Source of the DNA: an uncultured bacterium
GTDB taxonomy: Bacteria > Patescibacteriota > Saccharimonadia > Saccharimonadales > Saccharimonadaceae
Direction: 5' to 3'
DNA length: 64,000 bases
Assembly: GCA_903899655.1 (NCBI GenBank)
Contig: CAIUKF010000009.1
Coordinates: 1 to 64,000, forward strand
A program made the position numbers and the translations under genes. Shown here piece after piece: positions 1 to 64,000 of the stretch (positions are counted from its first letter, which is position 1; the number at the start of each line of letters is the position of its first letter). The notes under the pieces are model-generated. The model was not told the origin of the DNA and did no database searches. It saw only the letters and a program-made list of their open reading frames with translations.

Positions 1-516
1 CATCAACGGATCCAAGCCACCGGTTGGCTCGTCCAAAATAATCAATTTTGGCTGGTGTAACAAACCCTGAATAATACCGACTTTCTTTTTGTTGCCGTAC
101 GACAAATCATCAATTTTACGCTTTAAATCCAAATCCAAATAAGTCGCCAATTGTTTAATACGTTGCTCAATCTCTTTTGAATTTTTTTTATAAAAACCGC
201 CCGAATAGCGCAGCAAATCAATAACCTTCATATCGTCATAGTAAAAAACCTCAGACGGTAAATAACCAATTTCGGCGTTAATTTCTGGGCCAAATTTAGT
301 GATATCCTTGCCAAATATCGTCGCACTGCCGCTGGTCGGATGGATCAACCCCAATAATGTTCTAATTGTCGTCGATTTACCAGCTCCATTTGGCCCAATA
401 AAGCCAAATATTTCACCTTGCTCGATAGTCAAATTGACGTTATGAATACCAAGTGATTTGCCGTAGTATTTTGTCAGATTTTTGGTCTCAATAATATTCA
501 CTTTATACCCCATCAT
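1..516 (-). CDS. ABC transporter ATP-binding protein (partial, C-terminus outside the window)
   Basis: This is the ATPase subunit of an ABC-2 type exporter; it would hydrolyse ATP to drive a separate membrane permease, which is probably beyond the left edge. About 172 codons are visible. They hold a Walker A (GPNGAGKST) near residue 40, a Q-loop region, a degenerate signature (LSYGNKKK) and a Walker B (LIILDEPTGG) close to the window edge. Two adjacent ATG codons can start it (516 or 513). The substrate cannot be inferred; the closest general type is the drug, antibiotic or lipid exporter ATPases. The family is certain, the function is not. Confidence 0.9.
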   Translation of the reverse strand, partial: MMGYKVNIIETKNLTKYYGKSLGIHNVNLTIEQGEIFGFIGPNGAGKSTTIRTLLGLIHPTSGSATIFGKDITKFGPEINAEIGYLPSEVFYYDDMKVIDLLRYSGGFYKKNSKEIEQRIKQLATYLDLDLKRKIDDLSYGNKKKVGIIQGLLHQPKLIILDEPTGGLDPLM

Positions 517-562
517 TTAATCATTACCTATATATCATAGTGCTAATCCTAAAAACTATCAA

Positions 563-591
563 TTAACAGATACATAAAAATACGATATAAT
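563..591 (+). promoter_or_regulatory. Promoter, near-leaderless
   Basis: TTAACA (563-568), a 17-base spacer and TATAAT (586-591) form a near-consensus sigma70-type promoter. The predicted transcription start (about 598) is only a few bases before ATG 602, and the -10 box overlaps the alternative ATG at 590. This makes 602 the more credible start of the downstream gene. Confidence 0.65.
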
Positions 592-601
592 GTCATTAAT
601 C

Positions 602-1336
602 ATGTTTAAAAAATACCAAGGCAAATTTTTTTGTTTCTCACCCCCTGTAATGTTAGCAACGTTATTAATCGAGTTCAGCTCGGCCGCCTACACCTTGTGG
701 CGATATAAAGTCAGTACAATCCAACGTTTGTCGGCCGCTTTGTTGATATCACTTGGGACCTTTCAGTTGGCTGAATATATGATTTGCGGTGGTCTTGGTT
801 TGACACACATCGAATGGGCTCAACTGGGTTACGGTGCTATCACATTGTTGCCCGCCCTGGGTATGCACGCTATCGTCACTTTGGCCGACAAGAAAAAACC
901 ATTATTAGTTGGCGCTGCCTATGCCAGTTGTATTGGCTTTTTAGCTGCCAATATCATCGGCACCAGTTCGTTTGTAGCCCATGAATGCGCCGCCAATTAT
1001 GCAGTCTTTAATATTTCAGACGGCAGTTTGTATTTATACATGGCCTATTATTACGGTTGGTTAGCAATCGGTACGGTTTTGGCGATTTATTGGGGCAGCC
1101 AGATGCCAGCTCGACGCAAAGCCCTGCAATCAATGGCCTTTGGTTACGCCGCCTTTGTCTTGCCTACAATTGCATTTAATATTCTTGAGCCAACCTCAAC
1201 TCGCGCTATTCCATCTGTTATGTGTGGTTTTGCAGTAATATTCGCAATCACAATAGTCTACGCCATCCTGCCTAACAGCAGCGAAGTCCGCGTTTCGACC
1301 GACAGCATTCGCGAACGCTTCCAAATCGGTTTTTAA
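602..1336 (+). CDS. Polytopic membrane protein, about seven TM helices, unknown function
   Basis: I do not recognise a characterised family. The protein (about 244 aa) is almost entirely hydrophobic, with roughly seven membrane segments separated by short polar loops and a short basic C-terminal tail. It resembles the stand-alone seven-helix N-terminal sensor regions found before kinase or cyclase domains, but no output domain follows. An in-frame ATG at 590 is possible, but it overlaps the -10 box, so 602 is preferred. The neighbouring ABC ATPase is divergent, so no operon link is implied. Confidence 0.7.
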   Translation: MFKKYQGKFFCFSPPVMLATLLIEFSSAAYTLWRYKVSTIQRLSAALLISLGTFQLAEYMICGGLGLTHIEWAQLGYGAITLLPALGMHAIVTLADKKKPLLVGAAYASCIGFLAANIIGTSSFVAHECAANYAVFNISDGSLYLYMAYYYGWLAIGTVLAIYWGSQMPARRKALQSMAFGYAAFVLPTIAFNILEPTSTRAIPSVMCGFAVIFAITIVYAILPNSSEVRVSTDSIRERFQIGF

Positions 1337-1370
1337 TACCACTGTCTTGTTTTTAAAAAGCTGTTTGCCA

Positions 1371-1399
1371 TTGACAAATTAGCGTTTTTAGACTATAGT
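1371..1399 (+). promoter_or_regulatory. Promoter upstream of the nucleotidyltransferase-like gene
   Basis: TTGACA (1371-1376), exactly 17 bases and TATAGT (1394-1399) match a housekeeping promoter. The leader to ATG 1451 would be about 45 bases, with no obvious Shine-Dalgarno sequence. This is one of the few non-leaderless starts here without an SD. Confidence 0.7.
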
Positions 1400-1450
1400 A
1401 AATATATATAAAAGTTACATAAAAAATAAACATTGCGCTGACATAAAATC

Positions 1451-2038
1451 ATGACCGAATACTACGAGTCTAAAACCGAAAGACATAAATCAATCCAGGA
1501 TGAAATTCCCGATCAAGTTCGAGAAATGTCAAAAAAAGTATTACATAATACTATGCGCGATACAGATAAAATGGCAAAACGTTTTGAGTATTTAAAAGAG
1601 CACCCCGAAGATAAGATACACATACGCACTAAAAATTTAAAAGAAATTGTCGATTTTAATTCATTTTGGTGCCATCCAGATTGTTCGGTAGGTCGCAACC
1701 AGGCTGTACGTGGTTCAGACATTGACGGTGGTATCGTCGTCACGAATCAACCGACCACACCAGAAGAACGCCAACTATTTGTTAATGAACTAAGGCTGCA
1801 AGGATTTTCGTGCTTCACTCCAGAAGAAAAGGCCGACTTAGCAGCTATTGAAGAATCTGGTAATTACGCGGAGACTGGCTTTAAAAACAAATATGACATA
1901 ATTGAAGCTTCATCAAAAGCCAGATTGGAAACTATTAATTTTATGTCGGTCAAAGAAGTACACGATACAATCAATCAAGGTCTACCAGCGATGATGAACA
2001 AACTAAAAGTATTGGCCGCTGGTCGAGAAATCAGATAA
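1451..2038 (+). CDS. Possible nucleotidyltransferase-fold protein
   Basis: A soluble protein of 195 aa. The stretch around residues 80-97 (GRNQAVRGSDIDGGIVV) resembles the GS..GSD.D strand-helix motif of Pol-beta-type nucleotidyltransferases. The usual first glycine-serine pair is replaced and the third carboxylate is not obvious. The N-terminus is charged and helical. It has its own promoter and no operon partner. Substrate and role are unknown, and the fold assignment is a weak motif inference. Confidence 0.6.
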   Translation: MTEYYESKTERHKSIQDEIPDQVREMSKKVLHNTMRDTDKMAKRFEYLKEHPEDKIHIRTKNLKEIVDFNSFWCHPDCSVGRNQAVRGSDIDGGIVVTNQPTTPEERQLFVNELRLQGFSCFTPEEKADLAAIEESGNYAETGFKNKYDIIEASSKARLETINFMSVKEVHDTINQGLPAMMNKLKVLAAGREIR

Positions 2039-2064
2039 AAAATTAACAAATATAAAACAGCCTA

Positions 2065-2589
2065 TCACAGTCCGTTTTGTTTTAGGTACGACAAATATTT
2101 AACCGCCGATCCATAAACATCGGCGATATGTGTTTTATCCAACCAAGTCGGTTTGTCATCGTACAGATAAGCCCGAATCGACGACAGCGGATAATCCAAC
2201 CAACCATCCGCAGCCACGTGGACACGTCGGCTGACGCTCAGCAAATCATCAGATTTTACGGCTGATATATCGTAATTGTTATCACTCAACAAGTTATTAA
2301 CACCGTATTGGTCAAAGTAATATTGATTATACCCCGCCAAAATATTTTGAACCAATTTTTTCACTCCATCATCACCAACCTGATTCATCAGCAAACTAAA
2401 ATGATCCGGTATCAGGCAGTACGCCAAGACTTGAACCGAATCATTATTGAATAAATATTTTTCTAGTAGCGACAGAAAGAATTTATAATCTATATCGTTA
2501 TCATAAATCGCTCCACCTCTATTCCCTTTAGAGACTACCTGATAATAATCTTCATTTGTTATATTTTTTACTACATTTTGATTTGGCAT
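2065..2589 (-). CDS. Y1 (IS200/REP-associated, RAYT-like) transposase, degenerate HUH motif
   Basis: The N-terminus (VVSKGNRGGAIYDNDIDYKF) fits the conserved start of Y1 transposases (RGN...F...D...F). The segment where the family has H-x-H reads IPDHFSLLM, so the second metal-binding His is Ser. A Tyr-rich helix (GYNQYYFDQYG, around residues 93-103) is at the position of the nucleophile helix. The length (174 aa) suits a REP-associated transposase. Known family members nick and rejoin single-stranded DNA at hairpins. The lost His suggests an inactive or repurposed copy. A short hairpin lies just upstream of its start. Confidence 0.8.
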   Translation of the reverse strand: MPNQNVVKNITNEDYYQVVSKGNRGGAIYDNDIDYKFFLSLLEKYLFNNDSVQVLAYCLIPDHFSLLMNQVGDDGVKKLVQNILAGYNQYYFDQYGVNNLLSDNNYDISAVKSDDLLSVSRRVHVAADGWLDYPLSSIRAYLYDDKPTWLDKTHIADVYGSAVKYLSYLKQNGL

Positions 2590-2619
2590 GTAATTACCCC
2601 CACCATAAATTTATTAAGA

Positions 2620-2635
2620 CAGGGCTACTACCCTG
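2620..2635. repeat. Small hairpin upstream of the Y1 transposase gene
   Basis: CAGGG, a six-base loop and CCCTG form a small hairpin 31 bases upstream of the transposase start. Family enzymes recognise such hairpins, but this one is short and could be coincidental. The rest of 2590-2798 shows only AT-rich sequence and the promoter of the next gene. Confidence 0.35.
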
Positions 2636-2798
2636 CATTGATAGTTGTACCTAAGTTCTATCTCAGAATATATCACGTTTTTAAATTTGTAAAGTAATTT
2701 ATTAAATATATCGTTGATATTTTGCTAATACCAGATTAGTAATGATAAAATATAGTTAATAATATGTTGAAAGCTAAGACTCATGCTATATTAAGTAT

Positions 2799-3479
2799 AT
2801 GAGTAAAACCATAAACGGTAAAAAACAATCCAATAAAAATTTACTAAAAATATTAACACCTTCACTGATAATCTTATCGCCAATTGTAATATTCGCTTTG
2901 TATAATCTAGTTTCAAACCCAATACTAGACAGTGTTGACCATAATAGGTTCAAAACACTGGACTCACAAATGCAAGGTCTGTATGGAAAGATACTAGCTA
3001 TATCAAATAAAAGTGACGCATGGCAATATAAAGCCGCTTGTAGCACAAACCGTTCTGGAGATTGGCCGACTGGAGACTATGATTGTATTACCTCAATCTC
3101 AATGCGAAAGAATATTACATCTCTCCAAGAGTTAAGTAATATGCAATCGCAATACCTACCGATTTTAAATAATAGTGATACATTCAATCAATCATCTAGT
3201 AACGATTTAGTCTCTACGGATAGTTTTAATACCAAATTTGCAGTTAGCATGGCGTATAAGGACTTCACTGAAGTAAAAACAAATACAAAATGTACTTACA
3301 CTATTCAATTAAATCAAATTGACTCAAATATTAATTACCAGACGAATAATACAACTCTAGGCTCGTTAATCGAAAATGGCCAAGGAGTTTCTCTAATTAG
3401 CATACGTTGCGATGGAACAGCCCGAGGTAGTTGGTACCAACTCATTAAAGCAACGAGCTCACTTATACCCGAGTTATGA
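2799..3479 (+). CDS. Secreted or membrane-anchored protein, unknown function
   Basis: 226 aa. A basic N-terminus (KKQSNKN) is followed by one hydrophobic helix (about residues 17-38). The remainder is polar, Ser/Asn/Thr-rich and probably exported, with Cys residues near 60, 75, 167 and 204. A TATATT -10 box (2787-2792) ends 6 bases before the ATG, predicting a leaderless mRNA. Its 3' end overlaps the convergent SGNH gene by 17 bases. No family recognised. Confidence 0.65.
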   Translation: MSKTINGKKQSNKNLLKILTPSLIILSPIVIFALYNLVSNPILDSVDHNRFKTLDSQMQGLYGKILAISNKSDAWQYKAACSTNRSGDWPTGDYDCITSISMRKNITSLQELSNMQSQYLPILNNSDTFNQSSSNDLVSTDSFNTKFAVSMAYKDFTEVKTNTKCTYTIQLNQIDSNINYQTNNTTLGSLIENGQGVSLISIRCDGTARGSWYQLIKATSSLIPEL

Positions 3480-6267
3480 CGCCGACAATAACCCACAATA
3501 CCAGGGCGATTACCACTAAAGCTAACACTATTGATAAGATTCCCGAGTTGTCACCGCTACTCATGATATTACTTTTGACAATTGGCTGTAGTGCTATAGG
3601 CTCATTTGCTTTAATGTAATCACCTTTCACTGACACGTTACCGTCCAGTTGTAATGAATCATTAATAATGTTACTAGCGTTATTAATATTTTCATTATCA
3701 TTTTGAATGAAATCCTTGTTTATATCTAGATTTAAATGACTCTGTATATGCTGACTGAGTACCGCTTGGTTACTATTCACTATTCCAAGCATTTTATGCA
3801 AACTATCTAATGTCTCACTAATTAATACGTCTTTTTCTAAACTAATATTTACACCTGATTGATCGTCCAACGGGATATATGGCTTTCTTACTTCAATCAC
3901 CTGGTACAAATCAACCTCTTCCCCCGAATATGATGTTCCGAACAGATGTACCGTGTGATAACCTTCTTCCAAGTCATGTGGCAAAATTACGTCAACATCA
4001 AGCGATCCATCGCTATTCGTAATAAAATGACCTAAGGAAATTCTATTCGAATGAATCTCAATAACAGCTGATGATAATGGCTGCAGCATCCTGGCATTAA
4101 GCTTTACACTTGCTATCAAATTACTGCCTAAATTATCCAAAATCGATACAAAGTTAGAAACAATCTGTTTAGGATAATTATGGTAGTTATTTTGTAACCA
4201 ATACGTTGATGGTTCTGGGGCTACAACAGACTGGTCGGGGCAAACTACTACACCATTACTACAGTACTCATAATCCATAATATTCCCCACTGAACCTAAA
4301 ATTGAACTGGCATCTAACTGATGCCCAAGTGAATTCGGATGAAAACTTTCATTTCCAATAAACCTAAACGATTGCGAATTATTCAACATATTGCTATCAT
4401 CACCTAGCGCAATTGAATTCATAGACCTAACTACAGATGGTTGAGCGCTACCACACAGCGCAAAATCTCCAAAACTATCCTGAATGTCCACGTATTTAAT
4501 ACCCGCTGCTTTAGCGGCAGCAGCTATGACTTCATTTAGATAAACAATGCCTTCGTTCATAAATTCTCTCTCAGTTTTATCAAGCAAATTCCCTATTAGC
4601 CAACTACAATTACCATCTGGAACAATTATTTTCGGATAGCCTATCGCATATATCTTTGAGCTTGGCGAAGATATATGAATTTGTTGGTATGTGTTAACTA
4701 AAGTACTAAATAAATCCTTGATCTCAGTTGCCATTTTTTCTTTACCTTCAGTAGTGCCTGCCGCATCACAGGTGCCTAGACCAATACATGATTTTAAGAT
4801 ATCCATAAATCCAGCATCATTACCACCAATCCCTATTGTTATTACTTTCGGCTTATATTTACTAACAAAAGTATCCTGATGAATACGACCCTGTATAAAA
4901 TCCGTGGAAGCTATGCCCTTGGATAATGCAGCATCTACTAGACTTAGGCTCATATTGTCTTTTCCTAAACGCTTTCCCTGTCCTAAGTATTCGGAATCAT
5001 TACCAACTACATCAACAGTCATCGCTCCTGAACAAGCCACACTCCTCATATAAGTTGGATCTATATGTGACCACTGCGCAATAATAAATGGGTATGACCG
5101 CGTGCTGACATGACACTTCTCGTACTCATCATTCGTTCCAGTTATGTAATACGAGTCGTCCGTTTCACCTTCGCCACTCGTAAATGAGTCGCCCATTGCT
5201 AAATAATCTATCCTTTGCCCGCCATACCCAGCAGCCCTAAGAGATATTTGCTTCATATTACCCAGATATGACATAGCAAAAAAGCTTAATTCTCCCCCCT
5301 CACTATTAAACCTTGGGTGTGCCGCATAACTGAATCGATTCATAAAAGTTTCGGTATTTATCTTGGCCTCTTTGCATGGTCTATATACCGGCGACATTGC
5401 CGACATGTTTTCTTCGGTTGCCACATCTCCACAATCTGAATTGACATTGAATATTCTTAAATCAGTATTATAGCCAGCAAATGCAATATTTTTTCCGTCA
5501 TCACTAACAGAAATGTCGAAAGTTGGGTCCATTCCACCTCCAAAATAATAAATAGCCATCGATACCCTCTTCATCTCAAGCGTTTTTACGTTCAATAACC
5601 CTATCCCGCGCCCATGAAATTCAACTGCCAACCAGTCACCATTGTCAGACGATCCGAAACCGCCAATCGGCCAAGCGTAATTATTCGGACCATAAAGACT
5701 TGTTATGCTTTTAAAGACATAGTCTGGGCTTGATGCATCAAAAATATATTCCAATTGCGCAAATTCGTGCGCATCTGCCACAGGTTTTAATCGGCCACTA
5801 AAATTCCTGTAAACAACCAAAGACCTAGACGGGCTATCTGTTAAATATTCTTTCACTGCCAGTGAATCGGTACTTGGTAGATACAGGCAACTGTCATACA
5901 ACGGGCAAATTCCTCTAACTTTATACATTTTTGAGTCATATTTAAACCCAACTGCAGCACTATAAGCATTGCCGTTACCGACATAATAAGTTCCAAACCT
6001 CACATCACTACTTGCCGCCATACAAAGTCGTTTAAAACCCGGCTCGCTCATGACTTCCAAGGTTTGATAATTACCTTCACACAACCCGACTGGCACATAA
6101 CTCGATTCGATGACCGAATCAACAACAGGTTCAGCGTTTATCCACGACCAATTATACGATGTACTGTCAGCACTAACCAAATGCGGCGACACTATTACAA
6201 TCACCGACGATGCCAGATTGACTACCACCAAAATCATTACGCAAAACTTAGAAAATTTAGTACCCAC
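3463..6267 (-). CDS. Large secreted SGNH/GDSL hydrolase with N-terminal beta-propeller-like region
   Basis: 934 aa with an N-terminal signal peptide (residues 1-33) and a C-terminal membrane helix (about 908-932), so probably anchored outside the cell. Residues about 60-340 carry repeats of the D...D.G..IAF type seen in propeller proteins. Residues about 350-655 are an SGNH hydrolase: block I GDSFTSGEGE, block III GIGGNDAGF and block V SFHPNSLGH, giving the Ser, Gly/Asn and His of the family. An Ig-like segment follows. The start is GTG 6267, with AAGGA about 11 bases upstream. Likely an esterase, lipase or deacetylase acting on envelope or host material; the substrate is unknown. Confidence 0.85.
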   Translation of the reverse strand: MGTKFSKFCVMILVVVNLASSVIVIVSPHLVSADSTSYNWSWINAEPVVDSVIESSYVPVGLCEGNYQTLEVMSEPGFKRLCMAASSDVRFGTYYVGNGNAYSAAVGFKYDSKMYKVRGICPLYDSCLYLPSTDSLAVKEYLTDSPSRSLVVYRNFSGRLKPVADAHEFAQLEYIFDASSPDYVFKSITSLYGPNNYAWPIGGFGSSDNGDWLAVEFHGRGIGLLNVKTLEMKRVSMAIYYFGGGMDPTFDISVSDDGKNIAFAGYNTDLRIFNVNSDCGDVATEENMSAMSPVYRPCKEAKINTETFMNRFSYAAHPRFNSEGGELSFFAMSYLGNMKQISLRAAGYGGQRIDYLAMGDSFTSGEGETDDSYYITGTNDEYEKCHVSTRSYPFIIAQWSHIDPTYMRSVACSGAMTVDVVGNDSEYLGQGKRLGKDNMSLSLVDAALSKGIASTDFIQGRIHQDTFVSKYKPKVITIGIGGNDAGFMDILKSCIGLGTCDAAGTTEGKEKMATEIKDLFSTLVNTYQQIHISSPSSKIYAIGYPKIIVPDGNCSWLIGNLLDKTEREFMNEGIVYLNEVIAAAAKAAGIKYVDIQDSFGDFALCGSAQPSVVRSMNSIALGDDSNMLNNSQSFRFIGNESFHPNSLGHQLDASSILGSVGNIMDYEYCSNGVVVCPDQSVVAPEPSTYWLQNNYHNYPKQIVSNFVSILDNLGSNLIASVKLNARMLQPLSSAVIEIHSNRISLGHFITNSDGSLDVDVILPHDLEEGYHTVHLFGTSYSGEEVDLYQVIEVRKPYIPLDDQSGVNISLEKDVLISETLDSLHKMLGIVNSNQAVLSQHIQSHLNLDINKDFIQNDNENINNASNIINDSLQLDGNVSVKGDYIKANEPIALQPIVKSNIMSSGDNSGILSIVLALVVIALVLWVIVGVITRV

Positions 6268-6364
6268 TTACCTAGTTTCCTTGATTATCTAGATAATTTC
6301 ATACTACACCCTAAGGCTTTTATAAGCAAATACTAATTTACAACTATATTTGCCTATACCAAAC

Positions 6365-6412
6365 CAGGGTCCGTCCTAGGTCCGACCTGGGTCGGACCTA
6401 GGACGGACCCTG
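6365..6412. terminator. Perfect 22-bp-stem palindrome between two minus-strand genes
   Basis: Positions 6365-6386 and 6391-6412 are perfect reverse complements around the loop CTGG. The stem is GC-rich and contains two CCTAGG palindromes. It lies between the 6478-8379 and 3463-6267 genes. No T-run follows on either strand, so it is not a textbook intrinsic terminator; it could be an attenuator, an RNA-stability element or a protein-binding palindrome. Confidence 0.6.
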
Positions 6413-6477
6413 AACAACAAAAACACTGAATAATAGCCAGCCAGTGTGACGTTCTTAGTAGATTGACAGATGATTCA

Positions 6478-8379
6478 CTATTTATACTGTATGTGTACAA
6501 CGCCATTTGCTTGAATCAGCATTAATTGCGGTGCGCAGCGCCAGATTTTTATGTCATTACCATTCGATGATATTGCGTGCCAACCAGGGCTGTAAGTCGT
6601 TTTGATTAACACTGGTACTGGGCTGTCCGAATGTATATTTAAATCAATGTTGTTGTCCGTCCATTTATCAACAGTCAACTCTGTATTTGTGCTGTATTTT
6701 GATTCAATCAGCCCACTGCTGGCGTCATACGGCAAATCAACCATATCACCTGTTTCGCGCCACCATTTATCGACTGCGCCGTTCCGATTAGTCGATATTG
6801 GCCTTAGCGGTACTGCGGGCACTTGGGCCAATTGTTTGGTCGTCATTTTTTGATTGTGATAATACTGATTTGTTTGCCCGACTGTCCATGTACCAATGTT
6901 ATTGTCTGAATTATTGTCCAGTGAAATAATGTTATCGATTGCAAACAAATCCAGCATCGACTGAACGCGTGTTTGTGGCAAAACAACACTATCCAGACTG
7001 TCGCTGACGGGATCAGATGCGTATGCCGTAGGCCTTAGACTTTTTGACAACGATTTGACAAATGACGAATTTGGCGATGATTCAATAAACAATCCGTACG
7101 CCCAACTGGTACTAGTATTTGCAGCTAATAATTTTGTTTGAAAAGTATATGGTGCTGGGTAACTCTCAAGACGGCGAAAATCTTCCAAAAAACGGCCTTT
7201 TATACTGTCGACATTACCCAAAGTTATCTGCGCATAGTCAAAATTTACAGGGTTATTAGCAATTAACGCTACGATTACAACTGGCACTGACAACAGATTG
7301 ACCCGGTGTATATACTTAAATTCGTGATTAACGGCAATTTTTGAGATTACCTGCACAACAGATACAGTTGCAAACAAATATGCAAAAGGTTGCAACCGAT
7401 AAGCATGCAGCCATTCCAGCAAAAAGCTAGTACCAAATACTTTAACCAATAAACTGTCAGCAACGCCAATTGCCGAAAAAACAATTGCCATCAAAACCGG
7501 AGTTAGTCCCAACCGAACATGTTTTTTCCACAAGACCACCGACAAAATTAGCGACACAAACAACACAAAAATATCCAGCAATAATAGTGATGGCATACCA
7601 CCCGCCGATGTAATTTGACCTTTGATTAACGGAATCATTTTGATTAATAACGGCAACGATACGACTATCGACACCAGCCCTATTATCAAAAACGATCTGA
7701 CCAGCCGCCATTTGCGCTGAATACCGGCAATCAACATCGTCACGATGACATACATAACAGCAACTATCGCCGCTACTAGGTGTGACCAAACCAACAAACC
7801 CAATACTAACCCCGCCAAGGCAAGATGTTTCCAATTAGACTGTTTAGATAATCGTGTTACTTGACCCAAAAATACAAACAATAATGGCAAAACGACAAAA
7901 TTTGGAATTAACCCCAAATAAAACAAACTCGACACACTACTGCCCATATAATCTGGCGATATTAACAAAATAATCGTCAACAAAACAACCAGCGGCCCGC
8001 GCCAATTAACGGCAATTTTTATCTGTTTTAGATACCACCACATTGCAATTGGTAAAGCCGCCAGCGCCACAACGACAACTAATTTTACGGCCGCCACTGA
8101 TCCAATAATTAATGCCAGCCCTGCCATAACCCAGTGAACACCTGGTGGATATATCAAACCTTGTGGCCAGCCCAACAAATCACGCGATGACCAACCTTGC
8201 CAATTTGGCCAAAAACCCTTGGCATGATCAACGGCCGCCAATTGTCCTGCCGCATCATAAACACCTAATGTGTCCAAACGAACATACGAATAGATTAAAT
8301 ACAGATACGCCAGCCCTATTGTTGCAAATATCAGGCCCTTCAAATATTTATCGTCAATACCCAACCGATTTTTCGTCAT
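6478..8379 (-). CDS. Polytopic membrane protein, GT-C-like
   Basis: 633 aa with about 11 membrane helices in the first 380 residues and a C-terminal extracytoplasmic domain of about 240 residues. The first loop (YDAAGQLAAVDHAKGFWPNW...PQGLIYPPG) sits where GT-C enzymes and YfhO-like proteins keep acidic catalytic residues and a PPG-type motif. This suggests use of a polyprenyl-phosphate sugar at the outer membrane face. TATAAT (8388-8393 on the minus strand) ends 8 bases before the ATG. It is divergent from tsaD. The exact family is unsure. Confidence 0.75.
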   Translation of the reverse strand: MTKNRLGIDDKYLKGLIFATIGLAYLYLIYSYVRLDTLGVYDAAGQLAAVDHAKGFWPNWQGWSSRDLLGWPQGLIYPPGVHWVMAGLALIIGSVAAVKLVVVVALAALPIAMWWYLKQIKIAVNWRGPLVVLLTIILLISPDYMGSSVSSLFYLGLIPNFVVLPLLFVFLGQVTRLSKQSNWKHLALAGLVLGLLVWSHLVAAIVAVMYVIVTMLIAGIQRKWRLVRSFLIIGLVSIVVSLPLLIKMIPLIKGQITSAGGMPSLLLLDIFVLFVSLILSVVLWKKHVRLGLTPVLMAIVFSAIGVADSLLVKVFGTSFLLEWLHAYRLQPFAYLFATVSVVQVISKIAVNHEFKYIHRVNLLSVPVVIVALIANNPVNFDYAQITLGNVDSIKGRFLEDFRRLESYPAPYTFQTKLLAANTSTSWAYGLFIESSPNSSFVKSLSKSLRPTAYASDPVSDSLDSVVLPQTRVQSMLDLFAIDNIISLDNNSDNNIGTWTVGQTNQYYHNQKMTTKQLAQVPAVPLRPISTNRNGAVDKWWRETGDMVDLPYDASSGLIESKYSTNTELTVDKWTDNNIDLNIHSDSPVPVLIKTTYSPGWHAISSNGNDIKIWRCAPQLMLIQANGVVHIQYK

Positions 8380-8462
8380 TAATCCTCATTATAAGCCAAC
8401 CCACAGATAAATCAAAAGCACTAATTTTATCCAAATTACACTTGTGTGTTAATATATAACAG

Positions 8463-9581
8463 ATGAAAATACTGGGAATTGAATCGAGTTGTGATGAAAC
8501 TGCAGCGGCCGTCGTACAGGACGGGCGCACACTTTTAAGTAGCGTCGTTAATTCGCAAATCGATATTCATGCTGTTTATGGTGGCGTCGTACCCGAAGTT
8601 GCTGCGCGCAGTCATATCGAGGTTATCAACCCCGTAATCAACCAAGCCTTATCTGACGCCAAATTGACTTGGGATGATATCGACGCCGTTGCTGTGTCAT
8701 ACGCCCCCGGTCTGATTGGATCATTGTTGGTCGGCACCTTGGCCGCCCGAACTTTGGCGATTTTAAAAAACAAACCCTTGTACCCTATTCACCACGTCGA
8801 ATCACACGTTTACGCTAACTTCCTAACGGAAACAGCGAATGGAATATGGAATATGGAATATGGCGATTCCGGCTCAACTTTAATAGCCAACAGCCAAATT
8901 CCAATAGCCACTTCTGCTCCCGCCTTCCCTATCCTAGCCCTTATCGTCAGCGGTGGTCACAGCCAGCTAGTATTATTCCGCGACCACGGTGATTACGAAT
9001 TATTAGGCCAAACCCAAGACGATGCCGTAGGTGAAGCTTTTGACAAAGTTGCTAAAATTTTAGGCCTAGCCTACCCCGGTGGGCCATCAATCGCCCGCGC
9101 CGCCCTAAATGGTAACCCAACAAAATACAAATTACCTAAGTCGAAATTATCTGGCAAATACAACTTTAGCTTTTCGGGCCTCAAAACTGCCGTCTTACGA
9201 GCCGTTCAGCACGAAACAGGCGTTGACTTCACTTTTCCGTCCAGCGGCCTTGCACAGCGTTTAAACGACGTCCAGCGGGCTGACTTTGCTGCTAGCTTCC
9301 AACGAACAGCAATCGAAACTCTAGTCGACAAAACCGAACGCGCTTTTTATGATTTTGACGCCAAATCAGTCGTCATTGCCGGCGGAGTTGCCGCCAACGC
9401 CGAATTACGCCGAATTTTATCCGAACGCATACCTATCCACATCGATTATGCCCCATCTGACCTGTGCACTGACAACGCTGCTATGGTTGCATCAATGGGA
9501 TATTATTACTCGTTGAAAAATCAGCCAATCAGCCCCTATGAATTAGAGGTCATCCCAAGTTTATCAATGTCGGCCAAGTAA
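8463..9581 (+). CDS. tsaD: tRNA N6-adenosine threonylcarbamoyltransferase TsaD
   Basis: TsaD transfers threonylcarbamoyl to A37 of ANN-decoding tRNAs, together with TsaB and TsaE. The sequence has the family start MKILGIESSCDETAAAVV, the metal-binding HHVESH near residues 110-115, VSGGHSQL, and the C-terminal GGVAAN and DNAAM blocks. At 372 aa it is longer than the usual 335-345 because of about 25 extra residues at about 125-150. That insert is encoded by a copy of the dispersed GGCTATTGGAATTT repeat and keeps the frame open. The gene overlaps the convergent FemABX gene by 18 bases. Confidence 0.97.
   Translation: MKILGIESSCDETAAAVVQDGRTLLSSVVNSQIDIHAVYGGVVPEVAARSHIEVINPVINQALSDAKLTWDDIDAVAVSYAPGLIGSLLVGTLAARTLAILKNKPLYPIHHVESHVYANFLTETANGIWNMEYGDSGSTLIANSQIPIATSAPAFPILALIVSGGHSQLVLFRDHGDYELLGQTQDDAVGEAFDKVAKILGLAYPGGPSIARAALNGNPTKYKLPKSKLSGKYNFSFSGLKTAVLRAVQHETGVDFTFPSSGLAQRLNDVQRADFAASFQRTAIETLVDKTERAFYDFDAKSVVIAGGVAANAELRRILSERIPIHIDYAPSDLCTDNAAMVASMGYYYSLKNQPISPYELEVIPSLSMSAK
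8837..8910. repeat. Dispersed GGCTATTGGAATTT repeat, copy 1, inside tsaD
   Basis: Three tandem GGAATAT units (about 8841-8861) are followed by a minus-strand copy of the repeat core (8882-8910). Read on the minus strand, the core differs from copy 5 (54021-54050) at one position in 28. It is translated in frame within tsaD, between the metal-binding HHVESH and the GGHSQL motif. Confidence 0.75.
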
Positions 9582-10553
9582 AGCTTTGATTCGCCTGATA
9601 ACAGCCTTAGCAAATGGTAATCCGCGGTTCCAAATTATATAACTAACAGATAAAGGTCGGTCAAAGGTGCCAGCCAGCATAGTCTCGTCTGTCGCCCAAC
9701 CTTTTTTGAAAGTTGCAATCCCGCCATCCAATAATCCGCCAAAATCATATCGTTTCAGGCCCCACTCGCGGCACTTTAAAATGGCATACCATTTTAAAGC
9801 GTAATTTGCCCGTAAATTTTGGCCATCTTCGTTCATACCGCCGTACAATTCGTAGGCTGTGTCCGCACTTATCGCCAACCACAAAAACGCAATCGGCTGG
9901 TCGTCAACATAAGCCGCAAAAACTGGCGAAAAATCCCCCATTTTGTCAAAAACATCGGAATAATATTGATCATCATGCAACCCAAATCCAGCTCGTTTAG
10001 ACGTCGCATGGTAAACCGCCAGACATTTGTCTAATTCTTGTCGATTGTTTACCCTTTTAATCACAAACTTTTCAGTCCCCGATTTGCGGATATATTGACG
10101 AGTTTTTTTAGCCATATCGCCCAACAAATCAGATTCAGCTTTTGTAAGGTCTAAAATTATAGTCCGTGCCGGCAAAATCGTATTACTCGACTGTCGCCAA
10201 TGTTTCGGTACTGTATATTCCTTACTGTCAGGCTCAATCGTCAAGGCAACTGAATGATATTTATATTTGGCATATTTAGCTAGCTCAGTCAGCGTTTCTT
10301 CCCCGTTAAGCTCATCCACAACCGGACCGCGTGGTACATAACTTAGAGACCTTAGCGGCCAAGGTAAATGTCGCACTAAAATCTGCGCTGCCCCAACCAC
10401 TTGTTCGCCTGTGTCATACAAAAATATTCGATGCGCCGTCCAGCCATGCGCTGTTTTTACATCCCCCCAACCTGATAATTGCAATGGGTGCCCGCCGTGT
10501 TCAACAACGTAATCATCCCAGTCTTGCCTATCGTGACATTCCAATAACTTCAT
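9564..10553 (-). CDS. FemABX-family peptidoglycan interpeptide-bridge aminoacyltransferase
   Basis: Proteins of this double-GNAT family use aminoacyl-tRNA to add amino acids to lipid II stem peptides in the cytoplasm. Family features are W-D-x-V at the N-terminus, LQ.SGWGDVK..HGW, SYVPRGPV, the central KTRQYIRKS segment and the C-terminal YDFGG...F KKGWA block. I start it at ATG 10553 (MKLLECHDRQDWDDYV). A TATAAT box ends 6 bases upstream of that ATG, and homologues begin at about this point. The ORF can be extended to 10583, but this would place the -10 box inside the gene. Confidence 0.88.
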   Translation of the reverse strand: MKLLECHDRQDWDDYVVEHGGHPLQLSGWGDVKTAHGWTAHRIFLYDTGEQVVGAAQILVRHLPWPLRSLSYVPRGPVVDELNGEETLTELAKYAKYKYHSVALTIEPDSKEYTVPKHWRQSSNTILPARTIILDLTKAESDLLGDMAKKTRQYIRKSGTEKFVIKRVNNRQELDKCLAVYHATSKRAGFGLHDDQYYSDVFDKMGDFSPVFAAYVDDQPIAFLWLAISADTAYELYGGMNEDGQNLRANYALKWYAILKCREWGLKRYDFGGLLDGGIATFKKGWATDETMLAGTFDRPLSVSYIIWNRGLPFAKAVIRRIKALLGRH

Positions 10554-10647
10554 ATATTCATTATACGTCATCGCAAACAACATTACCTATCCATTCGGCT
10601 ATGCTCATGACCTGTGGCGCCTACTATTTACCATCTATCTGCTGTGG

Positions 10648-10781
10648 TATAATGTAAGTTGAAAACAAACAGTGAAATAAAAAAGGATTGTGTTTAAAGG
10701 GTTTTCACGCGAAAGCCTGAGTGATATTTATGTTTTTTTATTTCACGTGTAATATACATACTTTAAGAGATTTAGCCCCAC
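10648..10781 (+). promoter_or_regulatory. valS promoter and structured leader
   Basis: TGGTATAAT (-10 at 10648-10653, extended) starts a leader of about 120 bases before valS. GTGAAATAAAAAA (10672-10684) is complementary to a segment at about 10734-10746. It encloses a small hairpin with GGGTTTTC and GAAAGCC arms and an ACGC loop. I see no T-box core sequence and no valine-rich leader ORF. It may be a cis-regulatory RNA of valS or a short independent RNA. Confidence 0.4.
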
Positions 10782-13331
10782 ATGAAATTAGCCAAAGCCT
10801 ACGACCCAAACCAATACGAACCTAACATCTATGCCTTGTGGGAGAAAAGCGAAGCTTTCAACCCAACAGGGAAGGGTGATCCGTTTTGCGTCGTAATGCC
10901 ACCACCAAATGCTAACGGCAATCTACATATTGGTCACGCTTTGACTGTCACTTTAGAAGATATAATGGCGCGTTATTACCGCATGAAGGGACGCGATGTT
11001 GCCTATATTCCTGGCGCCGATCATGCTGGTTTTGAAACTTGGGTTGTTTTTGACAAAGTCTTAACCGAAAAGGGGATTAACCGTTTTAATTTCAGCCGCG
11101 AACAGCTTTACAGCCAAGTTTGGGACTTCGTCGAGCAACAACGTGGCAACATGGAATTACAACTACGTGCCTTAGGCGTCAGTGCCGACTGGAAAGACCT
11201 TGTTTTTACACTTGATAAAAAGGTGGTTGATACCGTTTACGGAACCTTTAAAAAATTACTTAGCGATGGCCTAATTTACAGAGGTGAGCGCATCGTAAAT
11301 TACAGTACTAAATACCAAACTAGCTATTCAGATATCGAAGTTGACCACAAAAAAGAAAAAGGCACATTATGGCAAATTGCATACCCAACCTATGACAAAA
11401 TTGGTGAAATTATCATTGCCACGACTCGCCCCGAAACCTTGTTTGGCGATACAGCCGTTGCAGTTAACCCCAAAGATCCCCGTTACAAAGACCTTATCGG
11501 AACTCGCGTTTTCTTGCCGTTAACAGATAGGGTAATACCAATTATTGCTGATGACGCTGTCGACCAAACCTTCGGAACAGGCGCTGTAAAAATTACACCA
11601 GCACATGACCCAAATGACTTCGAAATGGGTCACCGCCACAATCTTGAGCGCCTACAAGTTATCGACTTTGACGGCAAAATGATTAACGTTCCACCTCAGT
11701 TAATGGGCGTACCAGTTGAAGAAGCCCGCGCCTTAACCTTAGCGTTACTAAAAACAGAAGAACTTATAAGAGGCGAAACAGCTATCGAACACACTGTAGG
11801 TTATGACTACAAAAGTGGCCTGCCAATTCAACCACTAATCAAAGATCAGTGGTTTATCAAAGTTCAGCCGTTAGCACAGCGTGCCAAAAAAGCCTTACTC
11901 GACGGTGAAATCACTTTCACTCCCGAAAGCCGCAAGCGTGTCTTAATTCAATATTTGGATAATCTGCACGACTGGAACATATCACGTCAAATCCCATGGG
12001 GAATCCCGATTCCAGCCTTTCAAAACATTAATAAACCAGATGATTGGATTTTTGATGAGCGAATCGACCAAAAAACAATCGTCGTCAACGGTTCGACCTA
12101 TCAACGCGAGGAAGATACCTTTGATACATGGTTCAGTAGCGGCCAATGGCCTTTTATTACGACCGACTTTTTAAGCGGTGGACCACTCAGCCGATTCTAT
12201 CCCAACAACGTTATGGAAACCGGTACTGACTTGCTAGACCGATGGGTTGCTCGCATGATTATGCTAGGCCTGTACGTCACCGACAAAGTTCCTTTTAAAC
12301 ATGTTTATTTGCACGGCATGGTTTTGGATGAAAAAGGCCAAAAAATGAGCAAAAGTAAAGGCAATGTCGTCAATCCAATGGAGTTAATCGCCAGTTACGG
12401 ATCAGATGCAATGCGCCTGGGAATTGTTGCCAACCGCAGCGCCAGTCAAAACCAAGCCTTCAGCACCAATAGAGTAGTTGCCGGCCGAAATTTTTGCAAC
12501 AAATTATGGAATATTGCTAGGTTTATCGAAGATAAGGTCGGCGAAGACCATAAAAATGTCGATCCAACACCAACAACACCTGCTGACCACTGGATTATTC
12601 GCGAATTGACCGCCACTATTGCTGATATCGAGCAAAAAGTTGAAACATATCGCTTTGCCGAAGCCAGCGAAACAATGTACCACGCCATCTGGGACGACGT
12701 CGCTGACTGGTATATCGAAGCCAGCAAATTACAAGACAATCCAAGTATGTTGGCCTGGGTACTAGACACCAGCCTCAAGATTGCTCACCCTTTTGCACCA
12801 TTCGTCACCGAAACCATCTGGCAAACCTTACCATGGCAAACTAGCCTGTTGATATCAACCAACTGGCCAAAAACACCTGTATTCGATGATATCGCCGCTG
12901 CCGAATTTGCCCGTCTGAAAGAATTAGTTACCGAGATTCGTTTCGTTGATTCTGAATTACCAGGCAACAAACGTTACAGCCTGTTGTACCAAAACGACAG
13001 CTTGATCGCTGACAATGCACAACTAATCCAAAAGTTGGCTAAATTAAAAGATGTCCAACCTGTTGATCAGGCGCGTGGATTACGCATCGCTGCCAGTGGG
13101 CGAGAGGCCTGGTTAGATGTTTCAGCCGAGACTATGTCCGAACATCAGACAAATCTTGAGGTCCGCCTGGCACAAACCCACACAGATATTGCCGCTTTGG
13201 AGGCACGACTACGCAACAAAGTATACGTCAGCAAAGCTCCGTCTAACCTGGTTGAAGAATCACGCACTCAATTGGAACAAAAAAAGACGCTTAAAGAGCG
13301 CCTTATCCACGAATTAGAAATTCTTAAATAG
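10782..13331 (+). CDS. valS: Valyl-tRNA synthetase
   Basis: Class I synthetase charging tRNA-Val in the cytoplasm. The 849-aa protein has HIGH at residues 49-52, a CP1 editing domain with TTRPETLFGD and PAHDPNDFEMG, KMSKS at about 521-525, the anticodon-binding domain, and a C-terminal arginine/lysine-rich coiled coil (about 785-849) typical of ValS. The residues after HIGH read GADHAGFETW, where most ValS read GTDHAG.AT; the assignment as ValS rests on overall layout and the C-terminal coiled coil. It has a long structured 5' leader and overlaps the convergent small gene by 8 bases. Confidence 0.96.
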   Translation: MKLAKAYDPNQYEPNIYALWEKSEAFNPTGKGDPFCVVMPPPNANGNLHIGHALTVTLEDIMARYYRMKGRDVAYIPGADHAGFETWVVFDKVLTEKGINRFNFSREQLYSQVWDFVEQQRGNMELQLRALGVSADWKDLVFTLDKKVVDTVYGTFKKLLSDGLIYRGERIVNYSTKYQTSYSDIEVDHKKEKGTLWQIAYPTYDKIGEIIIATTRPETLFGDTAVAVNPKDPRYKDLIGTRVFLPLTDRVIPIIADDAVDQTFGTGAVKITPAHDPNDFEMGHRHNLERLQVIDFDGKMINVPPQLMGVPVEEARALTLALLKTEELIRGETAIEHTVGYDYKSGLPIQPLIKDQWFIKVQPLAQRAKKALLDGEITFTPESRKRVLIQYLDNLHDWNISRQIPWGIPIPAFQNINKPDDWIFDERIDQKTIVVNGSTYQREEDTFDTWFSSGQWPFITTDFLSGGPLSRFYPNNVMETGTDLLDRWVARMIMLGLYVTDKVPFKHVYLHGMVLDEKGQKMSKSKGNVVNPMELIASYGSDAMRLGIVANRSASQNQAFSTNRVVAGRNFCNKLWNIARFIEDKVGEDHKNVDPTPTTPADHWIIRELTATIADIEQKVETYRFAEASETMYHAIWDDVADWYIEASKLQDNPSMLAWVLDTSLKIAHPFAPFVTETIWQTLPWQTSLLISTNWPKTPVFDDIAAAEFARLKELVTEIRFVDSELPGNKRYSLLYQNDSLIADNAQLIQKLAKLKDVQPVDQARGLRIAASGREAWLDVSAETMSEHQTNLEVRLAQTHTDIAALEARLRNKVYVSKAPSNLVEESRTQLEQKKTLKERLIHELEILK

Positions 13332-13659
13332 ACGGCCAAGAATATTCGCTACCAAAAGCATTGACCGACAAACGTCGTTGAGCAATATATTTTTTCTCGT
13401 CCTCGGTTTTGGCTTGCGAAGCGGGTTGTTGGGCGCGTAAACTAATGGTACCAGATGTAAACGAATCGCTATTGACATGAGTATGTTGCTCGGGCAATTT
13501 CATCCTTATAGATTCAGGGTCAATACTAGTAATTTTTGAAGATGTTTTTGATGCAGCAGCCGATACAGCATTGTCGATTTGAGTGTCATGCGACAACATG
13601 CCAAACACCGCTAACAAAGAGACGGTGACGGATAGTGGGTGAGAAAATGCTGATATCAT
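13324..13659 (-). CDS. Small exported protein, unknown function
   Basis: 111 aa. The first about 25 residues are hydrophobic and look like a signal peptide or anchor. The rest is polar and Ser/Thr/Gln-rich without a recognisable domain and ends in SEYSWPSI. It has an AT-rich upstream region with a TATAAA -10 candidate about 30 bases before the ATG and no clear SD. The coding case rests mainly on the signal-like N-terminus and its place between well-spaced neighbours. Confidence 0.5.
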   Translation of the reverse strand: MISAFSHPLSVTVSLLAVFGMLSHDTQIDNAVSAAASKTSSKITSIDPESIRMKLPEQHTHVNSDSFTSGTISLRAQQPASQAKTEDEKKYIAQRRLSVNAFGSEYSWPSI

Positions 13660-13797
13660 ATAGGTTTTTACTTTTTTGTTTTAATTTATAGTACATACTT
13701 AACATAGCATAAGCTTGGTTTTTCGTCAAGTATAGGTTAGTCGATTTTTATCACTGTTGACTAATATATATTCTTATGCTTAAATATATATAATATT

Positions 13798-14616
13798 ATG
13801 CAACAGCCAATCATGTCTGAACATTCAATCGAAACCGACTTCGGAATAGCTAAAATACATGACTATAAAGATATAAACAAAGATGGCGACAGGATTCTTG
13901 TCGTACCTGGATTTAGTACTTCTGGAAACCACTTAGCCGAACTGATGAATAGCATGCATGATGAAGGCTTAAACAGTTTTACTTTTAGCCAGCCAAGAAA
14001 CAACATTAGTAAGCCAGATATCGATCCAATCAACCGCCAGGCTGAAATAATAACAAGTATTCTGGACGCTGAGCTTAAAGAAGGCGAGCAAGTATACGCC
14101 GTAGCTCACTCTTTAGGCGCGGCAGCCTTATTAAAGGCAGCTATTGCTAACCCTGAGCGGTTCTTAGGAATACTACTAATGCAGCCGATTGGACTAATTA
14201 CCGACAAACTTAGTCTAGCTGGGCTAATGAAAAGTTCAATTTATGCATCATTAAAAAATACATTCGATGCCGCTAATCAACAAAATAACATTGACAATGT
14301 CACGCCGAGTCAAGTTGTCGCTTTGTATAACAATAGCATTCGTGAAGGAGTAAAGAACCCACAACTGACACTAAAAGAAGCGGCTGCAAGTACTGAATAT
14401 AATATTACCGACGACCTGAATACAATTAGTGGCATACCAATCGACATATTGTTATCAAACAAAGATGAATTTTTTGGCACAGCCACAAAAGAAAATATCC
14501 CCAAAGGCACTACAAACATTTCAAGTATTTCAGATAAGAATGCGCCGCATAATACCTTTTGGCTACACCCAAATAGAACAGCCAAACTAATCAAACACTT
14601 TTCTAAAAATAAATAG
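13798..14616 (+). CDS. Alpha/beta hydrolase
   Basis: 272 aa, single-domain soluble hydrolase. The strand before the oxyanion region reads ILVVPGFSTSG. The nucleophile elbow is AHSLGAA (Ser near residue 105). The acid is likely Asp in LLSNKDEFFG (near 223), and the base His lies in NAPHNTFW near 252. The substrate is unknown. Two starts are possible (13798 or 13813), and AT-rich -10 candidates (13785-13794) lie immediately upstream. Neighbours give no pathway clue. Confidence 0.8.
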   Translation: MQQPIMSEHSIETDFGIAKIHDYKDINKDGDRILVVPGFSTSGNHLAELMNSMHDEGLNSFTFSQPRNNISKPDIDPINRQAEIITSILDAELKEGEQVYAVAHSLGAAALLKAAIANPERFLGILLMQPIGLITDKLSLAGLMKSSIYASLKNTFDAANQQNNIDNVTPSQVVALYNNSIREGVKNPQLTLKEAAASTEYNITDDLNTISGIPIDILLSNKDEFFGTATKENIPKGTTNISSISDKNAPHNTFWLHPNRTAKLIKHFSKNK

Positions 14617-14619
14617 TTG

Positions 14620-15075
14620 TTATTCGTGGTGGTAAGGTTTACCGGCGGCGATCTCTTGGGCGCGGTATATCTGTTCAGACAACATTAAACGCACTAACTG
14701 ATGCGGAAAAACCAGCTGGGACAACGACCAAACAAAATTTGCTCGGGTATGAACCGTATCGTCAACGCCATATGCACCACCGATGATAATTACGATATCT
14801 TTGGACCCCTCTAGCGGCACCAACAACAGCTTAGACAAGGCAGGCGAATCAATAATCTTGCCACGCTCATCCAACAAGATAACGTAGTCATTAGCATTTA
14901 GGTGCGAAATGATGCGCTGTGACTCTTCCTGGCGCGCTCTGTCGTTAGGCAACAGTGAATGTGGTAAAAGTACCCATTCAACAACAAATGGGCGTTTTAA
15001 ACGCTCTTGGTAACGCCCGATTCCTTCGGCTACCCAAGATTCATGTTTTTTACCAATAGCGATAATGCGAATCAT
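14620..15075 (-). CDS. rlmH: 23S rRNA (pseudouridine1915-N3)-methyltransferase RlmH
   Basis: RlmH methylates pseudouridine 1915 in helix 69 of 23S rRNA on the assembled 70S ribosome, using SAM. The 151-aa protein matches the family in length and shows the SPOUT-type knot features DERGK, IIGGAYGV and the C-terminal YHHE (PYHR in E. coli). Its ATG overlaps the stop of the HIT gene by one base (TAATG), so the two are one transcription unit. Confidence 0.95.
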   Translation of the reverse strand: MIRIIAIGKKHESWVAEGIGRYQERLKRPFVVEWVLLPHSLLPNDRARQEESQRIISHLNANDYVILLDERGKIIDSPALSKLLLVPLEGSKDIVIIIGGAYGVDDTVHTRANFVWSLSQLVFPHQLVRLMLSEQIYRAQEIAAGKPYHHE

Positions 15076-15473
15076 TACAGTCGAATGCGCTCGGCAACAG
15101 AGGCCAAATAGTCATTAGTGGCTTCTGACGGTTCTGGCATTGGGTCTAGATTGACAAAGCCTTGATGTCCAATTGGCACCAGATGAATATGGGTATGTGG
15201 CACTTCAAAACCTTTGATAACTACCGCAACCCTGGCAACATCCATAACTTTGCGCAAATGTAAGGCAATTTTTTGAGCTGTTTTCCATAAATAATCGTAA
15301 TCATCAGCTTCCAAATCCCAAATTTGATCAATTTGTTTTTTCGGTACAACCAAAGTGTGGCCTTCACTTAGTGGGTGATTAGTTAAAAAAGCAATGACTT
15401 GGTCGTCCTCATAAATTTTATGTGATGGAATCTTGCCATTAATGATAAGTGTAAAAATTGATGGTTCTTGCAT
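15075..15473 (-). CDS. HIT-family nucleotide hydrolase/transferase
   Basis: 132 aa. The histidine triad is VPHTHIHLVP near residues 96-105, and the N-terminal F....G.IPS.KIYED..V.AF block is typical of HINT/HIT proteins. These hydrolyse adenosine phosphoramidates or dinucleoside polyphosphates. A TATAAT box (minus strand, 15481-15486) ends 7 bases before the ATG, predicting a leaderless mRNA shared with rlmH. The upstream region is divergent, facing the phosphatidyltransferase gene. Confidence 0.93.
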   Translation of the reverse strand: MQEPSIFTLIINGKIPSHKIYEDDQVIAFLTNHPLSEGHTLVVPKKQIDQIWDLEADDYDYLWKTAQKIALHLRKVMDVARVAVVIKGFEVPHTHIHLVPIGHQGFVNLDPMPEPSEATNDYLASVAERIRL

Positions 15474-15520
15474 AGATATAATTATACCCGATAGCCTGAT
15501 TTTTGTTATACAATAGCAAT

Positions 15521-16159
15521 ATGAAGCTAAAAAAGCTGAAATTGGGTTTTAATCTACAAAAAGCAATTGACGGCATAATCGACAAATGGATACTCCGATA
15601 TATTCCAAACACCGTCAGGCCTAATCAAGTCACTGTTATACGTTTTATTTTGATACCAATTGTTTATTGGTTATTGATAAAGGGTTGGTTTGGATTAGCG
15701 CTATTTACGTTTTTCATTGCCGCCTCAACTGATTTTGTTGACGGCGCTATGGCCCGAACACGGAATCAAATTACCGATATCGGTAAAATTATCGACCCTG
15801 TTGCTGACAAATTATTAATCATGACAGTACTACTTTACATCGGTTTTGATTATTTTATTGTTAAAGTTTTCGTCATCGTGATTATTTTGGAGCTAGCGGG
15901 AATTTTACTAAGCATTATCTTTTCAAAGGCAAACGGACGACCAATTGGCGCCAACCTATACGGCAAGATCAAGATGATTTTGCAAAGTTTTAGCGTTGGA
16001 TTGTTTATTTTAGGCATCTTAATTAACGACTTATTTTTGGTTGTCATTTCGGAAGATTTATTGTTTTTAGCGTTATTATTTGCGTTGTTTTCAGCGATAG
16101 AAAATTTGCGAGTTCGAATTTGGCATCCTAAAAAAGGTGATATTAAGATTAGTTTTTAA
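15521..16159 (+). CDS. CDP-alcohol phosphatidyltransferase (PgsA-like)
   Basis: An integral membrane enzyme that transfers the phosphatidyl group of CDP-diacylglycerol to an alcohol, probably glycerol-3-phosphate. The signature D-x2-D-G-x2-A-R-x8-G-x3-D-x3-D is complete in DFVDGAMARTRNQI...GKIIDPVADK, around residues 74-98. About five to six TM helices follow. The ATG at 15521 is chosen over the upstream TTG 15503, because a TACAAT box (15509-15514) ends 6 bases before that ATG. This looks like another leaderless start, divergent from the HIT gene. Confidence 0.9.
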   Translation: MKLKKLKLGFNLQKAIDGIIDKWILRYIPNTVRPNQVTVIRFILIPIVYWLLIKGWFGLALFTFFIAASTDFVDGAMARTRNQITDIGKIIDPVADKLLIMTVLLYIGFDYFIVKVFVIVIILELAGILLSIIFSKANGRPIGANLYGKIKMILQSFSVGLFILGILINDLFLVVISEDLLFLALLFALFSAIENLRVRIWHPKKGDIKISF

Positions 16160-16185
16160 TAACGAGAAAGGGATTTGGTCACGTT

Positions 16186-16230
16186 CCGCCAAATTAAATA
16201 CACCCCAGTTGGGTGTATTTAATTTGGCGG
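16186..16230. terminator. 20-bp palindrome abutting tRNA-Ser(CGA)
   Basis: Positions 16186-16205 and 16211-16230 are perfect reverse complements with loop CAGTT. The right arm includes the 3' end of the tRNA (CCGCCA on the minus strand). The far arm therefore also reads CCGCCA on the plus strand, right after a scrap of tRNA-like sequence at about 16162-16185. It probably terminates tRNA transcription. Confidence 0.7.
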
Positions 16231-16314
16231 AGAGAAAGGGATTTGAACCCTTGAGAACGTTACCGCCCTACCGCTTTTCGAGAGCGGCCAGTTCAACCAC
16301 TCCTGCATCTCTCC
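16225..16314 (-). tRNA. tRNA-Ser(CGA)
   Basis: Read on the minus strand, acceptor GGAGAGA pairs with TCTCTCC. The anticodon stem CCGCT/AGCGG encloses loop CTCGAAA, giving anticodon CGA for UCG. There is a long class II variable arm, a GGTTCAAATCC T-loop, discriminator G and an encoded CCA. Length 90. Confidence 0.95.
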
Positions 16315-16469
16315 ATACTATTTTGTACTTTGTAAATTATAACAGATAAGAACTATCGAGCAATAATAGATACATTTATCAATGGCGAGTGGGTCTGACA
16401 CTGGATTATCGACAAGTAATAACATATGCTGGTGATAGATTAGTTTCATCGTAAAATCAGGAGGTTTTT

Positions 16470-17594
16470 ATGTTAGATCCACGAGTGCAACAACTTGCCA
16501 GAAATTTGATTCATTATTCGACCAATTTACAGGCGGGTGAGAAGATATTGATTCAAATGAATAATGACACACTGCCATTGACTAAAGCTTTGATTGAAGA
16601 AGTTTATAAGGTTGGGGCAATGCCGTTTTTGGAACTAGTAAATACCCAACTGCAACGCTCAGTATTAAAAGGGGCTTCTGTCGAACAGCTTCAATTGAGT
16701 GCTAGCTGGGAAACAGACCGCATGAGTAAAATGGACGCCTTTATCGCACTGCGAGCCAACGATAATGTCAGTGAGTTATCAGACGTTCCAACTAATCAAA
16801 TGCAATTATATCAAACATATCTTGGCAGGCCAGTTCAAGACATACGCATTCCAAAAACGAAATGGTGTGTTTTGAAATACCCTAATAGCGCCATAGCTCA
16901 ACAAGCCAATATGAGCACTGAGGCTTTTGAAGATTACTTCTTTGATGTCTGCAACCTAGATTACTCCAAAATGGACAGCGCTATGACCCCACTGTGTGAA
17001 TTAATGGATAGAACAGATAAAGTTAGGATTGTTGGGCCTGGTACTGACTTAACTTTTTCAATCAAAGACATACCTACGATTAAATGCTGCGGGGTAATGA
17101 ATATACCTGATGGCGAAATATTTACCGCGCCAGTCAAAGATTCAATCAACGGACATTTGTCGTATAACACCCAGTCAATACAACAAGGCTTTACTTTTGA
17201 AAGTATTCATTTTGAATTTGTTGATGGCAAAATCGTTAACGCAACATCCAATAACACAGACAAAATCAATCAGATACTAGATACTGATGAAGGCGCCCGT
17301 TACATCGGTGAATTTTCATTTGGCGTCAACCCATATATCGATACGCCGATGAAAGACACTTTGTTTGATGAAAAAATCAAAGGCAGCTTTCACTTTACGC
17401 CAGGCAACGCTTATGACACTGCTTTCAACGGTAATAAATCAGCCATTCACTGGGATTTGGTCTGTATTCAAACACCAGAATACGGTGGCGGAGAAGTCTG
17501 GTTTGACGATGTTTTGATTCGTAAAGACGGTTTATTCGTTTTGCCAGAATTAGTTGGACTAAACCCAGAGAATTTGATTAATAGTAGTAAATAA
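16470..17594 (+). CDS. M29-family (AmpS/PepS-like) aminopeptidase
   Basis: 374 aa. The protein follows the M29 metallopeptidase layout: an N-terminal Rossmann-like half and a C-terminal half with the metal site. Candidate ligands are Glu in GEIFTAP (near 214), Glu in IGEFSFGVNP, and the His and Asp residues in GSFHFTPGNAYD and AIHWDLV. These exopeptidases release N-terminal amino acids in the cytoplasm, which would suit an organism living on imported peptides (inference). A strong AGGAGG stands 6 bases before the ATG, so this gene is SD-dependent. Confidence 0.92.
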   Translation: MLDPRVQQLARNLIHYSTNLQAGEKILIQMNNDTLPLTKALIEEVYKVGAMPFLELVNTQLQRSVLKGASVEQLQLSASWETDRMSKMDAFIALRANDNVSELSDVPTNQMQLYQTYLGRPVQDIRIPKTKWCVLKYPNSAIAQQANMSTEAFEDYFFDVCNLDYSKMDSAMTPLCELMDRTDKVRIVGPGTDLTFSIKDIPTIKCCGVMNIPDGEIFTAPVKDSINGHLSYNTQSIQQGFTFESIHFEFVDGKIVNATSNNTDKINQILDTDEGARYIGEFSFGVNPYIDTPMKDTLFDEKIKGSFHFTPGNAYDTAFNGNKSAIHWDLVCIQTPEYGGGEVWFDDVLIRKDGLFVLPELVGLNPENLINSSK

Positions 17595-17601
17595 CGGTTA
17601 G

Positions 17602-17800
17602 GAACTCGGCAAGATTCGATCACGATAATTTTCTTCCAGAAAATTTTGCGACCCCGTTTTACATGAACTCGGCAAGATATCGGCCTTCGGCCTCTTCCGC
17701 TTGCTTACAAAAATATGTAAACACATTTTTGTTTCGCTGCGCTACACCGAACCTCTTTTGCTTCGCAAAAGTCAGGTTCGGATCTTGTCCGGGATTACCA
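17602..17800. repeat. tRNA-Arg-derived repeat cluster
   Basis: GAACTCGGCAAGATTCGA, the minus-strand 3' part of the neighbouring tRNA-Arg, recurs at 17602-17619, and its first 14 bases recur at 17666-17679. At 17773-17800 the plus strand carries a near copy of the tRNA 3' end with CCA. Positions 17747-17781 form a hairpin whose outer arms are CCGAACCT and AGGTTCGG. No gene is seen here; it looks like tRNA debris or the footprint of an inserted element. Confidence 0.65.
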
Positions 17801-17839
17801 AAATAAAATACCCACTCGAGAGTGGGTATTTTATTTTGG
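17798..17839. terminator. Perfect 20-bp palindrome, terminator of tRNA-Arg
   Basis: Positions 17798-17817 and 17820-17839 are perfect reverse complements separated by two bases. Each end reads CCA outward: one is the tRNA-Arg 3' end, the other the end of the inverted tRNA fragment. GC-rich core bases and a TATTTTATTTT run on both strands make it a bidirectional intrinsic terminator. Confidence 0.75.
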
Positions 17840-17913
17840 TGAACTCGGCAAGATTCGAACCTGCGACCTTTAGCTCCGCAAGCTAACGCTCTATCCAGCT
17901 GAGCTACGAGTCC
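17837..17913 (-). tRNA. tRNA-Arg(GCG)
   Basis: Minus strand: acceptor GGACTCG/CGAGTTC (one G-T pair), D arm AGCTCAGCTGGATAGAGC, anticodon stem TTAGC/GCTAA with loop TTGCGGA, giving anticodon GCG. The T arm is GCAGGTTCGAATCTTGC, followed by discriminator A and an encoded CCA. Most bacteria read CGN with an inosine-modified ACG tRNA; a GCG anticodon is less usual. Confidence 0.93.
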
Positions 17914-18055
17914 AAAAATGCAGTACTACATATTATAAATAGTACGCAGTACTGCTTTTCATGTAACTAGAAGGTGCTTTCATTCGCAAAAACATGCGGT
18001 GAATATCGGCTATTGTAGCATAAATAGGTGTTTGATGGTAGAGTTAAAAGTGATT

Positions 18056-18667
18056 TTAAAGCCGTAATTTTCGAATTAGTACATCAATCATATCTAGCTT
18101 TAGCGTATTCATCGGCAATCTGGCGCCTAATATGTCAACAATACGTTCACCGGCCTCTTCGGGAAAATAAACTGACACACCTAATGAAAACCGTTTGATT
18201 GGCACTAAAATGATCGAGTTATGCAGTTGGTCACGAATTAATCCAAATGATTTAAACTCGCTAAAATGATACAGTTTTTCGCCAACATACAATCCTTGGT
18301 CGCCACTTAAAGTGTAGTCAATTTCTCGAGGTGGGCGACGCGAATACAGGACAACCGCCACCGCCATAACAACAACTAACGCCGAAAAGGTATATGATTT
18401 CAATAAAAATAAATCAGCCGCAATCAAGGCGACGACGACGACAGCAAAAATAACAAACCACAGGCCGTTTTTTTCCTGATGAATATACTCAGTTGCGGTC
18501 CAGTGCACCGGGTCACTATCGGTTTTCACTGTTTTTGGACTGACTTCGGGAATATTTTTTTCAGGCAATACTTCATCGACATCTGGTGTCGGTGTGTACA
18601 TTTCGGTTGCTTCTTCTGTCGTTTCAGATTCATGTTGCCAATAATTATCATGCTGATTTGGTTGCAT
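18056..18667 (-). CDS. Membrane protein with two TM helices and C-terminal PH-like region
   Basis: 203 aa. An acidic, Pro/Thr-rich N-terminal 60 residues are followed by two close TM helices (about 70-107, separated by KSYTF). A C-terminal soluble domain of about 90 residues has YTLSGDQGLYVGEKLYHFSE-type strands, resembling a bacterial PH-like domain. Function unknown. A TATACT box (minus strand, 18674-18679) ends 6 bases before the ATG (leaderless). It stands alone between tRNA-Arg and folC. Confidence 0.75.
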   Translation of the reverse strand: MQPNQHDNYWQHESETTEEATEMYTPTPDVDEVLPEKNIPEVSPKTVKTDSDPVHWTATEYIHQEKNGLWFVIFAVVVVALIAADLFLLKSYTFSALVVVMAVAVVLYSRRPPREIDYTLSGDQGLYVGEKLYHFSEFKSFGLIRDQLHNSIILVPIKRFSLGVSVYFPEEAGERIVDILGARLPMNTLKLDMIDVLIRKLRL

Positions 18668-18762
18668 ATTTTAAGTATAACCGACTTACGCAAAAACGTC
18701 ATTAATTATTAGTTATTCTTGACCATAACAGATATATGCAGACTCAGGTATAATTAGTTAAT

Positions 18763-20031
18763 ATGCCAGATATCACTGATTTTAAAACCGCTAAACAAGC
18801 CTTGTACGAATATATCCCAAAAGGCACTAGTGTGACGAAGTATAATTTGGACAATATCACAAAATTGATGAAGTTTCTGGGTAACCCACAAGATAAAATC
18901 AAAATTATTCATGTCGCTGGAACCTCAGGTAAGACTTCGACCTCTTATTATTTAGCTGCATTATTATTTAATGCCGGCTATTCCGTCGGTTTGACCGTTT
19001 CGCCACATATCGATGAGATTAACGAGCGAGCTCAGATCAATCTGCAACTATTACCCGAAAAAGAATATTGTGAATATTTAAGTCAATTTCTAAAAATCAT
19101 CAAAAAATTCAAAGTTCAACCGTCGTATTTTGAAGTATTAATTGCTTTTGCCTATTGGCTATTTGAAAAAAAGGGGATGCAATACGCAATTGTTGAAGTT
19201 GGCTTGGGCGGGTTAATGGATGGTACAAATGTCATCAACCGTGCCGACAAAATTTGCGTTATTACAGATATCGGGCTGGATCATACCAAGATTTTGGGTA
19301 ATACGATTAAAAAAATTGCATTTCAAAAAGCCGGAATTATTAAACACGAAAACGCCGTTTTTATGTACCAACAAGATGAAAAAGTCATGGTTGTTATTAA
19401 AAAACAAGCAAAAGAACAGTCAGCAAGTTTATATACAGTGCAACCTAATGATACTTATGATGACCTTTCAACAACATTGCCACTGTTTCAACAACGTAAT
19501 ATTAAATTAGCTATCGCCACTGTTAATTACGTCATTAATCGCGATTATGCCAGCCAACTTACCACCGTTGAAATTAAAACCGCTACTGAAACTTACATCC
19601 CAGCAAGGATGGAAATGACAGATTATAAAGGTAAACCTATCATTATGGACGGGTCGCATAATGAACAAAAAATTAGCGCTTTAACAGAGGCAATCCAGCG
19701 ACAATTCGGTGGCACGTCGATTACGTTATTGGTCAGTTTTGGTGAAAACAAGATAACCAGTGTCCAGGAATGTATGAAATTACTGCGCAAAATCAGCTCG
19801 ACAATTATTTTGACAGCTTTTGATATCGGCCAAGATGAAGTTAGAGCCGCAATTAAACCAGACGAACTGGAAATTTACGCCAAACAAGCTGGTTTTAATA
19901 CTATTATCGTCGAGCCAGATCCTATTTTGGCACTAGAAGAACTAATCTGGCGAACTAACGGAATCGGACTGATTACTGGGTCTTTTTATTTGTTGAATGT
20001 GGTTAGGGGAGTAGTACTCGAAAAGAAATAA
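18763..20031 (+). CDS. folC: Folylpolyglutamate synthase/dihydrofolate synthase family ligase
   Basis: 422 aa Mur-ligase-type enzyme adding glutamate to folates (or to dihydropteroate) with ATP. P-loop HVAGTSGKTST lies near residues 50-60. SPHIDEINERAQIN is the FolC-type folate loop, VEVGLGG..D.TN follows, and the C-terminal domain holds MDGSHNEQK. The P-loop reads GTSGKT, where FolC usually has GTNGKGS, so a relative acting on another acid cannot be excluded. A TATAAT box (18749-18754) ends 8 bases before the ATG. Confidence 0.88.
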   Translation: MPDITDFKTAKQALYEYIPKGTSVTKYNLDNITKLMKFLGNPQDKIKIIHVAGTSGKTSTSYYLAALLFNAGYSVGLTVSPHIDEINERAQINLQLLPEKEYCEYLSQFLKIIKKFKVQPSYFEVLIAFAYWLFEKKGMQYAIVEVGLGGLMDGTNVINRADKICVITDIGLDHTKILGNTIKKIAFQKAGIIKHENAVFMYQQDEKVMVVIKKQAKEQSASLYTVQPNDTYDDLSTTLPLFQQRNIKLAIATVNYVINRDYASQLTTVEIKTATETYIPARMEMTDYKGKPIIMDGSHNEQKISALTEAIQRQFGGTSITLLVSFGENKITSVQECMKLLRKISSTIILTAFDIGQDEVRAAIKPDELEIYAKQAGFNTIIVEPDPILALEELIWRTNGIGLITGSFYLLNVVRGVVLEKK

Positions 20032-20033
20032 CA

Positions 20034-20204
20034 GAGGGGAGATTAGGAGATTCGGCGAAGCGAAAAAAGGAAGCAAAAGTTTACTTTTGACCCTTTTTGA
20101 GCGAAGAAGCAAAATCCGCTGAATAGCGGATGAAGCGCTACTCCCGCATTTTTGTGGTAAAACCACAAAAATCAGCGCGGAGTTCGAATCTCCCCACCTT
20201 CGGT
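20034..20204. repeat. tRNA-Ser-derived debris beside tRNA-Ser(GCT)
   Basis: GAGGGGAGATT at about 20034 is a direct copy of a piece of the adjacent tRNA region. CGGAGTTCGAATCTCCCC at about 20178-20195 is a T-arm in the opposite orientation to the tRNA. A hairpin with TTTTTGTGG and CCACAAAAA arms (about 20151-20172) lies between. It resembles the cluster next to tRNA-Arg and holds no gene. Confidence 0.55.
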
Positions 20205-20242
20205 AAATAAAAATAGAGTCATGAATGACTCTATTTTTATTT
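20205..20242. terminator. Perfect 18-bp palindrome, terminator of tRNA-Ser(GCT)
   Basis: Positions 20205-20222 and 20225-20242 are reverse complements around a two-base loop. The structure abuts the CCA end of the tRNA and has a TATTTTTATTT run on either strand. It faces the inverted T-arm fragment on its other side. Confidence 0.7.
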
Positions 20243-20335
20243 TGGCGGAGGAGGGGAGATTCGAACTCCCGCTCCAGGTTTCCCCAGACTAATGATTTAG
20301 CAAACCATCCCCTTCAGCCACTTGGGTACCCCTCC
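20243..20335 (-). tRNA. tRNA-Ser(GCT)
   Basis: Minus strand: acceptor GGAGGGG/CTCCTCC (one G-T pair), anticodon stem ATGGT/ATCAT with loop TTGCTAA, giving anticodon GCT for AGC/AGU. There is a long variable arm (CTGGGGAAACCTGGAG region), T arm GGGAGTTCGAATCTCCC, discriminator G and an encoded CCA. Length 93. Confidence 0.94.
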
Positions 20336-20380
20336 ACATTGTTGTAACTCGTAAGAGTCTACCATATTATATTGCTTGCT

Positions 20381-20431
20381 AGCAAACCATCGATAAATTT
20401 GCGTTTCACGCAGCAGCCACTTGGGTAGCCC
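20381..20431. repeat. Partial direct duplicate of tRNA-Ser(GCT) 5' half
   Basis: AGCAAACCAT and CAGCCACTTGGGTA recur in the same order and strand as in the tRNA about 100 bases to the left, with a substituted middle. The acceptor and T arm are missing, so this is a tRNA fragment rather than a functional gene. Confidence 0.65.
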
Positions 20432-20438
20432 TTACATC

Positions 20439-20522
20439 TAGCTAATGGCTATTGGAATATGGCTATTGGCATAAAGCCATGTCATATCACCTTTCACCAT
20501 TAGCTATTATTTTACCATAGCC
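20439..20522. repeat. Dispersed GGCTATTGGAATTT repeat, copy 2
   Basis: GGCTATTGGAATATGGCTAT starts at about 20447. Outer arms TAGCTAATGG (20440-20449) and CCATTAGCTA (20498-20507) are inverted, so the copy can fold. It lies between tRNA-Ser debris and the MFS gene's 3' end. Confidence 0.65.
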
Positions 20523-20534
20523 AGGTGTTACAGA

Positions 20535-21785
20535 CTAGATAGTTTGTGTTGGAACTTTGCTAATGATAATGTATTTTGGGCCAAAAAGCAGTAAGATGGC
20601 CGCAATTATGGCACCGATTACGCCCAATACACTAAATGCCGCTGCCATGCCAAACACATCAGCCAAAACACCCGCTGCCATTGGCCCAATAATATATCCG
20701 ATATTTGACGAGAAATCTTCTAACGCTTCAATTTCAACTTCGACTTGTGGTGCGTCATTAATATAATCAGCAAACGACGAATTAATGACTGGATGAGTAA
20801 ATTTAATGAAACTAGACGCCAAGAACACACACAATATCAATGCAAATGGGTTACTGATAAAGAAAAATAACGATAGAATCAATGATCCAGTCAGTAAACT
20901 AACATAGGCTGACCTTTTTTTGCCATATTTTCTTGTTATCCTACTGACAAACCAGCCAGCAATCAAGGCAGGCAGGGAATAAGCCGCCAAAAAAAGACCG
21001 CCATATTGTTGCTGATGTGAAGCCAAAGCGTAAAGAGGAATCAGTGTCCAAAAAAACGAATCAATAATTTGATAATAAAAAGCCATGACAAGTACTGGAC
21101 GTAAAACATCGCCCAACTTACGCCACAAATTAAGTTCAATAATCAATCTTCGCTTTTTTGCTACAGGTACAGGCGAATCATCTTTATTGCGTTTTTGCCG
21201 CATGGCATAAATCAACAGTAGTAAAAATACCAAGGCTACTAATAGTGCTGCCCAGCCAACCATAAAAGGCTGCCAACTAATTTGATCGGCGACTACAAAC
21301 CCAATAATTATCGGCGCAATAATACCACCTAGTGATTTAAATACCTGAATTTTACCAAAACTAGAAGCCGAGTGTTTTCGTTTGATGTATCTGGCCACAA
21401 AGTCAAAAGCGCTAAATCGGTATAAGTCATAATAAATGCCCCACACACTCATCGCAAACAAAAATAACCAAATTGACTTTGATTGCCACAAAATTAACGG
21501 ATAGAAGAATCCAATTGCAAACATCGTCAACAATAAACGTCTAAAATCTGTGTTTTTGAATACTTTATAGATGAAAAAATCAAACACAGCACCAACAACT
21601 GATGAAAACCCAATAATCAAACCAATCATACTGGTCGAAAAACCCTGCTGTTGAATCAACAGCGGCGTAATATATTGCATCGTAGCATCAAAAATCGCCC
21701 AAAACAGAATTGCCAGCGCAAAAATAAAAACCGACGTTTTATAGCCGACGCTGGAACTTGGGGCATTTTCAGAACTTTTTTTCAT
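20535..21785 (-). CDS. Major facilitator superfamily transporter
   Basis: 416 aa with 12 predicted membrane helices, a central cytoplasmic loop (about 195-225, rich in K/R) and an MFS-like N-terminal half (GLIIGFSSVVGAVFDFFIYK). No substrate signature is visible; efflux or uptake of a small molecule are both possible. The reading frame runs back to a TTG at 21827, but ATG 21785 (MKKSSENAPSS) gives a normal short cytoplasmic N-terminus and is preferred. The upstream sequence is AT-rich with a TATAAA candidate. Confidence 0.88.
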   Translation of the reverse strand: MKKSSENAPSSSVGYKTSVFIFALAILFWAIFDATMQYITPLLIQQQGFSTSMIGLIIGFSSVVGAVFDFFIYKVFKNTDFRRLLLTMFAIGFFYPLILWQSKSIWLFLFAMSVWGIYYDLYRFSAFDFVARYIKRKHSASSFGKIQVFKSLGGIIAPIIIGFVVADQISWQPFMVGWAALLVALVFLLLLIYAMRQKRNKDDSPVPVAKKRRLIIELNLWRKLGDVLRPVLVMAFYYQIIDSFFWTLIPLYALASHQQQYGGLFLAAYSLPALIAGWFVSRITRKYGKKRSAYVSLLTGSLILSLFFFISNPFALILCVFLASSFIKFTHPVINSSFADYINDAPQVEVEIEALEDFSSNIGYIIGPMAAGVLADVFGMAAAFSVLGVIGAIIAAILLLFGPKYIIISKVPTQTI

Positions 21786-21851
21786 AGTTGTTTGTTTGAT
21801 ACGACTTTTATATATTTTAGCACGCAAACCAAGCTGAACCTTACAAATTCA

Positions 21852-22892
21852 TTATTTTATTAAACTTAATACCATCACCAACATGCGATACGAGATGCTT
21901 GGATTACTAATTTGATTAACTGTACCTGTTAAATAGATGCCTTTGGCCGGACAGTAATACTCAAAAGCCCCAGATAGACCCGAATGACCAAGTAACTCTG
22001 GAATATCTCTAAACCCTGTCATCAATCCAGGCAACTTAAATCGCATTAATCCAGTACCGTATTGCAAAGGGAACATAACGTTACGATAATCTGTCATCAT
22101 CTGTTCAAAGTACGACTTTGGAAAAAATCTACCACTAAAAAAGTTCTTGATAAAGCTCATCGAATCGTACGACGTACTGACAATACCACCATCAGCCCTG
22201 GTCGACTTCATAGCCTGAGGAATAAACAGCCTTTTATCCATAAAATACATTGCAGCTGGTTTTTGGTCAGGTTCAGCCGTGTACATATAGGTGTCCTTCA
22301 TACCAAATAACTCAAATATTTCATGCCTAAAAACGTTTTCAATCGTATTGCTGCGAATCTGTTCAATAATTCGACCCAGCAGTTGAAAATTTGTATCACT
22401 ATACAGTGCTTTGCCTTTTTGACCAGGCTTAAACGTCGATTGCATTGTTTTAGTTGCCTTCAGTACGTCCTCGAGGCCCCAGGCGCGGTCTTTACCCTCG
22501 GTTAGCTCTTTTTCCAGGCTAGTGCCTTTTGTGTTCTTACCGCCAAAGTAATCAGGTATCCCCGAGGTATGTGACAACAAATGCTGGATCGTAATTTGAT
22601 CTGAATAATCGACACCTTTGTAGACGTTTAATCTTTGGACAACTTCGGGGCCAAAAAACTTAGATATTTTATCATCCAAATTCAACTTTCCCTCTGCTCG
22701 CAGCTTCATGATTATCGCCACTGTATAAAGCTTGGTTGTGCTAGCAATAAAATACTGTGAATCTTTTCTTAGCTCACCAGCGGCACCATCAAACAGCACT
22801 TCACCGTCGGCCCGCTCAATTCGTAATACGACGCCAAAAATCGTTTTATTATTTACTAATTTTTGTATTAATTTGTTGATTTTATTTTCCAT
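21852..22892 (-). CDS. Serine beta-lactamase-like (S12 family) hydrolase
   Basis: 346 aa. The penicillin-binding/beta-lactamase fold motifs are S-x-x-K in STTK (51-54), YSDTN near 150, and HSGLSG in place of KTG near 305. There is no signal peptide or TM helix, so a cytoplasmic esterase, peptidase or D-aminopeptidase is more likely than a resistance enzyme. A TATAAT box (minus strand, 22902-22907) ends 9 bases before the ATG. Confidence 0.88.
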   Translation of the reverse strand: MENKINKLIQKLVNNKTIFGVVLRIERADGEVLFDGAAGELRKDSQYFIASTTKLYTVAIIMKLRAEGKLNLDDKISKFFGPEVVQRLNVYKGVDYSDQITIQHLLSHTSGIPDYFGGKNTKGTSLEKELTEGKDRAWGLEDVLKATKTMQSTFKPGQKGKALYSDTNFQLLGRIIEQIRSNTIENVFRHEIFELFGMKDTYMYTAEPDQKPAAMYFMDKRLFIPQAMKSTRADGGIVSTSYDSMSFIKNFFSGRFFPKSYFEQMMTDYRNVMFPLQYGTGLMRFKLPGLMTGFRDIPELLGHSGLSGAFEYYCPAKGIYLTGTVNQISNPSISYRMLVMVLSLIK

Positions 22893-22966
22893 AATTACTA
22901 AATTATAATCTAAAACGTTGTGACTTGGTAGGGAGGGGCTACAGATAACCCCTCCCTATAGTTTGT

Positions 22967-24151
22967 TTATTTTATAAACGTTTCGTAAACATGTTCGACG
23001 TCTTTATCACCACGGCCAGATAAATTAACCACTACAATGTCAGTCTTTTTGTATTTTTTGGCTTCGCGTTTGATATAGGCGACCGCATGAGCTGATTCTA
23101 ACGCAGGAATTATGCCCTCAATCCTAGACAGATAAACAAATGCATCAACCGCTTCAGCGTCAGTCGCTTCACTTAGCGTCAATCGTCCAGATTCTTTCAA
23201 CATGCTCAGTTCTGGACCAACACCAGGATAATCCAAGCCCGATGCAGCACTGTAAGACTCTTTAATTTCACCCTTATCATCAACCAAGGTTAACGTTTTG
23301 TAGCCATGAATGACCGTTGGCTTACCAGCGGCCAGTGACAAGCCGTGTCGTCCCGACAACAATCCGCGACCAGCCGGTTCAACCGCCACTAACTCAACAT
23401 TTTTTTCAGGTATAAAGTCGTACATGGCGCCAATCGCATTACTGCCACCACCGACACAAGCCACAATCGAAGTCGGCAAGCGTCCTTCCATCTTCATGAT
23501 TTGTTGACGAATTTCCTGCCCGACAATTTTTTGAAAATCTCGCACCATCGTTGGATAGGGGTGAGGACCAACTGCCGATCCCAATAAATAATGCGTCGTT
23601 GCGTAATCAGCCACAAAAGCCGTAAGTGCGGCGTCAACGGCATCCTTTAACGTCCCTTGGCCTTGAGTTACAGGTATAACCTTGGCCCCCAAAATTTTCA
23701 TTCTGTACACATTTGGTTTTTGAGCGTCGATATCGCGTGCCCCCATATAAATATCACATTCCATACCTAAATAAGCGGCAATGGTAGCTGTTGCTACACC
23801 GTGTTGGCCAGCGCCAGTCTCAGCAATTAATTTAGTTTTGCCCATTTTTTTCGCCAGTAGACCTTGGCCAATAACGTTATTAATTTTATGCGCACCAGTG
23901 TGGTTTAAATCTTCACGCTTTAAATATATTTTTGGACCCTTTAAATCTGCTGTCATATTTTCAGCAAAATAAAGCGTGCTGGGACGGTTAGCGTACACCT
24001 GGTACAGGTGTTTTAACTGTTTTTGAAAGTCTTTATCAGTCTTTGATTTTTCGTATTCAGTTGCTAAATCTGCTAGTACTTTTTCGAGTGCTGGTGGCAA
24101 AAATACGCCGCCAAAGTCACCGAAAAAACCATTTTCAGTGGTTGTTTTCAT
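22967..24151 (-). CDS. trpB: Tryptophan synthase beta chain
   Basis: TrpB condenses indole with L-serine to tryptophan using PLP. The 394-aa sequence has the PLP lysine in HTGAHKINN (K89), AETGAGQHG, the GGGSNAIG phosphate loop and the C-terminal SGRGDKD. No trpA or other trp gene is in the window, so it may use external indole (inference). The start ATG has AAAGGA upstream. Immediately before this is the hairpin at 24168-24183 and, further up, a leader ORF with tandem Trp codons, indicating regulation by tryptophan supply. Confidence 0.97.
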   Translation of the reverse strand: MKTTTENGFFGDFGGVFLPPALEKVLADLATEYEKSKTDKDFQKQLKHLYQVYANRPSTLYFAENMTADLKGPKIYLKREDLNHTGAHKINNVIGQGLLAKKMGKTKLIAETGAGQHGVATATIAAYLGMECDIYMGARDIDAQKPNVYRMKILGAKVIPVTQGQGTLKDAVDAALTAFVADYATTHYLLGSAVGPHPYPTMVRDFQKIVGQEIRQQIMKMEGRLPTSIVACVGGGSNAIGAMYDFIPEKNVELVAVEPAGRGLLSGRHGLSLAAGKPTVIHGYKTLTLVDDKGEIKESYSAASGLDYPGVGPELSMLKESGRLTLSEATDAEAVDAFVYLSRIEGIIPALESAHAVAYIKREAKKYKKTDIVVVNLSGRGDKDVEHVYETFIK

Positions 24152-24167
24152 ATTGTAAGTTTCCTTT

Positions 24168-24183
24168 CGCTAGATAGCGAATA
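24168..24183 (-). promoter_or_regulatory. Hairpin next to the trpB ribosome binding site
   Basis: On the minus strand TTCGCT and AGCGAA form a hairpin with loop ATCT, and the 3' arm runs into the AAAGGA of trpB. It lies between the leader peptide stop and the trpB start and could mask the SD. Confidence 0.45.
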
Positions 24184-24197
24184 AGTTATAAGTTTAT

Positions 24198-24317
24198 TTA
24201 ATTTAAATCAAAAATAGTGGTGAAAATATTAATTTGGGGCTGCCCCCACCAACGTGCAACAACAGCAAACACAGATATTGAAACCTGCGCCATGTTGATA
24301 CCGTTTATTTTCTGCAT
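24198..24317 (-). CDS. trpB leader peptide with tandem Trp codons
   Basis: A 39-codon ORF on the trpB strand, ending 46 bases before trpB. Residues 21-27 read ARWWGQP, so two TGG codons are adjacent, as in classical trp attenuator peptides. A GC-rich hairpin (TTGG..GG / CCCCAA) overlaps the Trp codons. TATAAT (minus strand, 24325-24330) ends 7 bases before its ATG, so the peptide itself would be translated from a leaderless mRNA. The role in attenuation is inferred from position and Trp codons. The DNA for it is otherwise the unexplained trpB leader. Confidence 0.7.
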   Translation of the reverse strand: MQKINGINMAQVSISVFAVVARWWGQPQINIFTTIFDLN

Positions 24318-24433
24318 GGTTAAGATTATATATTAATATTTTGTTCAAGGGAAGCACAAATTAAAACACCTTTGCGTTGGTTATCACACAAAGGTGTTTG
24401 TCTAAAGTGCAATTTGATAAGCGAAAAGTCTAT

Positions 24434-24718
24434 CTATTTAGATTCCGTAACATTTCCGTTAGAGTCAGCGTACATAATAGTTTCTTCCTCTGTGAGCCCT
24501 AGAATACCTTCTCCTTCATTTTCATCCTCTTCATCATCAGCCTCATCTTCTTTCAGCACAACCTCTATACCACCACCATCTGGATGCACAACCATAATAT
24601 ACTCAGGCTCTCTTAGTAAGATAAGACCGTTAACAACCTTTAGTCCAATTTTTTTACGATTAAACTCGGATGATGGCTTTTCCGGCGTTTGGTTAACTGT
24701 AGTCTCTTTTTCTGGCAT
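24434..24718 (-). CDS. Small acidic protein, unknown function
   Basis: 94 aa, soluble, with a very acidic stretch (EDEADDEEDENEGEG, about 57-71) after a short hydrophobic-basic segment. No known domain. AAGGA stands 6 bases before the ATG. TTGACA and TATTGT spaced by 17 (about 24751-24779 on the minus strand) form a good promoter, supporting it as a real gene. Confidence 0.6.
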   Translation of the reverse strand: MPEKETTVNQTPEKPSSEFNRKKIGLKVVNGLILLREPEYIMVVHPDGGGIEVVLKEDEADDEEDENEGEGILGLTEEETIMYADSNGNVTESK

Positions 24719-24927
24719 TTTTGTCCTTAATATTGAATATGGTTATATTACTGATACAATACATCATTGTTTTATTTTTGTCAATACTATATATATGCGC
24801 CAAAAACATACTAACAGATTAATTCTAGAATGAAGCTCAGAAACATATAATTTTGAATAAAAATACCAGCTATCGGCCTACAGCCAAATCGGTTGTGTTT
24901 TTTAAGTCCTCGATATAATATAAAGAC

Positions 24928-25137
24928 ATGGATCAAGTATCAAGGTTACACACAGCGGCTTTAGGCCTGATTTCAAAGTATTTTGGTCAAACCACTGCTG
25001 AAGTATATGATCAATTCTTTAGCGGCGAACCAGATAGCGTCATCACCACATCGATTAACGAAATTATGGTTGATTACATCGGACAAGAAAAAGCTAATTA
25101 TGAAATTAGCAAAATAATGGAACAATCAAACCTATGA
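24928..25137 (+). CDS. Small soluble protein, unknown function
   Basis: 69 aa, helical, with no recognised domain. A TATAAT box (24914-24919) ends 8 bases before the ATG (leaderless). Its stop overlaps the ATG of the next membrane protein (ATGA), so the two are translationally coupled and may act together. Confidence 0.65.
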   Translation: MDQVSRLHTAALGLISKYFGQTTAEVYDQFFSGEPDSVITTSINEIMVDYIGQEKANYEISKIMEQSNL

Positions 25138-25946
25138 AGGCTCGAAAAATCATCTTTTTGGCGATTTTCTTAGTCTTTGTAGCTGCCAATGTCTTGAGCC
25201 CAAAAACACAGTCACTCCCAATTTACACAATATATACAGTATTTCCAGTTGCAGCCGCCCTGATTGGGCTATATGCCTCAAAAATGTATAAATTCAATAA
25301 TGCCAATGGCCGAGCGATGCTTTTGATAATCGGCGGACTATTGTGTTGGGGAATAGCTGAATTTATCGGTTATATATCAGATAATTTCATCACACCTCCC
25401 ACTATGGATCCTCAGATATCCGATTTTTTCTTTCTACTAGCGTACCCTGTTTTTGGTGCCGGCGTTTATCAGGGCTTTATTGCAGCCGAAATCAAGCTAA
25501 AACAGATAAACAAATCACTTTTAACTGCGGTATTATCAGCATCTCTTGTTTTGACAGCTTGGGTGGCGTATTTTGGGGTATACCAAGCCTATGATCCAAC
25601 CGTAGATCTTTTAAAAAATGCCGTAAATATAGGTTATGGTGTCGGTGATTTAATTTTAGTCATTGTTTCAACGTTGATGATTTTAGTGGCTGAAGAGTAT
25701 GGAAACGGAAAATTGGCGGCGTTCTGGAAGACTATGGCTTTGGGCTTCTTTGTATTCTTAATAGGGGATATATTATATTTTACGATGTACTGGGAACAAT
25801 ACTCAAAAGATCTAAAACCCTACGTATATATTGACCTACTTTGGACGGCAGCGTACACAGTGCTAGCTTATGGGGTGCTAGAAAATTATCTTCATATTTT
25901 TGAAGTCCAGAACAAAATTAGATTAAAACTCCAACAACGTCAATAA
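25134..25946 (+). CDS. Polytopic membrane protein, sensor-like, unknown function
   Basis: 270 aa with about seven to eight TM helices. The pattern (N-terminal hydrophobic helix, then DPQISDFFFLLAYPVFGAG near residues 97-115) resembles membrane sensor regions that elsewhere precede GGDEF or kinase domains. Here only a short basic tail follows. No SD; translation is probably coupled to the upstream 69-aa gene through the ATGA overlap. Confidence 0.7.
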   Translation: MKARKIIFLAIFLVFVAANVLSPKTQSLPIYTIYTVFPVAAALIGLYASKMYKFNNANGRAMLLIIGGLLCWGIAEFIGYISDNFITPPTMDPQISDFFFLLAYPVFGAGVYQGFIAAEIKLKQINKSLLTAVLSASLVLTAWVAYFGVYQAYDPTVDLLKNAVNIGYGVGDLILVIVSTLMILVAEEYGNGKLAAFWKTMALGFFVFLIGDILYFTMYWEQYSKDLKPYVYIDLLWTAAYTVLAYGVLENYLHIFEVQNKIRLKLQQRQ

Positions 25947-25957
25947 ATTGCGGGCAA

Positions 25958-25991
25958 AATAAATAGATGACCATTTGGTCATCTATTTATT
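25958..25991. terminator. Bidirectional terminator between membrane gene and tRNA-Ser(TGA)
   Basis: Positions 25958-25972 and 25977-25991 are perfect reverse complements with loop ATTT. A/T-rich ends give U runs on both strands, and the structure ends three bases before the tRNA CCA. It would stop both the plus-strand operon and the minus-strand tRNA. Confidence 0.75.
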
Positions 25992-25993
25992 TT

Positions 25994-26081
25994 TGGCGGA
26001 GGGGGGGAGATTCGAACTCCCGAAGCCTTTCGGCTTGGCGGTTTTCAAGACCGCTGGAATAAACCACTATCCGACCCCTCC
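25994..26081 (-). tRNA. tRNA-Ser(TGA)
   Basis: Minus strand: acceptor GGAGGGG with a C-rich 3' strand, anticodon stem GCGGT/ACCGC and loop CTTGAAA, giving anticodon TGA for UCA. There is a class II variable arm (AAGCCGAAAGGCTT), T arm GGGAGTTCGAATCTCCC, discriminator G and an encoded CCA. Its first 15 bases also encode the last codons of the upstream endonuclease ORF. Confidence 0.95.
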
Positions 26082-27056
26082 AAAACTAATAAACCTACGC
26101 CTGTGTTTAGGGTTACTACTACCAACTATCATAAAGTATTTCTGTATTTCTGTAAATCGTTCAACTGATACAGACCTATTAACCCTTATCTTTGACGCGA
26201 TATCTAGGCAATTTAATACTGAATGAACATCACCCAGCAAAACAGGCGACGCGCTTACGAAAGACATCCTGCAATACGAATATTTCTTCGCTTTTACACT
26301 ATGAACCTCTTGAAATACAGACCCATCGGTATCAAATAACCCTCTCAAACAGGCTTTTGAATACGATTCATTTTTCTTTATCCACTCAGGTATACATAGT
26401 CCGTTTCTCAACTTATTACCCAAAGGAAGACCCTTGCTAACTAGAAACGTGACGAGATTAATCGACGACACTTCTATGACAATGCAGTTACTTTTGATAC
26501 GTCGTCGAGTATGAGGCATTATACCAAAAAGCGAATAAATCAGGGCTACGACATAGTCGGCATATTCTACGTCAGTTGTATTATCTAAAGTTATCGAAAT
26601 CTGATATAGTCCGACACTACCATCTCCTATCATTAAGCCCATGAATTCCGCCAATTCATAACTTTCAGTAGGCTCGATTACATGATTTCTTGCAAAAATA
26701 TCATTTTCGACACCTTTTCTTTTATTGTAAGAGGCAACTCCACCAGATATTCTACTTTGTTTTGTTCCAGGCGTACCGTATCTTGAAATATACATTCTAC
26801 CACCGACACCGCCAGCAGCTTTATTGTGCCACCACGTCGGTAACGTCTCGATTTCAAGGCTATTCTTATCTATTACCGCGAGTCTAATTAATACATCTAT
26901 GCTGTCCTGAGGAATAGTAAACTTGCCCCTACGCCAGTCACGTAACGTTCGTGAATTAATATTCAGAATATTCGCTAATTGATCAATAGAATATCCAAGA
27001 TTTTTTAGGGCACAAAATAAAATATCTAAGCTGTCTTGTGACAATTTACATCGCAC
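26067..27056 (-). CDS. Free-standing LAGLIDADG homing endonuclease with N-terminal HTH
   Basis: 329 aa. Residues 8-50 look like a helix-turn-helix (LGYSIDQLANILNINSRTLR). Two LAGLIDADG motifs follow: LAEFMGLMIGDGS (about 135-147) and CLRGLFDTDGS (about 236-246), each with its catalytic Asp. Such proteins are double-strand DNA nucleases that spread their own gene. The last sense codons and the TAG stop lie within the 5' end of tRNA-Ser(TGA), so the two share a transcript or an insertion boundary. The start is GTG 27056, with TATAAT ending 6 bases upstream. No host intron or intein is visible. Confidence 0.88.
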   Translation of the reverse strand: MRCKLSQDSLDILFCALKNLGYSIDQLANILNINSRTLRDWRRGKFTIPQDSIDVLIRLAVIDKNSLEIETLPTWWHNKAAGGVGGRMYISRYGTPGTKQSRISGGVASYNKRKGVENDIFARNHVIEPTESYELAEFMGLMIGDGSVGLYQISITLDNTTDVEYADYVVALIYSLFGIMPHTRRRIKSNCIVIEVSSINLVTFLVSKGLPLGNKLRNGLCIPEWIKKNESYSKACLRGLFDTDGSVFQEVHSVKAKKYSYCRMSFVSASPVLLGDVHSVLNCLDIASKIRVNRSVSVERFTEIQKYFMIVGSSNPKHRRRFISFGGVG

Positions 27057-27108
27057 ACATAAATTATACCATAATTTATTATACTACTCGAGCAACCACC
27101 CAGATGTC

Positions 27109-27146
27109 CGCTATCTACTATCTACCGCCTACTAACTACTATTTCA
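27109..27146. repeat. CTACTATCTAC-type repeat
   Basis: A stretch of CTATCTACTATCTAC-like units followed by CCTACTAACTACTATT. Similar stretches occur at 10617-10641, 54111-54147 (inverted) and 54618-54652. It lies between the endonuclease start and the comF stop. Confidence 0.5.
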
Positions 27147-27804
27147 GCACTTGCCGCGCTACAACCGCCACCCAGACATTTTTCGCACCAGCATCACGCA
27201 AGGCTTTGGCGGCATATTTAATCGTTGCGCCGGTCGTTACAACGTCATCAATTAACAGATATATTTTGTCGCTATCAATCTTTCCTCGTATCTCAAAAGC
27301 TGATTTGGCTTGTTTGGCACGCTGAATGGCAGTTGATTGGCGTTGTTTGGTGTCAGTTTTACGGCCAATCAAACGCTGGCATTTCAAATTTCGTTTTTTC
27401 GCAACATAATTGGCAATCAACAACATATGATCATAGCCTCGTTCGCGTATATGACCATAGACAGTGGGGACGGTGACTATAACCGTATTACCAGGTAATT
27501 CTGGCAAAACGGCCAACAATAAATCACCTATGTCTTTATAGGCCGCTTTTGCACGACTAAATTTGTAAAGTCCGACCAATCGTTGTAAAACACCTTCGCG
27601 CTCGCCAATAACCCAAACTCGCTGATATGGAGTGCGACAAGTGTTACACAGCCAAGTTCGTCCAGTTGGTCGGCCACAGACAATACAAACCATTTTTTGC
27701 TCAGATACGATGTTATATTTACAATTGTCACACAGTAGACAACCAACTTTATCACATCCACAACAGTGGTGTGGTGCGATAAATGATAGTGCAGTGTCAA
27801 TCAT
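27139..27804 (-). CDS. comF: ComF-family phosphoribosyltransferase-like competence protein
   Basis: 221 aa. The N-terminus has two zinc-knuckle Cys clusters (CCGC...CLLC..C at 14-29 and CIVCG...LCNTC at 40-56). The C-terminal PRTase-like domain has YLLIDDVVTTGAT near 184-196. In competent bacteria ComF acts with the DNA uptake machinery on the cytoplasmic side. Natural competence is reported in Saccharibacteria relatives, so a role in DNA uptake is plausible. Confidence 0.93.
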   Translation of the reverse strand: MIDTALSFIAPHHCCGCDKVGCLLCDNCKYNIVSEQKMVCIVCGRPTGRTWLCNTCRTPYQRVWVIGEREGVLQRLVGLYKFSRAKAAYKDIGDLLLAVLPELPGNTVIVTVPTVYGHIRERGYDHMLLIANYVAKKRNLKCQRLIGRKTDTKQRQSTAIQRAKQAKSAFEIRGKIDSDKIYLLIDDVVTTGATIKYAAKALRDAGAKNVWVAVVARQVLK

Positions 27805-27835
27805 TGTAGTTTTTACGTTTTAAGACCCTTTGTAG

Positions 27836-27864
27836 TTGATTATAGCGTATATGTTAGTTATAAT
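27836..27864 (+). promoter_or_regulatory. Promoter of hsp20
   Basis: TTGATT (27836-27841), 17 bases, TATAAT (27859-27864). The leader to ATG 27911 is about 40 bases and carries GGAGG, in contrast to the many leaderless starts nearby. I see no CIRCE-type inverted repeat. Confidence 0.7.
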
Positions 27865-27910
27865 GTGATAGACTATTTGTCAATAGAGCCTAGAGAAAGT
27901 GGAGGATATC

Positions 27911-28369
27911 ATGGCCCGTAAACAAAACGATGATTTATTAATTGAGGACGAGTTGGCAGCAGCTTTCCTAAACGACGACACACTATCAAACGAACCTAAT
28001 TCAGTTGTAGTAGCTGAAAGCTGGGACGACTCAGAAGAAGAATTTCCTGGTCAACTAGCCGTAGACGTCTACGAAACTGAGGATAAATTGGTTGTCAAAG
28101 CTCGCACCGCCGGCGTCAACAAAGAAGAGCTTGATGTCAGCATCAGCGACGGAATTTTGACTATCAGCGGTACACTCAGCAGTGGCGACGAAAGCGATGC
28201 TACAAATTGGCATATCCAAGAATGCTATTGGGGAGAATTCAACCGTACTTTGGCACTACCTGTTAGCGTCAAAGAAGATGAAGTTGAAGCAGTCTTAAAA
28301 GATGGCGTTTTGACCATCAGCTTTAGCAAGATTCGCCAAGAAGCAGCTAAAAAGATTCAAGTTCAATAA
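27911..28369 (+). CDS. Small heat shock protein, Hsp20/alpha-crystallin family
   Basis: 152 aa ATP-independent holdase. A disordered acidic N-terminus (about 1-45) precedes the alpha-crystallin domain (about 46-140), with the conserved DGILTISG and the C-terminal DGVLTISFSK strand. The ATG at 27911 is chosen because GGAGG sits 5 bases before it; the frame also opens at GTG 27899, which would put the SD inside the gene. Confidence 0.95.
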   Translation: MARKQNDDLLIEDELAAAFLNDDTLSNEPNSVVVAESWDDSEEEFPGQLAVDVYETEDKLVVKARTAGVNKEELDVSISDGILTISGTLSSGDESDATNWHIQECYWGEFNRTLALPVSVKEDEVEAVLKDGVLTISFSKIRQEAAKKIQVQ

Positions 28370-28387
28370 TCAAAAATCTGAACCAAT

Positions 28388-28417
28388 TAAATACGGCCCT
28401 TGATTGGGCCGTATTTA
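28388..28417. terminator. Bidirectional terminator after hsp20
   Basis: TAAATACGGCCC (28388-28399) and GGGCCGTATTTA (28406-28417) form a perfect 12-bp hairpin with a six-base loop, followed by AGTTTCATAGTTTT. It lies between the convergent hsp20 and the last pilin-like gene and could serve both. Confidence 0.8.
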
Positions 28418-28432
28418 GTTTCATAGTTTTAA

Positions 28433-28846
28433 TTAGTTATTATTAACTAACACACCCAACACCCAGTTGACGATTGCAAATGCCAGCAGGGCAACCACAA
28501 TACCAACAATGGCATATAAAACTGTATTTTTAGCTGCAACAACATCTTTTTCATTACCACCTGAAATCGTGTAACGAATACCGCCATAGATTAACATCAA
28601 AACGCTAACTGCGCCGATGACATATAGGGCAGCATTGGTGACTTGCGTAAAGGCACAATCTTTTCCAAACAAACAGTTTGGCGTACCATTTGGCTGGCTA
28701 CAAGCTGCTCCGTTTTCTACGGTTGTGCCGTCGCTACAAACAGTCGCCCCAACACGGCTAACGGCAGGTGCAAACGCGACCAAACTCAATGCCATCAATG
28801 GAACAACCATTAATCCCGCAATTACATTTTTAATTGATATTTTCAT
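28433..28846 (-). CDS. VirB2/TrbC-type pilin-like protein 6
   Basis: 137 aa: signal peptide (about 1-33), a short Cys-containing linker, then two TM helices split by a polar turn (YVIGAVSVLMLIYGGIRY ... GNEKDVVAAKNTVLYAIVGIV). This is the VirB2/TrbC pilin layout, the expected major fibre subunit of a type IV secretion pilus. The C-terminal half is nearly identical to the next gene. It has its own leader with AAAGGAG and a TATAAA candidate about 50 bases upstream. Last of six paralogues on this strand. Confidence 0.82.
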   Translation of the reverse strand: MKISIKNVIAGLMVVPLMALSLVAFAPAVSRVGATVCSDGTTVENGAACSQPNGTPNCLFGKDCAFTQVTNAALYVIGAVSVLMLIYGGIRYTISGGNEKDVVAAKNTVLYAIVGIVVALLAFAIVNWVLGVLVNNN

Positions 28847-28937
28847 GTTATTTTCTGTGCTCCTTTTTGTGATACGGCTAATTAATACTTACTTACATTT
28901 ATAACAGATACCCAGCAAATTGTTAATGGTTATCAAA

Positions 28938-28965
28938 AAAGCCGCCTTCATACGAAAGCGGCTTT
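28938..28965 (-). terminator. Intrinsic terminator after pilin-like gene 5
   Basis: AAAGCCGC and GCGGCTTT (arms 28938-28945 and 28958-28965) flank a 12-base loop. On the minus strand the stem is followed by TTTTTT. It separates the pilin-like genes at 28984 and 28433 into different transcripts. Confidence 0.8.
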
Positions 28966-28983
28966 AACTTTTTGATATATCTG

Positions 28984-29382
28984 TTAGTTTTTAATTAATG
29001 TTCCCAAAACGAAGTTGACAATTGCAAATGCCAACAGGGCAACGATAATACCGATAATCGCATACAAAATCGTATTTTTAGCTGCAGTCACATCTTTTTC
29101 ATTACCGCCAGATATCGTGTAACGAATACCGCCGTAAATTAACATCAAAACACTGACTGCACCGATAACATATAAGGCAGCGTCAGTAATGGTAGTAAAG
29201 ATACCATTATCACAGCTACTGCTGGTAAATAGACAGGTTGCGCTGTCACCAGATTTTGCAGCCTTAGCGCCGCTTGTTATATCTAGGTTGTCAGCAGCAA
29301 AAGCATGTTGCGACACAGTCGACAGAGCCAAGATTGGAACTATCAATATCCCAGCCAGAATAATTTTTATTGATTTCTTCAT
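28984..29382 (-). CDS. VirB2/TrbC-type pilin-like protein 5
   Basis: 132 aa with signal peptide (1-29), two Cys in the exposed linker (CLFTSSSC) and the two-helix core (YVIGAVSVLMLIYGGIRY, GNEKDVTAAKNTILYAIIGII). It is the closest paralogue of the 28433 gene, and even the 5' leaders look alike (TATAAA, GTAAG, ATTAA and TAGCC in the same order), so the pair arose by a recent duplication. SD AAAAGGAAA precedes the ATG. Confidence 0.82.
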   Translation of the reverse strand: MKKSIKIILAGILIVPILALSTVSQHAFAADNLDITSGAKAAKSGDSATCLFTSSSCDNGIFTTITDAALYVIGAVSVLMLIYGGIRYTISGGNEKDVTAAKNTILYAIIGIIVALLAFAIVNFVLGTLIKN

Positions 29383-29497
29383 TACTTTATTTTCCTTTTC
29401 TGCTTTCGCACTCCGTTTATCACGAAGGCTAATGGCTATTTAATTCTTACTACCTTTATATCAGATATGTGACGATTTGTTAAGCCCTTATTAATAC

Positions 29498-29929
29498 CTA
29501 CACCGTAGCGGTCACCACTACTGATGATTTTGCTGGTGTTGCTTTAATCTGACTGGTCACAAAATTGACAATTGCATAAGCCAACAATGCGACAACCAAA
29601 CCAATTACAGCATACATCAAAGTGTTTTTGGCTTTTTCAACCATCTTAGGGTCGCCAACCGATGTCGTATAGAATACACCTGCAAAAATAATGACAATAA
29701 CCGATACAGCACCTAAAACATACAACAAACCATTTACTATTTTGGTTATATACGTTTGCATAGTCTCAGTTGTCTTTGTACATAAAGGCGAGTTAATTGT
29801 AGCGCCAGTTGAATCAACGCAAGAATTAGCCAAGGGATCATTAGCAGCGCTAACACTAGAAGGCAAGGCGACTAGCCCAAAACCAGCAACTAATCCTAAA
29901 ATTAAAAATAAATATTTCATTTTTTTCAT
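29498..29929 (-). CDS. VirB2/TrbC-type pilin-like protein 4
   Basis: 143 aa: signal peptide (1-28), a Cys pair in the linker, helices VLYVLGAVSVIVIIFAGVFY and NTLMYAVIGLVVALLAYAIV separated by SVGDPKMVEKAK, and a short polar tail. Its ATG overlaps the stop of the preceding pilin-like gene by one base (TAATG), so it is the last gene of a four-gene operon running from 31076. Confidence 0.8.
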   Translation of the reverse strand: MKKMKYLFLILGLVAGFGLVALPSSVSAANDPLANSCVDSTGATINSPLCTKTTETMQTYITKIVNGLLYVLGAVSVIVIIFAGVFYTTSVGDPKMVEKAKNTLMYAVIGLVVALLAYAIVNFVTSQIKATPAKSSVVVTATV

Positions 29930-30228
29930 TACTTCAAACTCCCAATTACAAAGTTAGTGATTACAAAGGCAGCAATAATAACAATTAACCCAACAACTGC
30001 ATACAATATGGCGTTGCGAGCTTTTTCGACCTTAGCGGGGTCATAAACCGCGGTCATAAATGAATAGCCCGACAAGATAATAACGATAACTGCAATTACG
30101 CCGGCCGTAAAATATACGATATTTAGCACACTGCCCAACACATTATCAGCTGATAGTATTGGAATATTAATCCCTGTCTTACCAACATCCAATTTAGTCG
30201 TATCTGCGAAATATTGTAAAATCCCCAT
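29929..30228 (-). CDS. VirB2/TrbC-type pilin-like protein 3, short and without signal peptide
   Basis: 99 aa. The two-helix core (IVYFTAGVIAVIVIILSGYSF and NAILYAVVGLIVIIAAFVITN with YDPAKVEKAR between) matches its neighbours, but the N-terminus (about 30 residues) is polar and has no signal peptide. It may be inserted without cleavage or act as a base component. It starts one base after the stop of the gene upstream. Confidence 0.75.
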   Translation of the reverse strand: MGILQYFADTTKLDVGKTGINIPILSADNVLGSVLNIVYFTAGVIAVIVIILSGYSFMTAVYDPAKVEKARNAILYAVVGLIVIIAAFVITNFVIGSLK

Positions 30229-30229
30229 C

Positions 30230-30691
30230 TTATAATCCTATCCCCGTAAAAACAAAGTTAATCAATATTGCTGCGCCCATCGATATCGCCAGCCCTATTA
30301 CGGCGTCTAGCATCGTCGAACGTGCCAAAGTAGCATCAGCTGGATCACCTTGACTGGTTAAAAACAAGAATCCACCGTATAAAATGAAGTATGCTGCCAC
30401 ATAAGATGCAGCAACTAGGGCAATAGTAACTATGTTCAACCCAATCCTCCAAATAAATCGACTTAAGCCATTATTACCATCTGTATTTAAGTCATTAGGA
30501 TTTTTTATACTACAATCACCGTTTGTTAAGCCATTATACCAAGCCGGGAAGCCCAAAAAACCAGTATTACACTTTACAACTACATCAGAAGCACCGGCAA
30601 CTTGCGGAATAGCCGTCATCGTCAACGTACCGCCAACAGATAAAACCATAAATAAAGACAAAACAATACTTTTAAATCTACTTAACCGCAT
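30230..30691 (-). CDS. Pilin-like membrane protein 2
   Basis: 153 aa: signal peptide (1-34), a Cys/Trp/Asn-rich exposed segment of about 45 residues, then two helices (VTIALVAASYVAAYFILYGGFLFL and MLDAVIGLAISMGAAILIN) split by SQGDPADATLARS. More divergent than proteins 4-6 but with the same layout. Its start lies within the last codons of the preceding gene (14-base overlap), implying coupled translation. Confidence 0.75.
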   Translation of the reverse strand: MRLSRFKSIVLSLFMVLSVGGTLTMTAIPQVAGASDVVVKCNTGFLGFPAWYNGLTNGDCSIKNPNDLNTDGNNGLSRFIWRIGLNIVTIALVAASYVAAYFILYGGFLFLTSQGDPADATLARSTMLDAVIGLAISMGAAILINFVFTGIGL

Positions 30692-31076
30692 TAAACATCC
30701 CTCCAGGTATCATATAGTTCAAGAATGCATACATCACTGCGTACATTAATAGTCCAATTAACACATTAAATATAATCATTCTGGCTTTCTTTGTTTTTTC
30801 GGCATTTCCTTCGCCGCTAGCGTACATTATCGAACCATAAACAACTCCACCAACCGCCGTTACGCCAATCCCAGCGCTCATAATATTTATAATTGTTATT
30901 AATATCCCCCAAATACCATTATTACTAACGTCCGTTCCGGTACCATCTTGTGGGCAGTCTATAATAGTAGTGTCAACACCGCCACATTTTGCGGCTAGCA
31001 CAATATCGCTCTGTAATAAACCTATAAACCCTAAACTTAGCGCAACTATAATAATAAATGTTTGTTTGATTTTCAT
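30678..31076 (-). CDS. Pilin-like membrane protein 1
   Basis: 132 aa: signal peptide, a Cys-bearing linker (CGG...DCPQ), two helices (IMSAGIGVTAVGGVVYGSIMYASG and ARMIIFNVLIGLLMYAVMYAFL). The ATG at 31076 is used; the frame continues upstream only to a TTG. First gene of the four-gene pilin-like operon and divergent from the plus-strand secretion genes. AT-rich TTTATATATAGT lies directly before the ATG, so this start may also be leaderless. Confidence 0.75.
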   Translation of the reverse strand: MKIKQTFIIIVALSLGFIGLLQSDIVLAAKCGGVDTTIIDCPQDGTGTDVSNNGIWGILITIINIMSAGIGVTAVGGVVYGSIMYASGEGNAEKTKKARMIIFNVLIGLLMYAVMYAFLNYMIPGGMFNAVK

Positions 31077-31142
31077 ACTATATATAAAGTACGACAAAAC
31101 AGCGTCATCTGCAAGTATTTACTCTAAAAACTATCTCAGTAC

Positions 31143-31171
31143 TTGCATTTTTAAAGAATTTATGCTATAAA
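31143..31171 (+). promoter_or_regulatory. Promoter of the plus-strand secretion locus
   Basis: TTGCAT (31143-31148), 17 bases, TATAAA (31166-31171). The predicted start of transcription is the ATG of an eight-codon mini-ORF at 31178, not the ATG of the 187-aa gene. Confidence 0.6.
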
Positions 31172-31177
31172 TAAACT

Positions 31178-31201
31178 ATGAATATGAACCAGGTTAAATA
31201 A
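31178..31201 (+). CDS. Leaderless mini-ORF directly joined to the next gene
   Basis: Codes for MNMNQVK and stops with TAA at 31199-31201; the next base begins the ATG of the 187-aa gene. The -10 box ends 6 bases before its ATG. A ribosome starting here on a leaderless mRNA would end exactly at the downstream start, suggesting reinitiation. This is inference; the AGG in the mini-ORF could equally act as a weak SD. Confidence 0.4.
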   Translation: MNMNQVK

Positions 31202-31765
31202 ATGGACGGCATTACTCGTAACACCTCAGGTGCTCATAGTAGTGAAGGTCTACCAGGTTATTCTTCTGTTAACCCAAATACTACCGACAACTCAATCCCA
31301 GCTCAACAGCCAGGGGAATTACCCACAGAACTATCGTCGCCCGAACAAAAACCACATTATAGCGATTGGCTCGTGATTAAAATGGGAGAAGTATCGTCAA
31401 AAATAGTATTAGGTGGCTCAAAACTCACAAAAATGGCCGTTAATGGTACAGGTTATATCTATAATAAATCCGCCGATCTTGCAGTTAAGGGTGTCGACAT
31501 GGCTGGCAATACGATAAACTTGGCGCAAAAAAAGTTAGGTGAGTCACTTGACTCGATGCACGAAAGCTTAACCTCGGATAAATCCAAAGAACTTATGAAA
31601 AAGACTGGTCGTTTTGCATTGAAAGCCGCCGGTTTCTTGTTTTCGAGTAACATCAGAGAAGATTTCTACGACAAGCTGGATAAAAAAGCCAAAGGCTTTG
31701 TTAGTATGGCAACTAGCCCAATAAAAAATAAGATGGATAAGTTCAAGGGCTTTATGGGCAAGTAA
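31202..31765 (+). CDS. Protein of unknown function at the head of the secretion locus
   Basis: 187 aa. A Pro/Ser/Asn-rich disordered N-terminal third (about 1-55) is followed by an amphipathic helical region (KMGEVSSKIVLGGSKLTKMAVNG...) and a Lys-rich C-terminus. No signal peptide or TM helix. The helical repeats resemble membrane-associating or chaperone-like segments, but no family is recognised. Possible cytoplasmic accessory or effector of the secretion system (inference from position only). Confidence 0.6.
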   Translation: MDGITRNTSGAHSSEGLPGYSSVNPNTTDNSIPAQQPGELPTELSSPEQKPHYSDWLVIKMGEVSSKIVLGGSKLTKMAVNGTGYIYNKSADLAVKGVDMAGNTINLAQKKLGESLDSMHESLTSDKSKELMKKTGRFALKAAGFLFSSNIREDFYDKLDKKAKGFVSMATSPIKNKMDKFKGFMGK

Positions 31766-31832
31766 TTAATTTACTAAATTAATACTTTATTGTATAAATG
31801 GATTGTAACACCACCCAAAGGAGAAAGTATAA

Positions 31833-32762
31833 ATGACTAAAGTAATCGCATCCTCAGAAACTAATATATTCGACACGATAGCTAATTTTATTCGCACACC
31901 ATCAACTAAAAAACTACTTGGCTGGGCAGCAATAATAATCGTCACGACCGGAATAGGCTGGGAGTTGATCTCTAAAGGCAACGACTCAAAGGTTGACGCA
32001 CTATCAAACCAAGAACAGGCAACTACTGCGGTGCTAGAAACACCCACCCCAAAAATTAATGCAAACACTGTGGCCAACATAACACCAGAAAAGACTACAG
32101 ATATTCATGCTGAATCTATGAAACAATACAAAGAAATGAGCGTCGACCAGTTTGAACTTCTAGGCCTTGATACGCGACTATTATACTCGCAATATATTTT
32201 AGACTCTTCATTAGATGGCAGTCTATATAATTTAAACTTATATGATTTAAATTATGGTGTCGGTAAAAAGAGTCATGAGTTTGAGATCAAACCAACCCCA
32301 GCTTCAGAAGATAACAATGGACAAGAAATTATAAATAACTTCTTGTATTTAGACCAGATATCATTCCTCCAACTTATCATTAACCCCGATTCGACAAAAC
32401 AATATAATTCAAGTGACGGTATAAAGTTATTAAGTTCTATATATTATAAAGTTGGAAATAATAATATATCAAAAGATTATATTAGCGATAAAAAACAAAA
32501 AGAGACACTCGCAAAGCCTGGGAATATGACAAATAAATATACGGCAACAAATACAAGCGACCTACTAAAAAGCGAGGGGGCTGGCTCAAGCGATAATGTC
32601 AGTTATAAGATCGTAACTTATTATACACAAGATGCAAAAACACTCTATGCTAGGTTTATATACCACGATTTCACTAGCTATGACGGGACTAGAAAGTCGA
32701 TATGGCTATTTGACACCCAGGAAGAGACTCTTGACAATCTAAACAAAATACCAATAAATTGA
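31833..32762 (+). CDS. Membrane-anchored protein of unknown function, secretion locus
   Basis: 309 aa: a short N-terminal cytoplasmic part, one TM helix (about 28-45), then an exported polar domain rich in Asn, Tyr and Asp. AAAGGAG lies just before the ATG. The topology (single N-terminal anchor with a large outer domain) matches VirB8/TcpC-like core proteins, but I see no sequence evidence for that family. A 12-codon ORF (31798-31836) ends in an ATGA overlap with this start. Confidence 0.65.
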   Translation: MTKVIASSETNIFDTIANFIRTPSTKKLLGWAAIIIVTTGIGWELISKGNDSKVDALSNQEQATTAVLETPTPKINANTVANITPEKTTDIHAESMKQYKEMSVDQFELLGLDTRLLYSQYILDSSLDGSLYNLNLYDLNYGVGKKSHEFEIKPTPASEDNNGQEIINNFLYLDQISFLQLIINPDSTKQYNSSDGIKLLSSIYYKVGNNNISKDYISDKKQKETLAKPGNMTNKYTATNTSDLLKSEGAGSSDNVSYKIVTYYTQDAKTLYARFIYHDFTSYDGTRKSIWLFDTQEETLDNLNKIPIN

Positions 32763-32840
32763 TTTGCATTTAATAACGTTAATAACGTGCTGTCTTTCTT
32801 GTATAAGCATAGTTATCGTGCTTAAATATAATACATGCAC

Positions 32841-35609
32841 ATGCGGCAAAATCAATCAAAAGATAGCGATAAATTTACCTTATCACGTTTTATTTTCAAG
32901 CTAACTGTAATGGTTGTTGTATTAGTCGTGTCGTTAATACTCAACATGATGGCACCTTCACCTACATACGCAAAAAGTATTGATACTATGAACCCAACTG
33001 AGAAAGCGAAATCATGGATTTATTACAATTCGCTGTCTGAATGTATTAACAATACAGATATAATACAGGGGCCGTTTATGTCCGTACCAGACAGACAGAT
33101 TTCAGAGTCTCGAGCTATGAGCGGCCAATGGTTTGAAAACGGCGTAAATAATGCTGGGCCCTGGTCTATCAACCCAACAACGGGGTACTTTCTTAAGGGC
33201 GTAGGCGCACCAACTTCTATCGGTAAAGATGGAAAAATAGTAGGATGTGGTGGAACTGATATAGGATGGATTAAAGACGCACTAGTTAGTATCTGGGGAT
33301 ACGAAAATGGCGTGGATGCTTTATGTGCTTTTGGTGCGGTAAGATCAAACGATAGTGGTAATATACCGTGTAATGCAGGTACTGGTGGATATTTTACCGG
33401 ACCAGGTATAAATGTTGGGAGACTAAACCTTAACACTTTCAGGGATAAAATTAAAGAAAAAGTATACAACAATCAAGAACCACCCGATTTAGCGTCAGAT
33501 ATCAGTAAACTAGATGACAGTTCAAAAGCGGCAAAATATATATTATATTCAAAATCATTTTTTGTTGGATGTTTGGGTAATATAAGCAAACAACCAGCCT
33601 CTCAGCAGGATATAGATAAATTATCTGACAGTGAAAAAAAAGATTTTCTATATACGTTATCCACGGGCAGCTACATAGGCAGTATTAAAAAAAATGATAG
33701 TATAGCCTTCTATATCTCAAAAGATATGAAGGAAGGGTCTGATACTTGTGGAAACATCGAGAGTGTAATTAATAACACATACAGTTCTTATACTAGTGTA
33801 GTCACAAATAACGACAGCGATCCGAACATAGTAAGTGAGGATGTGACAAATAAAACACCGTACTCTAGTTCTAAGAGCTCTTGCAATATTGATGGTGTTG
33901 GCTGGATTGTTTGTCCCGTCGTAACATTTCTTGGTAGTATGTCTACAGTCGTGTTCAACTTTTTAGCAAACAACCTGCTTGTAACAAAAACTAATCTTGT
34001 TAGCACCGACTCAGCCACATATTCAGCCTGGCAGGTAATGAGAAACTTTGCCAACGTAGCGTTTGTTATTGTATTTATGGTTATTATATTCTCGCAAATT
34101 ACTAGTTATGGTATTGATAATTATGGTATTAAAAAGATGCTACCACGACTCGTTATTGCAGCGATTCTGGTTAACGTATCCTTCTTTATTTGTCAAATTG
34201 CTGTCGATTTAAGTAATATTCTTGGTTACTCACTTAACAACCTTTTTAGTAACACAAGGCAACTAATCAATATACCGCAAGATAACGGCACAACCTTTAC
34301 GGGTATAGATATAACAGCCATAACAGCGAACGCATTACTTGGCACAGGCGCAGTAGTAGTGGGCGGCGTAGCTTTATTATTATCAATTACAGTACCTGTG
34401 TTACTTGCTGTACTGGCGGCTGTATTAATGACTGTATTAATATTAATTGCTAGAACGTCATTGATTGTATTGTTGATTGTCATATCCCCACTAGCATTTG
34501 TAGCTTATGTATTACCTAAAACAACAGACAAGCTATTTGGTAAATGGTACAAGATGTTCCAGGGTCTACTGTTAGTATTTCCAATTGTGTCATTATTATT
34601 TGGTGCTGGTAATTTGGCGGCTTATATTATTAGTGTCAGCAATCCGCATGATGAGGTAATGCAGTTATTTGCTCTAGGAATAGCTGTAGTTCCGCTGTTT
34701 GCTGTACCGATGGTACTAAAGGGTTCTTTGAACTCTATCGATGGTATCGGCAAAACATTGTCCGGCTGGAGTGATAGGGCTAATGGCAGGATTGGCGGCA
34801 AAGTCAAAGAGACTTCACGTGCTGGTCAGATTATGAAATACCGAAAGAGTAATACTGAGAAGAATAGAGCATTAATAAATAGTGGACAATATAAGGGTAG
34901 AAATGTATTTAATAGAGGTATGAGCTCTGTTAATAATAAGCTAAACGGATTTAAATATACACCATATGGAACCGAGATTTCTGCAGCTGGCGTATCGCTC
35001 GCTAACAAGCAAGAAGATGAGGCGATATCAAATAGAGTTACCTTAATGAAGTCAGGTGGATCTGACAAAGCCTTTGCAGAAGCACAAAAAACGTTATTAG
35101 CCTCTATGACTAACGGAGATATAATTGGGGCCAGAGCCGCAGCAAGCATACTACAAGTTAATAATAAGGGCCGAGATATGATGTATGACACCATTAAAAC
35201 CGGTGAAGCAAATAGAAACAGTAAAAGTAATGCTGTGTTGTCGGCCATTAAAAGTGACGTGACCAACAAGATGGATATGAAGGGTAAAAATATCGTATTA
35301 GACACCTGGGGTACCACTGATGAAACTGAGAGCTTAGCCAATCTTGAGGTAACCAAGAAAGAATCTATATTGATGGGCCTAACTGCACAAGAACTCGCTG
35401 GACAAAGTTATGATAAAGTACTCAGTCAGGGATATAGTATACCCGAGACGGTTGCAAAGACAGTAATCGGCAACCCAAATATATCCTTGGATACTAACAA
35501 GATAGCATTCTTTGATAATATCAAGAATGGCAATAACCCAAACGTAATCGCGTCAGAGGTTGAGCTAAAAGTTGACTACAGCATCAACCAAGATAATCAT
35601 AAACAATAA
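32841..35609 (+). CDS. VirB6/TrbL-like polytopic secretion protein
   Basis: 922 aa: N-terminal signal/anchor helix (about 15-45), an extracellular Cys-containing region of about 320 residues, a core of about seven TM helices (about 370-630), and a hydrophilic C-terminal domain of about 290 residues. The core (MRNFANVAFVIVFMVIIFSQ..., LLAVLAAVLMTVLILIARTS, VLPKTTDKLFGKWYKMFQGLL) has the layout of VirB6/TrbL channel proteins. ATG 32841 is chosen because TATAAT (32827-32832) ends 8 bases before it; ATG 32835 would be too close. Confidence 0.8.
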   Translation: MRQNQSKDSDKFTLSRFIFKLTVMVVVLVVSLILNMMAPSPTYAKSIDTMNPTEKAKSWIYYNSLSECINNTDIIQGPFMSVPDRQISESRAMSGQWFENGVNNAGPWSINPTTGYFLKGVGAPTSIGKDGKIVGCGGTDIGWIKDALVSIWGYENGVDALCAFGAVRSNDSGNIPCNAGTGGYFTGPGINVGRLNLNTFRDKIKEKVYNNQEPPDLASDISKLDDSSKAAKYILYSKSFFVGCLGNISKQPASQQDIDKLSDSEKKDFLYTLSTGSYIGSIKKNDSIAFYISKDMKEGSDTCGNIESVINNTYSSYTSVVTNNDSDPNIVSEDVTNKTPYSSSKSSCNIDGVGWIVCPVVTFLGSMSTVVFNFLANNLLVTKTNLVSTDSATYSAWQVMRNFANVAFVIVFMVIIFSQITSYGIDNYGIKKMLPRLVIAAILVNVSFFICQIAVDLSNILGYSLNNLFSNTRQLINIPQDNGTTFTGIDITAITANALLGTGAVVVGGVALLLSITVPVLLAVLAAVLMTVLILIARTSLIVLLIVISPLAFVAYVLPKTTDKLFGKWYKMFQGLLLVFPIVSLLFGAGNLAAYIISVSNPHDEVMQLFALGIAVVPLFAVPMVLKGSLNSIDGIGKTLSGWSDRANGRIGGKVKETSRAGQIMKYRKSNTEKNRALINSGQYKGRNVFNRGMSSVNNKLNGFKYTPYGTEISAAGVSLANKQEDEAISNRVTLMKSGGSDKAFAEAQKTLLASMTNGDIIGARAAASILQVNNKGRDMMYDTIKTGEANRNSKSNAVLSAIKSDVTNKMDMKGKNIVLDTWGTTDETESLANLEVTKKESILMGLTAQELAGQSYDKVLSQGYSIPETVAKTVIGNPNISLDTNKIAFFDNIKNGNNPNVIASEVELKVDYSINQDNHKQ

Positions 35610-35648
35610 AATTCTGTCTCATTATAATAATGTTATACTATAAGCACT

Positions 35649-36578
35649 ATGGCAGTGTATAAAGTTCCACAGGATGTCGAGGCGGACGATAAATTGATCG
35701 GTCCGTTTAGTTTTCGCCAATTTGTCTATTTAATTATCGTTGCGCTTGCTATCGCAATTGCCTGGGGATTGGCGCAATTATTTATGCCGCTGGCTATTAT
35801 TCCACTGCCAATAATTATTGTGTTCGGCGCCTTGGCGTTGCCACTACGCAAAGATCAGCCGATGGAAGTATATATGGCGGCTATATTGTCGTTTTATTTA
35901 AAGCCTCGCAAACGGCTTTGGGATTCTGACGGAATTGAATCATTAATCGAAATAACTGTCCCAAAAACTATCGAAATTCAGCGCACTAAGGATTTGTCAC
36001 AAAACGAGGCCCAACAACGTTTCAGTTATTTGGCTGAAATTGTTGATACCCAGGGCTGGGCGGTGCGCGGTACGGGAATTCAAGCGCCAAATAGCGCTAT
36101 GAAAAGTGATGTTTATTTTGAAGCTCAACAAGTCGATGACGTCTTGGACAGCAATAATGCTATCGCAATCGCATTGAATCAAAAGCTAGACCAAAACGAT
36201 GCACGCAAACACCTTGAAATGATTAATATGGTGCGCGGACAAGCCAGCACAGCTGCACCATCAGCCGATATGTTTAATTACTTCAGCGGCGCCACGCCAG
36301 CACCGACCACAGTTACCGTAGAAGCCCCAGTCGTTGAGCCAATTATCCAATATAATCCATACCCTAATGATATTCAGCAGTCAGTTTTGCAACCTATTAA
36401 TGCGTCCGAGCAATTTCATCAACCCAAACCGCCAACCACTAGCGAAAAGGTGGCAACAGCTGATATAATTAACCTCGCAAGTAATTCTGATTTGTCGATC
36501 GAAACAATCGCACGGGTTGCCAATCGGATTCACGACAAACAAGAATTAAATCAAGAAGTAATAGTTTCGCTGCGATAA
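35649..36578 (+). CDS. PrgI-family secretion protein
   Basis: 309 aa. Residues about 1-95 carry the PrgI/TcpE-like module: a short N-terminus (YKVPQDVEADDKLIGPFSFRQF), two TM helices (about 26-62) and the conserved KPRKRLW segment near 89-95. The remainder is soluble and partly disordered. In Gram-positive conjugation systems the gene always sits next to the VirB4 ATPase, as here. TATACT (35634-35639) ends 9 bases before the ATG. Confidence 0.85.
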   Translation: MAVYKVPQDVEADDKLIGPFSFRQFVYLIIVALAIAIAWGLAQLFMPLAIIPLPIIIVFGALALPLRKDQPMEVYMAAILSFYLKPRKRLWDSDGIESLIEITVPKTIEIQRTKDLSQNEAQQRFSYLAEIVDTQGWAVRGTGIQAPNSAMKSDVYFEAQQVDDVLDSNNAIAIALNQKLDQNDARKHLEMINMVRGQASTAAPSADMFNYFSGATPAPTTVTVEAPVVEPIIQYNPYPNDIQQSVLQPINASEQFHQPKPPTTSEKVATADIINLASNSDLSIETIARVANRIHDKQELNQEVIVSLR

Positions 36579-36605
36579 TAACAAAGGGGAGTGGGAGTAA
36601 AATAT

Positions 36606-37430
36606 ATGCCGCCAACAAATCAATTTCCGATGACTACACCCGATGTTGCCAGCGCTGGCAGTTCTGTCCCTAAAGGTTCAGCAACCAATAACCAACCAGC
36701 CCCAAAACCAAAAAACGCCAATTCAACTCAAAACAGTCTGCAACTATCCGAGGTCCGCGACAATATGGTTATTATGGCCGACGGTTCGTTTCGGGCTGTA
36801 GTCGCCTGTAAATCAATTAACTTTGATTTGATGAGCAGCCGCGAACGCGAAGGTGTTGAGTATAGTTATCAAAATTTTCTAAACAGCCTAAATCATCCTA
36901 TTCAAATCTTGGTCAGATCGCAACGTATCGATATCGGCCCATACATTGATCATTTAATCCAAATTCGTCGCGGCCAAGACAATATGCTACTAAACGTGTT
37001 GATGGATGATTATATTAACTTTATCGATGTTTTATCCCAAGAAGCAAATATTATGGATAAGTCGTTCTTTATCGCCATCCCATATTATCCAATGGGTGAT
37101 ATTACAAACGTTGTCGAACAAGGCAAAAATAGCTTTGCAAAATTATTCAGCAAATCAAAAGATACTGTCACAAAAATCGATACTGTAACTTATGAAAAAG
37201 CCAAGACCGAAATCAAAAACCGCGTTGATGGTGTCATGGGTGGACTATTCCAGCTGGGTGTCCAAAGTATCCAACTAGACACCAAAGCACTAGGCGAGTT
37301 GTATTATAACTTTTACAACCCCGATACAGCCGTTCGTGAGCCGTTAGGTGATTTTAATGATGTCACGGCAATGTACGTCAAAAAGGGCCCAGGTGAAGCA
37401 CCATATATCAAACCAGGAGGAATGTACTAA
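36606..37430 (+). CDS. VirB4 N-terminal-domain-like protein (separate gene)
   Basis: 274 aa, soluble after a disordered Pro/Asn-rich N-terminus. The segment LQLSEVRDNMVIMADGSFRAVVACKSINFDLMS and the following FLNSLNHPIQILVRSQRID match the N-terminal region of TraC/VirB4-type ATPases. Here it is a separate ORF whose stop overlaps the ATPase start by one base (TAATG). ATG 36606 with GGAG 8 bases upstream is preferred over GTG 36591. It probably forms a two-subunit ATPase with the next product. Confidence 0.82.
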   Translation: MPPTNQFPMTTPDVASAGSSVPKGSATNNQPAPKPKNANSTQNSLQLSEVRDNMVIMADGSFRAVVACKSINFDLMSSREREGVEYSYQNFLNSLNHPIQILVRSQRIDIGPYIDHLIQIRRGQDNMLLNVLMDDYINFIDVLSQEANIMDKSFFIAIPYYPMGDITNVVEQGKNSFAKLFSKSKDTVTKIDTVTYEKAKTEIKNRVDGVMGGLFQLGVQSIQLDTKALGELYYNFYNPDTAVREPLGDFNDVTAMYVKKGPGEAPYIKPGGMY

Positions 37431-39310
37431 TGGCACATAAAAAACAGCTTGATATCGCCGCTCAACAACGCGCCCGCGAACAAGTTGAAGTCGAACAGGC
37501 GTTTTTAAAAGGCGTCACCACACTTCGTGACTTGATTGCACCTAGTAGCCTGGAAATTCACGCCGCTTACTTTCGATTAGGGACTAAATACGGCCGAACA
37601 ATTTATGTTTATGGTTATCCACGACAAATTTACACTGGCTGGCTAAGTTCGTTGATTAATATCGACGAGGTACTAGATGTCAGCATGTTTGTTTACCCAA
37701 TCGACAGCCAAGTAGTTTTGAATAATCTACGCAAAAAAGTGACTCAACTCGAAGCATCAATGTCAATTAACAGCGAAAAGGGCAGAACGCGCGACCCAGG
37801 ACTAGAAGCGGCTATTAATGATGCTGAAGAACTACGCGATCAAATCCAAGTTGGCGCCGAGCGATTCTTCCGTTATGGACTATATGTCACACTATATGCC
37901 GATAGCTTAGACGAACTTGGTTTTGTTCAACACAAAATTGAGACATTATTTGGTCAACAAATGATTTTCAGCAAAGTCGCCAGTAGCCAGCAAGAGCAAG
38001 GCCTAAACAGCACAATTCCACAAATGTCTGACCAATTACAGATTCGTCGCAACATGAATACTGGCGCTATCAGCACTAGTTTTCCGTTCACCAGCGCCGA
38101 TTTGACTCAGCAAAATGGCGTCCTGTACGGCATTAATATGCACAACAACGGACTGGTCATCTTTGACCGATTTACACTTGAAAACGCCAACATGGTGGTC
38201 TTTGCCAAGTCCGGTGCCGGTAAATCATTTACCGTCAAACTAGAAGCCCTGCGTAGCATGATGATGGGTAGCGAAATTATTATTATCGACCCTGAAAATG
38301 AGTATCAAAAATTATCTGACGCTGTTGGTGGTAGTTATATTCGCCTTAGCCTTAATTCAAATACCCGTATTAACCCATTTGATTTGCCCCGCGTTATCGA
38401 TACTGACGAAGCCGACAACGCTTTGCGTGCCAACCTAATCACACTCCATGGATTACTGAAATTAATGTTAGGCAGCACTCAAACATCAGCCGCTGGCGTA
38501 CCGCTATCAGCATTATCACCAGCCGAAGAAGCCGACCTAGATCAAGCCTTAATCGACACCTACGCTCGTGTCGGCATCACTAGTGATCCGCTAACCCACA
38601 ACTCACAACCACCAACTGTCAACGAATTATACGACACGTTACTACACATGGGGGGCAGTGGCCCACAATTAGCGCAACGTTTGCGTAAGTATACCACCGG
38701 TACTTTTGCTGGCATCTTTAGCCAACAATCCAACACTGAAATCAACAACCCAATGGTGGTATTTAATATTCGCGATCTAGAAGATGAATTGAGACCAGTT
38801 GCAATGTATATTGTCCTCAGCCATATCTGGAATATAATCCGCACCGAACAAAAAAAGCGCATGTTGATCGTCGATGAAGCTTGGCAATTAATGAAGTATG
38901 ATGACTCAGCTAACTTCTTGTTCAGCCTTGCCAAACGCGCCCGCAAATACTTCCTAGGACTAACCACTATTACTCAAGACGTCGAAGATTTTATGGGCAG
39001 TAAGATGGGCCGAGCAATTGTCGCCAACAGTTCGATGCAAATTTTGTTAAAGCAATCGTCCAGCGCTGTTGATGTGTTATCTGACGTCTTTAAATTAACC
39101 GAAGAGGAAAAAAAGCGCCTAGCTAACTTCCCAGTCGGACAAGGTTTATTCTTTGCTGGTCAAAGCCATGTCCATATTCAAATCGAAGCCAGCCAAACCG
39201 AAAAACAATTAATTTCAACAACCCCAGTCGGTACAAATCAAAACCTGCGACCAATGCCAATGGACAATTCTGGCGTCAGCAGCTACATCGACCCAGGGTC
39301 AAGAATCTAA
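37430..39310 (+). CDS. VirB4/TraC-family type IV secretion ATPase
   Basis: 626 aa. Walker A in FAKSGAGKSFT near residues 258-268, Walker B in RMLIVDEAWQLM near 476-487, and downstream TTITQDVEDF and SMQILLKQS blocks typical of VirB4 motor proteins. It energises pilus assembly and substrate transfer at the inner face of the membrane. AGGAGG precedes the ATG, overlapping the end of the upstream gene. An N-terminal helical region partly repeats the domain encoded by the preceding ORF. Confidence 0.93.
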   Translation: MAHKKQLDIAAQQRAREQVEVEQAFLKGVTTLRDLIAPSSLEIHAAYFRLGTKYGRTIYVYGYPRQIYTGWLSSLINIDEVLDVSMFVYPIDSQVVLNNLRKKVTQLEASMSINSEKGRTRDPGLEAAINDAEELRDQIQVGAERFFRYGLYVTLYADSLDELGFVQHKIETLFGQQMIFSKVASSQQEQGLNSTIPQMSDQLQIRRNMNTGAISTSFPFTSADLTQQNGVLYGINMHNNGLVIFDRFTLENANMVVFAKSGAGKSFTVKLEALRSMMMGSEIIIIDPENEYQKLSDAVGGSYIRLSLNSNTRINPFDLPRVIDTDEADNALRANLITLHGLLKLMLGSTQTSAAGVPLSALSPAEEADLDQALIDTYARVGITSDPLTHNSQPPTVNELYDTLLHMGGSGPQLAQRLRKYTTGTFAGIFSQQSNTEINNPMVVFNIRDLEDELRPVAMYIVLSHIWNIIRTEQKKRMLIVDEAWQLMKYDDSANFLFSLAKRARKYFLGLTTITQDVEDFMGSKMGRAIVANSSMQILLKQSSSAVDVLSDVFKLTEEEKKRLANFPVGQGLFFAGQSHVHIQIEASQTEKQLISTTPVGTNQNLRPMPMDNSGVSSYIDPGSRI

Positions 39311-39329
39311 GGTATAATGTAGGGTAGTT

Positions 39330-41699
39330 ATGGCATATCCAAACCCCGGGGATAAAGATTACCACGAAAAAACCGATTTTAAGCCTATTAGACATGCCGA
39401 GGAAGACGGAAATCCAACCAACACAGACACGCCAATTACCAACCAAGAGGAAGACGCCAACCCCAATGGACCATTAAATTACACCAGCACTGGCAATAAA
39501 TCCACTCCAAAAACAAATAAAGTATTTAGCTTTGCAAATGCAAAAAAGAAAGGCCCGTTGGCAGCGATAATGTCTTTGATTGCAATTAGTGGTATTGTAA
39601 TCACTATTTTGTTAACGCCAGCTACACTATTACTCAAGTTAGCAAGTGTGGTTGAGAAGGTCGGTTTTCGTGCTACTTCGTCGTGGCAGATCCGTTCAAA
39701 TAAAATTTTTGAGGAGTCTGTAAAAAAAGGCGAATTAACACCGGAACAAATCGATAATCTTGATAAAGCTGGAGTTAAAGTTAAAGAAAGTGGCGGTAAA
39801 GCAACAGAATTTGAAATTGACGGCAACAAAATGAACACTAATGAGTTTATAACGGCATACGAAGGTGATGCCAAAATCGCCAATGTAGTGGATAGTTCGG
39901 GCGCAACAGTTGATCCTGTGGTTGGTATGACTTCTGGTGAATCATCCGAATTAGCACTCGAGGCTCTTCATGTGACCAAAGCACCAAAGACTTTTGAGGG
40001 TGAAAATTATGATACACAATTTAAAAACCTAGAAGCGGACGTCACAGATACGACAAGTATAAAAAAACAACCGGAAGTTACCGTAAACGACAAAAACCCC
40101 AACACCGATGCAACCTATACTCCAGAGCAAGTAAAAACAACTAATGAAAATATAGCAAATTTTAATAAACTAGTTGAGGATGCGGGTGTAGGAGAAGAGA
40201 GTGTGGCGTCGAAAGTCTTATCAGGTACAGAAGAAGCCGTTAAAGGTTTTAGTCTTAGTGAAGGTGTAGATGCGGCATGCACTATATATCGAACAACCCT
40301 AGCTGTAGGATTAGCCGCTAAAACCGTCCGTACTCTTCAGCTTGCATATTATGCCATGATGTTTTTGAATGTTGCTGATCAAATTAAGGCTGGCGTCGCC
40401 AAACCAGAAGACGTATCGTTCCTAGGAACAATATTAACCACCCAGACATTATCAGAAGACGGTAGTACATACCAATCAGCCACCGATGGGTTTGGTTATA
40501 AATATACTGCCTATGGCGAAATTGGCAACATGCCGTCCAGCACGGCCTTATATATGGCCGGCGCTGGTCTACCTGGAGCTATATCTGCAGTCTTAGATAA
40601 AATTACGCCAGCCTTTGCAGATAAAGGTTGTAAAATCTTAGCAAACCCATTAGTGGCATTCGGTCTATTAATTGGTGGCGTTGCATTTACGGTCATCTCT
40701 GGTGGAGCAACTAAAGGATTATCCATGGCACTAAAAACAGCCGCAAAAGATATGATAAAAGGTGCCGTAAAGTCACCAACAGCCTGGAGTATGGCCGCAT
40801 TAGCAGTTGGTGAAATATTCTTACCTAATTTATTAAAAGACATAGTTGCTGGCCATCTAGTTGACAATAATACCGTCGGCGCCAACGCCGGTGACGCCAT
40901 GGTATCTGGATCATTAGGTATAATGGGCACTATGGCAAAATACGGTGGCAATGCGCCATTAACACCAGAACAAGCAGTAGGCTACAATAACCTAGCAAAG
41001 CAGTTAGCCGTCAAAAATGCCGAAAAAGACCGCGTCACACACAGCCCACTTGATATAACTAATGAAAACACTTTCCTGGGTTCAATTGTCAGCAATCTAA
41101 TACCTTACGCTACAAAAATGTCATCGGTATACGGTACGTTGAGTACCATGTCGTCCTTTACCGGCCACGCTTTTGCTTCAATTATGCCCAGCAGCGCCCT
41201 AGCGGCAGACAACAGTCCGGATCAATATAAAACGTGTAAAGATTTTCGCTATAACAATATAACAGGTGTAGGTAGTGGGGGAGACAAAAAACAAGTCGCC
41301 ACTGATCCTTTTTGTAATGTCATCTATGGAATACCGTCCGAAGATCTTAATAAAAGCCCGTCAGCGGTTGCAAATTCAGTGTCTGGTGAGGTAGACGCGG
41401 ACGATAACCCAATAGCCGGCAGTGAATATGGGAAATTTATTGAAGACTGCGTAAAAAGGAGTCGTCCACTGGGTGAAGTCGACGATACTGGATCTAACAA
41501 CGGTTCTGAATGTTTTTATGACTCAAAAACAAATGGAAAATATTATTTAGCTAATATTGACCATAATATAAAAAATCAAGCGACCGGCAAAGATAAAGCC
41601 TATAATCTCGCCATAGCCTCTGGGCAAAAAGGAATAAGTTTTTACAGCGCCAACAGTATATATAATAATATTGGATTAAATAGTGTGGTTGGACAATGA
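39330..41699 (+). CDS. Large membrane protein of the secretion locus, unknown family
   Basis: 789 aa: a disordered acidic N-terminus (about 1-65), a TM helix (about 70-100), a long Glu/Lys/Thr-rich region, several hydrophobic helices between about 310 and 520, and a Cys-containing C-terminal domain. It may be a scaffold or channel component. TATAAT (39313-39318) ends 11 bases before the ATG, so it may have its own promoter within the cluster. Its stop overlaps the next ATG (ATGA). Confidence 0.7.
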   Translation: MAYPNPGDKDYHEKTDFKPIRHAEEDGNPTNTDTPITNQEEDANPNGPLNYTSTGNKSTPKTNKVFSFANAKKKGPLAAIMSLIAISGIVITILLTPATLLLKLASVVEKVGFRATSSWQIRSNKIFEESVKKGELTPEQIDNLDKAGVKVKESGGKATEFEIDGNKMNTNEFITAYEGDAKIANVVDSSGATVDPVVGMTSGESSELALEALHVTKAPKTFEGENYDTQFKNLEADVTDTTSIKKQPEVTVNDKNPNTDATYTPEQVKTTNENIANFNKLVEDAGVGEESVASKVLSGTEEAVKGFSLSEGVDAACTIYRTTLAVGLAAKTVRTLQLAYYAMMFLNVADQIKAGVAKPEDVSFLGTILTTQTLSEDGSTYQSATDGFGYKYTAYGEIGNMPSSTALYMAGAGLPGAISAVLDKITPAFADKGCKILANPLVAFGLLIGGVAFTVISGGATKGLSMALKTAAKDMIKGAVKSPTAWSMAALAVGEIFLPNLLKDIVAGHLVDNNTVGANAGDAMVSGSLGIMGTMAKYGGNAPLTPEQAVGYNNLAKQLAVKNAEKDRVTHSPLDITNENTFLGSIVSNLIPYATKMSSVYGTLSTMSSFTGHAFASIMPSSALAADNSPDQYKTCKDFRYNNITGVGSGGDKKQVATDPFCNVIYGIPSEDLNKSPSAVANSVSGEVDADDNPIAGSEYGKFIEDCVKRSRPLGEVDDTGSNNGSECFYDSKTNGKYYLANIDHNIKNQATGKDKAYNLAIASGQKGISFYSANSIYNNIGLNSVVGQ

Positions 41700-42919
41700 A
41701 AAAAGATATCAATAATTTACTGCTAATTGTGGTTGTATGTGCGGTTACTGTTCTCAATCAAACCGTTTTTGCAGTAAATAGCTTCAACCGAGATAATGGT
41801 GTTTATTTTCTTGGCACATCAACTACTGACTGTGTCGAAACTGATTCATCGAGCACCCCATCGCAAACGAAATCAGACAATGAGAATGAAAAAATTATCG
41901 CAGAATACCTGGCGTCATTAGAATTTGATGGTGCTAAAAATAAACACTTAAATATAGTCCAACTTGCAGCCTTACTTGGTAATATTGGCGCCGAGTCAAC
42001 TTTTGACCCCAGCTCGAATAATAACGATAAAAACTTCGGACTAGCTCAATGGAGTAGTGATCGATGGGTAAATATCGCTGACCCAAGGATAAATATCAAT
42101 AATCAGTTAGATTATATGAAAAAAGAGCTCAACGGAGCTTATAAAGATAAAGTGCAAGAGTTTTGGGACGCCTCTAAGACTGATGATTTAGAAAAGGCAA
42201 CATATTCTATCGCTAGAAATTATGAAGTTGCATATAATCCAGGCAAAAAAGATTCATCTAAAGTATGGACCAATAGTGAGGATGCGGTTGCTAATATCCA
42301 AATTTGGCAAAAACGAATAAATTATGCAAAAACCGCCAATAACCAATACGGTGACGTTGCGCAGGCTAGCCTCACCACAGGGTCCAAGTGTGGCGGAGAG
42401 TTAGTATCAGGCGGAATGAATCTCAGCCAAGCTGAATCATTTATGGAGGTTTATAAAAAACTACCAAACTGGAGTGCTAAAGAAGTTGGGCCTTATGGTC
42501 TCAACTGGACTAGTTGCACAGAGAGCCCGCTCGCTAACTGCGTAGCCTTCTCTCAATATTTCATAAATAGATACGCTGATAAAAAACTCACCAATCCTCA
42601 TGCTGGAAAAGATATAGTTGGTCAACTTATTGATCTAACATACAAAGATGGAGGACACACTCCAAAAGTCTACGCAGTCTTTAGCCAAGCTGCAACCGCA
42701 AAAAACGAAGACGGGCACACTGGTGTAATATTAGGAATGGACGTAGATAAGGGAACCCTTGTAATTGGCGAGGCTGCATGCTATCAAGGAATGAAGGCTA
42801 TCAAAGCAAGGCCATCAACTATCAGCGAAATGTCTGGCGATAACACAACCTATGCATATACAAACCTCACCCCAGACAGTTCTGATCTTTCGGCAAATAA
42901 TAATAGTTCAGGAAAATAA
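41696..42919 (+). CDS. Secreted cell-wall hydrolase: phage-lysozyme-like plus CHAP domain
   Basis: 407 aa with signal peptide (1-26). Residues about 60-200 resemble phage-tail lysozyme modules (LAALLGNIGAEST...NFGLAQWSSDRW), with the catalytic Glu in GAES. Residues about 255-385 form a CHAP amidase/endopeptidase with Cys in LANCVAF and His in DGHTGVIL. Bifunctional wall hydrolases of this kind take the VirB1 role in Gram-positive type IV systems, opening peptidoglycan for the apparatus. In an epibiont it could also act on host wall (inference). Confidence 0.88.
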   Translation: MKKDINNLLLIVVVCAVTVLNQTVFAVNSFNRDNGVYFLGTSTTDCVETDSSSTPSQTKSDNENEKIIAEYLASLEFDGAKNKHLNIVQLAALLGNIGAESTFDPSSNNNDKNFGLAQWSSDRWVNIADPRININNQLDYMKKELNGAYKDKVQEFWDASKTDDLEKATYSIARNYEVAYNPGKKDSSKVWTNSEDAVANIQIWQKRINYAKTANNQYGDVAQASLTTGSKCGGELVSGGMNLSQAESFMEVYKKLPNWSAKEVGPYGLNWTSCTESPLANCVAFSQYFINRYADKKLTNPHAGKDIVGQLIDLTYKDGGHTPKVYAVFSQAATAKNEDGHTGVILGMDVDKGTLVIGEAACYQGMKAIKARPSTISEMSGDNTTYAYTNLTPDSSDLSANNNSSGK

Positions 42920-43657
42920 ATGATACAACTTAAAGAATTGAGTAGACAGCAAAAAATAATTATCATTACTGTTATTTTGGCTTTTGTTTTGCTTTTTACT
43001 CTATTAATATTTTTACAACCCTCCAACCCATATGGAGAGTCTGTTGGTATTAATAATTACAATAAATATCTACCAAATCTACCAAAGGATAGCCAATATG
43101 CATCCAATAATCAGCTACGAAACATAGTTAAAGTAAACAATCCTTCAATAGACATTAAATCAATTAACGACGCCTCAATACGTGATGGTTCGTCTGTGGA
43201 TAACTACAACAAAGATGACAACATGCATTATGGCAGTTTTATTATAGACATAAAAAGTATAAAACAATCATACATTGCAAGTTATTACTGGTCAAATAAT
43301 CCAGACAATACAAATAATACAAAATATTCTGGTACTATTAAATGCCTACCTGTTAAAGATTTGATATATGGGAGTTTTAATTGCAAAGACGACTTCAATA
43401 ATTCAATCACTAAAGAAAATATCGATCCTATTATGGATTTTTTGCCATACGACACCTTGCATATACGCGTAACAGCCAACTCAAATATAAAAGGAAAAGT
43501 ATCTCTAAATGCAACAATAATCTTATCTCTAGCTGACACAAGAAACGATCAAACCGAAAATTCTGTAATTAAATACAAAAATCAAATCAACACTTGGATA
43601 ATATCCAGCGGTCTTAACCCGAATGATTATCCTATAATCTACACAATAGAACAATAA
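42920..43657 (+). CDS. Membrane-anchored paralogue A, unknown function
   Basis: 245 aa: N-terminal TM helix (about 14-33), then an exported domain. Shared with the following gene in the same order: NYNKYLPNLPKD, YGSFIIDIKSIKQ, SGTIKC, DPIMDFLPYDTLH, LSLADTRNDQTENSV and the Tyr-rich end. Its ATG directly abuts the upstream stop (TAAATG) with no SD, implying translational coupling to the wall hydrolase. No known family; the topology would fit a VirB8-like bitopic core protein. Confidence 0.65.
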   Translation: MIQLKELSRQQKIIIITVILAFVLLFTLLIFLQPSNPYGESVGINNYNKYLPNLPKDSQYASNNQLRNIVKVNNPSIDIKSINDASIRDGSSVDNYNKDDNMHYGSFIIDIKSIKQSYIASYYWSNNPDNTNNTKYSGTIKCLPVKDLIYGSFNCKDDFNNSITKENIDPIMDFLPYDTLHIRVTANSNIKGKVSLNATIILSLADTRNDQTENSVIKYKNQINTWIISSGLNPNDYPIIYTIEQ

Positions 43658-43703
43658 CTCATCTTGGTATTTCTTTTATTTAAATTTAGTTTATAATATA
43701 ATT

Positions 43704-44582
43704 ATGGCAAAAGAAGTTGATAACAACTCTCAGGATAAACTTAATCTTATTGATATCCTAAAAAAACACCCTAAAGTAGTGGCCAGCTTAGGTACTTTGA
43801 CGGTATTGGTCGCAATCTGGGCGTATAATTCAACCTCAAACAAAAATAAGGCTGAGGAGGACAATATTAATAGAACCGATATTGTTAACGAGACAAATAT
43901 TAAAACCCCCGACAAACAAGACGACCCACAAGTGGTATTTTACATAGATAAGTCAAAAAAATACGAAACCAATAATAAATATGGCAAAGCTATAATAATT
44001 AACAACTATGACCAATACCTAAAGGACATGCCATCAGATAAAAGAGATGCCTTAAATAATGGCCTATATAATATGGTGGACTTAAATGTTGAAGCAAAAC
44101 CTATACCATTAATTCAGGATGCAGAAATAGTGGCAGGGTCAGTTAAATTAAGCTACGATGAAGAAGACGAAGTTTATTATGGTAAATTTGACGTATCAAT
44201 AAAGAGTATAAACCGATTGTTTGAAATACATTTTTCATGGTCGGATAACAACACTGCCGTTAACCCTACGGAATATACAAATTCAATAAAATGCACAGGT
44301 AGTAACGATGAGTGTATTGATGACTACAAACACAACCCAAATAACCCAGAATACAATAAAGATCCGATAGTTAAGCTGCTACCCTATGACACACTACATT
44401 ATGTAGTAACATTAAGTTCAAAAAACACACTCGTTACTTCTATTAATCTATCATTGTCTGACACGAGGGATGGCATGACCGAAAAATCAGTTAAAAAATA
44501 CAAAAAAGAAGTAGAAGATTGGTTTAAAACGACCGGTCTAAACAGAAATGATTATAAATTTATTTATTACGTCAATCTATAA
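43704..44582 (+). CDS. Membrane-anchored paralogue B, unknown function
   Basis: 292 aa: N-terminal TM helix (about 24-43) and an exported domain homologous to the preceding product (NYDQYLKDMPSD, YYGKFDVSIKSINR, DPIVKLLPYDTLH, LSLSDTRDGMTEKSV). An additional linker of about 40 residues follows the helix. TATAAT (43692-43697) ends 6 bases before the ATG, so despite the tandem arrangement it has its own promoter. It overlaps recF by 6 bases at the 3' end. Confidence 0.65.
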   Translation: MAKEVDNNSQDKLNLIDILKKHPKVVASLGTLTVLVAIWAYNSTSNKNKAEEDNINRTDIVNETNIKTPDKQDDPQVVFYIDKSKKYETNNKYGKAIIINNYDQYLKDMPSDKRDALNNGLYNMVDLNVEAKPIPLIQDAEIVAGSVKLSYDEEDEVYYGKFDVSIKSINRLFEIHFSWSDNNTAVNPTEYTNSIKCTGSNDECIDDYKHNPNNPEYNKDPIVKLLPYDTLHYVVTLSSKNTLVTSINLSLSDTRDGMTEKSVKKYKKEVEDWFKTTGLNRNDYKFIYYVNL

Positions 44583-45617
44583 CTTAACCGAGTAATAATC
44601 CTTAATAACCTCTGGCGTATGCGCCGAGGTTATTATTATTTGGCCTTTTTGGCTATCCATTAGATATTTTTGGCGGTTGTCGTCCAGTTCCGAAAAAACG
44701 TCATCCAATAATATGATTGGTTTAATATTTGTAATTTGTTCGATAATATCGACTTCCAAAAACTTCAATGCCAGCACAATTGTGCGCACCTCGCCGCGTG
44801 AGATGACCGCCAGGGCGGGTGAGTAATTAAACTGGAAAACTACGTCATGGCGATGTGGGCCTATACTAGTAAAGCCAATAATGGCGTCGCGCTCGCTATG
44901 GCTAGTTAGTTCATTTAATAATTTCTGTTTAATATCGCCAATATAAGTGTGTGAATAATGAACCGTCACAACATCGTTAGTTTTGGCGATAATATTATAG
45001 GCGTCATTTAGTTGGCTGTTGATTCGTTCAATAAACGCAATTCGCTTTTCAATAATATAGGCGCCATATTCACTTAATGTCACATTCCAAGCAAACAATT
45101 CATCGGTCGTTGTGTATTGTTGTTTTAATAAATTATTACGCTGTTTCAGCGCCCGTTCGTATTTATGTAAAATTGTCGAATAAAGTGGGTCAAGTTGGCT
45201 GATAAATCGATCGATAAACTGACGGCGGCGGGTTGGCGATCCATGCAGTAATCGCAAATCATCAGGCTCAAACAAAACAACTGGGTGTTTAAATTTAGCC
45301 GGCAGGCGATACATAACCTTATCGTCGACGGTGATTTTTTTGCGGCCCGATATTAAACTAGGATCGAATGTCGTCGTGCGTTTAATATAGTCGTCAAATT
45401 CAACATCAATTCGCCACCAAGGTGAATTGTGACGCAAAACTTCACTGTCGCTGCCTTTAAAAGAGGTGCCTTGCAATGAAATATAAATCGCTTCAACTAA
45501 CGACGTTTTACCACTGCCGTTACTGCCAGTAATAACCGTCGTAGTTGGGGATAATTTTAAGACAAATTTATCATGCGACCGGATATTTTGAACTGACAGT
45601 TTTTTCACCACCGCCAT
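44577..45617 (-). CDS. recF: DNA replication and repair protein RecF
   Basis: 346 aa SMC-like ATPase that loads RecA at gaps with RecO and RecR. Walker A GSNGSGKTS at 31-39, the ABC-type signature region SRGEVRTIVLALK near 267-279, and Walker B IILLDDVFSELD near 300-311. It follows dnaN by 6 bases on the same strand. The order dnaA-dnaN-recF is the common bacterial origin-side arrangement. Confidence 0.96.
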   Translation of the reverse strand: MAVVKKLSVQNIRSHDKFVLKLSPTTTVITGSNGSGKTSLVEAIYISLQGTSFKGSDSEVLRHNSPWWRIDVEFDDYIKRTTTFDPSLISGRKKITVDDKVMYRLPAKFKHPVVLFEPDDLRLLHGSPTRRRQFIDRFISQLDPLYSTILHKYERALKQRNNLLKQQYTTTDELFAWNVTLSEYGAYIIEKRIAFIERINSQLNDAYNIIAKTNDVVTVHYSHTYIGDIKQKLLNELTSHSERDAIIGFTSIGPHRHDVVFQFNYSPALAVISRGEVRTIVLALKFLEVDIIEQITNIKPIILLDDVFSELDDNRQKYLMDSQKGQIIITSAHTPEVIKDYYSVKL

Positions 45618-45623
45618 AATTAA

Positions 45624-46724
45624 CTAACTTTTCAGTGGCATTATTATATGGTAATAATTAGTGTTTTTGTCGGTCGATTTTAAGACACAAGGCGCAATTT
45701 TACCACTAAAGCTAAATTCAACCGTTTCGCCATCCACTACCGACAAGGCTTCACTTAAATAACGTGAATTTAATGTAATTTGGCCATCTTCGGTTACATC
45801 AGCATTGGCGTCAGATGTATTTTCACCCATTTGCGAGGCAATTGAGTGGACTGATAAGCTTTTTTTAGCGCTACTAGCAGTTAATGTTACACTTCCGCCT
45901 GATTCGCGGGCAAATAATCCAGCAATTTTCGTAATACGCACAAAATCAGATTTGTTTAACGTCACGGTTGTTTCGGATGTAGCTGGCACTAATTGACGAT
46001 AATCAGGGAAGTTGCCGTCGATTAAATGACTAATAATCTCGGCATCATTAATTCGAAAACGCACTTGCGTATCATCAAACAAAATATCAACTTCATTCGA
46101 TTCTTCGGTGATATTTCGCAAAACTTCTTGTAAAGTTTGAGTTGGAATAATTACTGACAAATCACTTTTTGTCGCGACCAAACGGCGTTCAGACAAACGA
46201 TAACCGTCGGTTGCAGCCAGATATAATTGACCTTCGTGCGAATGCCAATAAACACCAGTTAACACCGGACGAGTTGAATCGTTACTAGTGGTAATTATCG
46301 TTTGCGAAACCGCTTGTTTAAAATCTTCAACCTTAATACTGTATTGAATTGATGATGATTCGTTGATTGTTGGTAGTTCAGGAAACTCATCAGCAATAAA
46401 CCCATTAATAATCGATGTATATGTACCACATTTAATATGTAGATTATCGTTTACAACTTTTAATTCAACTGTTTCTTTGGGAAGGCTAGATATAAATTCC
46501 GACATTAATCGGGCTGGGATTGTAATCGCGCCAGGTTTTGAAATCTTGGCACCAATATATTGAGTAATGGCGATTTCAAGGTTAGTGGCAGCGACTAATA
46601 ATCGGTTACCGTCTGTGCGAAGTAGGATATTACTTAGGATTGGTAATTGGGTTTTTGTGTTAGCGACACGACCAACGGCTGATAGTGCGTGAGTTAGATT
46701 TTCTTGGGTGACAGTTAGTTCCAT
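45624..46724 (-). CDS. dnaN: DNA polymerase III sliding clamp, beta subunit
   Basis: 366 aa, three repeats of the clamp fold. Family features include the N-terminal ENLTHALSAVGRV...LPILSNIL, TDGYRLSERR near 170, the central GNFPDYRQLVP near 240, and the C-terminal YYHIIMPL. A weak AAAGG lies about 10 bases before the ATG. Separated from dnaA by about 275 bases with probable DnaA boxes. Confidence 0.97.
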   Translation of the reverse strand: MELTVTQENLTHALSAVGRVANTKTQLPILSNILLRTDGNRLLVAATNLEIAITQYIGAKISKPGAITIPARLMSEFISSLPKETVELKVVNDNLHIKCGTYTSIINGFIADEFPELPTINESSSIQYSIKVEDFKQAVSQTIITTSNDSTRPVLTGVYWHSHEGQLYLAATDGYRLSERRLVATKSDLSVIIPTQTLQEVLRNITEESNEVDILFDDTQVRFRINDAEIISHLIDGNFPDYRQLVPATSETTVTLNKSDFVRITKIAGLFARESGGSVTLTASSAKKSLSVHSIASQMGENTSDANADVTEDGQITLNSRYLSEALSVVDGETVEFSFSGKIAPCVLKSTDKNTNYYHIIMPLKS

Positions 46725-46769
46725 TGTTATTACCTTTCTTTAATTTATCTTTTTAGTTCTAATAATAGG

Positions 46770-46945
46770 TGCTGTGGATTGTGAGTAAAACTTTTATGCA
46801 ACAGATGAAATATTTGTTTTACGTATGTGGATATAGTGGTGTAAAAGTAGGGTTGAATTGGTGTGGTAAATTGGGCTTTTACTATGTCTAATGTTGTATT
46901 TGGTAGTATGAGTGGGTTTTTAGTGGATAGGTTTACTACAGTTGT
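46770..46945. other. dnaN-dnaA intergenic region with DnaA-box-like sites (possible oriC part)
   Basis: TGTGGATTG (about 46773), TGTGGATAT (about 46837) and GTGGATAG (about 46934) resemble the minus-strand DnaA box TGTGNATAA. The stretch 46725-47000 is T/G-rich on the plus strand. The open frame across it (46745-47032) has no homology I recognise and is probably not coding. Confidence 0.5.
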
Positions 46946-47000
46946 ACCGCTATTAAGTCGCTGGTTGTTCACATATTTTACACACATCATAAATAGGGAA

Positions 47001-48386
47001 TTAGGCATAAAGTTTCTCCCGAATTGATGCAACTTGTTCGCGAATTAGAAAATCTAGTTTGATAGCTTTTTCGATTTTTTCAATTGAGTGAATAGCAGTG
47101 GTGTGGTCTTTGCGCCCAAGTTCATTGGCGATTTTAGGGAAGCTTAAATGTAGCTCACTACGAAGTAGATACATGGCAATTTGGCGGGGTACAACAATAT
47201 ATTTATCGCGTTTTTCACTACAAATTTCACTAACTTCTAATTGGAAGTGTTTGGCAGTGCGATCGATAATTTGTTTACTAGATATATGTTGTGGACGTGA
47301 ATGACGGATATTACCCAATAACCCTTCAGCGGTAGTAATATCTGGATCGACACCACGCATTTCGGCGTAGGCCAACAGGCGATTTAGGGCGCCTTCAAGT
47401 TCGCGGATGTTAGTTTTAATGTTGGTTGCCAAGTATTCAACTGTGTCTTGGCCGAGTGTGACACCTGAAAGTGAGGCTTTGATACTTAGGATGGCGCAAC
47501 GAGTTTCAAAATCAGGCAATTGAATGTCGATTGTCATTCCCATCTCAAATCGGCTACGTAAACGTTCGGTTAGAGTTGGAATGCTTTTTGGGGGTTTATC
47601 TGAACTTATGATAATCTGTTTATTATTTTGATGTAGGTGATTAAAGGTGTGAAAAAATTCTTCTTGAGTTTTTTCTTTGCCAGCAATAAATTGCATATCA
47701 TCAACAATTAATACATCAACATCACGATATTTATCTGAAAAACCTTTTTTCTTAAACCTGACATAATCTAAAAACTCTTTAACGAAAGTTTCTGAGCTAA
47801 TATAGGTTACTTTTTTCTTGGGGTCGTTACGTAAAATCTCATTACCAATCGCTTGCATAAGGTGAGTTTTACCAAGTCCAACGCCACCATAAAGATAGAT
47901 TGGGTTATATTTTACACCTGGATTAGCCGCCACAGCACGACTGGCTGTATATGCTAGGTCATTACTTGAACCAACAATGAAATTATCAAATGTATATCGA
48001 GGGTTAAGCCCGCCAACTGCATTAGGAGTAGTTTGTGTTTGGGTGTTGGTTGTTGTCGTGCCGGATATTAAATCATCTGCCGCTGTTGATGCTTGTTGGC
48101 TAGTATTAATAGTTGTTTCACGATTAGACCTTGAATTGCGGTTAGTTGTTGTGATGATGTAGTTAATTTGTTTTGGAGTGATATTGTTTTTTGCTAAAGT
48201 TGTTTTAATTAAATCGTTATATTTAACTTCAAATTGTTTTTTAGCAAAGATATTTGGGACAGATATGATAATACCAGCGTCGTTTTGGTCAACTAATTCG
48301 GTATTTTTAAACCAGGTTGTGAATGTCGCATGCGGAACCGTCAATTCGATTTCGCCAAGCACACTTTGCCACAACGCATGATGCAT
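47001..48386 (-). CDS. dnaA: Chromosomal replication initiator protein DnaA
   Basis: 461 aa. Domain I (LWQSVLGEIELTVPHATFTTWF), a Thr/Asn/Gln-rich linker (about 95-135), the AAA+ domain with Walker A GGVGLGKTHL, Walker B VLIVDDMQF and the sensor region, and the domain IV DNA-binding signature DHTTAIHSIEKI. I place the start at ATG 48386 (MHHALW), preceded by GAGGGG at 8 bases; longer in-frame starts (48404 and 48500) lack this and extend into the promoter. A promoter with a DnaA box over its -35 suggests autoregulation. Confidence 0.96.
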   Translation of the reverse strand: MHHALWQSVLGEIELTVPHATFTTWFKNTELVDQNDAGIIISVPNIFAKKQFEVKYNDLIKTTLAKNNITPKQINYIITTTNRNSRSNRETTINTSQQASTAADDLISGTTTTNTQTQTTPNAVGGLNPRYTFDNFIVGSSNDLAYTASRAVAANPGVKYNPIYLYGGVGLGKTHLMQAIGNEILRNDPKKKVTYISSETFVKEFLDYVRFKKKGFSDKYRDVDVLIVDDMQFIAGKEKTQEEFFHTFNHLHQNNKQIIISSDKPPKSIPTLTERLRSRFEMGMTIDIQLPDFETRCAILSIKASLSGVTLGQDTVEYLATNIKTNIRELEGALNRLLAYAEMRGVDPDITTAEGLLGNIRHSRPQHISSKQIIDRTAKHFQLEVSEICSEKRDKYIVVPRQIAMYLLRSELHLSFPKIANELGRKDHTTAIHSIEKIEKAIKLDFLIREQVASIREKLYA

Positions 48387-48426
48387 ATCTGCAACCCCTC
48401 TCATTAAACACACTTTATTACTTTTA

Positions 48427-48455
48427 AGTATACCGAAGCCGAGAGTTTTCCACAA
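48427..48455 (-). promoter_or_regulatory. dnaA promoter with overlapping DnaA box
   Basis: On the minus strand TTGTGG, a 17-base spacer and TATACT (48427-48432, extended CGG before it) form the dnaA promoter. The -35 is embedded in TGTGGAAAA (48446-48454), one base from the DnaA box consensus, so DnaA binding would block RNA polymerase. Confidence 0.6.
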
Positions 48456-48500
48456 CCTAAATATTTTATATATAAGTGTAGGTCGATATAGGGGTATCAT

Positions 48501-48541
48501 TTATACACAATTGTTAACCGCCTCAGTTAAATTGTGGAGAA
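48501..48541. other. DnaA boxes between dnaA and rpmH (probable oriC part)
   Basis: TTATACACA (48501-48509) matches the DnaA box TTATNCACA exactly. TGTGGAGAA (48533-48541) is a one-mismatch box on the other strand. The following stretch to about 48600 is AT-rich, as expected of an unwinding element. Together with TGTGGAAAA in the dnaA promoter this is the best oriC candidate here. Confidence 0.55.
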
Positions 48542-48608
48542 GTTGATGTCTTTTGGGGATAACTTTTATATACTAAGAAATTAAATCTGTATTTTTTCAA
48601 ATAACACC

Positions 48609-48637
48609 TTGCTAAAAGGAGTAATTTTGGGTATACT
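48609..48637 (+). promoter_or_regulatory. rpmH promoter, leaderless
   Basis: TTGCTA (48609-48614), 17 bases, TATACT (48632-48637). The -10 box ends 9 bases before the rpmH ATG, so the mRNA leader would be about 3 bases and no SD is possible. Confidence 0.65.
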
Positions 48638-48646
48638 GTTACAGAT

Positions 48647-48787
48647 ATGTCAACAAAGCGAACATTCCAACCCCACACTCGTCACCGCGCCCGCACACAC
48701 GGATTCCGTGCTCGCGTTGCAACAAAAGCCGGTCGCGCTGTCATCAAACGACGCCGCATTAAAGGCCGAGCTAAGTTGACGGCTTAA
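48647..48787 (+). CDS. rpmH: 50S ribosomal protein L34
   Basis: 46 aa. [20 protein letters not shown] and the following [19 protein letters not shown] are the canonical L34 sequence. It sits between oriC/dnaA and rnpA, its usual place. The ribosomal protein itself appears to be expressed from a leaderless message. A terminator follows 4 bases after the stop. Confidence 0.97.
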
Positions 48788-48791
48788 CGAT

Positions 48792-48820
48792 AAAACACTG
48801 CGGGAAACTGCAGTGTTTTT
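48792..48820 (+). terminator. Intrinsic terminator between rpmH and rnpA
   Basis: AAAACACTGC and GCAGTGTTTT arms around an eight-base loop, ending in a T-run. It separates rpmH from rnpA, which then starts from its own -10 box 7 bases after the terminator's T-run. Confidence 0.8.
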
Positions 48821-48839
48821 AAATGTTATACTATTAATA

Positions 48840-49184
48840 ATGATTCCATTTAATAATCGATTTCACGGCCACAATAGTCTGCGCTTTGTTTACAATAACG
48901 GCCAGGCTGTTCGTTCGCATTCGATTATTATTAAATACACAACCAATCCTCACCGCAAAAGGTCACGCATCGCAATTGTCGTTAGTAAAAAAGTATTAAA
49001 AAGCGCCGTTAAACGCAACCGAATCCGTCGCCGCGTTTACGAGTATATTCGCACCAAACTACCTTACGTCACCGGCGTATATGATATTGTCTTAATTGTT
49101 ACATCTAGCGAATTATTGACAGTTGCACATAAAGAAATGACCAATCAACTTGATCAGTTATTCAATCAGGCTAATATAAAATAA
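48840..49184 (+). CDS. rnpA: Ribonuclease P protein component
   Basis: 114 aa. It assists the RNase P RNA in removing tRNA 5' leaders. The RNR signature is AVKRNRIRRRVYEYIR near residues 59-74, with the N-terminal RF.G...LRFVY and ..RIAIVVSKKV strands. ATG 48840 is preferred over the GTG at 48813, which lies in the terminator; TATACT (48827-48832) ends 7 bases before it. Leaderless. Confidence 0.94.
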   Translation: MIPFNNRFHGHNSLRFVYNNGQAVRSHSIIIKYTTNPHRKRSRIAIVVSKKVLKSAVKRNRIRRRVYEYIRTKLPYVTGVYDIVLIVTSSELLTVAHKEMTNQLDQLFNQANIK

Positions 49185-49189
49185 AAACA

Positions 49190-49242
49190 TGCACAGATTA
49201 ACACCTCTCAAGGACGGTGCTCTAGAAGTGTTAATTGTTGCA
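49190..49242. repeat. Long imperfect hairpin between rnpA and yidC
   Basis: ATTAACAC (49197-49204) and GTGTTAAT (49228-49235) with flanking TGCA on both sides form a stem enclosing about 23 bases. No T-run follows, so it is not a clear terminator. The remaining 49243-49327 carries TATAAT at 49277-49282, the likely yidC promoter. Confidence 0.4.
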
Positions 49243-49327
49243 CAAAAATAACACACCAATCAAGTCTAAGAAATGGTATAATAAATACTAATAATAGCCG
49301 TGTATTTGGAGTTTATAAACCCGCCAT

Positions 49328-50293
49328 ATGTTTGATACTTTCATCGTTCAGCCAATATTCAACCTACTTTTTGTCATTTATAGCCTGATTCCAGGTGGTG
49401 ATTTTGGTGTTGCGCTGGTTATCTTTACAATCCTGGTTCGTTTGTTAATGTGGCCACTGGTTAAAAAACAACTACACCAAGTTAAAGCGATGCGCAAAAT
49501 GCAGCCCGAGTTGGTTAAAATTAAACAACTTACCAAAGGCGACAAACGACAAGAAAGTTTAATGATGATGGAGCTTTATAAAAAGCACGACATCAACCCA
49601 TTTCAGTCAATTATTCTACTTTTCATCCAGTTGCCAATTTTTATTGCCCTGTATCAGGTTATACAGATTTTTATTACCCACAACAGTGACAAAATATCTG
49701 GTTTTACATACGGCTTCTTAAAGGATATCGGTCCAATTCACAACTTAATTGCTAATCCAGCTAACTTTAACGAAAAGATGTTAGGATTTTTGGATTTAAC
49801 AAAACACGCTATCGTTTCAAACCCATTTACGATTGATTATTTTGTCCTAGCTTTAGCAATTGGCGCAGCTGTCACACAATATTTAATGTCGAAACAAACA
49901 ACCCCTGCAGTATCAAATGGCAAGAAGTTGCGCGATATTATGAATGAAGCGGCGGATGGCAAACAAGCCGACCAAAGTGAAATGAATGCTGTTGTGATGA
50001 GTAATATGACTAAGTTTTTGCCGTTTATGATGTTTTTCATTATGATTAATTTGCCAGGCGCACTGGTGCTATACTACACAATTTCAAACATAGTTGCGGT
50101 TATCCAGCAAGGACATATTTTAAAGGAAGATAGTGAAGAAATGATTGAAATTGCCGACCGGGCAACTGATCAAAACCAAAACAAAAAAGCTACCGCCAAA
50201 GCGCGGGAAAAACAGGCCACCGAAGCAACTATAACTCGAATTGTCGCCAAAGATACGGCGCCGAGAAGTAGTAAACATAAGGAGAAATCATGA
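49328..50293 (+). CDS. yidC: Membrane protein insertase YidC
   Basis: 321 aa. YidC inserts membrane proteins alone or with SecYEG. Five to six TM segments: the first near 6-20, then PGGDFGVALVIFTILVRLLMWPL, with the cytoplasmic coiled region KKQLHQVKAMRKMQPELVKIK between. The hydrophilic groove Arg is in VRLLMWPL. The large periplasmic domain of Gram-negative YidC is absent, giving the short Gram-positive-like form. The charged C-terminus is ribosome-facing. It overlaps the next gene by 4 bases. Confidence 0.95.
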   Translation: MFDTFIVQPIFNLLFVIYSLIPGGDFGVALVIFTILVRLLMWPLVKKQLHQVKAMRKMQPELVKIKQLTKGDKRQESLMMMELYKKHDINPFQSIILLFIQLPIFIALYQVIQIFITHNSDKISGFTYGFLKDIGPIHNLIANPANFNEKMLGFLDLTKHAIVSNPFTIDYFVLALAIGAAVTQYLMSKQTTPAVSNGKKLRDIMNEAADGKQADQSEMNAVVMSNMTKFLPFMMFFIMINLPGALVLYYTISNIVAVIQQGHILKEDSEEMIEIADRATDQNQNKKATAKAREKQATEATITRIVAKDTAPRSSKHKEKS

Positions 50294-50751
50294 ACAAAGA
50301 AGAATCAGTTCAATTTGCGCAAAAATATTTAGAAGATTTGTTGTCATTTTTTGGAGCAAATATAACAGTATCTTCGACTTGTGATGAGGATGTGATTGAA
50401 TTATCAGTGCCATCGAATGAACTAAATAGTTTACTAATCGGACGCAACGCTGAAACCTTACGTAGTTTACAATATATTGTTTCAACGGTGTTGCGCAACA
50501 AAGAAGCGATGTTTACGCGCGTTAATATTGATATTGCTGACTACAAAAAACAACGTGCTGATCGTATTGCCGCTCAAGCTCGCGAATGGATTGAAGAAGT
50601 TCGACGAACGGGTGATTCACATATTGTTAGCCTAAATGCGGCTGACAGGCGAATCGTTCACCGTGTAGCTAGTGACTACAGCGATATCCGCACCTTTTCT
50701 GAAGGTGAAGGCTACGACCGTAAGTTAACAATCGCTCAAGCGGGCTCTTAG
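50290..50751 (+). CDS. jag: KH-R3H RNA-binding protein (Jag/KhpB family)
   Basis: 153 aa with a KH-like domain (LIGRNAETLRSLQYIV, the GxxG loop being GRNAE) and a C-terminal R3H domain (R.IVHRVASDYSDIRTFSEGEG). The Jag-N domain of longer homologues is missing. These proteins bind RNA and influence cell-wall synthesis and division. AAGGAG precedes the ATG, which overlaps the yidC stop (ATGA). Confidence 0.93.
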   Translation: MNKEESVQFAQKYLEDLLSFFGANITVSSTCDEDVIELSVPSNELNSLLIGRNAETLRSLQYIVSTVLRNKEAMFTRVNIDIADYKKQRADRIAAQAREWIEEVRRTGDSHIVSLNAADRRIVHRVASDYSDIRTFSEGEGYDRKLTIAQAGS

Positions 50752-50754
50752 GTT

Positions 50755-50852
50755 TGGCTATTGGAATTTAGCTATTAGAATATGGCAAATACTCTGGAGA
50801 AAATCCAGGGTATTTTTTTGCTTGCCAATAGCCATATTCCAATAGCTATTTG
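50755..50852. repeat. Dispersed GGCTATTGGAATTT repeat, copy 3, with nested terminator
   Basis: Left arm GGCTATTGGAATTTAGCTAT (from 50757) and right arm with CCAATAGCCATATTCCAATA (to about 50844) are inverted. Between them AATACTCTGGA...TCCAGGGTATTTTTTT (50787-50818) is an intrinsic terminator for the yidC-jag operon. The copy runs to the 3' end of the glycosyltransferase gene. Confidence 0.7.
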
Positions 50853-51940
50853 CCAAGTAGGGCGTTCACATAAACGTCATAGGTCTGTTGCGCTGTGTGT
50901 TTCCATGAATATTTTTTGATTTGTTGGTGGCCTTTTTCGATTAAACTAGCGCGTAAGTTGTCGTCGATTAAAACGTCATTAATGGCGCGTGTCATATCAT
51001 CGGTATCTGTTGGATTGAAATAATAGGCGGCGTCGCCATAAACCTCTGGTAGGCAGGTGGCGTTGCTGCTGATGACTGGGGCGCCATAACCCATTGCTTC
51101 GAGGCCTGGTAATCCGAATCCTTCCATTAATGATGGAAAAATATACGCCCGAGCATTGGTATACAACCAGTCACGTTGAGTGTTTGGCAAAAAGCCAGTA
51201 AAATGAATATTCGTATAACCCTTGTCTGTAAAATATTTTTCATTACTCATTAAGCCAGCATTTTTATTACCAACTAGGATTAATCCTAAGTCGGGGTGGG
51301 TGACTAATAATTTTTGATGCGCATCCCCTAAGCGGCGAATATTTTTGTAGTCACTTTGTTGGCCGACGTAAATAATAAATTCCTTGAAAGGATGTTCATA
51401 CGGTGTTAATTTATCGATAAAAACATCGGCTGCTAAATGGGTAACAACTACTTTTTTGTCAGGTATATTAACAAACTTTAATAATTCGGTTTTTGTATAG
51501 CTTGTCGGTGTAATTATGTATTCACTTGATTTAGCGACAACCTTAAAAACATAGCGCCCAATTAGTTGTTTAGCGTGATAAATCAACCAATTTTTGTCGG
51601 TGTTGTATGTCCGCAACAGTGTTAAATCATGAAAAGTTGTGACATGCTTGCCGCGGTAAAACACTGGTTGTTGTGGCATGCAAAAATGCACCAAATCGGG
51701 CGCTAATTTATCTAAAAACCTCTTAAATCCAATCTGTTCGGGTAGGGAATAGTTTTTAAAATCAGCAGTAATAACTTTAAAGTTTGGCGATTTTGGCGTC
51801 CAGTAGTCTTTATCTTTGGTTGGCACAATAATCGAGTATTGGTTGACAGTGTCGATATCTTGCAAATAGGTTAGTAATCGCTCGACGTAAGTACCAGTTG
51901 AACTGTTGATAATTCGGGCATCAATTGCAATGTGACTCAT
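50846..51940 (-). CDS. Glycosyltransferase family 4
   Basis: 364 aa GT-B fold enzyme using a nucleotide sugar in the cytoplasm. N-terminal AIDARIINSSTGTYVERLL and the C-terminal motif FPSLMEGFGLPGLEAMGYGAPVISS, with the E-x7-E pair (EGFGLPGLE) of GT4. The acceptor is probably a lipid-linked envelope glycan, given the neighbouring cluster. TATAAT (minus strand, 51947-51952) ends 6 bases before the ATG. Confidence 0.92.
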   Translation of the reverse strand: MSHIAIDARIINSSTGTYVERLLTYLQDIDTVNQYSIIVPTKDKDYWTPKSPNFKVITADFKNYSLPEQIGFKRFLDKLAPDLVHFCMPQQPVFYRGKHVTTFHDLTLLRTYNTDKNWLIYHAKQLIGRYVFKVVAKSSEYIITPTSYTKTELLKFVNIPDKKVVVTHLAADVFIDKLTPYEHPFKEFIIYVGQQSDYKNIRRLGDAHQKLLVTHPDLGLILVGNKNAGLMSNEKYFTDKGYTNIHFTGFLPNTQRDWLYTNARAYIFPSLMEGFGLPGLEAMGYGAPVISSNATCLPEVYGDAAYYFNPTDTDDMTRAINDVLIDDNLRASLIEKGHQQIKKYSWKHTAQQTYDVYVNALLGK

Positions 51941-51960
51941 CTTGCTATTATAACATCCGA

Positions 51961-51996
51961 GCGGCTATTGGAATTTAGCTATTGGAATACAGCAAG
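51961..51996. repeat. Dispersed GGCTATTGGAATTT repeat, copy 4
   Basis: GGCTATTGGAATTTAGCTAT starts at 51963, directly upstream of the promoter of the glycosyltransferase gene; the second half reads TGGAATACAGC. No inverted partner arm is seen here. Together with copy 3 it brackets the gene. Confidence 0.65.
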
Positions 51997-52060
51997 CGAT
52001 AATAGTACATATTGATGTTTTGATGTAAGTATGTTATTATGTAATTAAGGAGAAATAACT

Positions 52061-52279
52061 ATGCGAACGACAATTACAATCAACGACACGGTGTTTAGAG
52101 CTTTAAAATTGCGAGCCTTTGACTCGGATGAAAGTGTCTCAAAATTAATTGAAGACGCTGTTAAGTATCAAATTTTAGAGGATTTGGAGGATATTGAGGA
52201 CGCAAAAGTTCGAGAGTCTGAACCAAGTTACTCATTTGATGAATTAGTATCTACATTTAAAGCCGAAGGCCTACTGTAG
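52061..52279 (+). CDS. Antitoxin, ribbon-helix-helix type
   Basis: 72 aa. MRTTITINDTVFRALKLRAFDSDESVSKLIEDAV is a typical RHH/CopG DNA-binding N-terminus, followed by an acidic, probably toxin-wrapping C-terminus. Paired 7 bases upstream of a RelE-like toxin. TTGATG-17-TATTAT forms the promoter and AAGGAG the SD. Autorepression by the RHH dimer is expected from the family. Confidence 0.85.
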   Translation: MRTTITINDTVFRALKLRAFDSDESVSKLIEDAVKYQILEDLEDIEDAKVRESEPSYSFDELVSTFKAEGLL

Positions 52280-52286
52280 GGCTATT

Positions 52287-52547
52287 ATGTATAACCTGAA
52301 GTACAAAAAATCGGTTGCAAAAGAATTAAAAAAGTTACCGCATGCGGTTTTAAAAATTATTATACAAAAAATTCAGTTACTAGCCGATAATCCGCAGCCA
52401 ATTGGTTCGGTGAAATTACGTGGATCTGACAATTTATATCGAATTCGACACGCAGACTATCGGATTATTTACAGTATCGATTCTGGTGAACTAACGATAT
52501 TGGTTATTAAAGTAGCTCACCGCAAAGAAGTTTACAGAGATTTTTAG
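52287..52547 (+). CDS. RelE/ParE-family toxin
   Basis: 86 aa. MYNLKYKKSVAKELKKLPHAV, the central GSVKLRGSDNLYRIRHADYRIIYSI and the terminal VAHRKEVYRDF match RelE toxins, which cut mRNA in the ribosomal A site. Arg and Tyr candidates for catalysis are in YRIRHADYRI and HRKEVY. Forms a type II toxin-antitoxin pair with the gene before it. Its 3' end overlaps the convergent GtrA gene by 4 bases. Confidence 0.9.
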   Translation: MYNLKYKKSVAKELKKLPHAVLKIIIQKIQLLADNPQPIGSVKLRGSDNLYRIRHADYRIIYSIDSGELTILVIKVAHRKEVYRDF

Positions 52548-52960
52548 TCTAATTTTTTAAAAACAAAACGTTTATATAACAGATAATTCCAGATTAGCGT
52601 GACGACAGTTGCGGTTATTTTGCCAGCAAATAATACAATGTAATTATTTAAGGGTAGGTTAGACAATGATATTTTAATGCCTTCGATTATTAGCGGTTGA
52701 ATAATCCACAAACCAAATAGGGTAATTGCTAGAAAGTATACGAACTGGGTTTTATTGGTTGCCTCATTCTTAAACGTAAATTTTTTATTTGCATAAAAAC
52801 TAAAAACCAAGGCTAGGGAAGTTGATATAAAATTACTAACAATCGTAGGCAGACCTAGTGCGACTAAGATAAAAAGAATCGAAAAATCAATCGCGGTATT
52901 AGCGCCACCGACAACTGCAAAACGAACTTTTTCAGCGTGTTTTTTTAGTATTTTTCGCAA
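52544..52960 (-). CDS. GtrA-family membrane protein
   Basis: About 138 aa with four TM helices: RFAVVGGANTAIDFSILFILV, a second helix, NKKFTFKNE after it, and WNYLLYKRFVFKK at the end. This is the GtrA/DPM3-like flippase-helper layout. It probably helps move the polyprenyl-phosphate sugar made by the adjacent GT2. I start at TTG 52960, with GAGGAAA just upstream; the frame runs to an ATG at 53038, which would overlap the GT2 gene by more than 100 bases. Confidence 0.85.
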   Translation of the reverse strand: MRKILKKHAEKVRFAVVGGANTAIDFSILFILVALGLPTIVSNFISTSLALVFSFYANKKFTFKNEATNKTQFVYFLAITLFGLWIIQPLIIEGIKISLSNLPLNNYIVLFAGKITATVVTLIWNYLLYKRFVFKKLD

Positions 52961-53891
52961 CGTGACTTTCCTCAATAAAGTATAATGGTCGGTCTTTGGA
53001 TTCTTTAAATATTCGGCCGATATATTCGCCAATAACACCTAGTGATAATAGTTGTACTCCGCCTAGAAACAACACGACCGCCATCATTGATGGATATCCA
53101 GCGACCGCATCGCCGAACATTGCTGATTTTATGATGATGTAGATCAAATAAATAAAGGCGATAACAGATACGATAATGCCTAGGAAAGTTGAAATTCGCA
53201 GTGGGGTGGTTGAAAAAGAAGTAATACCATCGAATGCCAAATTAGTCAACTTGCGGTAGTTTTGCTTAATTTCTCCAGCCAAACGTGGGCTGCGATTGTA
53301 AGTGATTTCTTTCTTTTTATAACCAATCCAACTATACATACCTTTGGTATAACGTTCAGATTCGCGTAATTGTTTTAAGGCTTCAATACAGCGACGATCA
53401 AGCAACCTAAAATCACCAGTGTTTTGTGGAATTTTAATCAGTTGGGTTTTGGTCATCTTGTTTAATAACCAATAATATCCATTAGCGGTAAACATCTTAA
53501 ACCAAGTCTCGCCTTCACGAATATTACGTCGAGCATAAACATCGTCGTAACCTTCTTCCCATAATTTAATCATTCGTGGAATCAACTCGGGCGGGTCTTG
53601 CAGGTCGGCATCGATAATAACCATTGCATCACCAGTGACGTGGTCAAAACCAGCTATCATGGCTGTTTCTTTGCCAAAATTTCTAGATAAACTGATATAG
53701 CCAATTCGGTCATCAGTTTCAGCATATTCTTTAATCATTTTTAAGGTGTCGTCAGTGCTGCCGTCGTCGGCAAATAAAAACTCAAATTCGTACGACTTAA
53801 TATCGTTTGCTAATTTACCAAGGCGGTGATAAAGCGTCTCAAGGACATCTTCTTCGTTGTAGGCTGGGATTAATATACTAATTTTTTTCAT
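52932..53891 (-). CDS. Polyprenyl-phosphate glycosyltransferase, GtrB/DPM1-like (GT2)
   Basis: 319 aa. GT-A domain: ILIPAYNEE, ADDGSTDDT, the catalytic IDADLQDPPE and RNIREGE. Two C-terminal TM helices (about 230-255 and 265-290) follow, with GEYIGRIFKESKDRPLY at the end. It transfers a sugar from a nucleotide donor to undecaprenyl phosphate, in partnership with GtrA. An AGGAG lies 10 bases before the ATG and, with the start codon, lies next to or inside a 15-bp inverted repeat; a leaderless upstream ORF ends 4 bases before the start. Confidence 0.93.
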   Translation of the reverse strand: MKKISILIPAYNEEDVLETLYHRLGKLANDIKSYEFEFLFADDGSTDDTLKMIKEYAETDDRIGYISLSRNFGKETAMIAGFDHVTGDAMVIIDADLQDPPELIPRMIKLWEEGYDDVYARRNIREGETWFKMFTANGYYWLLNKMTKTQLIKIPQNTGDFRLLDRRCIEALKQLRESERYTKGMYSWIGYKKKEITYNRSPRLAGEIKQNYRKLTNLAFDGITSFSTTPLRISTFLGIIVSVIAFIYLIYIIIKSAMFGDAVAGYPSMMAVVLFLGGVQLLSLGVIGEYIGRIFKESKDRPLYFIEESHVAKNTKKTR

Positions 53892-53993
53892 GCCGTTAGA
53901 ACTCCTGTCTCAATCTGTTGTTGCTAATAATCAGCCATTTAAAACGCACAAGTATTTGATGTATATAAATATAGTTTAGAGTTCTAACGGCAT
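53890..53993 (-). promoter_or_regulatory. 15-bp inverted repeat enclosing the start of the GT2 gene
   Basis: Positions 53890-53904 (containing part of the start codon and the GAG of the SD) and 53979-53993 are perfect reverse complements, 74 bases apart. Folding of the mRNA leader would hide the ribosome binding site. Confidence 0.6.
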
Positions 53994-53997
53994 TCAT
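53896..53997 (-). CDS. Leaderless upstream ORF of the GT2 gene
   Basis: A 33-codon frame (starting MNAVRTLNYIYI, ending NNRLRQEF) that stops 4 bases before the GT2 ATG and overlaps the SD region. A TATAAT box (minus strand, 54005-54010) ends 7 bases before its ATG. Translation of it would open the 15-bp hairpin and deliver ribosomes to the GT2 start. The peptide has no known relatives. Function as a coupling ORF is inferred from geometry. Confidence 0.5.
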   Translation of the reverse strand: MNAVRTLNYIYIHQILVRFKWLIISNNRLRQEF

Positions 53998-54020
53998 TAG
54001 TACTATTATAACACTCAGGA

Positions 54021-54092
54021 TGGCTATTGGAATTTGGCTATTGGCTATTGGAATTTAATCGCCATATTCTAATAGCTATATTCCAAAGGCTA
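54021..54092. repeat. Dispersed GGCTATTGGAATTT repeat, copy 5
   Basis: GGCTATTGGAATTTGGCTAT starts at 54022 and is followed by a second GGCTATTGGAATTT. An inverted arm (CCATATTCTAATAGCTATATTCC, broken by mismatches) follows at about 54062-54084. It is the longest copy and lies upstream of the GT2 promoter. Confidence 0.7.
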
Positions 54093-54110
54093 AATCTTTA
54101 CTTTCCAGTA

Positions 54111-54147
54111 AAAAATAGTAGGTAGTAGATGGTAGGTTATTTTATGG
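54111..54147. repeat. CTACTATCTAC-type repeat, inverted copy
   Basis: TAGTAGGTAGTAGATGGTAG on the plus strand is the reverse complement of the type at 54618-54652. The CTTTCCAGTAAA just before it also recurs at about 54649, in the end of the 54645-55652 gene. The two copies therefore bracket the 82-aa gene. Confidence 0.5.
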
Positions 54148-54153
54148 CGCCTA

Positions 54154-54228
54154 TTGATTAATTCATCAATAAATGCTAGTATTTAAGTACAGCGCCTTGA
54201 CTTGGACTCGTTCCCGTCAAGGTTTTTT
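54154..54228 (+). ncRNA. Candidate short RNA: promoter plus terminator without an ORF
   Basis: TTGATT (54154-54159), 17 bases, TAGTAT (54177-54182), then an intrinsic terminator CCTTGAC (54195-54201) and GTCAAGG (54216-54222) with T6. The predicted transcript is only about 40 bases (54189-54228) and holds no ORF. It could be a small RNA or a relic leader. The remainder of 53998-54365 holds repeats and the promoter of the 82-aa gene. Confidence 0.4.
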
Positions 54229-54365
54229 GTTACCCTAGATTATTTGCAAAAATTAAGTTATTATTAAGTTATGAAAACAATTCTAACGTTTCACATTATT
54301 CTTATTTACACAAATTCGTATAAATAAGAATAATTAGGCATAAGAAAGGATGATATAATAAAGTT

Positions 54366-54614
54366 ATGAGTGAAGACCAGTTTACTAAGCTATTTAAATA
54401 CATCGAAAAGCGATTTGACGCTGTTGATGATAAATTTAAAGCAGTCGATAAGCGATTTGACGACTTGACTAATACGATTGATGGTTACGCTGGCAAAATT
54501 GATACATACGCCCAAGAAATGGCGGCTATGGATTACAAAATCAACCGACTTGAACGTTATATTCAGATATTAGCCGATAACGCCGGCATTGACCTCGACA
54601 AAATACGCGCTTAA
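54366..54614 (+). CDS. Small coiled-coil protein, unknown function
   Basis: 82 aa, almost entirely heptad-like: FKYIEKRFDAVDDKFKAVDKRFDDL followed by AAMDYKINRLERYIQIL. Similar short coiled coils occur beside recombination or mobile functions in many genomes, but no specific family is assigned. TATAAT (54354-54359) ends 6 bases before the ATG (leaderless). Bracketed by inverted copies of the CTACTATCTAC repeat. Confidence 0.7.
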   Translation: MSEDQFTKLFKYIEKRFDAVDDKFKAVDKRFDDLTNTIDGYAGKIDTYAQEMAAMDYKINRLERYIQILADNAGIDLDKIRA

Positions 54615-54617
54615 TTT

Positions 54618-54652
54618 GCCACCTACTATCTACTACCTACTAACCTACTTTC
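54618..54652. repeat. CTACTATCTAC-type repeat
   Basis: CACCTACTATCTACTACCTA followed by CTAACCTACTTTCC, between the 82-aa gene and the 3' end of a glycosyltransferase gene, and overlapping its last codons. Inverted relative to 54111-54147. Confidence 0.5.
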
Positions 54653-55652
54653 CAGTAAATAATTTGCGTAATTTACGTAACCCAGTTTGGTCAGGTGGCA
54701 GGTCGCGCCAAAGCATAAATTTGATGTAATCTGTTGTGACGCGTTTGTTTTTTTGAATATCACGTCTTTGATTGACGGCCTTAAATCCCAAAACAATGCT
54801 TTGCCAAGCGCCTTTTGCCGCCATTTTGCCGCTTCCCTTTGCGACGGCATTTGCAAACATTAATAAGTATGCAAAGTAAAAGCGAATACCAACCGACAAT
54901 AATAGTCCGCGAGGGACGTTTTTGATAAATAATAAAGGCAGGTTTTTAAAAGTTTGATAAACAGTAAAACCTGGCATTTTTTTGCTAGTTTCACCTTGTT
55001 TGTGATAGGCAATAGCATCTGGTGTGTAGGCTATTTTCCAGCCCGCCAGTTGAGCGCGAAAACTGATATCGGTATCTTCATAGTAGGCAAAAAAATCTTC
55101 ATCAAACAAGCCAATATCACGTAGTACTTCAGTTTTATATAAACTTGCACCACCACTTGCGCTAAATACCATTTCGGCCGCTGGTGCATTAGATGTTTTA
55201 TCGTTACGATTGCGCGGGAAGGGTAATCCCCAAGTTGAATACCAATCGCCTGTGCTGTCGATTGTTTTACCGTCTTGGTGCAACAATAATCCAGTGCTGA
55301 TACCAATGTTTTTGCGTTTTACGGCGTCAACTAGGTTTTTCAACCAGTCTTTGTCAGCTGTGGCGTCATTATTAAACAAAGCAACATATTCATAATCACC
55401 GTTTAAGGCCCATTCAATACCAGTGTTAACACCACCGGCAAAACCAAAGTTTTTCGGATTGCGAATTAATTCAACGTTTTTAGAGTGACTTAACTGATAC
55501 TTGGATAAAACCTTGTATGAATCATCGGTTGACCCATTATCAACCACGACCAATTGAAAATCCTTATAGGATTGTTTTTGCAACGAGTCTAAACAATCCA
55601 AAGTGTCATTGGCGCCGTTCCAGTTAAGAATAATTATTGCAACTTTATTCAT
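54645..55652 (-). CDS. Glycosyltransferase family 2, rhamnosyltransferase-like
   Basis: 335 aa GT-A enzyme: AIIILNWNG, VVVDNGSTDDS, FNNDA (the DxD position) near 94-98, and FDEDFFAYYEDTDISFRAQLAGW, the ED..D.S.R acceptor-site motif typical of WbbL-like rhamnosyltransferases. No TM helix except a weak hydrophobic stretch near 265-285. It probably adds a deoxysugar to a lipid-linked glycan. Divergent from the ABC exporter genes. Confidence 0.92.
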   Translation of the reverse strand: MNKVAIIILNWNGANDTLDCLDSLQKQSYKDFQLVVVDNGSTDDSYKVLSKYQLSHSKNVELIRNPKNFGFAGGVNTGIEWALNGDYEYVALFNNDATADKDWLKNLVDAVKRKNIGISTGLLLHQDGKTIDSTGDWYSTWGLPFPRNRNDKTSNAPAAEMVFSASGGASLYKTEVLRDIGLFDEDFFAYYEDTDISFRAQLAGWKIAYTPDAIAYHKQGETSKKMPGFTVYQTFKNLPLLFIKNVPRGLLLSVGIRFYFAYLLMFANAVAKGSGKMAAKGAWQSIVLGFKAVNQRRDIQKNKRVTTDYIKFMLWRDLPPDQTGLRKLRKLFTGK

Positions 55653-55767
55653 ATCAATACATCTATCTTATAACAAAAGCCAGTGGGAAGATAATAAATA
55701 CATCTATATATTTTTTATTCCGAGCGGCGCATTGTTATGTCAATCTGATATAATTAGTTACAGACTT

Positions 55768-56580
55768 ATGAAACTATCAAATATATTTAGCCGACGAAAC
55801 CGCATTTTATTGCGTGAACTTGTTATCACAGATTTTAAATTACGCTATCAAGGTTCAGCGTTAGGTTATATATGGTCACTTCTTAAACCACTAATGCTAT
55901 TCGCTATTCTGTATGTAGTATTTGTTATATTTTTGAAAATTGGATCTGACGTTCCACATTACCCAGTCTATCTTTTATTGGGGATTGTTTTATGGGGGTT
56001 CTTTGTTGAAGCTACTAATCAGGGGATGCAAGCGATAGTTTCAAGGGGTGACTTAATTCGAAAAATTAATTTTCCAAAGTATATAATTATTATATCGGGC
56101 ACTATCTCTGCATTAATTAATCTTTTCTTGAACTTTATTGTTATATTTATTTTTATACTCATTAACGGTGTAAGTTTAAGGCCAGAGATGCTCCTTTTCC
56201 CGCTGAATATACTTGAGCTCTATATATTTGTGTTGGCTATCGCCTTCTTTTTAGGTGCGGCTTATGTTAAATATAGGGATGTTGCTTATATATGGGAGGT
56301 TGTCCTACAGGGTGCATTTTATGCGGTTCCGATTATATACCCAATTTCAATGGTTTTAGTACACAGTAAGCTTGCAGCTCAACTATTACTGCTAAATCCT
56401 GTTGCTCAGGTTGTTCAAGACGCTAGATATAATCTAGTGACAGATCAGACAATTACGGCATCAAAGTTGATTGGAAATCCATTTATTTTTGCTATTCCAT
56501 ACATAATAGTGGCGGTCTCTATTATTATCGCAGGGCTGTACTTTAAGAGAAATTCAAAATATTTTGCGGAGAAAGTATGA
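55768..56580 (+). CDS. ABC-2 type polysaccharide export permease (Wzm/RfbA-like)
   Basis: 270 aa with six TM helices. N-terminal FSRRNRILLRELVITDFKLRYQGSALGYIWSLLKPL is the classic start of this permease family. It exports lipid-linked polysaccharide or teichoic-acid-like polymer with the next ATPase. ATG 55768 is used; the frame runs back to 55603, but homologues start here and TATAAT (55749-55754) stands 13 bases upstream. Its stop overlaps the ATPase start (ATGA). Confidence 0.94.
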   Translation: MKLSNIFSRRNRILLRELVITDFKLRYQGSALGYIWSLLKPLMLFAILYVVFVIFLKIGSDVPHYPVYLLLGIVLWGFFVEATNQGMQAIVSRGDLIRKINFPKYIIIISGTISALINLFLNFIVIFIFILINGVSLRPEMLLFPLNILELYIFVLAIAFFLGAAYVKYRDVAYIWEVVLQGAFYAVPIIYPISMVLVHSKLAAQLLLLNPVAQVVQDARYNLVTDQTITASKLIGNPFIFAIPYIIVAVSIIIAGLYFKRNSKYFAEKV

Positions 56581-57761
56581 TGTTGGGGTCTGAAGAAGTA
56601 ATCGTAGTAAAAGATTTATTTAAATCGTTTAAGTTACCTCACGAACAAAGTACTGGTATAAAACAAAATGTAGTGAATTTTCTTCGAAGAAAAAAAGGTT
56701 ACGAGAATCAAGAAGTATTAAGAGATGTTTCATTCTCAATAAACAAAGGTGAATTCTTTGGTATTGTTGGACGTAACGGTAGTGGTAAAAGCACCCTCTT
56801 AAAATTATTGGCCGGTATATATAATCCAAATAAAGGCAGCATTTCAATAAATGGTTCACTTACTCCGTTTATAGAGCTTGGAGTTGGGTTTAATCCAGAA
56901 CTAACCGGGCGAGAAAACGTGTATTTAAATGGTGCCTTGCTTGGATTTAGTAGGACTGAAATGAATGACATGTATGATAGCATTGTTGAGTTTGCTGAGC
57001 TGGAAAGGTTTATGGATCAGAAATTAAGAAATTATTCTTCTGGGATGCAGGTTAGATTAGCGTTTTCTATAGCGATAAAAGCAGAGAGCGACATTTTAAT
57101 TCTCGATGAAGTTTTAGCGGTTGGTGATGCCGAATTTCAACAAAAATGTAGTGATTATTTCGAGAAACAAAAAGCAAAAGGCCAGACTATTGTGCTAGTT
57201 ACCCATGACATGGCTAGCGTTCAGAAGTATTGTACTAGAGCGATAATGATAGAGGACGGTTCTATTATTGCGTCCGGTAATCCAGAAACGGTTGCGTTTG
57301 AATATACTAAAGCTAATCAAATAAAAATCGAAAACAACCTAAGTGCGCAACAAGCGCAGACCCCTCCAGATCTACACGACATTAAAACGTACACCACCGA
57401 TACGACAGGTAAGAGGTTAAGTAGTTTTGATGTTGGTGATAGTGTGTTATTACATATGGAATGGAAAAACGAAGCTATATGCAATGCAGGGGCTGCTTTA
57501 ATTAAGCAGTCAGGCGAGGGTATGTTTGCAACTAACACCTTAATTGAGAACGTTTCTATTACTGGTAAGTCTTGTGATTACAGGCTTTCATTAGATGTTG
57601 CGCCAGGGAAGTATTTTTTCAAGATACGCTTATTTGGTAAGACCGAGAATGATAATGTTACGCTAATCGAGGAAGGTCCCTCTATCTTAATTAGAGCCTC
57701 AAAAAATAATAAAGTTGACGGATTGGTCTCGTTAGACCATAAATGGTTGAAAATAAAATAA
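56577..57761 (+). CDS. ABC polysaccharide exporter ATPase with C-terminal substrate domain (Wzt/RfbB-like)
   Basis: 394 aa. Walker A GRNGSGKST near 65-73, the family-specific FIELGVGFNPELTGRENVYLNG, signature YSSGMQVRLAF and Walker B ILILDEVLAVGD. A linker and a C-terminal beta-sandwich (about 265-390) resemble the Wzt carbohydrate-recognition domain, which in homologues binds the glycan's end group. Works with the permease directly upstream. Confidence 0.95.
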   Translation: MMLGSEEVIVVKDLFKSFKLPHEQSTGIKQNVVNFLRRKKGYENQEVLRDVSFSINKGEFFGIVGRNGSGKSTLLKLLAGIYNPNKGSISINGSLTPFIELGVGFNPELTGRENVYLNGALLGFSRTEMNDMYDSIVEFAELERFMDQKLRNYSSGMQVRLAFSIAIKAESDILILDEVLAVGDAEFQQKCSDYFEKQKAKGQTIVLVTHDMASVQKYCTRAIMIEDGSIIASGNPETVAFEYTKANQIKIENNLSAQQAQTPPDLHDIKTYTTDTTGKRLSSFDVGDSVLLHMEWKNEAICNAGAALIKQSGEGMFATNTLIENVSITGKSCDYRLSLDVAPGKYFFKIRLFGKTENDNVTLIEEGPSILIRASKNNKVDGLVSLDHKWLKIK

Positions 57762-57783
57762 TTTTTTAGCTAAGATGGCACAA

Positions 57784-57814
57784 CTTAGTGATATCCGGAC
57801 TGGATATCACTAAG
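57784..57814. terminator. Perfect 13-bp hairpin between convergent genes
   Basis: CTTAGTGATATCC and GGATATCACTAAG around loop GGACT. It separates the ABC exporter operon from the convergent glycosyltransferase gene. There is no long T-run, so termination strength is uncertain. Confidence 0.65.
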
Positions 57815-57824
57815 ATTAGCCTTA

Positions 57825-60377
57825 TTATTTACGCGTACTGTTAAGTTGCTCGTAGTAGTTAGAGCTTTTAAATCTTGAGGCTATCTTTCGGGAAGTTGAA
57901 CTCATAGCTTTCAGCGTAGATTCGCTCGTTGATTTATTTAGTAATAATTCAATTGCTTTAGAAAATTGAGATATATCTTGCTCGTCAATAATAATACCGT
58001 TTTTGCCGTCTACTATCTGTTCTTCACAGCCAGATGAGGTGTTTCTAAGTAGGATATGACCCATTAGCATACCCTCGGCAACAAATAGTGCGAAAGTTTC
58101 ATTCAGTGAGCAGCAAATGGTAACATTACATTCAGATGTTATTCTCATAGCTTCATATTTATTGACCTTAGGGTAATAATGAATCTTATTTCCCAATAAG
58201 CCACTGCCTATTGATCGTATTTGTGTAGATATGTAATCATCCCCTTTTTTACCAATCGCAATAAGCTGTAAAGAAAAGTCTCTATATTTTTCTTGATTAT
58301 TATTATAAAAATCATTCATAAACTTTGAGAAAGCAGATATGGCTAGTAACTGGCCTTTTCTGCCGTCAGAAGGTGTGCCTGATATTACAAACTGAAGCTT
58401 ATTTAAATCACTCCTGCACTTATCGACTTCAAATTTTATAGGAACAGTTACGCGAAGTGTCATTACTTTTACTATGTGCGTATCAAAGAAGTTGTTGTAT
58501 GCGTCCGCTGTCTGTTGGGAAGGAACGTATATGTCGATTAGATCTTGTTGTATTAATCTCTTAATTCTTGCGATTAACCCTTTATCGTCGAAGCGTATTT
58601 CTGGGATATCTTCATGAATAAACCAGACCGCCTTATTTAATTTACCTTTTTCTAATAATCCAAAAACATAATCTCGATAATTTGGATATATTGCGACGGT
58701 ATTTAATAGTACAAAATCGTCCCTTTTTATACCAAGTTGTTGGTGGATTATTCTACTACCAATTCCAAGTACCATTTTATCTGTCAAAATATTCATCTTA
58801 CTGACACGATAAAGAAGACTTTTATCTCCACCTGGGTAAACAATATTTATATCCTTCTTGTCCACCTGGTTAAGATAATCGTCAATTACATCTAAAAGTA
58901 CAAGTGGGGCACCGGTATGATCTATTGGATGAGAAAAGAAATAGTATTTTTTACTATTCGAACGTGCAGTTTTTTTTGTTCGGTTTGAAATAGTTGAGAG
59001 TACTAATTTTGTGCTTCTTTTTAAGCCTTTCTTTTTGACGATACCCAGTACTTTTCTTGGTAGGCGGGCGATTTTGCGTATTTTATGTTTAATACCACCT
59101 TTTTGGATTAATTCAATAGTGTCAGGTTTAAACTCTTGCTTAAATAATTTTTCTTCCAAATATGGTTTGTCGTTGAGACGTAATTTATCATCAAGTGGAT
59201 TAACGACGTTTTGCCAATAGTAGTGTTCTCTTTGCTTGGATAGCTTGGCTTTTGCAATCCTGATGGTAGTAGGGTTTATAATGAGGTTTAGTACCGATGA
59301 ATAAAGCGTTTCTTTTGAGGTATCCGTAAGTGGTAGTGCTGCACCGCTAGCAACCAGTTCGTCACTAAGCGGATCACCTCCATTTGTTAGCATTGGAACT
59401 TCACCCCAGACATAGTCCATTACTCTTGTGCGCCAAGAATAAATATTTTCCTCACCAACGTTATTAATACTTATTACCGTATTCGCGTGCTGGTACCAGT
59501 TAATTCTATCTGAGAAGTCCACCCAGTCGACGAAATACACTGAGTTGTCGATTAATTTATTCTTCTCCATGTATTTGTGGGTTTCGGTGTATTGCTTAAC
59601 AAAGTCGGGGTGGTTGTTATAGGGATTCTTGCCGCCGACAATGACGAATTTAAAATTTGACTGCTCTGAAGATAGTTTCTTAACTGTATCTAATAGGGGG
59701 TTAATATTGAACCATGGGTATAGACCACCAAACCACAACAGAACGAAATCGCTCTTTTTTATACCTAAAGATAAATAAGGATTGTGAGGGTTATCTATAT
59801 TAAGACCGCTCTCGATACCGAACGGCACTACTAAGATGCGCTCTTTTTTATATGAATATGGGTTTATTACGCCGAGAGCCGATAATACGCCGGTATATAG
59901 GTGTTTTTGGGGGATATTTGCGCATAAGAAATAATCGCCACGTTGCAGGGCTTTATTGTAATGAATGATGTCATGAGAGTAGTTAGAATATTCCGTTGCT
60001 TTATCTTCAGAATCACGAGCCGATACCTCAATATATATTGGCACATAACAATCAAGAATTAACCTAACATGGTCTGAGATGTTGTCGACTATATATGTCA
60101 TCGGACCACCCATTGAGTAGTTTACGATCACGATGTCGTACAAATTAATTGTTTCCTTGAATTTATCATCTTCTTGCCAGTTTATAAGGCTGATGTTATT
60201 AATTGACGCAACATCAAGTAGGAAGTTAGAATTAACGCCAACTGTGACATTATAGCCCTTTGATTGCATACCAAGAGCAAGACCCCAGCAGCGCATCCCT
60301 CCACCTTCAATTTTTTGATACTTAGGAGTTGGTACAGGGCCGAAAGAAATAATCAGACAAGTTTTATCGTTAATCAT
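57825..60377 (-). CDS. Fusion of two GT4-type glycosyltransferase domains
   Basis: 850 aa. The N-terminal half (about 1-420) is GT-B-like: LLWFGGLYPWFNINPLLDTV, FVIVGGKNPYNNHPDF and INWYQHANTVISIN. A basic linker (about 425-475) follows. The second half starts FSHPIDHTGAPLVLLDVIDDYL and contains FVISGTPSDGRKGQ and a C-terminal NETFALFVAEGMLMGH...GCEEQIVDGKNG block of GT4. Probably adds two successive sugars to the exported glycan. TATACT (minus strand, 60386-60391) ends 8 bases before the ATG. Confidence 0.88.
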   Translation of the reverse strand: MINDKTCLIISFGPVPTPKYQKIEGGGMRCWGLALGMQSKGYNVTVGVNSNFLLDVASINNISLINWQEDDKFKETINLYDIVIVNYSMGGPMTYIVDNISDHVRLILDCYVPIYIEVSARDSEDKATEYSNYSHDIIHYNKALQRGDYFLCANIPQKHLYTGVLSALGVINPYSYKKERILVVPFGIESGLNIDNPHNPYLSLGIKKSDFVLLWFGGLYPWFNINPLLDTVKKLSSEQSNFKFVIVGGKNPYNNHPDFVKQYTETHKYMEKNKLIDNSVYFVDWVDFSDRINWYQHANTVISINNVGEENIYSWRTRVMDYVWGEVPMLTNGGDPLSDELVASGAALPLTDTSKETLYSSVLNLIINPTTIRIAKAKLSKQREHYYWQNVVNPLDDKLRLNDKPYLEEKLFKQEFKPDTIELIQKGGIKHKIRKIARLPRKVLGIVKKKGLKRSTKLVLSTISNRTKKTARSNSKKYYFFSHPIDHTGAPLVLLDVIDDYLNQVDKKDINIVYPGGDKSLLYRVSKMNILTDKMVLGIGSRIIHQQLGIKRDDFVLLNTVAIYPNYRDYVFGLLEKGKLNKAVWFIHEDIPEIRFDDKGLIARIKRLIQQDLIDIYVPSQQTADAYNNFFDTHIVKVMTLRVTVPIKFEVDKCRSDLNKLQFVISGTPSDGRKGQLLAISAFSKFMNDFYNNNQEKYRDFSLQLIAIGKKGDDYISTQIRSIGSGLLGNKIHYYPKVNKYEAMRITSECNVTICCSLNETFALFVAEGMLMGHILLRNTSSGCEEQIVDGKNGIIIDEQDISQFSKAIELLLNKSTSESTLKAMSSTSRKIASRFKSSNYYEQLNSTRK

Positions 60378-60391
60378 TAATTACTAGTATA

Positions 60392-61924
60392 TCAAAGCTG
60401 TGGTGGGATTGGTACTGATTTTGCTAACTGGTTAGTTATGTAGTGAGTCCGCCATGACCCAAAACCTGGATTCCAAATATGCATCTCAATATTGCCAGAA
60501 CCCGAGACGGTACTTGCTAGAGCTATTAATATGCCTTCGTCTTTGCCGTCACCATCAAGGTCTGCAAACGAGACTTGGCTAACGGTTGGGTCTATAGTTG
60601 CAGCGTTTGAAATATAATGGTCTTTCCATGAGCCAAATCCTTGATTCCATACGTGCATTTCTATATTGCCAGAACCGGAGACTGAGCTGGTAAGACTCGT
60701 TAATATGCCTTCGTCTTTGCCGTCACCATCAAGGTCTGCAAACGAGACTTGGCTAACGGTTGGGTCTATAGTTGCAGCGTTTGAAATATAATGGTCTTTC
60801 CATGATCTCAGGTCGTCGTTCCAAATATGAAACTCAATTTTACCACTCGCCGTACCTTTTAGGCCTATTAATATGGCTTCGTCTTTGCCATCACCGTTTA
60901 AGTCTGCATATTGTATAGATGAGTCTGTCAGATTTATATTCGATGAATTTGATGCCGTGTGATTTTGCCAATTAGCGAGCCCTTGGCTCCATGTATGGAA
61001 CTCGACACAACTTGTTGATGATCCAGAATATATCATAAATTCACCAGCGTCTGGGCTGCTTTTTTGAATTTTCTTAAAGTCAATACCAGTACTAGTATCG
61101 TTAAGTGAGCTTAAGCAATAATCACCCCTGGTGGAGCCAAACCAACCCGTAAAATATAAATAGAAGTTACGGTTGCCGTAGGCGCTGCAGCTATCGCCAG
61201 TACCATAGCCTGCGTTTAATGCAGATTGATTTGGTTGATATGGTGTGTAATCATATAGGGCTTGGGTTGATCTGTTTTGGATGTTGACTACGGAGCTACC
61301 ACACGATGCATTCGGGCTCCATTGTATATTATTATTACCTAATACATAAGGCGACCACCAAGTTGGGCTATTATTTAAAATAGCTCTAAACATATGGGCT
61401 GACCAGTTGATTTGGTTAGTCAGTCCATAATATTGACTGTCGCATGGAGCAGTATCGGGGCAGCCATAGCCAGTTGCTGACCTGTATTGTTGCTCGGTTG
61501 GCCAATCGTCGGTTACTAGACCTTGTTCTTTTTGTAGTAAAACAATCAAAACTTGCGGATTAATTTGGTATTGTTGAGATACGTCGTAGATTATTTGCGC
61601 CGCAGTTAATCCATTTTCGGTGTACTCTTTCAAACATGTCATTGGTAGGGCATAGCCTTTACTTAGTACATAGTCACGGCGGGATGTTGGTGTTGATCCG
61701 TTCGTTCCCCAGTTGTCACAGACAGGCACTTTACTGTCAAGGAAAGCTTGAATTTGGGCGACATTCATTGATCTGTTGTCAGTGAAAATTCCGTCAGCAA
61801 TAATATAACCAGCATCCCAGCCTTGTACTTGGATGGCGGAAACATTAAGTGTTAGCGATACGTTTTGAATTAATAAACCGAGAATGATAGATAATGTAGT
61901 TAATATATATTTATTTTTATTCAT
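60392..61924 (-). CDS. Secreted protein: lytic-enzyme-like N-terminus with FG-GAP/VCBS-type repeats
   Basis: 510 aa with signal peptide (1-30). Residues about 35-270 contain NPQVLIVLLQKEQGLV, ATGYGCPD, NQINWSAHMFR and YFTGWFG, resembling muramidase/transglycosylase-like modules in actinobacterial wall proteins (Glu of KEQG as candidate acid). Residues about 290-505 are repeats with the calcium-binding-like SFADLDGDGKDEGIL. Two of the repeat units are identical over 106 bases. Likely a surface protein acting on peptidoglycan or host wall. Starts 4 bases after the preceding stop. Confidence 0.82.
   Translation of the reverse strand: MNKNKYILTTLSIILGLLIQNVSLTLNVSAIQVQGWDAGYIIADGIFTDNRSMNVAQIQAFLDSKVPVCDNWGTNGSTPTSRRDYVLSKGYALPMTCLKEYTENGLTAAQIIYDVSQQYQINPQVLIVLLQKEQGLVTDDWPTEQQYRSATGYGCPDTAPCDSQYYGLTNQINWSAHMFRAILNNSPTWWSPYVLGNNNIQWSPNASCGSSVVNIQNRSTQALYDYTPYQPNQSALNAGYGTGDSCSAYGNRNFYLYFTGWFGSTRGDYCLSSLNDTSTGIDFKKIQKSSPDAGEFMIYSGSSTSCVEFHTWSQGLANWQNHTASNSSNINLTDSSIQYADLNGDGKDEAILIGLKGTASGKIEFHIWNDDLRSWKDHYISNAATIDPTVSQVSFADLDGDGKDEGILTSLTSSVSGSGNIEMHVWNQGFGSWKDHYISNAATIDPTVSQVSFADLDGDGKDEGILIALASTVSGSGNIEMHIWNPGFGSWRTHYITNQLAKSVPIPPQL
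60526..60805. repeat. 106-bp perfect direct repeat inside the FG-GAP gene
   Basis: 60526-60631 and 60700-60805 are identical, a period of 174 bases or 58 residues. A third, diverged unit lies just beyond. Such identity suggests recent duplication or gene conversion, and the period keeps the reading frame. Confidence 0.85.
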
Positions 61925-61928
61925 ATGA

Positions 61929-62492
61929 TTAGTTAACCGTTATAGATTTTGAAATATTTCCCGTGAGGTCGCCATTTTTGTATATTATATTAATATTCCA
62001 TTGTCCCGAAAATCCACTTATTGCTATGTCGAAACCTTGGCATGTTGAATAGCTGGCCATTGGCTGCACCTTGACCGTCTGGCTGACAGTGTTTGAACCG
62101 GGCTGAGTCATCGTCATAATACAACTTCCATCTGATGTGATTCTATCTATGCTTGTAGCAATATGAAGATTAGCGTTATTCTGTGTTGTAGACAGGATTG
62201 ATATAGTTATATTTTTTGTTGCGTTGTTGTCAGTTGAGCTATTTTGGACGTTATTTTTGTCTTCAGTGTTCGAAGAGTCTTGTTTTATAGCGTTGCCTGA
62301 TTTTATTTGATCCTGTGAAGCTGGGCCGTAGTCTATGCTTGAGTTGTTGGTGTCGTGGCTTGATTGTTCGAGAAAAGGTATTTTATTATTTTTATATAAA
62401 TAGAATAATCCGAAAAGACTCGCGACCACTATAGTAGTAACAAGTATGATGATTCTTAATTTTGAGTGTCTTTTTTTATTTTGGATTTTCAT
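61929..62492 (-). CDS. Membrane-anchored protein with Ig-like outer domain, unknown function
   Basis: 187 aa: a basic N-terminus, one TM helix (about 12-32), a Ser/Asn/Asp-rich linker and a C-terminal beta-rich domain (about 95-187) ending NISKSITVN. No known family. First gene of a two-gene operon with the secreted repeat protein. An AATAAT box sits 6 bases before the ATG. Confidence 0.65.
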   Translation of the reverse strand: MKIQNKKRHSKLRIIILVTTIVVASLFGLFYLYKNNKIPFLEQSSHDTNNSSIDYGPASQDQIKSGNAIKQDSSNTEDKNNVQNSSTDNNATKNITISILSTTQNNANLHIATSIDRITSDGSCIMTMTQPGSNTVSQTVKVQPMASYSTCQGFDIAISGFSGQWNINIIYKNGDLTGNISKSITVN

Positions 62493-62578
62493 GTTATTAT
62501 TATTCGTCCATTTAATATTTTATTACATTTATGTTTTAAATGATAGCCACTAGAATTGTTATGCTACAATATTATTAA

Positions 62579-63781
62579 ATGCATCATATTATACGATATT
62601 TTAAGGTCAAAACAAGTAAATTTAATAGCCTAAGCTTTAATAATAAGGCTCTTGTGATTATTTTTACTATGTCGGTATTCAGTGCCTTGGCTATAAGACT
62701 AGCCTTAATTAAGGTTGAGACGTTCGACTATACTTATTTTTTAAAACCTTGGATTGACCACCTTTCACAAAAAGGGCTAGCGGGATTGGGCGATTCTTTT
62801 TCGAACTACAATGCGCCATATCTAATTCTGTTGTGGGTAGTAAGCCACTTGCCATTTTCTACAATAATAGATGTTAAATTGATATCAATAGCTTTTGATT
62901 TTATTTTAGCTTTTGGTGTGTACTTGGTGGTTGGGCATTTTAAACCTAGGGGTCTTTCTAAGTATTTTTCTGTGGTTGCTGTATTATTTACACCAACAGT
63001 GATTCAAAATAGCTCTCTTTGGGGTCAGTGCGACGTTATTTATACTAGTTTTATCGTCTTTTCTTTTTATGCGTACCTAAAAGGTAAGTTTAGAATTGCC
63101 TGGGCTATATGGGGGGTTGCGTTTGCATTTAAGCTTCAGTCGATGTTTTTTGCGCCATTCTTGCTATTCATGACTTTTTACAAAAAGAAAGCCTATACGG
63201 GTCCTCTTATAGCTGCAGGTGTTGTTGTTTTGCTTTCAGCGCTACCAATATTGTACGGTAAGAGTATTGCGGACATTATAAATGTATATGTCAGCCAAAC
63301 AGCGCCACCAGACGGCGTAGAGATGTTGGCTTGGTTCTCTCCAACAGCCTATCAGTGGATCTCAAATGTATCATTTTACCAGGTTAGAAGGGCTGGCATT
63401 GTGTTTGCCGGTATGGTTGGTCTTAGTATAGTGTCGTTGGCATTTTTACGTAAATACAAAGACACCACGGTGCTTGCTATTGCGACTGTATCGCTACTAG
63501 CATTACCGTTCTTTCTTCCGCAAATTCACGAAAGATATCTATATACATCTGAAATATTCTTGGTAATTACCGCTTTTGTCATTCCAAGATTTATATGGGC
63601 GGCGATTGCGATGCAAATAATTTCTTCGATGACTTATATAACATATTTCACTGGTGGTAATCAGATGCCACCAATACCGTTTGCTGAACTCTCTCTGGTA
63701 GTTTTGGTTATCATATATGTATACATAAAATATATATATGATAACAGTAAGGCGGTTAATCTAGCTGCAATTGTTAACTAA
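62579..63781 (+). CDS. GT-C family mannosyltransferase-like membrane protein
   Basis: 400 aa with about 10 TM helices. The first outer loop (FDYTYFLKPWIDHLSQKGLAGLGDSFSNYNAPYLILLW) has the Tyr/Asp-containing motif of ALG6/ALG8- and PMT-like GT-C enzymes. These use polyprenyl-phosphate sugars on the outside of the membrane. WGQCDVIYTSFIV and LPFFLPQIHERYLYTSE are also typical (the H-E-R-Y loop). TACAAT (62565-62570) ends 8 bases before the ATG. It overlaps the convergent GT2 fragment by 4 bases. Confidence 0.88.
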   Translation: MHHIIRYFKVKTSKFNSLSFNNKALVIIFTMSVFSALAIRLALIKVETFDYTYFLKPWIDHLSQKGLAGLGDSFSNYNAPYLILLWVVSHLPFSTIIDVKLISIAFDFILAFGVYLVVGHFKPRGLSKYFSVVAVLFTPTVIQNSSLWGQCDVIYTSFIVFSFYAYLKGKFRIAWAIWGVAFAFKLQSMFFAPFLLFMTFYKKKAYTGPLIAAGVVVLLSALPILYGKSIADIINVYVSQTAPPDGVEMLAWFSPTAYQWISNVSFYQVRRAGIVFAGMVGLSIVSLAFLRKYKDTTVLAIATVSLLALPFFLPQIHERYLYTSEIFLVITAFVIPRFIWAAIAMQIISSMTYITYFTGGNQMPPIPFAELSLVVLVIIYVYIKYIYDNSKAVNLAAIVN

Positions 63782-64000
63782 TTTTGTTCGTATATTGAAC
63801 GAACTCCGTAGAGTGGGCGGTCTTTAACTTCGGTGTATATTCTTCCAATATAGCTTCCAAGCACGCTTAGCATTATAAGCTGAATACCACCGGTAAATAA
63901 AACCGACATTACAATAAAAGCCCAGCCCTCAACTGCATAAGCTGGAAAAGCAACCTTAACGACTAGCGCATATAGTGCACCCAAAAAGCTTAGCGCGGCT
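63778..64000 (-). CDS. GtrB/DPM1-like glycosyltransferase (partial, N-terminus outside the window)
   Basis: Only the C-terminal about 73 residues are visible: a TM helix pair region and GSYIGRIYTEVKDRPLYGVRSIYE, which matches the end of the GT2 protein at 52932-53891 (GEYIGRIFKESKDRPLY). The open frame continues past the right edge. Probably the polyprenyl-phosphate sugar synthase that feeds the adjacent GT-C enzyme. Confidence 0.85.
   Translation of the reverse strand, partial: AALSFLGALYALVVKVAFPAYAVEGWAFIVMSVLFTGGIQLIMLSVLGSYIGRIYTEVKDRPLYGVRSIYEQN

Follow-up and report, generated by a model that had tools for sequence, protein, structure and literature searches.

Ribosome-mediated attenuators of enterobacteria, Corynebacterium and Streptomyces place a short leader open reading frame (ORF) with tandem Trp codons before a trp gene, with a hairpin over those codons, and an attenuator has been predicted before trpB2A in C. 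diphtheriae (PMC1262725). In Sinorhizobium meliloti, the message of trpL (rnTrpL/peTrpL) begins at the leader ATG. Its terminator is intrinsic, and the target is trpE(G) (PMC7298713). Candidate leader peptides have also been described for cys operons of Mycobacterium, with no terminator seen (PMC1262725).

The window, a 64,000-nucleotide stretch of an uncultured Saccharimonadaceae genome (hereafter G000), carries a leader ORF with two adjacent Trp codons (WW) and a hairpin over them, as in the first group. Unlike that group, it has no antiterminator or terminator, precedes a lone trpB instead of a trp operon and has a leaderless layout. The last feature is shared with S. meliloti trpL, so that a leaderless Trp leader is not new, whereas the terminator and the target differ. 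The mycobacterial cys leaders likewise have no visible terminator, but differ in amino acid and phylum. The conservation of the ORF and of its WW codons, together with WW leaders and attenuators before trpB elsewhere in the phylum, makes a predicted Trp-responsive leader before trpB well supported at the level of sequence. We consider it probable that the ORF encodes a leader peptide tying expression of the lone trpB to charged tRNA-Trp, as a terminator-less derivative of an attenuator whose output would come after initiation. Such a leader would vary on a known mechanism and has apparently not been described in this phylum before: a limited literature search found no report of leader-peptide attenuation in Patescibacteria.

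A lone trpB behind a Trp-Trp leader ORF

The trpB product scores 579 bits against its NCBIfam model (cut-off 392; Table 1). No trpA, indole-glycerol-phosphate synthase (IGPS) or TrpR gene was found in the genome (0.92 Mb, 97% complete), which bears out an earlier reading made from the sequence alone, in which trpB was called isolated. TrpB without trpA and IGPS is limited by the chemistry of the pathway to indole salvage, and the enzyme is therefore restricted to that role here. Among the 28 genomes of the genus compared with the window's own, intact trpB occurs only in G023 (99% identical), G024 (92%) and G006, which has a different trpB (53%); G007 has a trpB piece at a contig end. In G001 (L005/L010), a 3′ trpB remnant adjoins a tRNA-like sequence, with the MFS gene still downstream. 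By this remnant, trpB is undergoing loss within the genus.

Table 1 Features of the trpB locus in the window and WW leaders before trpB in other Patescibacteria
Feature	Position	Strand	Remark
trpB, tryptophan synthase beta chain, TrpB1 type, lone	22967..24151	(-)	NCBIfam TIGR00263
trpB Shine-Dalgarno (SD) AAAGGAA	24161..24167	(-)	AGGAAA kept in G023 and G024
Hairpin TTCGCT-ATCT-AGCGAA abutting the trpB SD	24166..24181	(-)	This genome only
Leader peptide ORF MQKINGINMAQVSISVFAVVARWWGQPQINIFTTIFDLN, 39 codons	24198..24317	(-)	Frame kept in G023 and G024
Hairpin B TGGGGGCAGCCCCA (TGGGG-GCAG-CCCCA)	24235..24248	(-)	Begins at second Trp codon; 5 pairs
Tandem Trp codons TGGTGG (codons 23-24)	24246..24251	(-)	Common to G023, G024, G883 and G240
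Hairpin A, inside leader ORF (codons 6-21)	24256..24301	(-)	14 pairs common with G024
-10 hexamer TATAAT	24325..24330	(-)	7 nt 5′ of leader ATG
G552 (L136), WW leader MINYKICIVKFNISWWTRSHW			Then U-run terminator; before trpB
G738 (L138), WW leader MQISFNWWTTSLWR			Then U-run terminator; trpS-like gene next downstream of trpB
G808 (L139), WW leader MQIIKYNIIFWWTAQNHRVV			Then U-run terminator; before trpB
G822 (L137), WW leader MRHLISNSSIWWTAQKLWVD			Then U-run terminator; stems not computed
G888 (L141), WW leader MKMISCYQHWWTTSLWR			Then U-run terminator; trpS-like gene next downstream of trpB

The 39-codon ORF with its adjacent TGG codons and the TATAAT ending just ahead of its ATG are as the sequence-only reading described them, and 46 nt separate the leader stop from trpB. 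Among 127 upstream ATG ORFs of 8–60 codons in the window, WW micro-ORFs precede two genes only, one being trpB, the sole Trp gene; with its retention in relatives, this lifts the ORF above chance. It is extremely improbable that the frame is open by chance or that it is a piece of some other gene, an HtrA-type protease for instance. One WWGQPQ match does lie in an HtrA-type gene of G007, in the same genus, but the motif is absent from the HtrA relatives of the genus, a reversed control pattern gives more chance matches than this one unexplained match, and the leader is conserved in G024 and G883 and stands before trpB in several genomes. An HtrA origin of WWGQPQ was rejected, the match being taken as chance. 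Rfam covariance models run over the window returned tRNA matches only, with no Trp leader or T-box at the gathering score.

In the window, long ORFs often have a -10 box 6–9 nt ahead of their ATG: the 5–10 nt bin holds 13, where positions farther away predict 4.2. Other genes carry an SD, and trpB has one like those of internal genes. The same TATAAT–ATG layout occurs at G240 and at the first leader of G883. Leaderless messages for first genes look usual in the lineage, and a normal layout would place a gene with an SD behind a leaderless first cistron, which supports the ORF as a predicted translated first cistron. The leaderless promoter that had been assigned to the ORF is thus supported in its layout and is nothing special, being usual in the lineage. 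A strong 14-pair terminator-like hairpin (24364-24399, (-)) lies 3′ of the upstream gene (24718-24434) and separates that gene from the leader promoter.

Conservation in close relatives

The sequence-only reading had proposed looking for loss of the WW codons or of the frame in relatives, and this comparison found the frame and WWGQPQ retained in G023 and G024. In G024 the ORF aligns without indels across 33 codons (MQKISGIKITEVVVALFSFVAIWWGQPQLNSLT), with the -10 box and its spacing retained; TATAATTTTAACTATG stands at the window's -10 position, and the sequence farther upstream is unrelated to the window's. In G023 a contig end cuts the leader, and the retained 3′ part of the ORF includes WWGQPQINIFTTIFD. 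Between the two full-length leaders of the close clade, 1 of the 18 nt of WWGQPQ is changed, compared with 29 of the 81 nt that make up the remainder of the ORF (Fisher p 0.011). Further leader copies sought in the family gave weak matches only, which are unrelated reading frames; in viral contigs, a trpB scan gave one unlinked match and a motif scan 88.

The N-terminal half of the leader evolves freely, 15 of the 33 codons being nonsynonymous. By contrast, WWGQP is written in G000, G024 and G883 with the rare codons GGG (~11%) and CCC (~10%), despite trpB synonymous codons that have diverged among these genomes (39% to 57% same codon). Such retention of WWGQP and its hairpin speaks against a relic, that is, a former attenuator without a terminator that supplies a promoter and a translated upstream cistron and regulates nothing, as do the compensatory changes that preserve the pairs of hairpin A (below). 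The absent terminator half and the free evolution of the N-terminal half would both suit such a relic, which we regard as unlikely.

The conserved residues could instead matter as such, and the codons not, if the product either functioned as a small hydrophobic protein or arrested the ribosome as a nascent chain. GQP is conserved after WW, with Gln kept via a synonymous change, and a hydrophobic stretch precedes WW in both close genomes. The hairpin and its loop, however, explain GGG-CAR-CCC equally well, nothing outside WWGQP is conserved in G883, and the length varies (39, 33 and 31 aa), so that we hold this explanation to be quite improbable. A leader read through its Trp codons remains the reading we favour.

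RNA structure around the leader

The GC-rich hairpin that the first reading placed over the TGG codons is present (hairpin B) and is kept in relatives as TGGGG-GCAR-CCCCA, with a GCAA loop in G024 and G883. The parts of the leader conserved across G000, G024 and G883 are two Trp codons and this short hairpin, with GCAA as its loop in two of the three lineages.

Hairpin A shows two compensatory changes, three one-sided changes and no broken pairs between G000 and G024, and in both the leader region is more stably folded than codon-matched controls (at most 1 in 1000 and ~1 in 100, respectively). It is confined to these two genomes in our comparison: it was not seen in G240 or G883, whose leaders fold no better than such controls, and was rejected as a general feature. 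For full predicted folds, pair retention compared with permuted substitutions was not significant (0.08-0.13). The second hairpin reported to touch the trpB SD exists in the window, but neither G023 nor G024 has it.

No 3:4 intrinsic terminator with a U-run is found in the window, as had been remarked from the letters, and no conserved alternative stem lies between the WW codons and trpB that could form a mutually exclusive 2:3 antiterminator. The folding check suggested at the outset, for mutually exclusive hairpins, likewise yields none between leader and trpB, whether in the window or in the close relatives. Antiterminator and terminator having been tested for and found absent, the window leader is not a classical transcription attenuator; the proposal of a trp-attenuation-like leader holds for the Trp-Trp leader of a lone trpB and fails for the classical 2:3 and 3:4 parts. 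Transcription could still be attenuated by an unusual terminator, either hairpin B itself, directly kept from forming by a ribosome at the Trp codons, or a Rho- or pause-dependent stop. Hairpin B begins at the second TGG like the 1:2 stem of classical relatives, and a U-rich stretch follows the corresponding hairpin of G240, yet in G000, G024 and G883 the stem has only five pairs, and the sequence after it is rich in A and has no U-run; such a terminator has perhaps an outside chance.

Translational attenuation through a hidden SD would need a conserved structure over the trpB SD that opens when the leader ribosome stalls. In a simulated stall, the energy predicted for opening the trpB start goes from 9.7 to 6.8 kcal/mol in G024 and stays at 11.4 kcal/mol (11.4 before, 11.4 after) in G000. 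Three candidate pairings were rejected. The loop of hairpin A could pair with the SD over 8 bp in G024 and over only 5-6 bp in G000, which is chance level there. The segment before WW pairs with the trpB start no better than shuffled sequence in four of four genomes, although an 8-nt match in G883 is striking by eye. Pairing of the WW codons with CCACCA inside trpB occurs in the genus only, where the sequence encodes Leu-Pro-Pro with the commonest Pro codon, and was taken as chance.

Trp leaders elsewhere in Patescibacteria

A search of 380 genomes sampled from the phylum gave seven further trpB genes with E below 1e-133. WW leaders precede six of the seven; the seventh, in G595, is without a WW leader and has a trpA-like gene downstream. 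The attenuators of G552, G738, G808, G822, G888 and G883 share with the window the gene, the phylum and the WW leader, have a first hairpin at or near the second TGG and are often leaderless. Unlike the window, they have 2:3 and 3:4 stems and a U-run (for G822, the U-run). Stems 1:2, 2:3 and 3:4 that share strands were found in G552, G738, G808 and G888; those of G738 are GGACTACC:GGTAGTTC (1:2), TTTGGCGGT:ACCGCCAAA (2:3) and ACCGCC:GGCGGT (3:4). The occurrence of textbook trp attenuators ahead of trpB in several Patescibacteria may merit as much interest as the window leader. Several of the classical-attenuator leaders have TATACT or TAATAT 6-8 nt before the ATG and are themselves leaderless.

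In G883 (L135), from another Patescibacteria family (trpB 73%), two Trp leaders stand in series 260 nt upstream of trpB. The first (MKSLQNHYKTSSWWCL), with TATAAT 6 nt before its ATG, belongs to a complete classical trp attenuator including the 2:3 stem. The second ORF (MKHNIFFLIRYHFIWWGQPLKLNLLSNQLLI; MKHNIFFLIRYHFIWWGQPLKLN...), between this attenuator and trpB, has the same TGGTGGGGGCAACCCC as the window, and the peptide outside WWGQP is not conserved with the window's. G240, from the window's family and with another trpB lineage, has TATAAT 6 nt before the ATG of a WW leader (MITARKSQQFAVRRAISLVWWA), with the hairpin GGGC-ATA-GCCC on the WW codons and the U-rich stretch after it. An inverted repeat, TGTCATTGCGA ... 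TCGCAATGACA, lies between this WW leader and trpB (L114).

In the trpB tree, the window clade groups with G883, L022 and L023, and G552 lies outside, next to this group. A trpS-like gene follows trpB in L022. In L023, a record labelled Anaerolineae (Chloroflexota), a T-box (RF00230, 95 bits; 4503-4845, (+)) directly precedes trpB; its specifier would read UGG, from the triplet after GAA. The T-box probably acts via tRNA-Trp, by direct tRNA binding and with no leader peptide, unlike the window. Close trpB relatives are therefore preceded by a classical attenuator, by an attenuator and a WWGQP leader, by a WWGQP leader alone or by a T-box. That a single input, Trp supply, is answered in such different ways would be the strongest indirect sign that the window leader senses Trp.

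Predicted mechanism and meaning

In the mechanism that we propose for the leader, a ribosome would load at the 5′ end of the leaderless message and arrive at the tandem Trp codons. Under Trp scarcity it would stall there and melt hairpin B, and trpB output would be raised after transcription initiation; when Trp is plentiful, it would continue to the leader stop and hairpin B would reform. The device probably originated as a classical trp attenuator, of the kind seen upstream of trpB in related Patescibacteria, that lost its terminator half. With that half gone, the output would most likely be trpB translation or message stability, not intrinsic termination. We infer this preference for translational over transcriptional control from the missing terminator; leader translation, stalling, the Trp response and derepression on Trp starvation are likewise predictions from the arrangement of the locus. 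More tentatively, and with some doubt on our part, the leader may be a reduced kind of Trp sensor that is peculiar to Patescibacteria and does without a terminator. Leaderless and consisting of WW and a short hairpin, it would control translation of an indole-salvaging lone trpB and would have arisen via a tandem stage like that of G883.

Ultra-small bacteria that depend on hosts are believed to have lost most regulation. Patescibacteria nevertheless keep predicted Trp-sensing leaders, including complete classical attenuators, on the single remaining Trp gene, and one lineage appears to have simplified the Trp-sensing device. The leader offers a testable sign that the cells adjust indole-to-Trp salvage to supply.

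Two further observations concern other genes. A marginal tRNA-Sec match (25998-26081, (-); 48.3 against 47 bits) in the window overlaps the end of a LAGLIDADG-domain gene (26067-27056, (-)). In G132 (L118, 9631-11121, (-)), a 496-aa ORF resembles an in-frame fusion of a TrpR-like domain to TrpB, whereas in G347 (L115) TrpR-like and TrpB are adjacent genes.
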